The position numbers and the translations under genes were made by a program. Positions 1-42,940 of a stretch of DNA of 42,940 nucleotides are shown piece by piece (position 1 is the first letter of the stretch; each line of letters opens with the position of its first letter). The notes beneath the pieces were generated by a model. The model was given only the letters and a program-made list of their open reading frames with translations, had not been told where the DNA came from and made no database searches. The DNA comes from Treponema sp. (lineage in GTDB: Bacteria > Spirochaetota > Spirochaetia > Treponematales > Breznakiellaceae). The DNA lies in the NCBI GenBank assembly GCA_009784975.1, contig WQXG01000022.1, positions 1 to 42,940 on the forward strand, given 5' to 3'.

Positions 1-61
1 TAGTGCAGGAAAAAACCGCAAAACTAAAAACTATCAATAAACCTAAAATTGCTTTTTTCAT
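1..61 (-). CDS. N-terminus of a lipoprotein, cut by the window edge
   Basis: Only the first 20 codons are visible, starting at ATG (59-61). The translation is a lipoprotein leader: two lysines, a hydrophobic stretch and a lipobox-like VFSC, then Thr. A clear ribosome site (AAGGAG) sits 7 bases before the ATG. It is the last visible member of the minus-strand series of exported proteins, about 180 bp after the truncated caspase gene. The mature function cannot be seen. Confidence 0.7.
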   Translation of the reverse strand, partial: MKKAILGLLIVFSFAVFSCT

Positions 62-239
62 ATAAAACTCCTTATATATGAATTGTATCATAATTTTTGA
101 GATATGAAACCTGCCCCCCAACTAGTAGTATGGTACATAAATACTGGCAGTTTTTTAGGAAAAATGGCTGTTTTTAGGGGTTTACTAATAAATGGTAATA
201 TTATATAATGAAGATAGGTAGTAATTATATATTAAGGAA
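62..239. other. AT-rich spacer after the truncated caspase gene
   Basis: No coding sequence is supportable. On the minus strand there is an imperfect direct repeat (CCTAAAAACAGCCA near 161-177 and CCTAAAAAACTGCCA near 143-158), a run of six G near 114-119, and a possible -10 (TACAAT) about 25 bases before the lipoprotein start. This is where the missing C-terminus of the upstream caspase/FGE gene should lie, but no remnant of it can be recognised. Confidence 0.5.
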
Positions 240-1586
240 TTACAATACATTTCCATGCATATCAAATAAACCCCAAGCATTTGCCCTCTTATGCCCTACT
301 GGATGTGATCTATCATTACTATTATCTACATACCAACCGGTACTATCGCTTATAGTTGCACCGGTATTATATGCAGTTGTTGTACCGGCTCGGCATGCGT
401 ATTCCCATTCCGCTTCTGTCGGCAATCTGTAACCATTTGCATTAATATTCCAGGTTACATTCGTTCCATTTATAGTATACGCAGGAGTAAGACCTTCTCG
501 TTGGCTTAATTTGTTGCAATACTCTACCGCATTAAACCAGCTAACATTTTCCACAGGCAGATTATCTCCTTTAAAATAACTTGGGTTCGTTCCCATCACT
601 TCCTGATATTCTTTCTGCGTTACCTGATATTTTCCCATGAAAAAAGAGCCTACCGTTACCTGTCGTTGTATTTCATCACTATTTCTTCCCGGCTCATTTG
701 CAGGGCTTCCCATTGTAAAAGTACCGCCATTAATGCGTACCATGTTATCAGAAACAGGGCGCTGCTGTTCCGTTTGGGTTTGTTGTGTTCCAGTAGACTG
801 CTGTCGTGCTCTTGGATTTAGTGAGTAATAATCCAAACTGATAATACTCCCATCATGATACGGGCGCTGTCTATTGCTGGTCAGCCTTAGGGTTTCGCGG
901 GTTATGCTTCTTATTAATATGCTAATGTCTTCGGTATTTTCCATGTTCTGCAAGAATGCTTCGGCAAAAGGGCTGTTGCGTTTTCCAGCGGTTCCGTCAG
1001 CGGCAACATCGTTGGCTGCTGTGGAATAGATAATAAATAAATCCGGCGGTAAATTATTTACTACGCCTAAACCTCTGGATAAGCTGCGGCTGCTTCCGGT
1101 TCTGTTTCTAAAAGGATTATTTCTGCAGGCATCCAATACTACAATATTGATTTTATTTCGCGCTATTTTATCAAATGATTCTATTAACCTGTTTACAGGA
1201 TACGAAGAAAATTTAGCGGAGACATCGTCTGTATCATCTACATCAACAGGTAATAGAAAGTTCTCACCGTCTATCTCTACACCATGTCCTGCAAACCAGA
1301 AAAATCCTTCATTGTTTCTGTTCTGCGCAAGCCTCTGCAAATAATTGCTTATTACCCTGTTCATCGCTGCATTACCAAGATTTGTATGCAATTCAACCTG
1401 ATAGCCAAGTGTACGTAATTTCGCCGCAATATCAGACGCGTCATTTACAGGATTTGCCAGCCTTTCAATTGTTGTGTAGCTGCCATTTCCAATGACTAGG
1501 GCATATCTTTGCTGGGCGGATACATTTTGCTGTACGCAAACGCATAATATAATTGCAATAAATAAAAACGACAATGCTTTTTTCAT
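240..1586 (-). CDS. Exported caspase-like protein with truncated FGE-sulfatase domain
   Basis: 448 residues from ATG 1586. A TTG six bases upstream is also in frame, but the AAGGTGAG ribosome site spaces better to the ATG. The signal peptide is about residues 1-24 (ends NVSA). The caspase p20-type domain is about 26-255, with His near 101 in FAGHG and Cys near 154 in VVLDAC, the expected dyad of peptidase C14. A Gln-rich linker leads to an FGE-sulfatase (SUMF1-like) domain from about residue 278. The FGE domain stops abruptly at DMHGNVL, whereas the paralogue at 4992-6491 continues DMHGNVWEWCWDW for another 53 residues. The missing part holds the RGGSW core and the ligand-binding surface, so this may be a decaying or recombined copy. 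Its caspase half is the most divergent of the six, while its FGE part nearly matches that of 4992-6491. Confidence 0.8.
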   Translation of the reverse strand: MKKALSFLFIAIILCVCVQQNVSAQQRYALVIGNGSYTTIERLANPVNDASDIAAKLRTLGYQVELHTNLGNAAMNRVISNYLQRLAQNRNNEGFFWFAGHGVEIDGENFLLPVDVDDTDDVSAKFSSYPVNRLIESFDKIARNKINIVVLDACRNNPFRNRTGSSRSLSRGLGVVNNLPPDLFIIYSTAANDVAADGTAGKRNSPFAEAFLQNMENTEDISILIRSITRETLRLTSNRQRPYHDGSIISLDYYSLNPRARQQSTGTQQTQTEQQRPVSDNMVRINGGTFTMGSPANEPGRNSDEIQRQVTVGSFFMGKYQVTQKEYQEVMGTNPSYFKGDNLPVENVSWFNAVEYCNKLSQREGLTPAYTINGTNVTWNINANGYRLPTEAEWEYACRAGTTTAYNTGATISDSTGWYVDNSNDRSHPVGHKRANAWGLFDMHGNVL

Positions 1587-1602
1587 AACCAATACTCACC
1601 TT

Positions 1603-3360
1603 TTAAAAATTAAATTTGAATGAAGCCATAGAGGGCACAGCCACCCTGGCTACAGCCATAGCATTATTAATTTCCTGTAAAACATTATTATTATTAAAGC
1701 TAACTATAACCCAGCAAGTATTATCGTTAGCATAATCAAAATCTACAACTCTTGAACCTGTAAGCTCAGAACGTGACAGCGTTATAGCTATTGTTTCTTC
1801 AAATAATTTTACATCATTATTCGAAAACGAGCTTAAAGCTGCAGAATAATCCAGAAATGCATCTCTGACAATTGCGATTATTTGCCGCGAAATTTCTTCT
1901 CGTGCACGAACTGTAGCAATGGTACGAGATTGAGCCTGAGTAGCCATTCTTGCAGAACCTACGCCAACCATTGAGTCTACTGGAGAGTTTCTGATAGCTT
2001 CTCTTACAAAAACCGGTGAATTCCTGATGACTCCTCTTACAAAAAGAGCAATATTACTATTAACATTTTTATCAGTAGGTATTGATTGTAATGAAGCCAT
2101 AGCGGGTACGGCCAGCCTGGCTACATTCATAGCATTATTTATTTCCTGTAAAACATTGTTCTTATTAAAGCTAACTATAACCCAGCAAGTATTATCGTTA
2201 GTATAATCAAAATCTACAACTCTGGCGCCTGTAAGTTCAGAACTTGTCAGCGTCTTAGCCATAGTTTCTTCAAATAATTTTACATCATTAGTCGAAAACG
2301 AGCCTAAAACCGCGGCATAATCCCGAAATGCATCGCTGACAATTGCGATTATTTGCCGTGAAATTTCTTCTCGTGCACGAACTGTAGCAATGGTACGAGA
2401 TTGACCTTGTGTAGCCATCCTTGCAGAACCAACACCAACAATTGAATCTGCTGGAGATTTTTTTATGGCTTCTCTTACAAAAACAGGAGAATTTCTGATG
2501 ACTTCTCTTACAAAAATAATTCTATCTTCAGGAATTGTTTGAACTGGCTGCGTAACAGTGGTTGTATTTGTCGTCTGTGTTCCAGTTGTTTGCTGAGGCC
2601 GCGTGCCAAGAAAAGCTGATGTTGCGCCGGCAAATCTAAGTGATAGTTCGGGATGCTGTGTTCCGTTTGTTTCATTTATTACATTTCCCATTGTTTTATC
2701 GAATACTTCAAAGACACTTAAGCCGGGAGTTCTAAGGTTGTTAAGAAGATGGTTGGTAAATAGCCCATTGCGTCCTGTTCCGTCTGCTGCTGTTGAATTG
2801 GCGCCGGTGGCATACATTACAATGCTTCCGCTAGGAGCACGGCTTGCAACAGAAAGCCCGCGGCTGCCGCTTCGCGCCCAGCCAAAGGGATTATCTCGGC
2901 AGGCATCAAGAACAATCATATTAAGTTCATTTCCGGCTTCGCTAAGGCTGTCTAAAACAAATTGCAGTGAAACTGCTCTATCTCGCAGTTGTGTTTCTGT
3001 GCGGATGTTATCAGCAACAACAGGAATCAGGTAATTCTCTCCGCTGGATTGCACTCCGTGTCCGGCAAAAAAGAAAAATCCGTAGGTGTTACGTGATACG
3101 CTAAGTCTGCGTTTAAGATTTAATACTGCGGTCTCCATTTGTTCAAGGTTACCGTTCAGCACTTTTTCTACGGTAAACCCAAGGTTACGCAAAGCAGTTT
3201 CCATGTCGTTGGCATCATTAACGGGATTTGCAAGGCGGGAAATTCCTGTGTAGTTTCCGTTACCGATTACCAGCGCGTGTTTCTGCTGAGCGGAAATATT
3301 TTGGTGTACGCAAACGCATAATATAATTGCAATAAATAAAAACGGCAATGCTTTTTTCAT
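1603..3360 (-). CDS. Exported caspase-like protein with duplicated LPP20-like module
   Basis: 585 residues. Signal peptide about 1-24 (NISA|QQ), then a caspase-like domain with His in FAGHGVQ and Cys in IVLDACRDNPF. A Thr/Gln-rich linker follows at about 260-275. The rest is two copies of a ~157-residue unit starting near 'VIRNSPVFVREAI' and containing GVGSARMATQ, RTIATVRAREEISRQIIAIV and DFDYxNDNTCWVIVSFN. This pattern resembles the LPP20 lipoprotein family, a periplasmic or outer-membrane fold; that assignment is by pattern only. The start has a TTAGGAG ribosome site overlapping the end of the upstream gene (9-bp gap), so the two are probably co-transcribed and coupled. The protein is predicted to be periplasmic; its substrate is unknown. 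Confidence 0.85.
   Translation of the reverse strand: MKKALPFLFIAIILCVCVHQNISAQQKHALVIGNGNYTGISRLANPVNDANDMETALRNLGFTVEKVLNGNLEQMETAVLNLKRRLSVSRNTYGFFFFAGHGVQSSGENYLIPVVADNIRTETQLRDRAVSLQFVLDSLSEAGNELNMIVLDACRDNPFGWARSGSRGLSVASRAPSGSIVMYATGANSTAADGTGRNGLFTNHLLNNLRTPGLSVFEVFDKTMGNVINETNGTQHPELSLRFAGATSAFLGTRPQQTTGTQTTNTTTVTQPVQTIPEDRIIFVREVIRNSPVFVREAIKKSPADSIVGVGSARMATQGQSRTIATVRAREEISRQIIAIVSDAFRDYAAVLGSFSTNDVKLFEETMAKTLTSSELTGARVVDFDYTNDNTCWVIVSFNKNNVLQEINNAMNVARLAVPAMASLQSIPTDKNVNSNIALFVRGVIRNSPVFVREAIRNSPVDSMVGVGSARMATQAQSRTIATVRAREEISRQIIAIVRDAFLDYSAALSSFSNNDVKLFEETIAITLSRSELTGSRVVDFDYANDNTCWVIVSFNNNNVLQEINNAMAVARVAVPSMASFKFNF
1620..2561 (-). repeat. Internal tandem duplication, period 471 bp
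   Basis: Two adjacent copies (about 1620-2090 and 2091-2561) inside the caspase/LPP20-like gene keep the reading frame (471 = 3 x 157). Long stretches match base for base, for example around 1686-1735 versus 2157-2206. This indicates a fairly recent duplication of one C-terminal module. Confidence 0.85.
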
Positions 3361-3369
3361 AATTTACTC

Positions 3370-4872
3370 CTAATTCACCGCAGAGCGTACCGGACGAATG
3401 CCAATGTGTCTATAACGATCGGTAGGCTCATGCCAATTACGATTCGCGGAACGAGCAAAGATTGCTTCATTGAACCAACTGCCGCCGCGCAGCACACGAT
3501 GAGTCCCGAAAGATGCTCCTGTTGGATTCGTCAATGGACCTGATTGATATTGAGATTCATACCAATCCCAGCACCATTCATAAACATTCCCATGCATATC
3601 AAATAATCCCCAGGCATTAGCACGTTTAAAACCAACGGGATGAGTCCTGCCATCGCTATTAACATCATACCAGCCTGTACTATCGTTAATAACAGCTCCA
3701 GTATTGTATGCAGTAGTAGTCCCGGCGCGGCATGCGTATTCCCATTCTGCTTCTGTTGGTAATCTATAACCATTTGCATTAACATTCCACGTTACATTCG
3801 TTCCGTTTATCGTATACGCAGGCGTAAGACCTTCCCTTTGACTTAACTTGTTGCAGTACTCCACAGCTTCATACCATGTTAAACTATCTACAGGCAGATT
3901 ATCTCCCTTAAAAAAACTGGTATTTGTTCCCATCACATCCTGATATTCTTTTTGCGTAACCAGATTTTTTCTCATATAAAAAGAACTTACAGTTACTTGC
4001 CATTGCTGTTCATTTGATCTTCGCCCCGGTTCATTTTCAGGGCTTCCCATTGTAAATGTACCGCCGTTTATTCGAACCATATTATCAGGCACAGGACGCT
4101 GCTGCTCTGTTTGTCTCGGCTGCGTCCCAAGAAACGCAGTTCCAAAATATTGGCTGTAAATAGCAGGCACCTGCTGCCTGTTACTTGCCTGTGAAACCGC
4201 TGCTCCGGTACGGTAGAAAATGTCTCTTACATTAATGCCCGGGGTTTTTAATTGGGTTAATAAATGGCTAGTAAAAAGACCATTCCTTCCTACGCCGTCT
4301 GATGCAACAGAACCTGCGCTTGTCGCGTATACGATTATACTATCCGCTGGTTGATTTGCTACTACAGCAAGACCGCGGTTCATACTGCGGCTCCACGATG
4401 CCGGAAAATCACGGCAGGCATCCAGCACCACAATATTTAGTTCATTACCGGCATCGTTTAATTCTGCAAGCATTGTTTGAACAGAAATTGATGTATCTCC
4501 CAGAAAATTTGCGCTTGGTATATTGGCATTTGCAGGAATTAAGAAATTAACGCCATTATGCTGCAAGCCATGTCCTGCATAATAAAAAAATCCGTAACTG
4601 CTTTTTGATACAGAGAGCCGGTTTTTAAGACGGATAATACCATCTGCCATTTGCGCGCGGTTTCCGTCTAATATTTTATCTACAGTAAAACCCAGCGCCT
4701 GTAAAGCCGCTGTTATGTCGTTGGCATCATTTATGGCGTTGGGTAACGAGCCAAAAGAAGTGTAGTTTCCGTTACCTATTACAAGCGCGAATTTTTGCTG
4801 GGCGGAAATATTTTGCTGAATGCAAACACATAATATAATTGCAATAAATAAATACGGCAATGTTTTTTTCAT
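3370..4872 (-). CDS. Exported caspase-like protein with complete FGE-sulfatase domain
   Basis: 500 residues, start supported by AAGGAG seven bases upstream. Signal peptide about 1-24. The caspase-like domain has His in YYAGHGLQ and Cys in VVLDACRDFP. The FGE-sulfatase/C-type-lectin-fold domain is about 265-500, with GYRLPTEAEWEYACRAG, DMHGNVYEWCWDWY and the closing RVLRGGSW...GIRPVR. The residues facing the ligand in DGR variable proteins are present, but their codons include TGG, GAG and GAA. They are therefore not explained by adenine mutagenesis of AAY codons, so this copy is treated as fixed. The two cysteines that FGE enzymes use for catalysis are not seen in the RGGSW segment, so a binding role is more likely than formylglycine formation. 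Confidence 0.85.
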   Translation of the reverse strand: MKKTLPYLFIAIILCVCIQQNISAQQKFALVIGNGNYTSFGSLPNAINDANDITAALQALGFTVDKILDGNRAQMADGIIRLKNRLSVSKSSYGFFYYAGHGLQHNGVNFLIPANANIPSANFLGDTSISVQTMLAELNDAGNELNIVVLDACRDFPASWSRSMNRGLAVVANQPADSIIVYATSAGSVASDGVGRNGLFTSHLLTQLKTPGINVRDIFYRTGAAVSQASNRQQVPAIYSQYFGTAFLGTQPRQTEQQRPVPDNMVRINGGTFTMGSPENEPGRRSNEQQWQVTVSSFYMRKNLVTQKEYQDVMGTNTSFFKGDNLPVDSLTWYEAVEYCNKLSQREGLTPAYTINGTNVTWNVNANGYRLPTEAEWEYACRAGTTTAYNTGAVINDSTGWYDVNSDGRTHPVGFKRANAWGLFDMHGNVYEWCWDWYESQYQSGPLTNPTGASFGTHRVLRGGSWFNEAIFARSANRNWHEPTDRYRHIGIRPVRSAVN

Positions 4873-4903
4873 AATTTACTCCTTATCATTTTTTCACTAC
4901 TCA

Positions 4904-4983
4904 CGGAACCATTCCTGCTCCATGCCCAGCCTCCGCTCCCCTTCGGGTCGCTCCGGCACGGGCATTCCGCCAGAATGGTTCCG
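4904..4983. repeat. GC-rich hairpin just downstream of the putative variable region
   Basis: Outer arms CGGAACCATTC (4904-4914) and GAATGGTTCCG (4973-4983) pair perfectly over 11 bp. Inner arms ATGCCC (4922-4927) and GGGCAT (4960-4965) pair over 6 bp, enclosing a GC-rich loop. By count, 41 of 60 bases in 4921-4980 are G or C, unlike the AT-rich surroundings. It begins 8 bases beyond the stop codon of 4992-6491. Hairpins or cruciforms at this position, after the initiation-of-mutagenic-homing site, are a known requirement for efficient DGR retrohoming. A transcription terminator is the alternative, but there is no clean T tract, only TTTTTTC farther on. Confidence 0.7.
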
Positions 4984-4991
4984 CAGAACTC

Positions 4992-5114
4992 TCAGGGGCG
5001 CACCAGCCGGAAGCCAAGAAAGTCGCCCCTGGAGTACGGGAAGTAGTAGTTGAGCCGGTAGGCTGAACGAGTGTTCGTCGCCGAATCGTACCAGCTGCCG
5101 CCGCGTAGCACGCG
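4992..5114 (-). other. Putative DGR variable region (VR)
   Basis: Codons 460-499 of the caspase-FGE gene. Candidate mutated codons, by position of the + strand triplets: 5088-5090 (Y), 5085-5087 (D), 5058-5060 (Y), 5052-5054 (L), 5049-5051 (N), 5046-5048 (Y), 5043-5045 (Y), 5040-5042 (F), 5034-5036 (Y), 5031-5033 (S), 5025-5027 (G), 5022-5024 (D) and 5019-5021 (F). All thirteen are NNY (eleven end in C, two in T), as expected if each descends from AAC or AAT in a template repeat. Interleaved fixed codons encode RGGSW, ATNTRSA, P, R and LGFRLVRP. The template and reverse transcriptase are not in the window, so this is a pattern-based call. Confidence 0.7.
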
Positions 5115-6491
5115 GTAAGAGCCAGAGACCGCTCCCGTTGGATTATTCTGGGCTCCGCTCGGATAAGTGCCATACCAGTCCCAGCACCACTCCCATACAT
5201 TTCCATGCATATCAAATAACCCCCATGCATTTGCCCGTTTATGCCCTACAGGATGTGTTCTACTATTACTATTATCTCTATACCAACCGGTACTATCGCT
5301 TATATTTGCTCCGGTATTGTATGCTGTTGTTGTACCGGCTCGGCAAGCATATTCCCATTCTGCTTCTGTCGGTAATCTGTAACCATTTGCATTTATATTC
5401 CAGGTTACATTCTCTCCATTTACGGTATACGCAGGCGTAAGACCTTCTCGTTGGCTTAATTTGTTACAATACTCTACCGCGTTAAACCAGCTAACAGTTT
5501 CCACAGGCAGATTATCTCCTTTAAAATGACTTGGGTTCGTTCCCATCACTTCCTGATATTCTTTCTGCGTTACCTGATATTTTCCCATGTAAAAAGAATT
5601 AACAGTTACCTGTCGTTGTATTTCATCATCGTATCGTCCCGGTTCATTTGCAGGACTTCCCATTGTAAAAGTACCGCCGTTAATGCGTACCATGTTATCA
5701 GGAACAGGGCGCTGCTGTGTTGTTTGTGTTTGCTGTGTGCCGGTTGTTTGCTGAGGTCTGGAACCAAGATAGGCGCTGCCGAAAAAACGCAATGAGATTT
5801 CCGGATGCTGTGTTCCGCCGGAGGAAGTCAGTACATCCTGTCCTGTTTTATTAAATAATTCCTGTACATTTATTCCGGGGGTTCTTAAGTTTTTAAGAAG
5901 TTCCGTTGTAAAAAGCCCATTTCTGCCGGTTCCGTCTGCTGCGGTTGAATTTGCGCTTGTCGCATACACTACTATGCTTCCAACAGGCGCGCTTACCATT
6001 GCAAGTCCGCGGCTGCCGCTGCGTGACCAGCCAAAAGGATTATCACGGCATGCGTCAAGCACAATTATATTCAGATCGTTTTTTGCATCGTTTAGTTCGC
6101 TCATCATAAATTGAACAGAAACTGCCCTTTCCCTAAGAGCATTCTCGCTTGGTATATTTGCATTCACCGGTAAAAGATAATTTATACCGCCGGATTGCAC
6201 ACCATGCCCTGCATAAAAGAAAAATCCATAACTGTTTTTTTCTATACTGAGCCTGTTCTTTAATCTGCTTATAGCGTTTTCCATTTGTTCAAGATTACCA
6301 TCCAGCACTTTGTCTACAGTAAAACCCAGGCTCTGCAAAGCCGTTGCCATATCATTGGCATCGTTTACGGGATTTCTTAATTTGGAGATACTGGTATAGT
6401 TACCATTACCAATTACAAGCGCGAATTTTTGCTGGGCAAAAAGCGCTGTGCATACTGTAAGCAATAAAAGAAAAACTAATGTTTTTTTCAT
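4992..6491 (-). CDS. Exported caspase-FGE (C-type-lectin fold) protein, putative DGR variable protein
   Basis: 499 residues, start supported by GGGAGG six bases upstream. Signal peptide 1-19 (ALFA|QQ). The caspase-like domain is about 22-245, with His96 (YAGHG) and Cys148 (IVLDAC). A Gln/Thr linker is followed by an FGE-sulfatase-type C-type-lectin fold, about 263-499. The last 40 residues (RVLRGGSW ... GFRLVRP) have the arrangement of DGR variable regions such as T. denticola TvpA: a fixed frame interrupted by positions occupied here by Tyr, Asp, Tyr, Leu, Asn, Tyr, Tyr, Phe, Tyr, Ser, Gly, Asp and Phe, every one encoded by NNC or NNT. Base composition changes sharply to GC-rich near residue 445. 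No Cys is present in the RGGSW segment, arguing against FGE enzyme activity. Inferred role: an exported peptidase whose ligand-binding surface is diversified. Confidence 0.85.
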   Translation of the reverse strand: MKKTLVFLLLLTVCTALFAQQKFALVIGNGNYTSISKLRNPVNDANDMATALQSLGFTVDKVLDGNLEQMENAISRLKNRLSIEKNSYGFFFYAGHGVQSGGINYLLPVNANIPSENALRERAVSVQFMMSELNDAKNDLNIIVLDACRDNPFGWSRSGSRGLAMVSAPVGSIVVYATSANSTAADGTGRNGLFTTELLKNLRTPGINVQELFNKTGQDVLTSSGGTQHPEISLRFFGSAYLGSRPQQTTGTQQTQTTQQRPVPDNMVRINGGTFTMGSPANEPGRYDDEIQRQVTVNSFYMGKYQVTQKEYQEVMGTNPSHFKGDNLPVETVSWFNAVEYCNKLSQREGLTPAYTVNGENVTWNINANGYRLPTEAEWEYACRAGTTTAYNTGANISDSTGWYRDNSNSRTHPVGHKRANAWGLFDMHGNVWEWCWDWYGTYPSGAQNNPTGAVSGSYRVLRGGSWYDSATNTRSAYRLNYYFPYSRGDFLGFRLVRP

Positions 6492-6507
6492 GAAACCTCC
6501 CGTATAA

Positions 6508-8712
6508 TTAATGTATTGTTAAATCAACTATATCAGCTTTTAATAACTGCCATTTTTGCCAAGTACCAGAACTTATAAATTCAGAATTGATTTTAATAAA
6601 TTTAGATATATTCATTTTGGTTGTAGCTTGAGCAGTGCGTTCATTGCCGATTATTGTGCTGTTTATTGTTGATTTAACCTGCTCTGCTAAATTAGTAACT
6701 GATCTAATCGTAGCCATGACATTTTGTATCTCCATACTTGAACTGTCAGCAGTCCCAATCCCCCATATTAAATCTTCTGGCGGCATTTCGCTTATCCATA
6801 CAGGCACACTTATTGAATTTACTGCAGTCTGCCTAACAACATAAGGTCTGTTTTGCGTAAAACGATTTCCATTAAAGTTAATATTTTTTTGTAGAACCTC
6901 TCTTGAAGCCGGGTATGTATTCTCATATTTTGCATAGTAACTAAAACTTTCGAATTCTCGAATAACTCCAGGTCTTGCATTGCTAATGGAATAAAGACCG
7001 TAAAAATGATACTTTTTATCCTGTTCAATCTGAATATGTCTTGCTTCTTCCTGAAATGAAAGACTCTGTATATTAATCTGAGTTATACATTTTAAATTTG
7101 TTTCAAAAGAGCTTGTCCCATAATAAGTGTTTGAAGATATATTAGTTACATTAGTATAATTATTATTTATGAATGTACCATTTATAGTGCTCCCCAACCA
7201 TAAAAAAATTTGCATTCTAACATTTTGTTCAGCATGAACGGATAATTCATTTGTATTGTCCTTAGAAACTGCTTTTGCGGTAAAATATATACGATCATTT
7301 CTTAATTGATAATCCCTAAAAAACACCGGAAAATCAGGTCTTGGATTAGCTCTGCCTCTGGATGAATAGGTATATAAAACATATAGTGTTCCATCTTCAG
7401 CCATCCATTCAGCTTGTTGATATAATCCGGTACTGTTATTATTTGCATTAATTTGCATATTATATTCTAAAGATTGGTTATTACCATCATAAAAATCAGT
7501 AGACATTACTTGAATTTCAGCATTTTTATAAATAGAAAATTGTATAAGCACATCCATCATAGCGCCGGATTTTGCTTCCAGATAATTTTCATAGTTTTCC
7601 ATTCTTTCCGATCTGCCTACAAAATAAGCCATTCGGTCATTTGTTTGCGGCAGTGTCTGCACCCAATTTGGCACTATATATTCCATTATGGATATATTTG
7701 CAGTTTGTCCCTGACGTACCATAACCGCCTGCGGCGCTTTTACAACTTTGCCATCATCTTTTTTTACTGCAACTTCTGTACTTCCAACGCTTACATCTGT
7801 AACGGTTAGTGTCCCGCCTGCTTTAATTCTGCTGCCAATTTCCACATTATCTACCATTACAATTCCGGCAATTTCAGATGTAATTTGTATGCTTCCAACA
7901 GCGGCTGAAGCGGAAGCTGACGAAGAAGATACAACAGTTACAGTTTGAGCAGAAGCAGACTGAGATGCGGCTTGACCTGTTCCGCCCAGATAAGCTGTCC
8001 CAAAAAATTGAGTATATACTGCCGGGATTTGCTGTCTTCTGCTTGCCTGAGAAACTTCTGCTCCTGTTCTGCGAAATATTTCGCCTACTTCCAAACCCGG
8101 AATTAGATTTCTTAAAAGCTGAGTTGTAAAAAGGCCATTTCTGCCGGTTCCGTCAGAAGCAACCGAACCTGCGCTAGTTGCGTAAACAATGATGCTTTCT
8201 GCCGGCTGACGGCTTATCAGCCCAAGCCCGCGGCTGGCGCTGCGGCTTAATCCAAAAGGATTGTCACGGCATGCATCCAGCACAATAATATTAAGGCTGT
8301 TACCCGCGTCGTTTAACTCATCCAGTATTGATTGTACTGCAACCGCCCGGTATCTTAAACGATTTTCACTGTCAATATTTATATCTACAGGAAGCAGATA
8401 ATTCTCCCCGTTAAACTGAACCCCATGTCCTGCATAAAATAAAAAACCATAGGAATCTTTAGAAGCGCTAAGCCGATTTCTTAACCTTGTAACCGCGCTG
8501 TCTATATGTTCTTGTGTAGCATTCAATAGTTTATCTACAGTAAACCCTAATCTTTGTAAAGCTGCTGTAATGTCATTGGCATCATTTACAGGGTTTCTTA
8601 ATTTAGATATAGTTGTATAATCCGCATTACCAATTACAAGCGCGAATTTTTGCTGGGCAAAAAGCGCTGTGCATACTGTAAGCAATATAAGAAAAACTAA
8701 TGTTTTTTTCAC
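6508..8712 (-). CDS. Exported caspase-like protein with PEGA and LPP20-like C-terminal modules
   Basis: 734 residues from a GTG start at 8712 (GGAG ribosome site 8 bases upstream; the paralogous leader MKKTLVFL begins exactly here). Signal peptide about 1-19. Caspase-like domain about 22-240 with His in YAGHGVQ and Cys in IVLDACRDNPF. A Ser/Ala-rich linker precedes a PEGA-type beta domain at about 268-345 (VGSIQITSEIAG, VEIGSRIKAGG, VAVKKDDGK). A long C-terminal part follows, with a segment near 355 (MAYFVGRSERMENYENYLEA) and a final segment (PVWISEMPPEDLIWGIGTAD ...) that both look like the start of LPP20-like modules. The upstream gap to the DUF4384-like gene is 20 bp and the downstream gap to the VR gene is 16 bp, so a shared transcript is likely. 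Confidence 0.8.
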   Translation of the reverse strand: MKKTLVFLILLTVCTALFAQQKFALVIGNADYTTISKLRNPVNDANDITAALQRLGFTVDKLLNATQEHIDSAVTRLRNRLSASKDSYGFLFYAGHGVQFNGENYLLPVDINIDSENRLRYRAVAVQSILDELNDAGNSLNIIVLDACRDNPFGLSRSASRGLGLISRQPAESIIVYATSAGSVASDGTGRNGLFTTQLLRNLIPGLEVGEIFRRTGAEVSQASRRQQIPAVYTQFFGTAYLGGTGQAASQSASAQTVTVVSSSSASASAAVGSIQITSEIAGIVMVDNVEIGSRIKAGGTLTVTDVSVGSTEVAVKKDDGKVVKAPQAVMVRQGQTANISIMEYIVPNWVQTLPQTNDRMAYFVGRSERMENYENYLEAKSGAMMDVLIQFSIYKNAEIQVMSTDFYDGNNQSLEYNMQINANNNSTGLYQQAEWMAEDGTLYVLYTYSSRGRANPRPDFPVFFRDYQLRNDRIYFTAKAVSKDNTNELSVHAEQNVRMQIFLWLGSTINGTFINNNYTNVTNISSNTYYGTSSFETNLKCITQINIQSLSFQEEARHIQIEQDKKYHFYGLYSISNARPGVIREFESFSYYAKYENTYPASREVLQKNINFNGNRFTQNRPYVVRQTAVNSISVPVWISEMPPEDLIWGIGTADSSSMEIQNVMATIRSVTNLAEQVKSTINSTIIGNERTAQATTKMNISKFIKINSEFISSGTWQKWQLLKADIVDLTIH

Positions 8713-8732
8713 AAAAAAAACTCCTTGCGATT

Positions 8733-10154
8733 TTATCTTCCGCTAAAATAACTTCTTATTTCTCTTTCTATAAATGAATTGGGTACAGCTAAAGGTTTTC
8801 GGCTAATATTTATATCAACTCTTTCTGATATATTATATTGTCCTATTATGCCGCTTGCGCTGAAATTTCCGCTTTGATCATTTCCGTTAAAAACTCCGCC
8901 TTTTCTTTCTATGCCGGCTCGTACAGAATTAATTGCCTGCCCTATATCTCTTGGTCTGTCAATTGAAAATCTTAAACCCGCGCTTCTTGTAGCGGTATAT
9001 TCATTGCCGTTGCGTATATTAAAAATTATTGCATTTGCTGTTACAGTATATTTTCCCGTTGTTCCGCCTACACTAAATGTTCCTTCTCTTTCATTTCCGT
9101 TAAATGTTCCGCCGTTTTGCTGTATATTTGCGCGAATAGCCTGTATGGCTTCTGTTATGTTATTCGGTCTTTCATAAGAAAAAGTATTATCGTAATAACT
9201 GGAAGATAAACTTGTAAAACTAAAACGTGTGGATACTGTTCCTGCCGCGATAATTTGATTATTGTCCGGCAGATTCTGCAGTCTTACTCCGACACCTCTG
9301 GATGCCGATGCAATTTCATTTCTAATATCAGAAAATTGCTGACCTGATGCGACAACTACAATTGTATCCTGCCCAAAAGGCGGTTCAATTACATACTGTA
9401 TGGGAGCTTCCGGAATAGTGCGCTGTACATTTGCCTGAAGATAATTGTTTGTATTTGCCGAATTTGGATAAATCAATTGCATCTGATTGTTTATATCAAT
9501 ATGATAAACTTTAAAATAACAATTACGATTAGATAAAATAGTTATTCTTAATTCATCGCCTTCTATAAAAGTAAAACTGTCTGTATTGGGCCATGCTGTT
9601 ATTTCAAAAGCCGCGGATGCCGTATTTTGCTCCTGAACAGGACGGGTATTATCCTGCGCAATAGGAACTTTCAATTGCTCCAAAATCTGTTCCCGTTCCT
9701 GTACTGCATGCTGATTAGGCGGCTCTATACTAATTCCCATTTGCGTAAGCTCTGCCACTGTAATGGTAAAATTTTGCGAATTAACTACAGAATTATTGGA
9801 AGAAAGCTGTAATGTTACATCTACAGAATTACCGCGTACAAAATATGTGCCGGAAATAATTCCATTTCTCGCTACACTCGGACGGGATGATGGCATGCCT
9901 CTTGTCGGCGCTATAACATTAAATAAACTGTTATTTACCGCATTATGACTTATTTTATCCGACAACCATCGTGAAAATGCGCTGGGTGTGTCTACTCCAT
10001 CGCGCGTAAGAGAGCCTAAACTTACATCCATGGCAAAATTCAATCGTACAGAAAGGCCATCTACTGCCTGTTTTATTCTGGTTTCCACATTCTGCGCAAA
10101 AACAACAGATATACAAACAAAAATTAACAATAAAACCATTAAATACTTTTTCAT
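8733..10154 (-). CDS. Exported DUF4384-like protein with two C-terminal repeats
   Basis: 473 residues from ATG 10154 (AGAGG ribosome site). A longer in-frame start at 10238 is rejected because it would place 28 residues before a clear signal peptide (MKKYLMVLLLIFVCISVVFA) and overlap the upstream gene. Residues about 25-170 form an unassigned alpha/beta region. Residues about 190-310 resemble DUF4384 (FTFIEGDELRITILSNRNC, LIYPNS, FGQDTIVVVAS), a beta-rich domain often encoded beside or fused to bacterial caspase-like genes. The C-terminus holds two ~75-residue repeats marked GGTFNGNEREGTFSVGG and GGVFNGNDQSGNFSASG. It lies inside the caspase cluster and is probably exported to the same compartment. 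Confidence 0.75.
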   Translation of the reverse strand: MKKYLMVLLLIFVCISVVFAQNVETRIKQAVDGLSVRLNFAMDVSLGSLTRDGVDTPSAFSRWLSDKISHNAVNNSLFNVIAPTRGMPSSRPSVARNGIISGTYFVRGNSVDVTLQLSSNNSVVNSQNFTITVAELTQMGISIEPPNQHAVQEREQILEQLKVPIAQDNTRPVQEQNTASAAFEITAWPNTDSFTFIEGDELRITILSNRNCYFKVYHIDINNQMQLIYPNSANTNNYLQANVQRTIPEAPIQYVIEPPFGQDTIVVVASGQQFSDIRNEIASASRGVGVRLQNLPDNNQIIAAGTVSTRFSFTSLSSSYYDNTFSYERPNNITEAIQAIRANIQQNGGTFNGNEREGTFSVGGTTGKYTVTANAIIFNIRNGNEYTATRSAGLRFSIDRPRDIGQAINSVRAGIERKGGVFNGNDQSGNFSASGIIGQYNISERVDINISRKPLAVPNSFIEREIRSYFSGR

Positions 10155-10179
10155 AAAACAACCTCTTGATAATTTATAT

Positions 10180-11991
10180 TTACTCTTTAATAAATTTCCC
10201 CTGCGAATTAAGGCGCGCGATAATAAACGGCCTATCATACCAGTCGCTTACGCCGGAAAGCGTTATTGCAAAACCATAATCCGGCGCGTTTGTTATTGCT
10301 GTTACAAGGGATGCTTGTGCAATATTGCCCCCCCTTAACGAAGAATCTGTTAATTCTTCACGCCAAATAAGAGAACCATCTGCTATGTTTATCGCGTCTA
10401 TAAACGGAGTTCCGTTTCTTCCATGAGTTTCTCTTGCCCGCATTGTACCTGCAAGAATAATACGTCCGTTTTCGCTGTCCAAAATTGCATCCTGATAATA
10501 AGAATTGGAAGCTGGCTGATTTACAAGCCTCCATAACTGTCTGTTGCCGGAATCGTATTTTGCCGCGAATGCAAAAACTTCTTCGCCTTTAAACTCTTCT
10601 CCAATAAGGTAATACGAGCCGTCTTTATCTGTAATTATTTTAAAAAACAATAAATCTCTGAAGGTCGCATTTATATTTTGTATTCTTCCCGCATTGTTAA
10701 TTTCCGCTACATAGGATGTTAGAACCGGTGCATCTGTAAATCCTGCAACAAGCAAACTGTCCCGCAATGGATAATAAGAAGCAGCTCTTATTTCTCCGTA
10801 TTTAGCGCCGGGTGCCCTTGTCTCAAAATCGCTTCCTGTTAATTCCCATACAGCAGTAAAACGTGAATTTGCAAAACGAACGGCTCTAATATAAGCTAAA
10901 TCTCCGGCAGCGCTGTTTTCCGCTCCCCCTCCTGCAAAAAACCAATTTGAAGCATCTTTTTTCGCAGCGGTATTAAATTTCGCAGACCTTGCATTTCTAT
11001 TGTTGGACGGATCAAGCGTTCCCCGTAAAACTCCGTCATCCCCATGAATTCTGGCAATTGGCAGAAAACTACCATTAGACAATTCATTAAAACCGGCAAT
11101 TAAATACCCGCCGTCTATCTTATCTGCATATGTTAAATTAAAACCATCTCCGTTTCTGATTTTTGATGCAATTTCGGTACCTGCAGAGTTATAAGTATTT
11201 CTGTTTACTCCCTGATCTGTCTGGTAAAACAAGTGGATCTGCCTGTCTTCTGATACAACATTCATAGGACTGGAAGTATCCTGTATTGTTTTAGCCCATG
11301 CCGGCTCACCGGCACGGTGTAAAGGACGGATATCTGTGAGGGTGACGGTATTAGCGGTGTACTCAAATGAATATAAATAATTTCTTTTTAACGGTAAAGG
11401 CAGTGTAAAAGTTATATCTCTTCGGCTGTCATGAATATAATAATTCTCTCTCCCTGAATCCCTGCTAATATCAAAAACTGCTGTCTCGCCGGGCGAAAAT
11501 TCCCTCTTACTTGAAGCTACAAGAAAATTTTCTGATGATGGAGTTCCTCTTTGTTCAATTAACGGGTTAATTGTTCCGCCTGTTCTAAAAGTTATCGCGC
11601 TGCCTGCATTATTTTTTATTGCTAAATAAATTCCGTAATTTTCCCTGAATTGCGGTTCATTTATGGTAATTGTATTCTGATTTTCCCGTATTGTCCGGTG
11701 ATCACCTTTTACATACAAGGGAACATTACTGCTTAAAGGTATCTCATACCATATATCAAATTCTCTTGATAATATTCCGCTTTCTGTAAAAAGCTCAACT
11801 GTACCGTTTGAATATTTTCCGATACGCTGTTTTTCATCAAAATAAACATTGTAACAAGTAGGATTTTCTACTCTTATAGAGATCCCCTGTGCGCTATGTA
11901 TTGTAACTGTTTGGCTAGTATTAACATTATCAGAACTTGCACAAGAGAACACCAAAACAACTAATATGATATATAAAAACAACTTTTTCAT
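10180..11991 (-). CDS. Lipoprotein with a probable beta-propeller C-terminal half
   Basis: 603 residues; GGAGG ribosome site. The leader ends in the lipobox VFSC (Cys near residue 17), so it is predicted to be lipidated. Residues about 30-215 are a beta-rich region of unknown type. From about 240 onward, blade-like repeats of the type 'GGYLIAGFNELSNGSFLPIARI', 'DSLLVAGF...SYVAEINNAG', 'GSYYLIGEE...FAAKYDSGN' and 'GRIILAGTMRA...PFIDAIN' suggest a beta-propeller. No enzyme motif is visible. It sits between the FGE-fold lipoprotein and the DUF4384-like gene with gaps of 14 and 25 bp. A binding or scaffold role at the cell surface or periplasm is an inference. Confidence 0.75.
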   Translation of the reverse strand: MKKLFLYIILVVLVFSCASSDNVNTSQTVTIHSAQGISIRVENPTCYNVYFDEKQRIGKYSNGTVELFTESGILSREFDIWYEIPLSSNVPLYVKGDHRTIRENQNTITINEPQFRENYGIYLAIKNNAGSAITFRTGGTINPLIEQRGTPSSENFLVASSKREFSPGETAVFDISRDSGRENYYIHDSRRDITFTLPLPLKRNYLYSFEYTANTVTLTDIRPLHRAGEPAWAKTIQDTSSPMNVVSEDRQIHLFYQTDQGVNRNTYNSAGTEIASKIRNGDGFNLTYADKIDGGYLIAGFNELSNGSFLPIARIHGDDGVLRGTLDPSNNRNARSAKFNTAAKKDASNWFFAGGGAENSAAGDLAYIRAVRFANSRFTAVWELTGSDFETRAPGAKYGEIRAASYYPLRDSLLVAGFTDAPVLTSYVAEINNAGRIQNINATFRDLLFFKIITDKDGSYYLIGEEFKGEEVFAFAAKYDSGNRQLWRLVNQPASNSYYQDAILDSENGRIILAGTMRARETHGRNGTPFIDAINIADGSLIWREELTDSSLRGGNIAQASLVTAITNAPDYGFAITLSGVSDWYDRPFIIARLNSQGKFIKE

Positions 11992-12005
11992 TTATTGTTC
12001 CTCCT

Positions 12006-12941
12006 TTATAAAGCAATTCGTACTACTCTAAAACCAATACCGGAATTACGGGTAGTAGCGGAAAAATGACTTCTTGCAGTAACACGCATATCCCAGGCAC
12101 TGCTTCCCCAATTGCCTCCGCGTACTACACGTGTTGTACTGGAAACTACAGATCCAGAACTTTCATTATTTGAATAAGGTCCATATAAATCCCAGCACCA
12201 TTCTGAAACATTTCCGCTCATGTCAAATATTCCAAAAGAATTAGGTGTTTTTTTTCCTACTTCATTTGTTTTTCCATAACTATTTACATTGTACCAGCCA
12301 ATAGCATCTATATTGCCGCTTCCGCTTCTTGCAGCATATTCCCATTCAGCTTCAGTTGGCAGCCTATAACCATTTGCAGCAAAATTGCAGGAAACATTAT
12401 TTCCCTCTCTTTGATACACAGGTTGAAAACCGTCCTTAATACTAAGACGATTGCAAAAATCTATCACATCCAGCCAGCTTACATTTTCTACCGGTAAATT
12501 TTCCCCTTTAAAACTGCTGGGATTATTACCCATTATATTATTCCATTCTTTTTGAGTAACTTCATATTTTCCAATATAAAAAGAATTTATTGTTACTCTA
12601 TGAATTGGTCTTTCATCTAATTCGCCGTCTTCACTGCCTATTTGAAAAGAACCTCCCCGTACTAAAACCATATCTACAGTTTTAGCGGGTTCAACAGAAA
12701 CATTATTTTCTATTAAAACGCTTGTTTCTTCTGTTTTTTCATTTTCTTGTATTTTTTCTGAATTATCAGTTGTAATGGTTGTTGATATTTCAACAGCTTC
12801 ATTTTTAATAATAGAATTATTTTCTTGCACAGCATTGTTAACAGCGAGTATTGCCTCATCTGACTTTTCTTTTTTTTCAGATGGAGTACAAGCTGTTAAA
12901 ACAATTAATAATGCAAAAATACTAATAATAATAAATCTCAT
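12006..12941 (-). CDS. Lipoprotein with complete FGE-sulfatase (SUMF1-like) domain
   Basis: 311 residues. Lipoprotein leader with lipobox LTAC (Cys near 18), a charged, low-complexity Glu/Asn/Thr linker to about residue 90, then an FGE-fold domain (about 91-311) with MVLVRGGSFQIGSEDGE, YEVTQKEWNNIMGNNPSSF, NGYRLPTEAEWEYAARSG, DMSGNVSEWCWD and the closing RVVRGGNW...GIGFRVVR. There is no caspase domain. Its C-terminal codons do not show the NNY bias of the putative VR. The ribosome site is weak (AAGAGA). It is placed right after a terminator, so transcription probably restarts here. The typical catalytic cysteines are not seen in the RGGNW segment; a ligand-binding lipoprotein is the likeliest role. 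Confidence 0.8.
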   Translation of the reverse strand: MRFIIISIFALLIVLTACTPSEKKEKSDEAILAVNNAVQENNSIIKNEAVEISTTITTDNSEKIQENEKTEETSVLIENNVSVEPAKTVDMVLVRGGSFQIGSEDGELDERPIHRVTINSFYIGKYEVTQKEWNNIMGNNPSSFKGENLPVENVSWLDVIDFCNRLSIKDGFQPVYQREGNNVSCNFAANGYRLPTEAEWEYAARSGSGNIDAIGWYNVNSYGKTNEVGKKTPNSFGIFDMSGNVSEWCWDLYGPYSNNESSGSVVSSTTRVVRGGNWGSSAWDMRVTARSHFSATTRNSGIGFRVVRIAL

Positions 12942-12960
12942 TATAAATCTCTTTTAAATA

Positions 12961-13007
12961 AAAAAATAAAACCGCAGGCTTGGCTGTCCACAGCCTTAAA
13001 CCTGCGG
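12961..13007 (-). terminator. Rho-independent terminator after the FAGGGKE protein gene
   Basis: CCGCAGG (12972-12978) pairs with CCTGCGG (13001-13007), with an inner GGCTG/CAGCC stem. On the minus strand the stem is followed by TTTTATTTTTTTATTT. It lies 11 bases past the stop codon of 13019-14149. Confidence 0.85.
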
Positions 13008-13018
13008 CAAAAATATTA

Positions 13019-14149
13019 TTAATCACCAAAGAATAATGAAACTCTAAGGTCATCCAGCATATCTTTTCGTTCAGTTTCACGAATATCATAAGCAAGATTG
13101 CCATTACGCAAGGTAATTGTCATATCATATACAACCCCTGGTCTGGCTCTAAAATTATTTATCCTCATAGTTCTCATGTTATCAAATTCCATATTAAGAT
13201 TTGTATACAATTGACCAGCCTCGCCGGATAATGCCGGAATATCATAAGTTACAAGCATTCCGGATTCAACTAAAGGCATTCCTTTTTGGTCAAACATCCA
13301 TGTTGTACCATCCATCATATTGAAACCCCAGTTGGTATCATTTTTAATGCGTAAAAACGCGTTAAGATAGCTAATCTGCGATGTATCTGCAGGACCTGCA
13401 AAAACCATCGGATTCACCCTGTCACCGCTTGGAGATCTGCGCTGCCTCTCATCCATACCTCTTGCTGCAAAGTTGACAATTTCGTTTGTCTGAGGATTGA
13501 TATACAGGTATGTTGCATAAAATTCGTACGGCATATTCCTTTGTTGCGGAGATAATGCGATTGCTTTATTTGTTTGGAATGGAGCAAGTGTTGCAAGTTT
13601 TTCACCATTTGGAGTACCAACCCTTAATTCAAGTACGAATTTTGATGTATTGGATACCCAAATAAAAGTCTCATTACTCTGGCTAATTCCGGCAAAAATA
13701 TTTATATGTGTTTTATCTCTTGGGTCATTCAGATCATATACTACTAACCCTGCATATAAAATATCTTCTTCGGTTACACGCAAATTTTTTCTGGTATAGG
13801 TATCATAAGATGCTGCACGAATAAGAAAACTTCCGTTTCTTGCCGGGAGAGACAATGTACTTAAATCAAAATTCCTTGTTTTCCCTGCTTTAATACCGCC
13901 TAAAACATTATTTTGATTTACTCTGCCGGCAAATATTATAACATCAAAACTTGCTTGATTTGTAATTGCCAGGCTTCCTCTTCCGCCTTCCGCAAATAAA
14001 TTTGCGCTTGGAATCGAAGCATAATCCCTTCCCCGATCTCTTTGAATTTGCGAATCACGATCGGCTTCTTTACCTCCACCTGCAAATACGTCAGAAATTC
14101 CAAAGAATACCAACACAAAAGCAAGTAAAACCACATAGACTTTCTTCAT
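13019..14149 (-). CDS. Exported protein of unknown function with FAGGGKE leader
   Basis: 376 residues, start supported by GAGGAG eight bases upstream. The leader (MKKVYVVLLAFVLVFFGISDVFA) is followed by GGGKE, a processing-site style common in treponemal exported proteins. An Arg/Asp-rich stretch (about 27-45) follows. The rest is mostly beta: 'GSLAITNQASFDVIIFAGRV', 'GGIKAGKTRNFDL', 'YAGLVVYDLNDPRDKTHINI', 'TFIWVSNTSKFVLELRVGT', ending 'ARPGVVYDMTITLRNGN'. The pattern suggests tandem beta-sandwich domains. I do not recognise the family. It follows the caspase-TPR gene by 55 bp and ends in a strong terminator, so these two may form their own transcript. Confidence 0.7.
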   Translation of the reverse strand: MKKVYVVLLAFVLVFFGISDVFAGGGKEADRDSQIQRDRGRDYASIPSANLFAEGGRGSLAITNQASFDVIIFAGRVNQNNVLGGIKAGKTRNFDLSTLSLPARNGSFLIRAASYDTYTRKNLRVTEEDILYAGLVVYDLNDPRDKTHINIFAGISQSNETFIWVSNTSKFVLELRVGTPNGEKLATLAPFQTNKAIALSPQQRNMPYEFYATYLYINPQTNEIVNFAARGMDERQRRSPSGDRVNPMVFAGPADTSQISYLNAFLRIKNDTNWGFNMMDGTTWMFDQKGMPLVESGMLVTYDIPALSGEAGQLYTNLNMEFDNMRTMRINNFRARPGVVYDMTITLRNGNLAYDIRETERKDMLDDLRVSLFFGD

Positions 14150-14204
14150 TTTAAATCTCCTCTAATTTATTTCCTCACCGCATACGCGGCGATTAGTACA
14201 CTCA

Positions 14205-15596
14205 CTACCTATAACCAAGTTCACGAGCCCTTGCAAAATCAGCATTTGCTCTTGCTGTATCTCTTTTTGCCTGATATGCATGCCCACGATTGTTATATGC
14301 AAGGGCATAATTAGGATTGATCCTAATTGCCGCTGTGTAATCTGCAATAGCACGATCGTTATCTCCCTTATCACTATACGATAATCCCCGATTGTTATAA
14401 GCTAAAGAGTATTCAGGATTGAGCATTATCGCTACAGTGTAATCTGCAATGGCGCGATCTAAATCGCCCTTTGCCCTGTAAGCATTTCCCCGATTATAAA
14501 ATGCTAAATGAGAATTGGAATTGATTCTTATTGCTTCACTTTGATCTGCAATAGCACGATCAAAATCGCCCTTATTCTGATGCGAATTTCCCCGGAGCCG
14601 GTAAGCCCAGCTATAATTTGGATTTAAACCTATGGCAACACTAAAATCTGCAATAGCACGATCGTGATCACCTTTGCTCCTGTACGATAATCCCCGCATA
14701 TTATAAGCTTCAGGGTAATTAATATCAAATCTGATAGCTTCCGTATATTCACGAATTGCGGCATCCCATTCACTTCGATTCCTGAATATCTCTCCTCTGT
14801 CAAAATGTGTTTTAGCCAGCTCTGGATTATGCGCGGCGGAAGAAGAATCTGAAACAGGTCTTGTACCAAGATACGCCATACCAAAAAACTGGTTATATAC
14901 AGCAGGAATCTGAGTTCCGCCGCTTGACTGTCTAACTGCATTTCCTGTATTGCGAATTAATTCAGTAATTTCTAATCCTTGGGTTTTAAGATTGTTCAAA
15001 AGCTGGGTTGTAAAAAGCCCGTTTCTACCGGTTCCATCAGATGCGGGACGGCCGTCAGAGGTCGCGTAAAAAATAATGCTGCCGGGCGGCGCGCGGCTTA
15101 CTACCGCAAGTCCCCTTGATAAATTTCTGTTCCAGCTAAAAGGATTGTCACGGCAGGAATCAAGAACTATAAAATTCAATTCGTTTCCGGCATCGTTTAA
15201 TTCTGCCATTATCCAGTTTAAAGCTACTGCCCTGTCCCTTAACGCATTTTCACTTGGGATATTTGCATCCACCGGAATTAAATAATTTTCACCGCTGGAT
15301 TGCACTCCGTGTCCGGCATAAAAGAAAAAACCATAGGAACCTGTTGATCTAGAAAGCTGATTTTTAAGCTGAACAACGGCGTTCTCCATTGACTGGCGGC
15401 TTCCGTCAAGAACTTTAGTCACAGAAAAGCCCATGTCTTTTAATACGGCTTCCATATCATTGGCATCATTAACAGGATTTGTCAGACGGGATATACCGGT
15501 GTAATTTGAGTTTCCAATTACTAAAGCATGTTTTTGCTGAGTAAAAGCAGCAGAATTAATCAAAACAATTAATAACAATAATATTGCTTTTTTCAA
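14205..15596 (-). CDS. Exported caspase-like protein with six TPR repeats
   Basis: 463 residues from a TTG start at 15596. An ATG at 15617 is in frame but has no ribosome site, whereas GGGGGTG lies just before the TTG, and the leader then aligns with the MKKA/LKKA leaders of the paralogues. Signal peptide to about residue 20. Caspase-like domain with His in YAGHGVQ and Cys in IVLDSCRDNPF. From about residue 255 there are six 34-residue TPR units (for example NYPEAYNMRGLSYRSKGDHD, DRAIADYTVAIMLNPEYS), ending at the C-terminus. TPRs normally bind protein partners, so this member may recruit a partner where its paralogues carry FGE or LPP20-like domains. It is the first gene of the cluster, next to the divergent regulator. 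Confidence 0.85.
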   Translation of the reverse strand: MKKAILLLLIVLINSAAFTQQKHALVIGNSNYTGISRLTNPVNDANDMEAVLKDMGFSVTKVLDGSRQSMENAVVQLKNQLSRSTGSYGFFFYAGHGVQSSGENYLIPVDANIPSENALRDRAVALNWIMAELNDAGNELNFIVLDSCRDNPFSWNRNLSRGLAVVSRAPPGSIIFYATSDGRPASDGTGRNGLFTTQLLNNLKTQGLEITELIRNTGNAVRQSSGGTQIPAVYNQFFGMAYLGTRPVSDSSSAAHNPELAKTHFDRGEIFRNRSEWDAAIREYTEAIRFDINYPEAYNMRGLSYRSKGDHDRAIADFSVAIGLNPNYSWAYRLRGNSHQNKGDFDRAIADQSEAIRINSNSHLAFYNRGNAYRAKGDLDRAIADYTVAIMLNPEYSLAYNNRGLSYSDKGDNDRAIADYTAAIRINPNYALAYNNRGHAYQAKRDTARANADFARARELGYR

Positions 15597-15671
15597 AAAC
15601 ACCCCCATTAAATTCATTAAAAATGCTTTTTTTATAACTTTTATTTAAAATACTTTTAAAAACCCCAATAA

Positions 15672-15688
15672 GACTATACTGTATAGTC
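15672..15688. promoter_or_regulatory. Perfect palindrome, candidate operator between cluster and regulator
   Basis: GACTATAC-T-GTATAGTC: 8-bp arms around one base, in the intergenic space between the caspase cluster and the XRE regulator. TATACT or TATAGT hexamers that could serve as -10 elements occur within it on both strands, so a repressor bound here could block both directions. The link to the adjacent regulator is inferred. Confidence 0.6.
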
Positions 15689-15773
15689 CTAATAGATATT
15701 TGTCATTTTATAACCCCATAAGGAACAATGTCAATAGACCTACAAGATAATTAGATAATCAGGGTAAAAAAGC

Positions 15774-16106
15774 ATGGATGGCAGGGATTTACGGGCTATT
15801 TTAAGCAGTAATATCAAACTCTATCGCAACAATCATGGCTGGTCGCAGGCAGATTTAGCCGAAAAAGCAGATATTTCTATTAATTTTTTAAGCAACATAG
15901 AACGAGGCATTAAATGGCCGTACCCGGAAACTCTTGTTAAAATAGCAAGAGCTCTAAAAGTGGAAGAATTCGAACTTTTCAGAATAAACAAAACCCAAAT
16001 TGACGACACCGCCCTCTACATAGACCGCCTAATAATGGACATCTCAATCTCCGTAAAAGAATCCATAGAAAAAACCTACCGCCAATACCGCCGCAAAAAA
16101 AAATAA
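15774..16106 (+). CDS. XRE-family transcriptional regulator
   Basis: 110 residues. The helix-turn-helix of the Cro/CI (XRE) type is about residues 8-66: LRAILSSNIKLYRNNHGWSQ, ADLAEKADISINFLSNIERG and PYPETLVKIARALKVEEFEL. The C-terminal tail is helical and ends in a basic stretch (RQYRRKKK). The ribosome site is weak (AGGG about 10 bases upstream). It is divergent from the caspase cluster, with a palindrome in the shared upstream region, so it may regulate itself and that cluster. Regulators of this size often come from mobile elements. Confidence 0.85.
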   Translation: MDGRDLRAILSSNIKLYRNNHGWSQADLAEKADISINFLSNIERGIKWPYPETLVKIARALKVEEFELFRINKTQIDDTALYIDRLIMDISISVKESIEKTYRQYRRKKK

Positions 16107-16262
16107 CCTCCACCCTACCTTTTCCGTGCAAAAAACGTTTGTATAGTAATTTTTTTAAAAAAAAGATTAAAAAAATGAGATTCCTCGTTTTTCGGTCAAG
16201 CACCACGCATCTGTGCGCCATATATAGCTGACAGATTTTTTTATCTGTTAATCAACTTTTAT

Positions 16263-16299
16263 CAGTGTGTCAAATCACACTGTTCGGGGATAGCCCGAA
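16263..16299 (+). promoter_or_regulatory. Two adjacent hairpins in the leader of the Rpn-like gene
   Basis: CAGTGTG/CACACTG (16263-16269 and 16276-16282) is followed directly by TTCGGG/CCCGAA (16283-16288 and 16294-16299). The second hairpin touches the GGAG ribosome site at 16300-16303. Such a leader could modulate translation of the nuclease gene or mark the boundary of a repeated unit. Confidence 0.5.
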
Positions 16300-16309
16300 G
16301 GAGAATTAT

Positions 16310-17218
16310 ATGGCTAATTTTAAACAGTGTTTGCTTGCACAGGACGCGATTCTTTTGCCGCCCAGCAACGACAGAATTTTTAAAGTGCTGCTTACCCACC
16401 CGGATGCGAAACAGGTTCTTATGGACATTATTTCGGCAGTAATTGGGAAGAAGGTAACGGATGCGACTATACGGAACGTAGAACTGCCTGTTTCTGACAT
16501 TGATGAAAAAGAGCAGAGGTTTGATGTAAACTGTACCATCGAAAACGGTGACCAGATCGATGTGGAGATGCATTCTACCCCTGTCTATGAGACAGGTTTG
16601 AAAAGAAGGAACTTTTTAAAGAAGTATACCTATTTCCTGACAGACCTGCATTCATCGCAAAAATCAAAGGGAGTAGAATATCACAATTTGGTACGTACGT
16701 ATCAGATTACTTTTACTTCTCATACTGTTTTTCGCAAGAAGCCCGATTTTTTTAACAGGTTTTCATTGAGAAATGAAAAAGGTGCAGAACTTACAGATCA
16801 GATTAACCTGATAATCATAGAACTTAGTAAATTAAAGAATATATTAGCCAAACCCATAAACCAGCTAACATCGTTTGAAAAATGGCTGTTATTTTTAAGA
16901 TTCGCTCCAACACTTGAGCTAAGAAGCAAAATTAATGATATAATAAGGGAGAAAAAGGAGATAGCTATGGCAGCGACAATATTACAGGAAATAAGCCAGA
17001 ACGAAGACGAGAAAGCATTATTCCGCAGCCAAAAAATGGCAGAAATGGATAATTACTCGAACATGAAAACCTGCGAGCGGATAGGTGAGATGCGCTCTGA
17101 TAAAAAGTGGAAAGGTGTGGTTGCTGAGCAGAAAGCAGTTATTGCCAGCCAAAATGTAAAACTTGCTGACATGAGTGCAGAAATCGCTCGCTTACAAACA
17201 GAGCTAAAAAAGCACTAA
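16310..17218 (+). CDS. PD-(D/E)XK nuclease / Rpn family protein
   Basis: 302 residues from ATG 16310 (GAAGGAG ribosome site); an in-frame GTG at 16265 lies inside the leader hairpin and is rejected. The N-terminal nuclease-like core is about 1-190: NDRIFKVLLTHPDAKQVL, then FDVNCTIENGDQIDVEMHS, which supplies the D...E-x-x pattern of the PD-(D/E)XK fold, then RRNFLKKYTYFLTDL. The C-terminus is coiled coil (AEQKAVIASQNVKLADMSAE). This is the PDDEXK_2 / recombination-promoting nuclease (Rpn, 'transposase') family, usually multicopy and variable between strains. Rpn proteins cleave DNA and promote RecA-independent recombination in E. coli. The family member at the right window edge shows more than one copy in this genome. 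Confidence 0.8.
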   Translation: MANFKQCLLAQDAILLPPSNDRIFKVLLTHPDAKQVLMDIISAVIGKKVTDATIRNVELPVSDIDEKEQRFDVNCTIENGDQIDVEMHSTPVYETGLKRRNFLKKYTYFLTDLHSSQKSKGVEYHNLVRTYQITFTSHTVFRKKPDFFNRFSLRNEKGAELTDQINLIIIELSKLKNILAKPINQLTSFEKWLLFLRFAPTLELRSKINDIIREKKEIAMAATILQEISQNEDEKALFRSQKMAEMDNYSNMKTCERIGEMRSDKKWKGVVAEQKAVIASQNVKLADMSAEIARLQTELKKH

Positions 17219-17227
17219 CCAGAAATT

Positions 17228-17260
17228 GGTAACAGCTACCAAAAAAAGGTAGCTGCTACC
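17228..17260 (+). repeat. Hairpin after the Rpn-like gene
   Basis: GGTAACAGCTACC and GGTAGCTGCTACC pair over 12 of 13 positions around seven A. It starts 10 bases after the stop codon. There is no T tract after it, so it is a weak terminator candidate or an RNA-stabilising structure. Confidence 0.55.
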
Positions 17261-17317
17261 ACCTAACAGCCACCCCCCTACCCATCAATTGCGTAATTAA
17301 AAAATCTATGTATATTC

Positions 17318-17431
17318 AGAAATGTATGCCCAATAAAATACTTGAGGGGTGGCAGAGAAAAAAGTGCCGCCTCCGCGCGGTGCTTTTTTCTCTGACAGGA
17401 CCCCAAGTAAAATTTTCAGGCATACATTTCT
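17318..17431. repeat. 114-bp imperfect palindrome upstream of iorB
   Basis: Nested arms: AGAAATGTATGCC (17318-17330) with GGCATACATTTCT (17419-17431); TACTTG with CAAGTA; GGGGT with ACCCC; and CAGAGAAAAAAG (17353-17364) with CTTTTTTCTCTG (17383-17394), continuing through two G-T pairs into CCGC/GCGG. The whole element can fold on itself with only small internal loops. It may be a miniature (non-autonomous) mobile element or a long structured RNA. No target-site duplication is obvious. Confidence 0.65.
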
Positions 17432-17480
17432 GCATAGCCATCGCCCTTGTTATTTTTTCAAAATTCCGCAATAATAAGCT

Positions 17481-18056
17481 ATGAAATACGACGTAATCCT
17501 ATCAGGAGTAGGCGGGCAGGGAGTTTTATCCGTTGCCTCCATTATTGCACAGGCTGCAATGAGCGAAGGGCTTGAGGTGCGCCAGAGTGAAGTGCACGGT
17601 ATGGCGCAAAGAGGCGGGGCTGTTTTGGCGCATATGCGGATAGCCAGCGGGAAAATCGCGGGAGACCTTGTTCCAAAGGGAGGGGCAGATTTGATAATCT
17701 CTATGGAACCCCTGGAGAGCCTTAGGTATGTTTCTTACCTTAAACCCGGCGGGATACTCGTTACCGCTGCGGAAGCGTACAGCAATATGCCCAATTATCC
17801 CGATATCGGGGGGATTCATACATCCATTAAAAAGCTTCCAAAATGGCGGATTGTGCAGACTGCCGCTCTTGCCAAAGAAGCGGGGCTTGCCAAAGCCGTA
17901 AATACAGTCATGGTAGGGGCGGCTTCGTGTTTCCTTCCCATTAAAAGCGCAAGCCTGGAAAAAACAATTACCGATGTGTTTTCCAAAAAAGACGCGTCTT
18001 TGGCTGCGGCAAATATTAAAGCGTTTAAACTTGGGCAAACCCGGACAGGAAAATGA
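17481..18056 (+). CDS. iorB: Indolepyruvate ferredoxin oxidoreductase, beta subunit
   Basis: 191 residues. The N-terminal SGVGGQGVLS motif and SEVHGMAQRGGAV are hallmarks of the gamma/beta domain of 2-oxoacid:ferredoxin oxidoreductases, here closest to IorB. IorAB oxidatively decarboxylates arylpyruvates from aromatic amino acids to aryl-CoA, reducing ferredoxin. It overlaps the next gene by 4 bp (ATGA), a coupled pair with an aryl-acid CoA ligase, which fits reversible conversion between aryl acids and arylpyruvates. The large TPP- and Fe-S-binding alpha subunit (iorA), usually just upstream, is not in the window; an Rpn-like gene and a palindrome occupy that place. The ribosome site is poor. 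Confidence 0.85.
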   Translation: MKYDVILSGVGGQGVLSVASIIAQAAMSEGLEVRQSEVHGMAQRGGAVLAHMRIASGKIAGDLVPKGGADLIISMEPLESLRYVSYLKPGGILVTAAEAYSNMPNYPDIGGIHTSIKKLPKWRIVQTAALAKEAGLAKAVNTVMVGAASCFLPIKSASLEKTITDVFSKKDASLAAANIKAFKLGQTRTGK

Positions 18057-19366
18057 ACTATCAGTATTGGGACCCGCAAATAGAAAAAATGCCGCGAAAA
18101 GAGCTGGAAGAGCTGCAGCTTAAAAAGTTAAAAGAAGAAATTCGATTTGCTCTTAGAACGCCGTTTTACAAAAAGCGGCTTTCCGGTATCGGCATAAATA
18201 GTCAGGATGATATTAAAACTCTGGATGATTTAAACCGTATCCCTTTTACAACAAAAGACGATCTTAGAGACGGTTTTCCCTATGGTTTTTTATCTATCCC
18301 AAAAGAAGATGTTGTGCGCCTTCATTCTTCCAGCGGAACCACAGGAACACCCACAGTAATTTATTTTAGCCGCGATGATTTAAAAAGATGGGCAGATTAT
18401 ATGGCGCGCTGTATTTATTCAACAGGCTGCGGTAAAAACGATGTGTTTCAGAACATGATAACTTACGGGCTTTTTACAGGCGGACTTGGATTTCATCAGG
18501 GCGGCGAGGAAGTAGGAATGCTTGTAATCCCTGCCGGAGCCGGAAATACCGCGCGGCAGTTTAAAATGATGCAGGATTACGGCACAACCGTGTTACACGC
18601 AACACCTAGTTTTCTTCTTCATCTGGAAACAAAAATGAAAGAAGCGGGAGTTGATCGGGAAAGCCTCGTAATTAAACGCGCTTTTGGCGGCGCGGAACCT
18701 TATTCCGAAGATACAAGAAAACGCATAGAAGCGCTTTTAAAAGTTGATGTTTACAATTCTTACGGTCTTTCCGAAATGAACGGACCGGGTGTCGCTTTTG
18801 AATGTCAATGCAAAGACGGACTGCATATCTGGGAAGACGGCTACATTGCGGAAATCGTCAATCCCGATACGCTGGAGCCGGTTAAAAACGGAGAAATCGG
18901 CGAGCTTGTACTTACAATCCTTTGCCGCGAAGCCACGCCTATCCTGCGCTACCGTACCCGTGACCTTACCGCTTTTTACACAGAACAGTGCAAGTGCGGC
19001 AGAACCCACAGGCGTCTTAAACGCATAACAGGACGCAGCGACGATATGCTCATCATAAATGGCGTAAATGTTTTCCCAAGCCAGATAGAAGAAGTTATAA
19101 TGAGCATGAAAGAGGTTGGCAACAACTATCTTATCGTGGTGGAAAAAGACGGCGCTCTTGACAGAATGACAGTTAAAACAGAAGTAAGCGCCGATATTTT
19201 CATGGACGATGCCCGCCCGTTAAATGCGCTTAAGGAAAAAATAAAAGAAACACTTGCAGCCTCTATTTCCATCAGTCCCAAAGTTGAACTTCATGAAAGC
19301 GGAAGTTTGCCTGTTTCGGAAGGTAAAGCCGTAAGAGTGAAAGATACAAGACCTAAGGACGTGTAG
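18053..19366 (+). CDS. paaK: Phenylacetate--CoA ligase
   Basis: 437 residues, the normal length for the family. The AMP-binding P-loop-like motif SSSGTTGTPTVIYFSRDD is near residue 87; YGLSEMNGPGVAFEC, the RYRTRDLT segment and the C-terminal GRSDDMLIINGVNVFPSQIE hinge region follow in the expected order. It forms aryl-CoA from aryl acetates with ATP. With iorB it makes an aromatic amino acid fermentation or synthesis unit, a pairing common in anaerobes. The last 14 bases overlap the convergent lon gene end. Confidence 0.9.
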   Translation: MNYQYWDPQIEKMPRKELEELQLKKLKEEIRFALRTPFYKKRLSGIGINSQDDIKTLDDLNRIPFTTKDDLRDGFPYGFLSIPKEDVVRLHSSSGTTGTPTVIYFSRDDLKRWADYMARCIYSTGCGKNDVFQNMITYGLFTGGLGFHQGGEEVGMLVIPAGAGNTARQFKMMQDYGTTVLHATPSFLLHLETKMKEAGVDRESLVIKRAFGGAEPYSEDTRKRIEALLKVDVYNSYGLSEMNGPGVAFECQCKDGLHIWEDGYIAEIVNPDTLEPVKNGEIGELVLTILCREATPILRYRTRDLTAFYTEQCKCGRTHRRLKRITGRSDDMLIINGVNVFPSQIEEVIMSMKEVGNNYLIVVEKDGALDRMTVKTEVSADIFMDDARPLNALKEKIKETLAASISISPKVELHESGSLPVSEGKAVRVKDTRPKDV

Positions 19367-21893
19367 ACTTCTTTTTAATTATTTCTTTTGGGAATAATCT
19401 TTCAAAAACATCCGCCGCAGTCTCCAAAAATTCAACTTTTACGGAAGAACGGATTTCCTTGTCAAGTTCGTTCCAGTGCTCCTCGTTGTCTCGGGGAAGC
19501 AAAACTGTTTCCATTCCGTTTCTGATAGCGGCAAGCAATTTTTCTTTTAATCCGCCTATCGGAAGAACTCTGCCGGTGAGCGTTATTTCTCCTGTCATGG
19601 CAATACACGGCAGCGGAGGCACTTTGCAAAGCGTAGAAAGCAAAGAAGATGCAAGGGTAATACCGGCAGACGGACCGTCTTTTGGAATAGCGCCTTCCGG
19701 AACATGAATATGAAAATCAGATTTAGAAAGAGCGTCCAGCGAAAAATTATATTTGCCGCCTGCGCTGCGAAGATATGATAATGCAATACGAACGCTTTCT
19801 TTCATTACATCGCCCAGATTCCCCGTAATAAGCAGCTCTCCGCTTCCGTCGTAACGGATTGTTTCTACCGGCATGATGGTTCCGCCGTATTCTGTCCATG
19901 CAAGTCCGTAGGTTACGCCGACACGCGCTTCCCTGTAAACCAGGTCTCTTTTGTATTTTTTTCTTCCCAAAAGCTTTTCAAGGCTGGCAGGTTTTACCGT
20001 TTTCTTAAATTCCGATATCGGTTTATCTTTGCCGTATCCCTTGTTTACGGCATCACGCGCAATGCGCCTGATACACCGTGCTGTTTCCCGTTCAAGGTTA
20101 CGCACGCCGGATTCCATTGTCCAATAGCGGATAATGTCTTTTAATGTATCATCCCTGAATGTAATTTGCGCGGTATTAAGCCCGTTATTGCGCAATTCTT
20201 TGGGTACCAGAAATTGTTTTGCAATGCTCAGTTTTTCATTTTCTCCGTAACCTGGCACTTCTATTATTTCCATGCGATCCAAAAGCGGATACGGAATTGA
20301 ATGAAGAGAATTTGCTGTTGTTAAAAACATAACTTTGGAAAGGTCATATTGCACTTCAAGATAATGATCTGTAAATGTAGAATTTTGCTCGGGATCAAGA
20401 ACTTCCAAAAGAGCCGATGCGGGGTCTCCCCTGAAATCCCAGGAAAGTTTGTCTATTTCATCCAGTAAAAACACAGGATTAACAGTCTGCGCCTTGCGCA
20501 TGGATTGTATGATTTTTCCCGGCAATGCGCCGACATAAGTTTTACGATGACCTCTTATCTCCGCCTCATCGCGCACTCCGCCAAGCGATATACGTACAAA
20601 CTCTCTCCCCAATGCGCGCGCTACAGATTTGCCTAGACTGGTTTTTCCGGTACCGGGAGGACCTACAAAGCAAAGAATAGGGCCCTTTATAGAATTGGGA
20701 AGCGGAGAATTGATAGGCACAGTATCAGGAATTAGCGAGAGGGCGGCTAAATCACCAGGCTGCTCATTTTTATTCTGTTCCTCATTGCCAATCAGCTGTC
20801 TTACTGCAATAAATTCTATTATTCTTTCTTTTGCTTTTTCCATGCCAAAATGATCTTCGTCAAGAATTTTTTCCGCTTCTACAAGGTCACCTGCGTCTAC
20901 TGTAAAACTGCTCCACGGAAGATCTGCTATCCATTCAAGATAGGTTCTTAAAACACCTGCTTCCGGCGAAAACGGCTGGAGTTTTCTAAGTCTTTTTATT
21001 TCTTTGGCTGTTTTTTCCAGAACTTCCTGCGGCGGTTTCTTTTCCGCTATGCGGTTTTCCAGAATAACAAACTCATCTTCTATTTTGTCCTTGCCAAGTT
21101 CCTTGTTTATTTCTTTAAGTTGTTCGTTAAGAATATATTCACGATGACGTTTGTCCATGCGGCTTTTTACTTTGCCGGAAATATTTTTTTGAATGCCGTA
21201 TATCTGGTTTTCCCGCTCCAATGTTTCAAGAATTTCATGAAGCCGCTGTCTTGTATCGGCAAAACCGAGCAGCTCTGTTTTTTTCTCGGGTTTTAAATAC
21301 ACTGAATTGCATATAAGATTTGCAAGACGTTCGGGATTTTCGGTTTTTTCTACAGCAGCAAGCGTATCGCCGCTTATTCTTCTTGAATATTCCGCATACT
21401 GGGCAAAAGATTTTTGAACAGAGCGCATCAGAGCCAGATCATCATCGCTTAACGGATCATTTAAACCTGTTGTTTTAAGCGGCTCAACCTTTACCAAAGC
21501 AACTCCATGCTGATTGGAGCTGGAAATGATAACTCCGCGGTATTCGCACTGGATAAGCACCCGGTATGTATTATCCGGCAGTTTCAGCCGGTTTATAATT
21601 CTTATTACAGTTCCTGTTTTGCAGTGTTCGTTTGCAAGCGGATTGGTTTCATCTTTTACAATACAGGAAGCAAACAGGCGGTTTTCGCGCAATCTTGCTT
21701 CATCAATTGCGGCAATGTCAGAACTTTGTTTTATAAAAATAGAAATAACAGTATCAGGAAAAAGAACCAAATCCCTTAGCGCCAAAAGAGGAAAACTTTC
21801 TGTAGAAATTTCTTTCTCGTTAAAATTATAATCTTCCGGATAATATTTCTTCCCGAATAATTTAATATGCAGACGTTCAAAGAATTTTTTCAT
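19353..21893 (-). CDS. lon: ATP-dependent protease Lon
   Basis: 846 residues. The N-terminal LON substrate-binding domain begins near residue 30 (FPLLALRDLVLFPDTVISIF). A coiled middle domain follows, then the AAA+ module with Walker A GPPGTGKTS and Walker B VFLLDEIDKL, then the protease domain with the catalytic Ser in PKDGPSAGIT and Lys in GGLKEKLLAA. The 30-residue N-terminal extension (MKKFFERLHIKLFGKKYYP) is basic and unusual compared with E. coli Lon. It begins 4 bases after the clpX stop codon, so it is the last gene of a tig-clpP-clpX-lon operon. It degrades misfolded and regulatory proteins in the cytoplasm. Confidence 0.97.
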   Translation of the reverse strand: MKKFFERLHIKLFGKKYYPEDYNFNEKEISTESFPLLALRDLVLFPDTVISIFIKQSSDIAAIDEARLRENRLFASCIVKDETNPLANEHCKTGTVIRIINRLKLPDNTYRVLIQCEYRGVIISSSNQHGVALVKVEPLKTTGLNDPLSDDDLALMRSVQKSFAQYAEYSRRISGDTLAAVEKTENPERLANLICNSVYLKPEKKTELLGFADTRQRLHEILETLERENQIYGIQKNISGKVKSRMDKRHREYILNEQLKEINKELGKDKIEDEFVILENRIAEKKPPQEVLEKTAKEIKRLRKLQPFSPEAGVLRTYLEWIADLPWSSFTVDAGDLVEAEKILDEDHFGMEKAKERIIEFIAVRQLIGNEEQNKNEQPGDLAALSLIPDTVPINSPLPNSIKGPILCFVGPPGTGKTSLGKSVARALGREFVRISLGGVRDEAEIRGHRKTYVGALPGKIIQSMRKAQTVNPVFLLDEIDKLSWDFRGDPASALLEVLDPEQNSTFTDHYLEVQYDLSKVMFLTTANSLHSIPYPLLDRMEIIEVPGYGENEKLSIAKQFLVPKELRNNGLNTAQITFRDDTLKDIIRYWTMESGVRNLERETARCIRRIARDAVNKGYGKDKPISEFKKTVKPASLEKLLGRKKYKRDLVYREARVGVTYGLAWTEYGGTIMPVETIRYDGSGELLITGNLGDVMKESVRIALSYLRSAGGKYNFSLDALSKSDFHIHVPEGAIPKDGPSAGITLASSLLSTLCKVPPLPCIAMTGEITLTGRVLPIGGLKEKLLAAIRNGMETVLLPRDNEEHWNELDKEIRSSVKVEFLETAADVFERLFPKEIIKKKSTRP

Positions 21894-21897
21894 TTAA

Positions 21898-23184
21898 TCA
21901 GGCGCTTTTCTGCTCTTGTTCCTGCTGTAAATAAATAATCTGGGGCGGCTCTGATTTTTCCACAGTATCCTGGGAGATTATTATTTTTTTATCGCCGGCA
22001 ACAGAAGGAATGTCAAACATGATATCTGTCATAAGCCTTTCTACAATTGCCCTAAGTCCGCGCGCGCCTGTTTTTTGTTTAATTGCCTTATCCGCAATGG
22101 CATCAATCGCCTTTTCTGTAAATTCAAGCTTAACATTGTCATAGGCAAGGGAAGCCTGATACTGGCGCACAATGGCATTTCGCGGCTCTGTTATTATACG
22201 TTTTAAATCTTCACGTTTTAATTCTTCAAGACCTACAGTAATTGGAAGCCTTCCTATAAACTCAGGTATCATTCCAAACTGTATCAAATCATCAGGATGT
22301 AGCGAATCATAGAGTTCTTTAAGCGATTTCTCTCCGCTGCCTGTCTCTGCGCCGAAACCCATCGGATGCTGAACAACACGGCGTGAGATTAATTTATCCA
22401 GCCCCACAAAAGCGCCGCCGCAGATAAACAGAATATTTGTAGTATCCAGGCGAATCATCTCCTGATTGGGATGTTTTCTGCCGCCCTGAGGCGGTACAGA
22501 TGCGATTGTTCCTTCTATTATTTTTAAAAGCGCCTGCTGTACACCTTCGCCGCTTACATCACGGGTAATGGAAATGTTTTCTCCCTTACGCGCGATTTTA
22601 TCGATCTCGTCAATGTATACAATGCCTCTTTCTGCTGCCGCAATATTGCCGCCTGCGCTCTGAATCAATTTAAGCAGAATATTTTCTACATCTTCGCCGA
22701 CATAACCTGCCTCTGTAAGAGTGGTCGCGTCTACAATCGCAAACGGTACTTTTAATTTTTTTGCAAGTATTTTCGCAAGCAATGTTTTTCCTGTTCCTGT
22801 AGGTCCAATTAACAGAACATTTGATTTTTCAATTTCAACTTCATCAATTTTATTTATGCTTTCTATGGAAGAAGCTGCGGGATTCGCTATCCGTTTATAA
22901 TGGTTATAAACCGCGACAGAAAGCGCTTTTTTTGCATTGTCCTGCCCTATTACAAAAAAATCCAGGTAATTTTTAATATCACGAGGCGTGGGAATATCTC
23001 CTGTAAAATGCGATGTAAGCTCAAATTCTTCTTCGTAAAGAATTTTCCGGCAAACTTCTATACATTCGTCGCAGATATACACATCATTGGGACCTGAGAC
23101 AAGACGGCGCGCCATGTCTGCGCTCTTTCCGCAAAATGAGCAGACCCTTTCAAATACTTCAGGTCCGTTACGAAGCCTTGCCAT
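21898..23184 (-). CDS. clpX: ATP-dependent Clp protease ATP-binding subunit ClpX
   Basis: 428 residues. N-terminal zinc-binding domain with two CxxC pairs (CSFCGKS and CDECIEVC). AAA+ domain with Walker [13 protein letters not shown] and Walker [12 protein letters not shown], the pore-loop segment after AGYVGED, and the sensor region at FIGRLP. ClpX unfolds substrates and feeds them to ClpP. The start is preceded by AGGAAGGGA and overlaps the 3' end of clpP by 17 bp, indicating coupling. The C-terminus has a short Gln/Glu-rich tail. Confidence 0.97.
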
Positions 23185-23797
23185 TCTTATCCCTTCCTGG
23201 TTTTTCCCGTGTTAAAATGGCATCTACAATGCCGTAATCTACCGCGTCTTGCGCGGACATATAAAAATCCCTTTCCATATCGGATGCTATTTTTTCTGAT
23301 GTTTTTCCCGAGTGCTTCGCGAAACAATCAATAATGATTCTTTTTAAGCGGATTATTTCCCGGGATTGTATGCCGATATCTCTCGCCTGCCCTTGCGCGC
23401 CGCCCCACGGCTGGTGAATAAGAACGCGCGAAGACGGCAGGATCATGCGTTTTCCCGCAGTGCCCGCAGTTAAAATAAGAGCAGCCATGCTAGCGGCTTG
23501 TCCAAGACAAATGGTCTGCACATCTGATTTTACATGTTGAATCGTGTCGTAAATTGCGAGACCTGCTGTCACAGAACCGCCGGGAGAATTGATGTAGAGG
23601 TTAATATCTTTCTCGGTATCCTGACCGTCCAAAAAAAGAAGCTGCGCCACGACAAGATCGGCAGAAGAATCATGTATTTCTCCATCCAAAAATACGATAC
23701 GATCTTTTAAAAGACGGGAAAAAATATCATAAGAACGCTCCCCCATCCCTGTTTGTTCTACTACAAATGGTACCAAATTGCTCATCTTTTCATTCAT
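23168..23797 (-). CDS. clpP: ATP-dependent Clp protease proteolytic subunit ClpP
   Basis: 209 residues. Catalytic Ser in [11 protein letters not shown] and His in [13 protein letters not shown]; the Asp of the triad is expected in the [15 protein letters not shown] region. The N-terminal '[23 protein letters not shown]' is the family pattern. It starts 9 bp after the tig stop codon, with no strong ribosome site. Forms the two-ring peptidase chamber served by ClpX. Confidence 0.97.
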
Positions 23798-23806
23798 AAA
23801 TTAAAT

Positions 23807-25168
23807 TTAACCATTATCTGTCATGTAGACCAGATAATTCTCCTTTTTTCCCGGTTTTAAATTGTTTTCCGCCAGCATTAAATCAATAATTTTCTTTTCT
23901 TTGATATCTTCCCTTAAATAAATCATTGCCTGCTCGCTATCATAGTATTTTCTTACTTCAGCAATATCCGTATTGTTTATGCTTGCTACATTTTCAATTT
24001 CTTTTTCTACCTCATCATCTGTCACATCGATATTGTGCTCTTCCATTAAAGTTTCGATTATAAGGCGCGAATGAAGCGCTTTTTGGGAAGCTTCGCGCAT
24101 TTCATTCATTTTATCTTCGCCTGTCATCTGCATTATTATATCTTCATTGGTATTGTAATAACGGGCAATCCTTCGTATACGCCCTTCTACTTCTGTTTTG
24201 ATCATTGCTTCAGGCAGAGTTACAGGCGTATTTTCCATTATTTTGCCCAAAAGTACGCTGAGTTTCTTTTCTCTTAAACGTGTTTCCAGATTTTTGGTCA
24301 GTTTTTCCCTGATATTATTTTTTAGGTCATCCAGGGTATTAAATTTTTCATCAACATCCTGCGCTAAATCATCATCGAGCTGCGGCAGTTTTTTCTCTTT
24401 AACGGCTGTCAGCGTTATCTGCATTTTTCTGGTTACGCCTGCATGAGACGCATCATAAAAATCATCGCTGAATTTATGATCGATATCCTTTGTTTGCCCC
24501 TTTTTCATCCCTATAATGCTATCATCGAATTTAAAAACATTTTTTCCGTCAAGGGTAAAAGCCAAATCCTTGCGGGATAAAGGCATCTGGGCGCCTTCTT
24601 CGATTGGATCCAGTACCTGATAATCAATTGTTACAACATCGCCTTTCCGGGCAGCGGCGCCGTCATCACGATCCATAACAACAGCGTTCCGTTCCCGGAT
24701 TTCCTCAAGTTCCCTGCCGATATCTTCTTCTCCTGCCTCAGCGTAAGGATACTCAACATTCAGCCCTTTCCACTGACCTATCTTAATCTCGGGAAGCACG
24801 TCATAAACTACAGAAAAACAAAGATCCTGCTCTAAGTCGAGAGTAAGATCCTCTTCCTGCAATTGCGGCGTGGAATAAGGCAAAGGTCTTTCATTTCGGG
24901 ACAATTTATCATCTTTTGTGTTGTCAAAAATATCCTTTAATGTTGATTCGACAATACGCCCCAAAGCATCGCCTTTGAGCGCCTCGCTGAATTTCCTTTC
25001 CAGCACCTCTTTGGGGACCTTCCCCTTGCGAAAACCGGGTATTTGAAGGCTTTTGGTATAATCATTCAGCATTTTGTTGTATTGGGCACGAACATCCTCT
25101 TTAGGGACGGTGATACTCAAAGCAACATTAGATTTTTCCAGCCGTTTAATTTCTTTAGTAATAGCCAC
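23807..25168 (-). CDS. tig: Trigger factor, ribosome-associated chaperone and prolyl isomerase
   Basis: 453 residues from a GTG start at 25168, which has AGAGGA six bases upstream and gives the N-terminus VAITKEIKRLEKSNVALSI. An upstream in-frame ATG (25219) would add 17 residues, has no ribosome site and falls in the leader hairpin. The ribosome-binding domain carries the signature GFRKGKVPKEVLE near residue 45. The FKBP-type PPIase domain is about 160-255, and the C-terminal helical chaperone domain follows. First gene of the tig-clpP-clpX-lon operon, so new proteins and their quality control are co-expressed. Confidence 0.95.
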   Translation of the reverse strand: MAITKEIKRLEKSNVALSITVPKEDVRAQYNKMLNDYTKSLQIPGFRKGKVPKEVLERKFSEALKGDALGRIVESTLKDIFDNTKDDKLSRNERPLPYSTPQLQEEDLTLDLEQDLCFSVVYDVLPEIKIGQWKGLNVEYPYAEAGEEDIGRELEEIRERNAVVMDRDDGAAARKGDVVTIDYQVLDPIEEGAQMPLSRKDLAFTLDGKNVFKFDDSIIGMKKGQTKDIDHKFSDDFYDASHAGVTRKMQITLTAVKEKKLPQLDDDLAQDVDEKFNTLDDLKNNIREKLTKNLETRLREKKLSVLLGKIMENTPVTLPEAMIKTEVEGRIRRIARYYNTNEDIIMQMTGEDKMNEMREASQKALHSRLIIETLMEEHNIDVTDDEVEKEIENVASINNTDIAEVRKYYDSEQAMIYLREDIKEKKIIDLMLAENNLKPGKKENYLVYMTDNG

Positions 25169-25203
25169 AATATTCCTCTTTTTGTCAAATTTAGCAGTAT
25201 TCC

Positions 25204-25217
25204 GGGCATTCATGCCC
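25204..25217 (-). promoter_or_regulatory. Short palindrome in the tig leader
   Basis: GGGCAT-TC-ATGCCC, a 14-bp palindrome between the predicted tig promoter and its GTG start. It could be an operator or an RNA hairpin; the tight two-base spacer favours a protein-binding site. Confidence 0.35.
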
Positions 25218-25248
25218 AAGCCTGTGGTTCAAAACAATGTCTAGCGTC

Positions 25249-25277
25249 ATACTGGCGTAAATTCAGGAAATAGTCAA
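25249..25277 (-). promoter_or_regulatory. Predicted sigma-70 type promoter of the tig operon
   Basis: On the minus strand TTGACT (25277-25272) is followed after 17 bases by CAGTAT (25254-25249). The -35 is near consensus and the -10 is fair. The predicted start of transcription is about 75 bases before the GTG of tig. Confidence 0.5.
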
Positions 25278-25315
25278 GGTAGTGAACCGCGGAAGGATCG
25301 GAGCCCCTCGCTCAA

Positions 25316-25344
25316 TTGACCTATTTTCCCATTTTTGTTAGGAT
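25316..25344 (+). promoter_or_regulatory. Predicted promoter of the tRNA genes
   Basis: TTGACC (25316-25321), 17-base spacer, TAGGAT (25339-25344). Transcription would start near 25351, a few bases before the first base of tRNA-Lys. Confidence 0.55.
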
Positions 25345-25354
25345 ACTCTCATCA

Positions 25355-25427
25355 GGACCGCTAGCTCAGCCGGTAGAGCAGCAGACTCTTAATCTGCGGG
25401 TCGATGGTTCGATCCCATCGCGGTTCA
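25355..25427 (+). tRNA. tRNA-Lys (anticodon CTT)
   Basis: 73 nt. Acceptor arms GGACCGC/GCGGTTC pair with one G-T. D-loop CTCAGCCGGTAGAGC, anticodon arm GCAGACTCTTAATCTGC with anticodon CTT, and T-loop GGTTCGATCCC are all present. CCA is not encoded; the discriminator is A. Confidence 0.95.
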
Positions 25428-25456
25428 AGAAAATTAATAAATTTTTATTAAACTCC

Positions 25457-25537
25457 GCGAGAGTGGTGGAATTGGCAGACACGCCAGACTTAGGATCTGG
25501 TGCCGCAGGCATGAGGGTTCAAGTCCCTCCTCTCGCA
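25457..25537 (+). tRNA. tRNA-Leu (anticodon TAG)
   Basis: 81 nt with a class II variable arm. Acceptor arms GCGAGAG/CTCTCGC. The anticodon arm CCAGACTTAGGATCTGG has anticodon TAG, and the T-arm is GGGTTCAAGTCCC. No encoded CCA. It lies 29 bp after tRNA-Lys, probably on the same transcript. Confidence 0.95.
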
Positions 25538-25554
25538 AAGTCCCTCCTCTCGCA
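25521..25554 (+). repeat. Tandem 17-bp duplication of the tRNA-Leu 3' end
   Basis: AAGTCCCTCCTCTCGCA occurs at 25521-25537 (T-arm and acceptor end of tRNA-Leu) and again at 25538-25554 with no gap. The second copy abuts the last codon of the convergent methyltransferase gene. tRNA 3' ends are the usual integrase attachment sites, but nothing lies between the copies here. Confidence 0.9.
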
Positions 25555-26673
25555 TTATTTTTCAAACACAGCCAGGCTTTCAATGTGCGCTGTCTGCGGG
25601 TAGAAATCAAAGAGCATGATTTTTTTTAGTTTATAGCCGCTCTCTAAAAGAGATTTTGCATCCCGCGCCAATGAAGCTGCATCACAGGAAACATAGGCAA
25701 GCACAGCCGGTCCGTCCAGTTTTAGGGAAAGTCCTGTCCTTGGCGGATCAACAACCGCAAAGCCAAAATCCATTTTATTCAAGACGCGCGGCCAGTCTGT
25801 GTCACGAAGCGCGAAAAACTCGGCATTGATTCCTTTCAGGTTTTCACGGGCTATACTGATTGCAGTTTTGTTTTCTTCCGCAAGAATAATCTTTGGAAAT
25901 AAATCGCAAAGAAATACGGCAAATGTTCCTACTCCGCAGTATAAATCCGCCATAGGCAGGCTTTTATCGGTATCTTCTGCGATTTTACGCAGTTCTAAAA
26001 TAAGTTTTTCCAGCATGAAACAATTGCTTTGAAAAAAGAGCCCGGCATCAAGAGATATCTCCTTATCAAGAAGTTTTATTTTTCCTCTTTTTTGACCGCT
26101 TTCGCTAAGCAATATTGTGTCTTTGGAAAAAACAGTAAACCTGTCTTTTTCCGGCGGCAGCGGAAGTTCTCCGCTGCGAAGAAGTTCTCTAATCCCCGTA
26201 GCCGCAACAGGGCAATCTGTAACCGGTATTATCCGGGCGCTTGCGCGTTCTTTTAACCCGAATTTTTGACTCTGCCTTATACAATGAAACTGCATTCTGT
26301 TCCGGTATTCCCATGGCGGGGAAGCAAATATTTCAGGTTCTGGCGGTTGTAATCCGCCGATTTTTACAAGAGTTTCCTTTAAGATAGAGGCTTTTATCGC
26401 AAGCTGCGCTTCATAATTTATGTGCGCAAGATTACACCCGCCGCACTTTCCGTAAAATACGCATGGGCTGTTTACCCGCAATGCGGAAGGTTCAATAATT
26501 TCCAGTAATTCTGCCTTGCGATAGCTTTTATTTTCCATGGTGACACGGCAAACAACAGCTTCATCCGGCGCGCCTGCTTCAACAAAAACCGGCTTTCCGT
26601 CAAAACGCCCTAAAGCATCACCTCCTGCCGCGATACTTTCCAAGCGTAATTTATAAATATCACCAACTGCCAT
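25555..26673 (-). CDS. Class I SAM-dependent rRNA (uracil-C5) methyltransferase, RumA/TrmA family
   Basis: 372 residues, shorter than E. coli RlmD (433) but complete. An N-terminal TRAM-like beta domain comes first (GDIYKLRLESIAAGGDALGR), then a four-Cys Fe-S site (SPCVFYGKCGGCNLAH supplies three). The SAM site is in DLYCGVGTFAVFL, the VVDPPRTGLS motif follows, and the catalytic Cys is in LAYVSCDAASLARD. It methylates uridine in 23S rRNA (RlmD/RlmCD-type) or tRNA; the exact target cannot be decided. It is divergent from the beta-propeller gene. The -10 lies so close that the transcript may be leaderless. Confidence 0.9.
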   Translation of the reverse strand: MAVGDIYKLRLESIAAGGDALGRFDGKPVFVEAGAPDEAVVCRVTMENKSYRKAELLEIIEPSALRVNSPCVFYGKCGGCNLAHINYEAQLAIKASILKETLVKIGGLQPPEPEIFASPPWEYRNRMQFHCIRQSQKFGLKERASARIIPVTDCPVAATGIRELLRSGELPLPPEKDRFTVFSKDTILLSESGQKRGKIKLLDKEISLDAGLFFQSNCFMLEKLILELRKIAEDTDKSLPMADLYCGVGTFAVFLCDLFPKIILAEENKTAISIARENLKGINAEFFALRDTDWPRVLNKMDFGFAVVDPPRTGLSLKLDGPAVLAYVSCDAASLARDAKSLLESGYKLKKIMLFDFYPQTAHIESLAVFEK

Positions 26674-26678
26674 AATTT

Positions 26679-26687
26679 GTTATATCA
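26679..26687 (-). promoter_or_regulatory. Extended -10 promoter of the RumA-family gene
   Basis: Minus strand TGATATAAC. Transcription is expected within one or two bases of the ATG at 26673, and there is no ribosome site, so the mRNA is probably leaderless. Confidence 0.45.
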
Positions 26688-26719
26688 TATCATTGTACAA
26701 ATATTGTATACTTAAAGTG

Positions 26720-28366
26720 ATGATTTTTTTCATCTTATTGCTTTTTATTGTATCTCCCGTTTTTTCTCAAAGTCAAACAAGAGAACAGGGGCTAATAACG
26801 CCTGATCCTTTTTGGCGGCAGGCATTGGGCGGAGAAATATTATCTTTGCCCCATGTTCAGGCACAGTCTGCTGTTGTTGCTCTGGACGGCGGAAATATCA
26901 GGGCATACTCTACGGCAGGGACTCCCATGTGGAATTATTCTGCGAGAGGCAGGATAAGCCCCTTTGTTACACGTTCACGCGAAGGCACTTCGTATTTTTC
27001 AAGAACAAACGGCACATTGATAGCGGTTAACCGCGCGGGGCGTGAATTGTGGCGGCGGGACATAAGCAGCCCCCTTTCTGCAAAACCAGTAATAGGCTGG
27101 GACGGCAGACTATTTGTTCCTACAGATAAAAGAATTTCCTGTTTTACAGCATCAGGCACCCTTTTATGGTCAAAGCCTTTTGATTCATCTTTTACCATAG
27201 TCCCACAGCCGGATCGTACTGGCGGAATATTGTTTGCCTGCGAAAAGGAAGTATTCAGAATCGATCCTTTTGGAAATACCCGGAAATGGGTACTCTCCGG
27301 CGCGCCTGTTTTATTACATTCATTTTCTCATGAGCAAATTGTCGTAATTTATCCTGACGGCTCCATGCAAATACCCGGCTCTTCAGAAGACTGGTTTTTG
27401 GGAGCGCAAAGCCATGCGGTCTTGCTGCCAAGTCTGCCGGCAAGACCGGTTGCGGCTGCAAGCAATGGAAACAATGTTGCCGTTGTTATGAATGACGGCA
27501 GAATATCGCTTGTATCAATCGATGAAAGCAAAATTCTTTGGACAGCCAACAGTCATATTCGTGAAGGCGGAAAACCGGAAACAGAAGCGGAGCTGCTTTT
27601 TGATGATAGAGGAATATATGTCCTTAGCAGAACCGGCGCCACAAGTTTTTCACATGAAGGAAGACGGTTATGGTTTAAATATCTGCAAAATACAGCGGCT
27701 ATCCCTGCTTTTGGGGAAGACGGAGTGTTATATTCGGGCGGAAGAGACTGGATACTTTATACATATAAAATCGAAGACAGACCGCAGAGGACTACTGTTT
27801 ACGGACATGACCCGGAAGGTTCCTATAATTTGGGACGCCCTCAATCTGCTTTTATGCCTGACTCTCCCTACTTTGAAAATGAAATTAGAAACAAACTTGA
27901 ACAGATAGGAGCCGCGGTAAGTTCCGGCAGAGTTGAAGCAAATGAACCTGCATGGACAACTTTTTTGCTGACACTTTCTGTAACACAGGAAAACATCATA
28001 TTTAAAATTAGCGCAATAAATCTGTTGGGGAAAATTGGTTCACGGGATACAATTTCATGGTTAATAAATATTTTTAACAGGGAAAATGAACCGTCTGTAA
28101 GGGCGGCTGCAATTAATGCTATAGGGGATATCGGCGTAGACCCGAACGGTATCGCAATAAGGACTTTCCTTCATTCGGTAATACAGGGCAGTATTAGAAA
28201 CGAACAGATATTATCGGCTATAGCGGCAGCCACAGGAGCCCTCTGCCGTTTTTCCGGTCCGCCCTTAAGCGAAACCGGTATACAGATACTCAATTTGCTT
28301 TCAGCCGCCAATCAGCCGCCGGTTGTAAGAAGAAATGCAGCCAGAGAACTTGCTTCTCTTAGGTAA
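26720..28366 (+). CDS. Exported PQQ-like beta-propeller protein with HEAT-like repeats
   Basis: 548 residues from ATG 26720; an in-frame TTG at 26693 would put 9 residues before the signal peptide (MIFFILLLFIVSPVFSQ). Residues about 30-350 contain repeated 'GGNIRAYSTAGTPMWNYS', 'NGTLIAVNRAGRELWRRD', 'DGRISLVSIDESKILWTA' and 'DGVLYSGGRDWILYTYKI' units, typical of PQQ-like/quinoprotein beta-propellers that act as scaffolds. From about 400 to the end there are HEAT-type helical pairs (LLGKIGSRDTISWLINIFN, AAAINAIGDIGVDP). TATACT at 26707-26712 suggests a very short or absent 5' leader. Predicted periplasmic; function unknown. Confidence 0.8.
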   Translation: MIFFILLLFIVSPVFSQSQTREQGLITPDPFWRQALGGEILSLPHVQAQSAVVALDGGNIRAYSTAGTPMWNYSARGRISPFVTRSREGTSYFSRTNGTLIAVNRAGRELWRRDISSPLSAKPVIGWDGRLFVPTDKRISCFTASGTLLWSKPFDSSFTIVPQPDRTGGILFACEKEVFRIDPFGNTRKWVLSGAPVLLHSFSHEQIVVIYPDGSMQIPGSSEDWFLGAQSHAVLLPSLPARPVAAASNGNNVAVVMNDGRISLVSIDESKILWTANSHIREGGKPETEAELLFDDRGIYVLSRTGATSFSHEGRRLWFKYLQNTAAIPAFGEDGVLYSGGRDWILYTYKIEDRPQRTTVYGHDPEGSYNLGRPQSAFMPDSPYFENEIRNKLEQIGAAVSSGRVEANEPAWTTFLLTLSVTQENIIFKISAINLLGKIGSRDTISWLINIFNRENEPSVRAAAINAIGDIGVDPNGIAIRTFLHSVIQGSIRNEQILSAIAAATGALCRFSGPPLSETGIQILNLLSAANQPPVVRRNAARELASLR

Positions 28367-28382
28367 TTAAAACTAAAGTTCT

Positions 28383-28799
28383 TTATCCGCTGTAAACATT
28401 CCGTATCTGTTCCCGCCCCGGAAGTCTGTAAATATCAAAATCCTTGTCCAGGCTGATTATTTCCCTGATGCCGGTTTTCTCGGCAGTAATGACAAGAGTA
28501 GCGTCAGCAAAATCCATTGGGACATCTGAATACTTGTCGGTAAGTTCAAGGAGACGGAGCATATCATGCTGATTAATATCGCTGATTATTACCCCGTGAC
28601 GAATTACCCATTCATAAAAATCATGCTGGGCTTTGACACTGAAATCCAGCATATGGGAAACTTCAGCAAAAACGGCAAGGGTGCTAATAAAACAATACTT
28701 TTGATTCTTTATAAAATTCTTGATTTTAACGTGATGATTATCATCAGCATCAAAAAGGGCGATAAAAGGACCTGCGTCAATAAGAATTCTGTCTTGCAC
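28383..28799 (-). CDS. PIN-domain toxin, VapC-like
   Basis: 138 residues from a GTG start at 28799, which overlaps the antitoxin gene end by 23 bp. An upstream in-frame start (28883) would add 28 residues lying wholly inside the antitoxin gene. PIN-domain acidic residues are visible: LIDAGPFIALFD near the N-terminus, a central AVFAEVSHML, DFADATLVITAEKTG and the C-terminal IISLDKDFDIYR. PIN toxins are Mg-dependent RNases that cleave tRNA or rRNA. The gene is downstream of a helix-forming small protein, the usual antitoxin-first order. Confidence 0.85.
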   Translation of the reverse strand: MQDRILIDAGPFIALFDADDNHHVKIKNFIKNQKYCFISTLAVFAEVSHMLDFSVKAQHDFYEWVIRHGVIISDINQHDMLRLLELTDKYSDVPMDFADATLVITAEKTGIREIISLDKDFDIYRLPGREQIRNVYSG

Positions 28800-29067
28800 G
28801 GAGCTTCTCTTTAATGCGTTCTTTGTATGTGGTAGAAAGATCACCTTCACCTGAACTGTATTTGCCAAAATACGGCAGTCCAAGGGTATAGGAGTCTATC
28901 TCTCTTATTTCCTTTTCGTAGTACATCTCCAGGGCTTCGATAATGATTTCCGACATTGTCTTATTCCCTGCCTTGGAAAGAAGATTTAGCTTTTCCCTTG
29001 TTTTTATGGGAAGTCTTGCGGTGGTAATAATATCGTTTCTGGCATAACTTGTATTTATCGCTGTCAT
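28777..29067 (-). CDS. Antitoxin of the VapBC-like pair, ribbon-helix-helix type
   Basis: 96 residues from ATG 29067. An upstream in-frame start at 29115 crosses the operator-like palindrome and is rejected. The N-terminus (TTARLPIKTREKLNLLSKAG, then MSEIIIEALEMYYE) has the beta-strand/helix/helix pattern of ribbon-helix-helix DNA-binding antitoxins. The C-terminal tail (LGLPYFGKYSSGEGD) would wrap the toxin. It overlaps the toxin gene by 23 bp. Confidence 0.75.
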   Translation of the reverse strand: MTAINTSYARNDIITTARLPIKTREKLNLLSKAGNKTMSEIIIEALEMYYEKEIREIDSYTLGLPYFGKYSSGEGDLSTTYKERIKEKLRARQNSY

Positions 29068-29082
29068 ATTACAAACTGTAAT
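29068..29082. promoter_or_regulatory. Palindrome directly before the antitoxin start
   Basis: ATTACA-AAC-TGTAAT, 6-bp arms, touching the ATG. It is a good candidate operator for autoregulation by the toxin-antitoxin complex, and its position would also block ribosome access on the mRNA. Confidence 0.5.
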
Positions 29083-29197
29083 ACAGAACCAAAGAAATGT
29101 CAAGGGGTTTTTCAAAAATTTTTAAGTTTTTCTGCAATATTTTCGCTATTCCCAAATTCCAAAAAATATACTATAATTCAGTATTAGGAGTTTTGCC

Positions 29198-30772
29198 ATG
29201 AGAATACCAAGAATAATAATTTCCGCAGTTATATTGTTTATAATTTGCGCCGCAGGGTTTGCCCAGGTAAACAGGGATGAATTACAGGATCTTCCGCCGG
29301 TTGTATTTATTAACTATGAAGGTCCCCATTCCCGGGTAAATACAAGGGAAGAGATCCGCCAAATCGGCGTGGGCTTGGGAAGGCAGATTTCCGAAAGAGA
29401 AAGAGGTATTGCGCCAACTTTAAACGCGATGTCTGCGGAACAGAGAAGGACATATTCATACAGGTTCGAAGCCGGCACCAATAACCGGTATTTTATCATT
29501 CACAGCATTTCCGGTTTAGAAGAAGGCAAAATTGATGCCGATATTCTGGGGCTTGGCGTAGATACCGGCGTAGATCATATAAGAAACCTGCGCGTTATTA
29601 TTCAGGGTTATCTTCAGGCTGCATATGACTACAATGAAAGAGACGCTGCTCTTTTGGCAGAATATATTACCGTTTACAATGCCGTATACCGCGGAAACTG
29701 GGATTATTTTACAGGCAGATTTAAATCTCAGGTAATAAACCATCTTACAAGAGACAGAGCCGGACTTTCTATCCGCTACGACGAATGGCCGGGAAGAACT
29801 CTTATCCTTATCCCGCTGGGTCACGGCGGAATAAGTTCAATTGATACTTCCACCATAACAGACTCAAGGGTTATAGAAGAAATGCGCAGGGAAGATGATC
29901 AGGGCGTACCGCAGAGGCAGCAAATGGTAGATTTAATTGAACGGGAAGCGGAACGGGCAGAACGTCAGGCGCAGACACAACGCGAAACAGTCAGGCAGGA
30001 AGAAAGACAAATAGCGCAGGAAAGACAGGAGACGCAGCAGGAAAGGCAGCGGGTACAGGAAAACAGAACTGCGGGAAGAATCACGGAAGAGGAAGCGAAG
30101 CAGGCTGAGCAGGAGCTGGACAGAAGAGAAGAACAGATTGCTCAGCGCGAAGAAGAGCTTCAGGAACGCCGCGATGAGGCAACAAGGCTGGAAGAATTCG
30201 CCGAACAAAAAACAGAAGAAGCCCAGCAGCAGCGTGAAGAGATTGCAAGAGATCAGCAAGCCGTCATAGTTCAGGAAACAACAGGCGGAGTTTACGGCGT
30301 AACAATAGAAAGAGAAAATCCACCTGTGTCCATGGGAAGGCTTGTTCTGCTCAACCCCGCAAATGGAAACGAAATCAGAAGATCGCCTCTTAATTTAATT
30401 CATTCAAGAACAGTCACTTTTATAGGCGGCAGAATCCTCGCCATTGCCGGTGAAAACACGGGCAGGGGTGCAATACGTCTTATCGAGTTAAACCAGACTA
30501 ACCTGGAAATGGCAAAACAGGGTGATGATGATATCCAGAACGGAAGTCTTTTGTGGGTAAACGGAAACGATCTTTATGCTATAACAGTTGATCTAAGAAG
30601 CAGCCATTGCTATCTTGGCCGCTTTAATACAAACCTTGTTATGCAGGCAAGATCCAATGTAAGGGTTCATCCGGAAGGAACTGTAACAATCCAGCAGGGA
30701 CGCCTTTTGACCCAGCGCCCGGACGGCTCTGCAATGGCATTAAACCCGACAGATTTAACAGAAATAAAATAA
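29198..30772 (+). CDS. P83/100 family exported protein
   Basis: 524 residues, ribosome site TTAGGAG, TATAAT at 29172-29177. Signal peptide about 1-22 (AAGFA|QV). The globular N-terminal part is about 25-240, with PPVVFINYEGPHSRVNTREE and the ADILGLGVDTGVDHIRNLRV, YDYNERDAALLAEYITVYNA and SIRYDEWPGRTLILIPL segments typical of spirochaetal P83/100 proteins (Borrelia P83/P100 antigen). A long Glu/Arg/Gln coiled coil follows at about 245-360. A beta-rich tail (LVLLNPANGNEIRRSPLNLI) ends the protein. It is associated with the periplasm or inner face of the outer membrane; the precise role is unknown. Strong taxonomic marker for spirochaetes. Confidence 0.9.
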   Translation: MRIPRIIISAVILFIICAAGFAQVNRDELQDLPPVVFINYEGPHSRVNTREEIRQIGVGLGRQISERERGIAPTLNAMSAEQRRTYSYRFEAGTNNRYFIIHSISGLEEGKIDADILGLGVDTGVDHIRNLRVIIQGYLQAAYDYNERDAALLAEYITVYNAVYRGNWDYFTGRFKSQVINHLTRDRAGLSIRYDEWPGRTLILIPLGHGGISSIDTSTITDSRVIEEMRREDDQGVPQRQQMVDLIEREAERAERQAQTQRETVRQEERQIAQERQETQQERQRVQENRTAGRITEEEAKQAEQELDRREEQIAQREEELQERRDEATRLEEFAEQKTEEAQQQREEIARDQQAVIVQETTGGVYGVTIERENPPVSMGRLVLLNPANGNEIRRSPLNLIHSRTVTFIGGRILAIAGENTGRGAIRLIELNQTNLEMAKQGDDDIQNGSLLWVNGNDLYAITVDLRSSHCYLGRFNTNLVMQARSNVRVHPEGTVTIQQGRLLTQRPDGSAMALNPTDLTEIK

Positions 30773-30773
30773 G

Positions 30774-31364
30774 TTAACCGTAAATGTGTTCAAAGCCGTG
30801 TAAAAGCTCTTCTGCTTTTTCACGGCAGCCGCCGCAGACTGTGCCGATCTTGGTTGCCTGTTTAAGCTGCTCCCAATTACGCGCTCCGTTCTGAAAAGCG
30901 GCTTCTATATCCTTTACGGTTATTCCAAGACAATGACAAACAACAACTGTCTCCTCAACAAAAAGACCTTCGCGGTTTGTTTTTGCCAGGTAATCATTAA
31001 TTGCCTCTCTTAGAGCTTTATCCCCAAGCACAGAACAGTGTATTTTATAACTTGGCAGCCCCCCGAGTTTTTCAACCAGGTCTTCAGGACGTATTTTGTA
31101 AGCATCTTCAATGTTCATTCCCTTGATTGTTTCGGACAGCATACTGGTAGAAGCGATAGCGCTTGCGCAGCCGTAGGTTTTCCAGCGCACATCTGTTATT
31201 ACATCGTCTTTTATTTTAAGGAGCATCAGCATTTGATCTCCGCATTTTATATTGCCTGTCTGCCCTCTTGCGTCAGGCGCAAAAGACGCTTCATCTTCCA
31301 AAAGCACATTTCTGGGGTTTGTAAAATGATCTTTTACTGTTTCTGAATACAGCCAATCTGACAT
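30774..31364 (-). CDS. nifU: NifU-like Fe-S cluster assembly scaffold with BFD-like [2Fe-2S] domain
   Basis: 196 residues. The N-terminal IscU/NifU scaffold domain (about 1-130) has the three ligand cysteines in GNIKCGDQ, TYGCASAIAS and KIHCSVLGDK. The BFD-like Fer2 domain (about 140-190) has CHCLG and VCGGC. The C-terminal Nfu domain of classical NifU is absent. Ribosome site AAGGA; 12 bp after nifS, so the two are an operon. With NifS it builds Fe-S clusters in the cytoplasm. Confidence 0.92.
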   Translation of the reverse strand: MSDWLYSETVKDHFTNPRNVLLEDEASFAPDARGQTGNIKCGDQMLMLLKIKDDVITDVRWKTYGCASAIASTSMLSETIKGMNIEDAYKIRPEDLVEKLGGLPSYKIHCSVLGDKALREAINDYLAKTNREGLFVEETVVVCHCLGITVKDIEAAFQNGARNWEQLKQATKIGTVCGGCREKAEELLHGFEHIYG

Positions 31365-31376
31365 AATATTTCCTTA

Positions 31377-32516
31377 TCAAGCCTTTAATGTTGACATTGC
31401 CCTTAACCGCGCAATTATGGGCGGCATCATTTCAATTATATAGTCAATATCGCTTTCTGTAATACCCCACCCCAAACTAAACCGAATTGACCCGTGAGCA
31501 AGTTCATGCTCCAGACCTGTTGCCAGAAGTACGTGAGATGGTTCAAGGCTGCCCGATGCGCAAGCGGAACCTGTCGATGCTTCAATACCCTGCATATCCA
31601 TGGAAAGAAGGATCGCTTCTCCCTCCGCGCCCGGGAAAGAAACATTAAGGGTATTAGGCAATATATCTGTCGGGTGTCCGTTTATTTTGATATTGGGAAT
31701 TTTTTCCAAAAGCCCCTGTCTCAGTCTGTCACGCAAAATGGAAATTTCGCTTTTTTCCGCTTCTATGGCTGCAATTTCCGCCGCTTTGCCAAAACCAAGT
31801 ATGCCGGAATTATTGTAGGTTCCTGCCCTAAGCCCGTCTTCCTGATGGCCGCCGTGAACCAGCGGAAACAACGGAGAGCTTTTTTTAACGTATAAAGCGC
31901 CTACTCCTTTTGGACCGTAAATTTTGTGGGCGGAAATTGTAAGATAATCAATATCGCCTGCGTTTACAGGGATTTTTCCGGCAGCCTGCACTGCGTCTAC
32001 ATGCATGAATGCGCCTGCTTTTTTTACAAGGCCGGTTATTTCCTTTATATCCTGTACCGTACCAATTTCATTGTTGGCAGCCATTACCGATACAAAAAGG
32101 GTTTTATCGCTTAGTTTTTTTTCCAGTTCATCAAGTTTGAGTTTTCCGTATTTGTCTACAGGCAGTATGGTTACTTTAAAACCTTCTTTATTTAAATTTA
32201 ACGCTGTATTCATAACACTGGGGTGTTCTATGGAGGATATTAAAAATTCATCGCGTTCATGGACTAACCGGCGCATCGTCTGAAAAACCGTGTTATTGGC
32301 TTCTGAACCGCCGGAAGTAAAAATAACGGATCCTTCCTTAACACCGATAAGTTTTTTTATGGAAGCCCTTGCCTGCTCTATCCTTGAACGCGCAAGCCTT
32401 CCCGATGCATGCATACTGGATGCGTTTCCGTAAATTTCCAAATCTTCGATTATTGCATCTTTTACTTCAGGCTTTAAAGGGGTACTTGCGTTGTAATCGA
32501 TATATACTTTTCTCAT
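31377..32516 (-). CDS. nifS: Cysteine desulfurase NifS
   Basis: 379 residues. PLP-binding Lys in ISAHKIYGPKG, PLP-site His/Asp in FMHVDAVQAAG, N-terminal YIDYNASTPL, and the active-site Cys loop STGSACASGS near residue 323. It takes sulfur from cysteine and passes it to NifU. Third gene of the minus-strand string rsmE - HEXXH protein - nifS - nifU. Confidence 0.95.
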   Translation of the reverse strand: MRKVYIDYNASTPLKPEVKDAIIEDLEIYGNASSMHASGRLARSRIEQARASIKKLIGVKEGSVIFTSGGSEANNTVFQTMRRLVHERDEFLISSIEHPSVMNTALNLNKEGFKVTILPVDKYGKLKLDELEKKLSDKTLFVSVMAANNEIGTVQDIKEITGLVKKAGAFMHVDAVQAAGKIPVNAGDIDYLTISAHKIYGPKGVGALYVKKSSPLFPLVHGGHQEDGLRAGTYNNSGILGFGKAAEIAAIEAEKSEISILRDRLRQGLLEKIPNIKINGHPTDILPNTLNVSFPGAEGEAILLSMDMQGIEASTGSACASGSLEPSHVLLATGLEHELAHGSIRFSLGWGITESDIDYIIEMMPPIIARLRAMSTLKA

Positions 32517-32563
32517 TTTTATATCACCAGTATAGGTTATTAAAAGGGAAACAACAAGATATT

Positions 32564-33367
32564 TTAACCGCTTGTTTCTTTTAGTTCCTTGTTAACTTCT
32601 TCCAGTCTTTTTGAAAGAGCGGCAATCGTTCTTTCCAGTCTTGCTTTTTCCTTTTCCAGCCGTTCCATTGGATCTTCTTCTTTTTCTTTACCGCGAACCT
32701 GAATCTTTACAGTATCGGGGCTTTTACCTTTTATAAGGGCAGTTTCGGCAGCTTTACGATCATCGCTGTTACGGATACCGGCAAGGAAACGCATGTTTTC
32801 GGCGCCTACTTCGGGAGCTATATCGTACTCAAACATTTTAATGGCAGTGTTTGCTGCCGCCCTGGGAATTCGCAGCATCCTGTCAACATAGTCTTCAAAA
32901 CGCACGCCGATTTTAAAACAAAGGTCATGGGCTTTTAACAAATGTTTGCCCATTTCTTTAACAAGTTCTCCGTTATTTTTAAGATATTTGATACGGATAA
33001 CTTCTGTTAATTTTAACAGTTCCGGAGAAACGGAAAAAACATCACTGTAGATTTTTTTTGCTTCCGCTTTTTCCAGCAAATTATGAAAAATAGCCCAAAA
33101 CTCTGAATTGTGCGCTCTTGGAGAAAGGCTTCCTCCGCGGGAGCAAGCATGCAGATGATGAGCATATTCATGTATAGCCGTATAAAGCAGTAAATTCTGC
33201 CCTGCCGTATCCGGCTGGAAATTACGGTTGTGAAGAATAATCTCTCTTGAATTCGGCTTATAAAGCCCGTTCACTTTTTTGCTTTTTTTCCCGGAAAACA
33301 CAAGAGAAAATTCAATCGGCGCGTCTTCTATTAAAAGCAGCTTTTCCTTAACCTTATCCTGATTCAT
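32564..33367 (-). CDS. Putative zinc metallopeptidase-like protein with HEXXH motif and coiled-coil tail
   Basis: 267 residues, beginning 3 bp after the rsmE stop codon. The motif IHEYAHHLHA (near residue 68) is HEXXH followed by a further His, as in zinc peptidases; a preceding 'VNGLYKPNSREIILHNRNF' resembles the approach strand of SprT- or M78-like folds. A helical middle region (AHDLCFKIGVRFEDYVDRML) follows. The C-terminus from about 225 is a strong Glu/Lys/Arg coiled coil (EKARLERTIAALSKRLEEVN). There is no signal peptide, so it is cytoplasmic. I cannot name the family. Confidence 0.7.
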   Translation of the reverse strand: MNQDKVKEKLLLIEDAPIEFSLVFSGKKSKKVNGLYKPNSREIILHNRNFQPDTAGQNLLLYTAIHEYAHHLHACSRGGSLSPRAHNSEFWAIFHNLLEKAEAKKIYSDVFSVSPELLKLTEVIRIKYLKNNGELVKEMGKHLLKAHDLCFKIGVRFEDYVDRMLRIPRAAANTAIKMFEYDIAPEVGAENMRFLAGIRNSDDRKAAETALIKGKSPDTVKIQVRGKEKEEDPMERLEKEKARLERTIAALSKRLEEVNKELKETSG

Positions 33368-33370
33368 AAT

Positions 33371-34102
33371 TTACCCGCTATTCATTAATCTTACCGCAAG
33401 CGCAGCGGCGGCTACACAGGCAGTTTCCGTACGCAAAGCCCGCTCCCCCATGGACAGGCGTAAAAATCCGGCTTTTTCAAACATATCCCTTTCGCGATCC
33501 GACCAGCCCCTTTCAGGGCCAATTGCCAGCACGATAGGCCGGCTCGATGACGAAACATTAAACAAAGAACTTTCTGCCCTGACATTGTCCATCGCAAAAA
33601 GATACGGAAAACGCATGGTTTCCCAGGGGCGTTCTTTTAACCATTTATCCAGATTATCATAAACCGCAAGATCCGGCAGCCGGGTATCACGCGCCTGAAT
33701 AGCGCCCTCAATGAGCGCCGCATTGGAGCCGCCGTCAACCAGTAATTTTGTATCACGGTAGCTTTTTTCGCCTATATCGGTTCCGATAATGTCGATGGCA
33801 CACACCCCCATGCTGGAAAGGTCTCTTAACAGCCTTTTCATCTGGATTGGACGCACAAAGGCAACCGCAACCCTTAAACGCAGGCGCGGCTGCGGCGCAC
33901 AAGTCCTTGTAAATGTAATAAAAACAGAACCGTCAAAATTGATCTTTTCGAGCCTGCCTGTCCCCAAATCCCCGCCGAGAATACCGGCTTCAAAGACATC
34001 GCCTGGCTTTTTATGCAAAACCTTCAGCAAATGTACCGTTCTGGCATCCCGCCTTGAGAGATTTCTGCCTAATTCATACTCTTCCAGTAAAATGATATTC
34101 AC
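33371..34102 (-). CDS. rsmE: 16S rRNA (uracil(1498)-N3)-methyltransferase RsmE
   Basis: 243 residues from GTG 34102. N-terminal PUA-like part with DARTVHLLKVLHKKPGDVFE. SPOUT-fold C-terminal domain with the knot motifs PIVLAIGPERGWSDRERDMF and LSMGERALRTETACVAA. It methylates U1498 of 16S rRNA. There is no ribosome site; an extended -10 sits just upstream, so translation is probably from a near-leaderless mRNA. Head gene of the rsmE-to-nifU string. Confidence 0.93.
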   Translation of the reverse strand: MNIILLEEYELGRNLSRRDARTVHLLKVLHKKPGDVFEAGILGGDLGTGRLEKINFDGSVFITFTRTCAPQPRLRLRVAVAFVRPIQMKRLLRDLSSMGVCAIDIIGTDIGEKSYRDTKLLVDGGSNAALIEGAIQARDTRLPDLAVYDNLDKWLKERPWETMRFPYLFAMDNVRAESSLFNVSSSSRPIVLAIGPERGWSDRERDMFEKAGFLRLSMGERALRTETACVAAAALAVRLMNSG

Positions 34103-34111
34103 AATAAGTAC

Positions 34112-34120
34112 ATTATATCA
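34112..34120 (-). promoter_or_regulatory. Extended -10 promoter of rsmE
   Basis: Minus strand TGATATAAT. It places transcription start near 34105, about three bases before the GTG. Confidence 0.5.
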
Positions 34121-34122
34121 TA

Positions 34123-34150
34123 TTGACAAAACAATAAAAACCAATATAGA
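34123..34150 (+). promoter_or_regulatory. Consensus promoter of the COG3014-like lipoprotein gene
   Basis: TTGACA (34123-34128), 16-base spacer, TATAGA (34145-34150). The predicted transcription start is about seven bases before the ATG at 34164, leaving no room for a ribosome site. It is packed back to back with the rsmE promoter. Confidence 0.6.
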
Positions 34151-34163
34151 ATCACATAATCTT

Positions 34164-35537
34164 ATGAAAATATATAGAAATACCAAATCAAAAATTACCC
34201 TGCTGCTGCTGACTGTCACAATAGCGGCTTTATTGACGGTTTCCTGCGCTACCAAACCCGGCGCATTTCAAGAAATGGATTTTGCGGTAGAACAAAGCAA
34301 TTTTTCTGGAGCGGTTGAAGCATTAAGAAGGGCGCAGGAGGAAAGACCTGTTCTTTACAACGAAAGAAATGCCATATCGCTTTTTTTGGACAAGGGGCTG
34401 CTTGAACACTACGCGGGCAACTATCTGGAATCTTCGGAAGATCTGCAAAATGCCGAAAGATTAATAGAAGAAGCATATACAAAAAGCGTAACGCAGAATT
34501 TCATGTCTTATATTATCAACGATAATACAAGGGAATATCCCGGAGAGGATTTTGAAGACATTTATCTGAATGTTTTTAACGCGCTTAATTATTTTAACAG
34601 AGGCAGTCTGGAAGGAGCTTTGGTAGAAATCCGCAAGTTAAGCATGTCCAGCGGAAAATTGGATACGCTTGCCTTAAGACATGAACACAATGATCCTGAA
34701 ACCGGTTCAAGCATGAGTGACACGGCAAGAAAACAAACAGGCGTCACTCAAATGCCGGATGCGGTTGCTTCCAATTTTTCCAATTCTGCTCTTGCCCGTT
34801 TTCTGGGAGCGCTTTTTTTCCAGGCGGCAAGAAACACCGATTCAGCGCGTATCGAATTTAGTCAGATCCCACGCGCGTTTTCCGCAAACAGGGAAGTTTT
34901 CAAACACCCGATACCCAGAGCAGTTGATGAAGCGCAGAATGTTCCGGCAGGAAAGGCAAGGCTTCATATCCTAAGCTTTACAGGATTATCTCCGATTAAA
35001 GAAGAGCAGAAAATTCTCCATAACCTTCCGTTCAGGCACCCTGTATTGAGTGTCGCCCAGTTTAAGCTTCCTGTAATGGTTAAAAGACCCAGCCAGATAA
35101 CCAGAATAGAAACTGTAGTAGACGGTGTTGGCAGGTTCGATCTTGAACTGCTTGAAGATATGGGAGCCGTAATCGAAGAAACATTTAAAAACCGTTACAA
35201 CAAGATTGTATTAAAAACTTATATTCGCACAATTATAAAATATGCCGTTGCCGATGTTGCCGCAAGAACAGCCGCGAGACAAACAAATGAATTTGCGGGT
35301 TTAATGGTAGCGATTGCGGCAAGAGGCGCAATGGATGCTTCAGAAAGTGCTGATATCAGAATGTCACGTTATCTTCCGGACAAGGCGCATGTCGGCGGCA
35401 TCAATCTTGACCCGGGCACATATTCAGTTATAATTAACTATTACAACGAAAGCAATATTATTATTGCTTCTGAACACAGAAATATTACTGTAACATCTGG
35501 CGGACTTAATCTTATACAGTCTGTTAATTTAAAGTAG
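34164..35537 (+). CDS. Lipoprotein with TPR-like helices (COG3014-like)
   Basis: 457 residues from ATG 34164; a longer open frame starting at 33789 lies within rsmE on the other strand and is rejected. The lipoprotein leader ends LLTVSC (Cys near residue 29). An N-terminal helical, TPR-like region (FAVEQSNFSGAVEALRRAQE, LLEHYAGNYLESSEDLQNAE) is followed by an alpha/beta C-terminal part (KLPVMVKRPSQITRIETVVD, RYNKIVLKTYIRTIIKYAVA). It fits the COG3014 family. The next gene, 11 bp downstream, is LpoB-like, a frequent companion; together they may form an envelope lipoprotein complex. Confidence 0.8.
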   Translation: MKIYRNTKSKITLLLLTVTIAALLTVSCATKPGAFQEMDFAVEQSNFSGAVEALRRAQEERPVLYNERNAISLFLDKGLLEHYAGNYLESSEDLQNAERLIEEAYTKSVTQNFMSYIINDNTREYPGEDFEDIYLNVFNALNYFNRGSLEGALVEIRKLSMSSGKLDTLALRHEHNDPETGSSMSDTARKQTGVTQMPDAVASNFSNSALARFLGALFFQAARNTDSARIEFSQIPRAFSANREVFKHPIPRAVDEAQNVPAGKARLHILSFTGLSPIKEEQKILHNLPFRHPVLSVAQFKLPVMVKRPSQITRIETVVDGVGRFDLELLEDMGAVIEETFKNRYNKIVLKTYIRTIIKYAVADVAARTAARQTNEFAGLMVAIAARGAMDASESADIRMSRYLPDKAHVGGINLDPGTYSVIINYYNESNIIIASEHRNITVTSGGLNLIQSVNLK

Positions 35538-35548
35538 GAGAAAAGACC

Positions 35549-36148
35549 ATGAAGAAATTATTAATTGTATTGGGAGCTTTCTTGTTACTGTCTTCGTGCC
35601 AAACAACAACAGTTAATAGGGTACAATCCGGAACCGAAGCTGATTTAAGCGGCTACTGGAACGCGCGGGACGTAAGGATCGTCTGTGATTTTTTAATCGA
35701 AGAATGTCTTTCAAGCCCCAGAGTTGATCAGGCAATCAGGGCATTCGGCAACAGAAGACCAACGGTAATCGTAGGCAGATTCAGAAATGACAGCGCCGAA
35801 CATATCGACACTTCGATTATTTCTTCCACAATGGAAAGGGTAATCTTTAACAGCGGTAAACTTGACTTTGTCGCGGGCGGCGATGTAAGAGATGATTTAC
35901 GCGCGGAAAGACAGGATCAGCTTGGACAGGCAAGCGAACAAACCGCAGCCGGCATAGGCAGGGAAATAGGAGCTAATTTTATGCTGACAGGTTCTGTAAG
36001 AACGATTGTTGACAGAAGAGAAAATGTCAGTATAAGAACCTACTTTGTAACCGCAGAATTAACAAATATCGAAACCAATGCCAGATTATGGATTGGCGAA
36101 CACAACGAAATTACCAAAGTAGTTACAAGAGCGAGAAACAGGCTTTAA
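35549..36148 (+). CDS. LpoB-like lipoprotein (penicillin-binding protein activator family)
   Basis: 199 residues, ribosome site TAGGAG. Lipobox LSSC (Cys near 17). The LpoB-type domain: DLSGYWNARDVRIVCDFLIE, RRPTVIVGRFRNDSAEHIDT, ERVIFNSGKLDFVAGG, REIGANFMLTGSVRTIVDRR, ARLWIGEHNEITKVV. In enterobacteria LpoB activates PBP1b from the outer membrane; in spirochaetes the partner is not known. Paired with the COG3014-like lipoprotein. Confidence 0.85.
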   Translation: MKKLLIVLGAFLLLSSCQTTTVNRVQSGTEADLSGYWNARDVRIVCDFLIEECLSSPRVDQAIRAFGNRRPTVIVGRFRNDSAEHIDTSIISSTMERVIFNSGKLDFVAGGDVRDDLRAERQDQLGQASEQTAAGIGREIGANFMLTGSVRTIVDRRENVSIRTYFVTAELTNIETNARLWIGEHNEITKVVTRARNRL

Positions 36149-36159
36149 TCCCCTATCTG

Positions 36160-38325
36160 TCAGATAACAGATAACGTTTTGTTATTTGTTATCTGATAAA
36201 GAGCGTCTTCCCCTGCGAGGGCGCTTAACATTTCACCGTTCATATCTATTTTTTTTCTTATTGTATCTGTAACTATCGCGCGTATTTTTAAACGGATTGC
36301 CTTGGAAACAAGGAGTCTTGCCCGGATAGCAGGCCGTCCGTTTACGGAATATCCCGTCTCCGGCGACCAATAAAAAGTACATTCACCCGCATCTATCCCA
36401 AAACGCCAGGTGTTTTCATTAATTTCCAGCAAACCGCAGACAAGAGAGTATGCTTTATCTATTGGATTGTAGGATTTTACATGGCTTGACCATTTTTGAA
36501 GTTCAAGAGGAGAGCCGAAACAAACCAGAATTGTATCTCCCTCAAAACCTACAATTACAGCTCCCGCGTTAAACGCGACTTTTTTTACAGATGAATAAAA
36601 GGTATTTCTTACTTTACCCGCATCCTGAGATTTTTCACGAACAGCCGCGCTTAACAGATTTATATCTTTAATGGCAATAATAACCGCATTGGTTACATTT
36701 ATTTCCGAAAGATGAGGTCTTCCGAAAGAAATAAGATTTTGCAGAAAACTTTTGGAAACTACCGCGCCGTAGGCTGCTGTAAAAACTCTTACCCTATGTT
36801 TTAATAATGCGCATTTACAATAAAAAATTACAAGAGTGCCTGCAAGAGAAGAACCAAGTACAATCACAGGATCCATCCAGAATAAATTAAAGAAAAATAT
36901 TAATCCAAAAATTACAGAGAATAATAAACTTAAAACAACCCCTGTAAACAATAATAAAAAAGGCCTTAATAAAAAGACTGCCAAAAGAACAATTAACGAT
37001 GAAAGAACAGACCAAAAAAGCATATGCCGGTCAGCAATAAGCTTAATATGACTGCCTGTAATCATAACATTTGCAGCAAGAGCCGAATACAAAGCATTAT
37101 TCGGGGGTCCCATTACACAATATGAAAAAAACAATTCGTTTTTTAACACGTTATGAATAGCCGACAATTTTTTGTATTCATCATGCATTGCTGTTATTAT
37201 ATCTCTTACAGAAATAAGTTCTTTTAATTTTTCTTCATTGGAAGAATCCGTATCCGCTATTAAAACTTCGTAATCATTTATAAAAGCCGTAATATTACCG
37301 GTATTCAGCAAATCATCAAGGCTTTTAAAATAATTTGAACGGGCTATCCTCCATGCTATTCTGTTTTCGCTGCCGGGATTCTGAAGCAATTCTTCCCTTA
37401 ACACAAATGAATAATCATCCAGCAGCAGCGGCGACAATTCCGTCTGCAATATGGAAAATACACCCAATTCATCTGCCGCAATCAAGGCATCGCGCATGGC
37501 GTACCCCGACTCTTCATATTCCCTGAAAAGCGAAATATCAATTCTGCGAAAAGCGCTGTTCCACGGCGTAATTACATTTCCGTCTTTATCCAGCGGTATA
37601 TCAAATTCTTTTATGCTAGAAGAATCTGAAGCTCGCAGCCATAAAACTTTTCCATGTTCCGTAATCTCTATTTGCGATGCATCATAGCGGTTTTTTAAAT
37701 TAAAAAACACAGGATGTTCAAAGTCGGTATCCAAAAGCTTAACACGTCTTATTTTACCATCCCTGTCCAATAGCGGCTCTGCCGGAGCTTCAAGATAATT
37801 GCCGAACACCAAAACAGAACGTATTAAATCTTCGTCCCTGTCAACCAGCGCTGAAAGCAGACGATCTCTGCCCTTCTCTGTCAGCTCCACCACCTGCTCC
37901 ACATAGACAGGCGCATCAAGCGGAGAAACAGACCCTCTTCTGATACCTTCAAACAAGTTGCGGATATTGTAGCCTACCAAAGAATATTCATCCAAAAAGC
38001 GCCTGCGTATTTCTGCTTCGGTTAACATAATAGGCGACGAAGAAGGCGACACCTTGCCGGTCATAACCAGATTGGCAGCATCCATCTCTGTTAAAGTCAT
38101 AAAAACTGTAAAAATATCACTGCCGTCCACAAATTCATCCGTTTCTATTATTAAAATTTCATGGGATACAACAGGCGGTTTCTGGTTTTCCAGGAGAAAA
38201 TCATAATGCAAACCGAATTTCGGGCCGGAAAGCAGATAATTAAGGAGAAAAACTACACCAATTGAACAAACGAGACCTCCAAGAAGCATTAAAATTGTCT
38301 GTTTTAAGGGAATATGTGCAGGCAT
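36160..38325 (-). CDS. Membrane protein with CHASE2-like sensor and degenerate class III cyclase domain
   Basis: 721 residues from ATG 38325; in-frame starts farther out (38379, 38445) collide with uxaC and its ribosome site. One N-terminal membrane helix is at about 8-30 (ILMLLGGLVCSIGVVFLLNYLL). A large extracytoplasmic region follows with a CHASE2-like opening (HEILIIETDEFVDGSDIF). Four or so membrane helices lie at about 425-510. The cytoplasmic C-terminus is laid out like an adenylate/guanylate cyclase: TNAVIIAIKDINLLS, AGAVIVGFEGDTILVCFGSP, RFGIDAGECTFYW, NGRPAIRARLL. The metal-binding Asp pair is not convincingly present, so it may be a pseudo-enzyme or nucleotide sensor. Convergent with the LpoB-like gene. 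Confidence 0.75.
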   Translation of the reverse strand: MPAHIPLKQTILMLLGGLVCSIGVVFLLNYLLSGPKFGLHYDFLLENQKPPVVSHEILIIETDEFVDGSDIFTVFMTLTEMDAANLVMTGKVSPSSSPIMLTEAEIRRRFLDEYSLVGYNIRNLFEGIRRGSVSPLDAPVYVEQVVELTEKGRDRLLSALVDRDEDLIRSVLVFGNYLEAPAEPLLDRDGKIRRVKLLDTDFEHPVFFNLKNRYDASQIEITEHGKVLWLRASDSSSIKEFDIPLDKDGNVITPWNSAFRRIDISLFREYEESGYAMRDALIAADELGVFSILQTELSPLLLDDYSFVLREELLQNPGSENRIAWRIARSNYFKSLDDLLNTGNITAFINDYEVLIADTDSSNEEKLKELISVRDIITAMHDEYKKLSAIHNVLKNELFFSYCVMGPPNNALYSALAANVMITGSHIKLIADRHMLFWSVLSSLIVLLAVFLLRPFLLLFTGVVLSLLFSVIFGLIFFFNLFWMDPVIVLGSSLAGTLVIFYCKCALLKHRVRVFTAAYGAVVSKSFLQNLISFGRPHLSEINVTNAVIIAIKDINLLSAAVREKSQDAGKVRNTFYSSVKKVAFNAGAVIVGFEGDTILVCFGSPLELQKWSSHVKSYNPIDKAYSLVCGLLEINENTWRFGIDAGECTFYWSPETGYSVNGRPAIRARLLVSKAIRLKIRAIVTDTIRKKIDMNGEMLSALAGEDALYQITNNKTLSVI
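36161..36195. repeat. Hairpin between convergent genes
   Basis: CAGATAACA and TGTTATCTG form the outer stem, ATAAC/GTTAT the inner stem, loop GTTTT. It overlaps the last codons of the cyclase-like gene. There is no T tract on either side, so termination is uncertain. Confidence 0.45.
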
Positions 38326-38380
38326 CTCTTTTAAATTTCGGCATAAAACGGTAAAATATACAAGTATCAGGAGGAACATT

Positions 38381-39790
38381 ATGGCAAAAACTTTTATGGA
38401 TGAAAGATTTTTACTGGAAACAGAAACCGCAAATAACTTGTACAAAGCGGCTAAAGAGGAACCTATCTTTGATTATCACTGCCATCTTATACCGGCTCAA
38501 ATAGCAGAAAACAAGCAATTTAAGGATTTGGCGGAAATTTGGCTTGGCGGAGATCATTACAAATGGAGGCAGATGCGCACGAGGGGCTATGATGAAAATT
38601 ATATTTCCGGCGGCGCGGATAACTATGAAAAATTTCTTGCCTGGGCGCGCACTGTAGAAAATCTTATCGGAAACCCCCTGTACCATTGGACACATCTTGA
38701 GCTGCAGCGTTATTTTGATATATACGAACCTCTTACAGAAAAAAGCGCCCCCGGCATCTGGGAAAAAGCAAATGCCATGCTTAAAACTCCGCAGTTATCG
38801 GTAAAGGGAATCTTTGAAAAATTTAAAATATACGCCGTGGGAACTACAGACGATCCGATTGATACACTTGAATATCACAAAGCCATTATGGAAGGAAAAG
38901 CTCCAATCGGGAAAATTGATACCAAGGTTATTCCGTCTTTCCGTCCGGATAAAGCGCTGAATATTAACATTGCAGGTTTCGCGGATTATATAAACGCTCT
39001 TTCAAAAGCAAGCGGTATTACAATTAAAACATCCGACGATGTAATTGCCGCTCTGGAAAACCGCCTTGATTTTTTCATAAGCCTTGGCTGCCGCGCTTCG
39101 GATCATGCTCTTGAAAACGCGCCGTTCGCCCTTTCTTCCAACAGCCAGATTGACAATACATTTAATAACGCAATGGCAGGAAAACCCGTTTCCGGCGAAG
39201 AGGCACAATGCTACAAAACAAAGGTACTTGTTGAACTTGCAAAACTTTACGCAAAACGCGGCATAGTAATGCAGCTCCATCTTTCCTCGATACGCAATTT
39301 AAACCCAAGGATCTTTTCGCGCATGGGAGCCGATGTCGGCATTGATGCCGTCCACGATTTGGAACAAAGCGCAAATCTCTCAGCCTTCCTTGGAAAAGTT
39401 GAAGGAGAGGCAGCGCTTCCCAAAACCATACTTTATTCGCTTAACCCAAAAGATTATTATCCCATGGGAACAATAATGGGAGCTTTTCAGGGCACAGGCA
39501 TAGAAGGAAAAATCCAGCTAGGGTCTGCATGGTGGTTCTGCGATCACAGAGACGGCATGGACGAACAGATGCGCGTCCTTGCAAACCTTGGAACACTCCC
39601 GCTGTTTGTGGGAATGTTAACCGACAGCCGCAGTTTCCTCTCCTACCCGCGCCATGAATATTTCCGCCGCATCCTGTGCAATCTCCTGGGCAAATGGGTA
39701 GAAAACGGCGAGTATCCAAATGACACACAAAAACTGGAAAAGATAGTAAAAGATATTTCGTTCTTAAATGCAAAGAAATATTTTGAATAA
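38381..39790 (+). CDS. uxaC: Glucuronate isomerase
   Basis: 469 residues, the family length, with AGGAGG ribosome site. The metal-binding FDYHCHLIPAQIAENKQF is near residue 26; RTRGYDENYISGG, GTTDDPIDTLEYH, MQLHLSSIRNLNPR and LGSAWWFCDHRDGMDEQMR match UxaC. It converts D-glucuronate to D-fructuronate (and galacturonate to tagaturonate), the first step of hexuronate use. A kdgK gene lies 0.5 kb downstream on the other strand, so the pathway ends in 2-keto-3-deoxygluconate phosphorylation. Confidence 0.95.
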   Translation: MAKTFMDERFLLETETANNLYKAAKEEPIFDYHCHLIPAQIAENKQFKDLAEIWLGGDHYKWRQMRTRGYDENYISGGADNYEKFLAWARTVENLIGNPLYHWTHLELQRYFDIYEPLTEKSAPGIWEKANAMLKTPQLSVKGIFEKFKIYAVGTTDDPIDTLEYHKAIMEGKAPIGKIDTKVIPSFRPDKALNINIAGFADYINALSKASGITIKTSDDVIAALENRLDFFISLGCRASDHALENAPFALSSNSQIDNTFNNAMAGKPVSGEEAQCYKTKVLVELAKLYAKRGIVMQLHLSSIRNLNPRIFSRMGADVGIDAVHDLEQSANLSAFLGKVEGEAALPKTILYSLNPKDYYPMGTIMGAFQGTGIEGKIQLGSAWWFCDHRDGMDEQMRVLANLGTLPLFVGMLTDSRSFLSYPRHEYFRRILCNLLGKWVENGEYPNDTQKLEKIVKDISFLNAKKYFE

Positions 39791-39791
39791 C

Positions 39792-40274
39792 ATGAAAAAC
39801 ACAATATTGTTTTTATTACTATTGCCCATATTTCTCGGATGCGCTTCACTGGATAGCTCTGATTATATTACCCTGCCTGACGGCACAATGGCAGATAAAA
39901 GAATTCCGCAGGAAATAATTGATCTGGTAATAAATCGCTTTGAAGCCATTGAAAGCGGAAACATCGAGGCTTTTAGGGAAACATTGCCGGAAATGCAGGA
40001 CGGAGTTGATTATTACAGCCAGCTTGCGCTGTTACACAGATATTTTGGAGAAGCGTTCGGCATAGATACCGATACTTTTATCAACGCGGTAGAAACCAGC
40101 GACGGCTTGCGTGAAATCGCGCAAACATTATTCACCGGAAAACTTCCCGCAAGAAACAGAAGCCCCCTGATCCTTAAAAGAATAGATGTCCTGCCGGACA
40201 ATGAAATTAAACTGATAGTAGTAAACGAAAAGAACGAAAAAGTAGACTACGATTTTACATATTATTTTTGGTAA
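39792..40274 (+). CDS. Small lipoprotein of unknown function
   Basis: 160 residues from ATG 39792, one base after the uxaC stop codon; an in-frame ATG inside uxaC (39768) is rejected because the leader MKNTILFLLLLPIFLGC starts here. Lipobox FLGC. The mature part (NRFEAIESGNIEAFRETLPE, LLHRYFGEAFGID, DNEIKLIVVNEKNEKVDYDF) suggests an NTF2-like alpha/beta fold, only weakly. It is transcribed with uxaC and followed by a terminator. Confidence 0.7.
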   Translation: MKNTILFLLLLPIFLGCASLDSSDYITLPDGTMADKRIPQEIIDLVINRFEAIESGNIEAFRETLPEMQDGVDYYSQLALLHRYFGEAFGIDTDTFINAVETSDGLREIAQTLFTGKLPARNRSPLILKRIDVLPDNEIKLIVVNEKNEKVDYDFTYYFW

Positions 40275-40312
40275 AAAAAAGTCCGCAGGATGCCGCGGAC
40301 TTTCTTCTTCTT
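40273..40312. terminator. Bidirectional terminator between the small lipoprotein gene and kdgK
   Basis: GTCCGC (40281-40286) pairs with GCGGAC (40295-40300). The stem is flanked by AAAAAAAA on the left and TTTCTTCTTCTT on the right, so it can work in both directions. Confidence 0.85.
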
Positions 40313-41423
40313 ACCTCTGGATTCTCGCTGACCCGCCTGCCGCAAACGCTTCTACCATATCAAGGCTAACCATAGAGGTATCACCTGGAGTTGTAGTGAG
40401 CAATGCGCCGTGCGCCCAGCCAAGTTTAAGAGCATCTTCGGGGCTTTTGCCGTTTAAAAGACCGTAAATTAATCCTGAAGCAAAACCGTCTCCGCCGCCA
40501 ACACGATCAATTACATCAAGTTCGCAGGTAGGCGCCTGATAATTTTTGCCGTCGAGTGACAGAACCGCGCTCCATGAATGACGGTTAGTGGAATGAACTT
40601 CGCGCATAGTGGTTGCAACCGCTTTAACATTGGGGAAATCTTTTCTTACAGTATCAATCATGCCAAAGAAAGCGGAAGGATCAAGTTTGCCCTTGGTTTC
40701 GACATCCTGACCTTTAAGGCCTAAACCTTTCTGCAGGTCTTCTTCGTTGCCGACAATCACATCAACATTGGCGACAATTTTGCGCAGGGTTTGCGCAGCC
40801 ATTGCGGGAGCTTCCGCGGCAGTTTTGCCCTGTTCTTCGGCAATAATAGTAAAAAGTTTTGCGCGGTAATTAAGGTCGAAGGAAACGATAGCGCCTGCCT
40901 TTTTGGCAGCCTGCATTGCTTCGATTACAAGATCTGAAGTTGTAGGCGAAAGAGCGCTGAAAATTCCGCCGGAATGGAACCACCGGATACCTTTCTTGAA
41001 AATGGCATCCCAGTCAAAACTGCCCGGTTTGAGCATCTGCGCCGCTTCGTTGGAGCGGTTATAAAAAACGATAGGAGCACGTACCCCCTGTCCCCTGTCA
41101 CTCCACACAATCGCCATATTCGGACCTCTTACACCGTCATGTTTAAAGCGTTTGTAGTAGGGGGTTACACCGGCTTTCTGCACGGTAAGCTCAACCTTAC
41201 GGCCAATCGGATAATCCACCATCGCGCTGGCAATGGCTGTTCTTTGCCCAAAGCAGGTTGAAAGATTTGAAGCGACATTGTACTCTCCGCCGCTTACATG
41301 AAGCTGATACTCATTTGCCTCTGCAAATGGGATAATTCCCGGGTCAAGCCGGGTGACCAATGCGCCCAGAGCCAATAAATCATGAGCGGTGCCGCCGGCG
41401 GCAGGAATAGATAATGAAGACAT
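40311..41423 (-). CDS. kdgK: 2-keto-3-deoxygluconate kinase, PfkB family
   Basis: 370 residues, ribosome site AGAGGT. Sugar-kinase features: N-terminal GGEYNVASNLSTCFG substrate site, FDLNYRAKLF, VIVGNEEDLQKGLG, and the PfkB signature with catalytic Asp in VGGGDGFASGLIYGLL. The pairing with uxaC supports KDG kinase (KDG to KDPG) over fructokinase. It is somewhat longer than E. coli KdgK (309). Confidence 0.88.
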   Translation of the reverse strand: MSSLSIPAAGGTAHDLLALGALVTRLDPGIIPFAEANEYQLHVSGGEYNVASNLSTCFGQRTAIASAMVDYPIGRKVELTVQKAGVTPYYKRFKHDGVRGPNMAIVWSDRGQGVRAPIVFYNRSNEAAQMLKPGSFDWDAIFKKGIRWFHSGGIFSALSPTTSDLVIEAMQAAKKAGAIVSFDLNYRAKLFTIIAEEQGKTAAEAPAMAAQTLRKIVANVDVIVGNEEDLQKGLGLKGQDVETKGKLDPSAFFGMIDTVRKDFPNVKAVATTMREVHSTNRHSWSAVLSLDGKNYQAPTCELDVIDRVGGGDGFASGLIYGLLNGKSPEDALKLGWAHGALLTTTPGDTSMVSLDMVEAFAAGGSARIQR

Positions 41424-41453
41424 ATTTTACCTCTTTAATTGTATTTGTAGCAT

Positions 41454-41462
41454 ATTATATCA
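41454..41462 (-). promoter_or_regulatory. Extended -10 promoter of kdgK
   Basis: Minus strand TGATATAAT, about 30 bases before the kdgK ATG. No convincing -35, as is usual with an extended -10. Confidence 0.5.
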
Positions 41463-41504
41463 TATTTTTTGTTTTTGGGAAGCTTTTAAAAACCATAATA
41501 AATG

Positions 41505-41513
41505 TGATATAAT
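41505..41513 (+). promoter_or_regulatory. Extended -10 promoter of the esterase gene
   Basis: TGATATAAT, about 30 bases before the ATG at 41543. It is the mirror image of the kdgK element 42 bp away. Confidence 0.5.
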
Positions 41514-41542
41514 GGATAAAAACATTCTGCGGAGGAATTTAT

Positions 41543-42322
41543 ATGATACTAAAGGGAGAATTTTCATCTGAACTGCTTAAAACAACAGCAAATTTACAGT
41601 TTATGATTCCGGACGAAGGAGAAGGACCTTACAAGGTTATTTACTTACTCCATGGTTTACACGGTAACCATAGTTCATGGATTCATAATTCGATGCTTCC
41701 CTATTATGGAAAAAAATACAATGCCATTTTTGTAATGCCGGATGCGGCAAGGAGTTTTTACACCGATCTTAGATACGGAAGAAATTATCTTTCTTATTTA
41801 AGCGATGAACTGCCGCAAATTTGCCGCAATATTTTTAATATATCAACCCGAATGGAAGATACAGCCGTAATGGGTTACTCCATGGGCGGCTACGGAGCCC
41901 TCAGGCTTGCATTATCCAACCCGGGCGTTTACGGCTTTTGCGGAGCCATTTCCACCGCATGTCTTTATTTTAAACCGTTTTTAAAAATACTTAAAAATGA
42001 TCCGGACTCATATCTTAAAACCGGCAGGGAAGCGGAAGAAACCTACAAAGATTTATTATCAATATACGGCTACGATTTTGAGTATACTCCCGCCTATGAT
42101 ATTCTCCATTTGATTAAAACATATCCTGATAATATCCCCAAACCCAGAATTTACGCAAATTGCGGCACAGAAGACGGTCTTCTTAAAGAAAACCACAATT
42201 TCCGTGAAGACATGAAAGACTCCTCATTTGATTTTACTTACGAAGAATGGCAAGGCGGCCACGACTGGGACTTTTTTAATGACGGGTTGAAGAAGACGCT
42301 GGAGATTTGGGATAAGGGTTAA
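41543..42322 (+). CDS. Alpha/beta-hydrolase esterase (S-formylglutathione hydrolase / acetyl esterase family)
   Basis: 259 residues, strong ribosome site GGAGG. Oxyanion region YLLHGLHGNHSSW near residue 32, nucleophile Ser in VMGYSMGGYGALRLAL near 115, Asp in NCGTEDGLLKEN, and His in EWQGGHDWDFF: a complete triad in the right order. No signal peptide. The closest general type is the tributyrin/acetyl-xylan esterase group (esterase D family). Next to hexuronate genes, deacetylation of plant-polymer sugars is plausible but inferred. Confidence 0.88.
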   Translation: MILKGEFSSELLKTTANLQFMIPDEGEGPYKVIYLLHGLHGNHSSWIHNSMLPYYGKKYNAIFVMPDAARSFYTDLRYGRNYLSYLSDELPQICRNIFNISTRMEDTAVMGYSMGGYGALRLALSNPGVYGFCGAISTACLYFKPFLKILKNDPDSYLKTGREAEETYKDLLSIYGYDFEYTPAYDILHLIKTYPDNIPKPRIYANCGTEDGLLKENHNFREDMKDSSFDFTYEEWQGGHDWDFFNDGLKKTLEIWDKG

Positions 42323-42590
42323 AGATTAGAAAGGACTCTCGCGGACCGCAAACCGAAGGTTTGGAGGAGGCGCTGAGGACGCGGGGGAAGAGGAAGAAAG
42401 GGAAGAATTTTTAGCACTAACCATACGAACGGACACGAACGGGGGGGAGGGAAAATATTTTTTATTTTTTCGGACTTATTTCTTGCTTTTCAATTGCGAG
42501 CGAAGACTGATAATTTCTGCGTGAAAGTGCAGCTACTGCTGTAAAAAAAGCGCCAGCCACCACACGACAACTGACGCTTTCCAAAGCAAA
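42323..42590. other. Intergenic stretch with GC-rich and purine-rich segment
   Basis: No gene is supportable. 42330-42400 is GC- and purine-rich and contains a tight hairpin AAACC-GAA-GGTTT near 42346-42358, then GGAAGAGGAAGAAAGGGAAG. The rest is AT-rich up to the terminator of the right-edge gene. Confidence 0.5.
42542..42578 (-). terminator. Rho-independent terminator of the right-edge gene
   Basis: AGCG-C-CAG (42549-42556) pairs with CTG-A-CGCT (42571-42578). On the minus strand the stem is followed by seven T. It lies 13 bases past the stop codon at 42591. Confidence 0.7.
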
Positions 42591-42940
42591 CTAATCGCCT
42601 GTTTTTTGCGTCAGACGTTGTTTAATTTCCCCAATTGAAAGCCCCTGATCCAGTAAATCCAAAACAATATCAACACCTTTCTCAATACCGATATCAATGC
42701 CTTCTTCACGGCCTTCCTCACGGGCATAAGCGATAGCGTCTTCTGTATTCCATTCTGTTAAAAGCATAGTTAAAACCTCCGAACCATGAACTTCAAGGAA
42801 CTCTTTAAGTATAGCATTATTCTGGCAATATTTAACAGCCGCTTTTATGCCTTCTTCCATGCTTCCAAGCTCATCTATGAAATACCGCGCTTTGGCGATA
42901 AACGCGCTGTATTCTGCCAGCTTCCGGCAGCGATTGGCAA
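42591..42940 (-). CDS. C-terminal part of a PD-(D/E)XK (Rpn-like) family protein, cut by the window edge
   Basis: The frame is open to the last base of the window, giving about 115 residues. The ATG at 42860 is internal, since AEYSAFIAKARYFIDELGS reads through in frame before it. The tail has the features of PDDEXK_2/Rpn proteins: AVKYCQNNAILKEFLEVHGS, EVLTMLLTEWNTEDAIA, then the repetitive REEGREEGIDIGIEKG linker and a short helical end. The nuclease core lies outside the window. Second member of the family here besides 16310-17218. Confidence 0.8.
   Translation of the reverse strand, partial: ANRCRKLAEYSAFIAKARYFIDELGSMEEGIKAAVKYCQNNAILKEFLEVHGSEVLTMLLTEWNTEDAIAYAREEGREEGIDIGIEKGVDIVLDLLDQGLSIGEIKQRLTQKTGD

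Follow-up and report, generated by a model that had tools for sequence, protein, structure and literature searches.

The 3′ end of a caspase-FGE gene in the 42,940-nucleotide stretch of Treponema sp. DNA analysed here (the window) is very likely the product of a diversity-generating retroelement (DGR). The convincing evidence comes from the comparison of four copies of this end in the genome, rather than from its codon pattern. The features of the window referred to below are as follows.

4992..6491, minus strand: caspase-FGE target protein, 499 aa (Pfam)
4992..5136, minus strand: very probable DGR variable region (VR), a GC-rich cassette common to contigs C7, C65 and C36 (sequence comparison)
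4983..4991, minus strand: conserved post-stop segment, GAGTTCTGC (sequence comparison)
4903..4984, minus strand: imperfect hairpin directly after the VR, with an outer stem of 13 bp (DNA z -4.73; RNA z -5.8)
3370..4872, minus strand: tandem paralogue of the caspase-FGE type with no cassette at its end, used as internal control (Pfam and alignment)
240..1592, minus strand: third caspase-FGE gene, without a variable end (Pfam)

The 499 aa protein combines a Peptidase_C14 domain (residues 22-234; PF00656, E 1.9e-35) with an FGE-sulfatase domain (residues 265-498; PF03781, E 3.5e-57). The His-Cys dyad of the caspase-like domain is present, as His96 (GHG) and Cys148 (DACR), and the N-terminus, MKKTLVFLLLLTVCTALFAQQ, resembles a signal peptide when judged by eye. 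Read from its sequence, the protein looks exported, and its caspase-like part would act as a peptidase. Among PDB sequences, the best match is T. denticola TvpA (variable protein 1, 2y3c; E 1e-41), in an alignment that runs through the VR; together with the PF03781 match, it suggests that the C-terminus adopts a C-type-lectin fold. The RVLRGGSW...GFRLVRP frame pointed out at the gene end in a preliminary description is indeed there, RVLRGGSW starting at residue 460 and GFRLVRP occupying residues 493-499. The gene is part of a tandem row of five caspase-domain genes (240-8712, all on the minus strand; domains by Pfam). Three of the five include an FGE domain and two have no other Pfam match. 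One of the three, 240..1592, is truncated: its frame stops at MHGNVL and the variable end is missing.

In the assembly (2.6 Mb in 73 contigs, 95% complete), the window segment has four DNA matches besides itself. In three of them, on C7, C65 and C36, this cassette again extends from GGGAGCGGTCTC to beyond the stop codon, and the proteins that carry it are otherwise different: 863 aa with LRR_5, 485 aa, and 1157 aa with MBG_2 and GLUG, respectively, each ending in FGE. The N-termini of these three proteins look like lipoprotein signals in our own reading. The fourth match, on C1, is more distant (70%). The four cassette copies contain 36 variable columns. When the template (TR) of a relative, G005, is used as the ruler, 30 of the 37 columns with A vary versus 6 of the 105 others (Fisher p 2.7e-18); with the template found on contig C41 of the same genome as the ruler, the corresponding figures are 26/36 and 10/106. 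Six of the 36 variable columns lack A in both reference templates, and in three of these six an A occurs in one VR or more. Sorted by codon position, variable columns make up 19/47 first, 13/47 second and 4/48 third positions. Throughout the six pairs of copies, third positions in the cassette are identical at 42-45 of 46-47 sites, whereas those in the upstream FGE body agree at 65-82 of 143-172 (44-52%). The tandem paralogue shows the reverse, with a body similar to that of the window gene (78% identical) and a divergent end (54%). This contrast between cassette and body, and its reversal in the paralogue, indicate that the cassette arrived by copying and that its changes fell mainly on particular bases.

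The cassette lies where the preliminary description had placed it but is longer than the last 40 codons, running from 5136 (GGGAGCGGTCTC) to about 4983, beyond the stop codon. It was also rightly described as richer in GC than the gene body (0.63 in the last 147 bases versus 0.43), and the difference is sharper at third positions (GC3 0.78 versus 0.35). The thirteen variable codons said to be all NNC or NNT were not listed, so the 15 codons that have A at positions 1 and 2 in the G005 template were taken in their place; 13 of the 15 are of this form, CTA (462) and ACG (472) being the exceptions. Since NNC and NNT account for 50% of body codons, this pattern is by itself no more than moderately surprising.

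DGR homing requires a hairpin, according to work on other DGRs. Both a conserved segment and a hairpin are found after the window VR. The stop codon is followed by GTTCTGC in C7, C65 and C41, and the G005, G025 and G023 templates have GCCCTGC; the segment at 4983..4991 likely represents the end of the homing site. The hairpin sequence of the window has a single other match in the genome, after the C7 VR. Seventeen stretches were folded, 14 of which follow FGE VRs. The z value is -4.2 or lower in 8 of the 14; in the other six (C7, C36, C1, two of G005, and G015) the hairpin is weak (z -1.2 to +0.4). The remaining stretches gave z values of -4.7 (after the Lcl_C VR described below), -1.9 (after the C41 template) and +1.2 (after the paralogue end).

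The assembly yielded a single reverse transcriptase (RT; PF00078). It maps to C1 and is of the DGR type, with IGNLTSQ and YVDD. It belongs to a second, complete DGR; a further template lies on C41.

L007:9774-12660: complete second DGR on C1, with Lcl_C target, bAvd, TR and RT
L007:9774-10646: Lcl_C target of the C1 DGR
L007:10755-11096: bAvd of the C1 DGR (E 3.2e-21)
L007, about 11304-11424: A-rich TR of the C1 DGR
L007:11497-12660: RT of the C1 DGR (IGNLTSQ and YVDD)
L169:547-1730: C41 unit, FGE target and TR with no RT alongside
L169:547-1377: C41 FGE target, 276 aa, with a signal-peptide-like start judged by eye
L169, about 1588-1725: C41 TR, found by querying with the G005 template

The genome does contain a DGR-type RT next to an A-rich template, both on C1, but this template serves a different class of target: in the Lcl_C TR/VR pair, 19 of 42 adenines are changed versus 2 of 79 other bases. 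We rejected the C1 template as the parent of the cassette, as it matches the Lcl_C VR instead of the FGE VR. In the C41 pair, 17 of 33 adenines are changed versus none of 103 other bases; the C41 template was likewise rejected as the parent, its constant positions being different (GGGTCGTGG versus GGCAGCTGG, and others). Inverted repeats flank the C41 unit (L169:280-473 and 1982-2160). They belong to a GC-rich dispersed repeat with 68 genome matches (40 of 64 candidates scored), which leaves the idea of C41 as a special mobile unit unsupported. Just downstream of the C1 RT lies an FGE gene (L007:13436-14458) with an NNC-rich end representing another cassette type.

The near-identical template expected beside an RT failed to appear for the window cassette in the 95%-complete assembly: two patterns with 3 mismatches allowed matched VR-type sites only, assembly-wide (5 sites and 4 sites). 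IMG/VR, scanned once with an exact pattern, contained no match. Nor did the assembly yield an HRDC-type RT or an HRDC accessory: the G005 RT query matched the C1 RT alone, and the G005 HRDC query matched no more than part of a 620 aa frame on C33. VR queries missed the C41 template that the relative's TR query recovered, which shows that templates can escape similarity searches; therefore, the absence of a cognate TR rests mainly on the two mismatch-tolerant patterns. With 95% completeness and 73 contigs, this absence is unproven and the core may simply be unassembled.

When 39 genomes of the genus (this one included) were searched with the C1 RT, 13 gave a match. Of the 12 other genomes with a match, seven supplied RT loci, eight in all, and those of G006 and G027 (L154-L156) fall outside the analysis. 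In five genomes (G004, G005, G009, G013 and G023), an FGE target, an RT and an FGE-type template occur on one contig, and in two of these five, G005 and G013, Pfam confirmed an HRDC gene. All six RTs checked have IGNLTSQ together with YVDD or YMDD. Comparison of TR and VR showed changes at 18/35 A versus 3/98 non-A in G005, 17/31 versus 0/103 in G025, and 22/37 versus 1/97 in G023. Flanks included, template A accounts for 26 of 37 VR-TR differences in G004 and 23 of 26 in G009. The G009 template (L150, VR near 5310-5445) has TAA where the VR has TGA in the target frame, and the target ends inside the VR. The G025 unit (L158:2241-3546) consists of target and TR in a layout like that of C41, with no RT detected in a genome that is 67% complete. 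RT-less units of this kind, on C41 and in G025, may be served in trans.

A caspase-FGE target within a complete cis locus is found in the same genus, in the MAG Treponema sp. isolate Co191P3bin59 (WQTD01000043.1, hereafter L054), which contains the G013:C43 stretch letter for letter. As annotated from the sequence, the gene order is caspase-FGE, HRDC, RT, TR.

L054:9838-11442: caspase-FGE target, 534 aa
L054:11552-12010: HRDC protein
L054:12007-13008: RT
L054:12989-13129: TR, overlapping the end of the RT gene

Between VR and TR of this locus, 19 of 34 adenines are changed and none of 107 other bases. The caspase domain retains His and Cys (GHA, DACR). L054 offers a complete related locus where adenine mutagenesis could be tested directly on a caspase-lectin protein. 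Altogether, TR/VR differences confined almost entirely to A were found in six pairs, five of the FGE type and one Lcl_C. The initial proposal of a DGR variable region on the window's caspase-FGE protein finds support in the restriction of variation to A columns in the four copies, in the TR/VR pairs that relatives and contig C41 provide for this family, and in L054. Of 127 FGE ends counted in 97 loci, a total that contains duplicates and one or more template frames, 28 belong to frames with GHG and DAC motifs; this filter misses some caspase-FGE genes, such as that of L054 with its GHA. Most of a set of 80 loci were considered for their FGE ends only.

Because neither a cognate TR nor an HRDC-type core was found in the assembly, the window gene is taken to be a remote (trans) target or a leftover. 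We favour the former and propose that the end of the gene is, or recently was, rewritten in trans by a template and an RT that would lie elsewhere, unassembled or since lost. RNA of the TR would be reverse-transcribed by a DGR RT misreading adenines, and the cDNA would replace the VR between its conserved flanks, beside the hairpin that follows the stop codon. The outcome would be an exported-looking caspase-like protein whose FGE domain, of C-type-lectin fold, has about 15 randomised residues. Most likely, the lectin tip would serve to recognise a changing ligand (a phage, neighbour, protist or host surface) and so aim or trigger the peptidase. Of the adenine mutagenesis of a recognition face originally suggested, the VR anatomy and the A-restricted variation can be read in the sequences, as can a complete cis locus in the same genus; that the mutagenesis acts in trans and is current, that a ligand is bound and that the peptidase is active are inferences.

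On balance, diversification of the window VR is somewhat more likely than not to be still ongoing. A less probable but serious alternative is that this lineage has lost the HRDC-type core (RT, accessory and TR), so that the four VRs preserve, unchanged, what earlier mutagenesis produced. The failure to find the cognate TR, the HRDC-type RT and the accessory in the assembly fits such a loss, and excerpts of PMC4891356 describe T. denticola strains in which targets persist although the core is missing, as well as a remote target in SP32 that is likely a leftover. The core may, however, be hidden by the incompleteness of the 73-contig assembly, and the near identity of non-A columns across the four loci (6/105 variable) argues for recent copying. 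The loss of the core and its continued action in trans imply the same identity for the VR and differ only on present activity. Gene conversion or recombination of a common 3′ cassette among FGE paralogues, with no retroelement involved, is very improbable: it would produce the sharp cassette border and the jump in GC on different gene bodies, but would not confine differences to template-A columns or spare third positions, and TR/VR pairs of the family do exist, among them the C41 pair and that of L054, which accompanies an RT and a caspase-FGE target. Lowest in probability is ordinary diversifying selection on an exposed loop, which would suit the outside exposure of the corresponding TvpA segment (PMC4891356, in excerpt) but, acting on residues, would not conserve third bases (4/48 variable) next to a body in which they agree at 44-52%.

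A broader version of action in trans, in which one template re-arms four exported proteins (the caspase-like protein and three lipoprotein-like FGE proteins) and the single Avd-type RT also serves the RT-less units, seems rather unlikely to us. If true, it would make the retroelement a genome-wide diversification service, beyond a single cassette.

TvpA/HRDC DGRs with remote targets in T. denticola and orthocaspase DGR targets in cyanobacteria are already known; a spirochaete caspase-FGE DGR target with a complete cis locus adds a variant to these. The excerpted parts of PMC4891356 describe a system like the present one in its C-terminal FGE/C-type-lectin VR, in its remote targets, in the retention of targets without the core, and in an HRDC accessory that overlaps the RT gene, as in L054. 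They mention no caspase-fused target, whereas the window target is a caspase fusion. The cyanobacterial variable proteins, as portrayed in excerpts of PMC7517822, likewise join a caspase-like domain, an N-terminal orthocaspase, to a C-terminal C-type-lectin VR and include remote members; most DGR variable proteins there are predicted to be cytosolic, and 4 DGR-associated and 9 remote ones have signal or membrane segments. Unlike them, the window protein is spirochaetal, has a signal-peptide-like start and belongs to a family whose studied cores carry HRDC. A further parallel is provided by DGR-diversified putative antigen sensors (PMC10907252, in excerpt), in which lectin-fold VRs, FGE-type targets among them, accompany effector or defence modules. 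These loci typically have STAND, VMAP or MoxR partners and are best explained by trans activity; one target combines a caspase-like CHAT with a TIR domain. Among the titles listed from the open-licence literature, none was recognised as dealing with a spirochaete caspase DGR target, and an earlier report may be in print; in the available portion of PMC8144416, the words caspase, FGE and termite have 0 occurrences each.

The same domain pair appears in PMC3501461, the excerpted text of which reports a metacaspase-FGE-sulfatase architecture in 33 (4.9%) of 671 putative metacaspases and considers that FGE might be a formylglycine modifier. The presence of a DGR VR in the FGE domain of the window protein offers another reading of the pair, with FGE as a recognition tip instead. 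In gut spirochaetes, an exported-looking caspase-like protein would thereby be linked to a recognition surface that is programmable. Two caspase-FGE genes of L081 have FGE bodies that are 90% identical (585 bases aligned) and differ at 33 of their last 150 bases. Spirochaetia bacterium PG1894_164, the source of L081, L096 and L104, has several caspase-FGE paralogues with alike FGE bodies and very different ends, and should be a good system for diversification tests.
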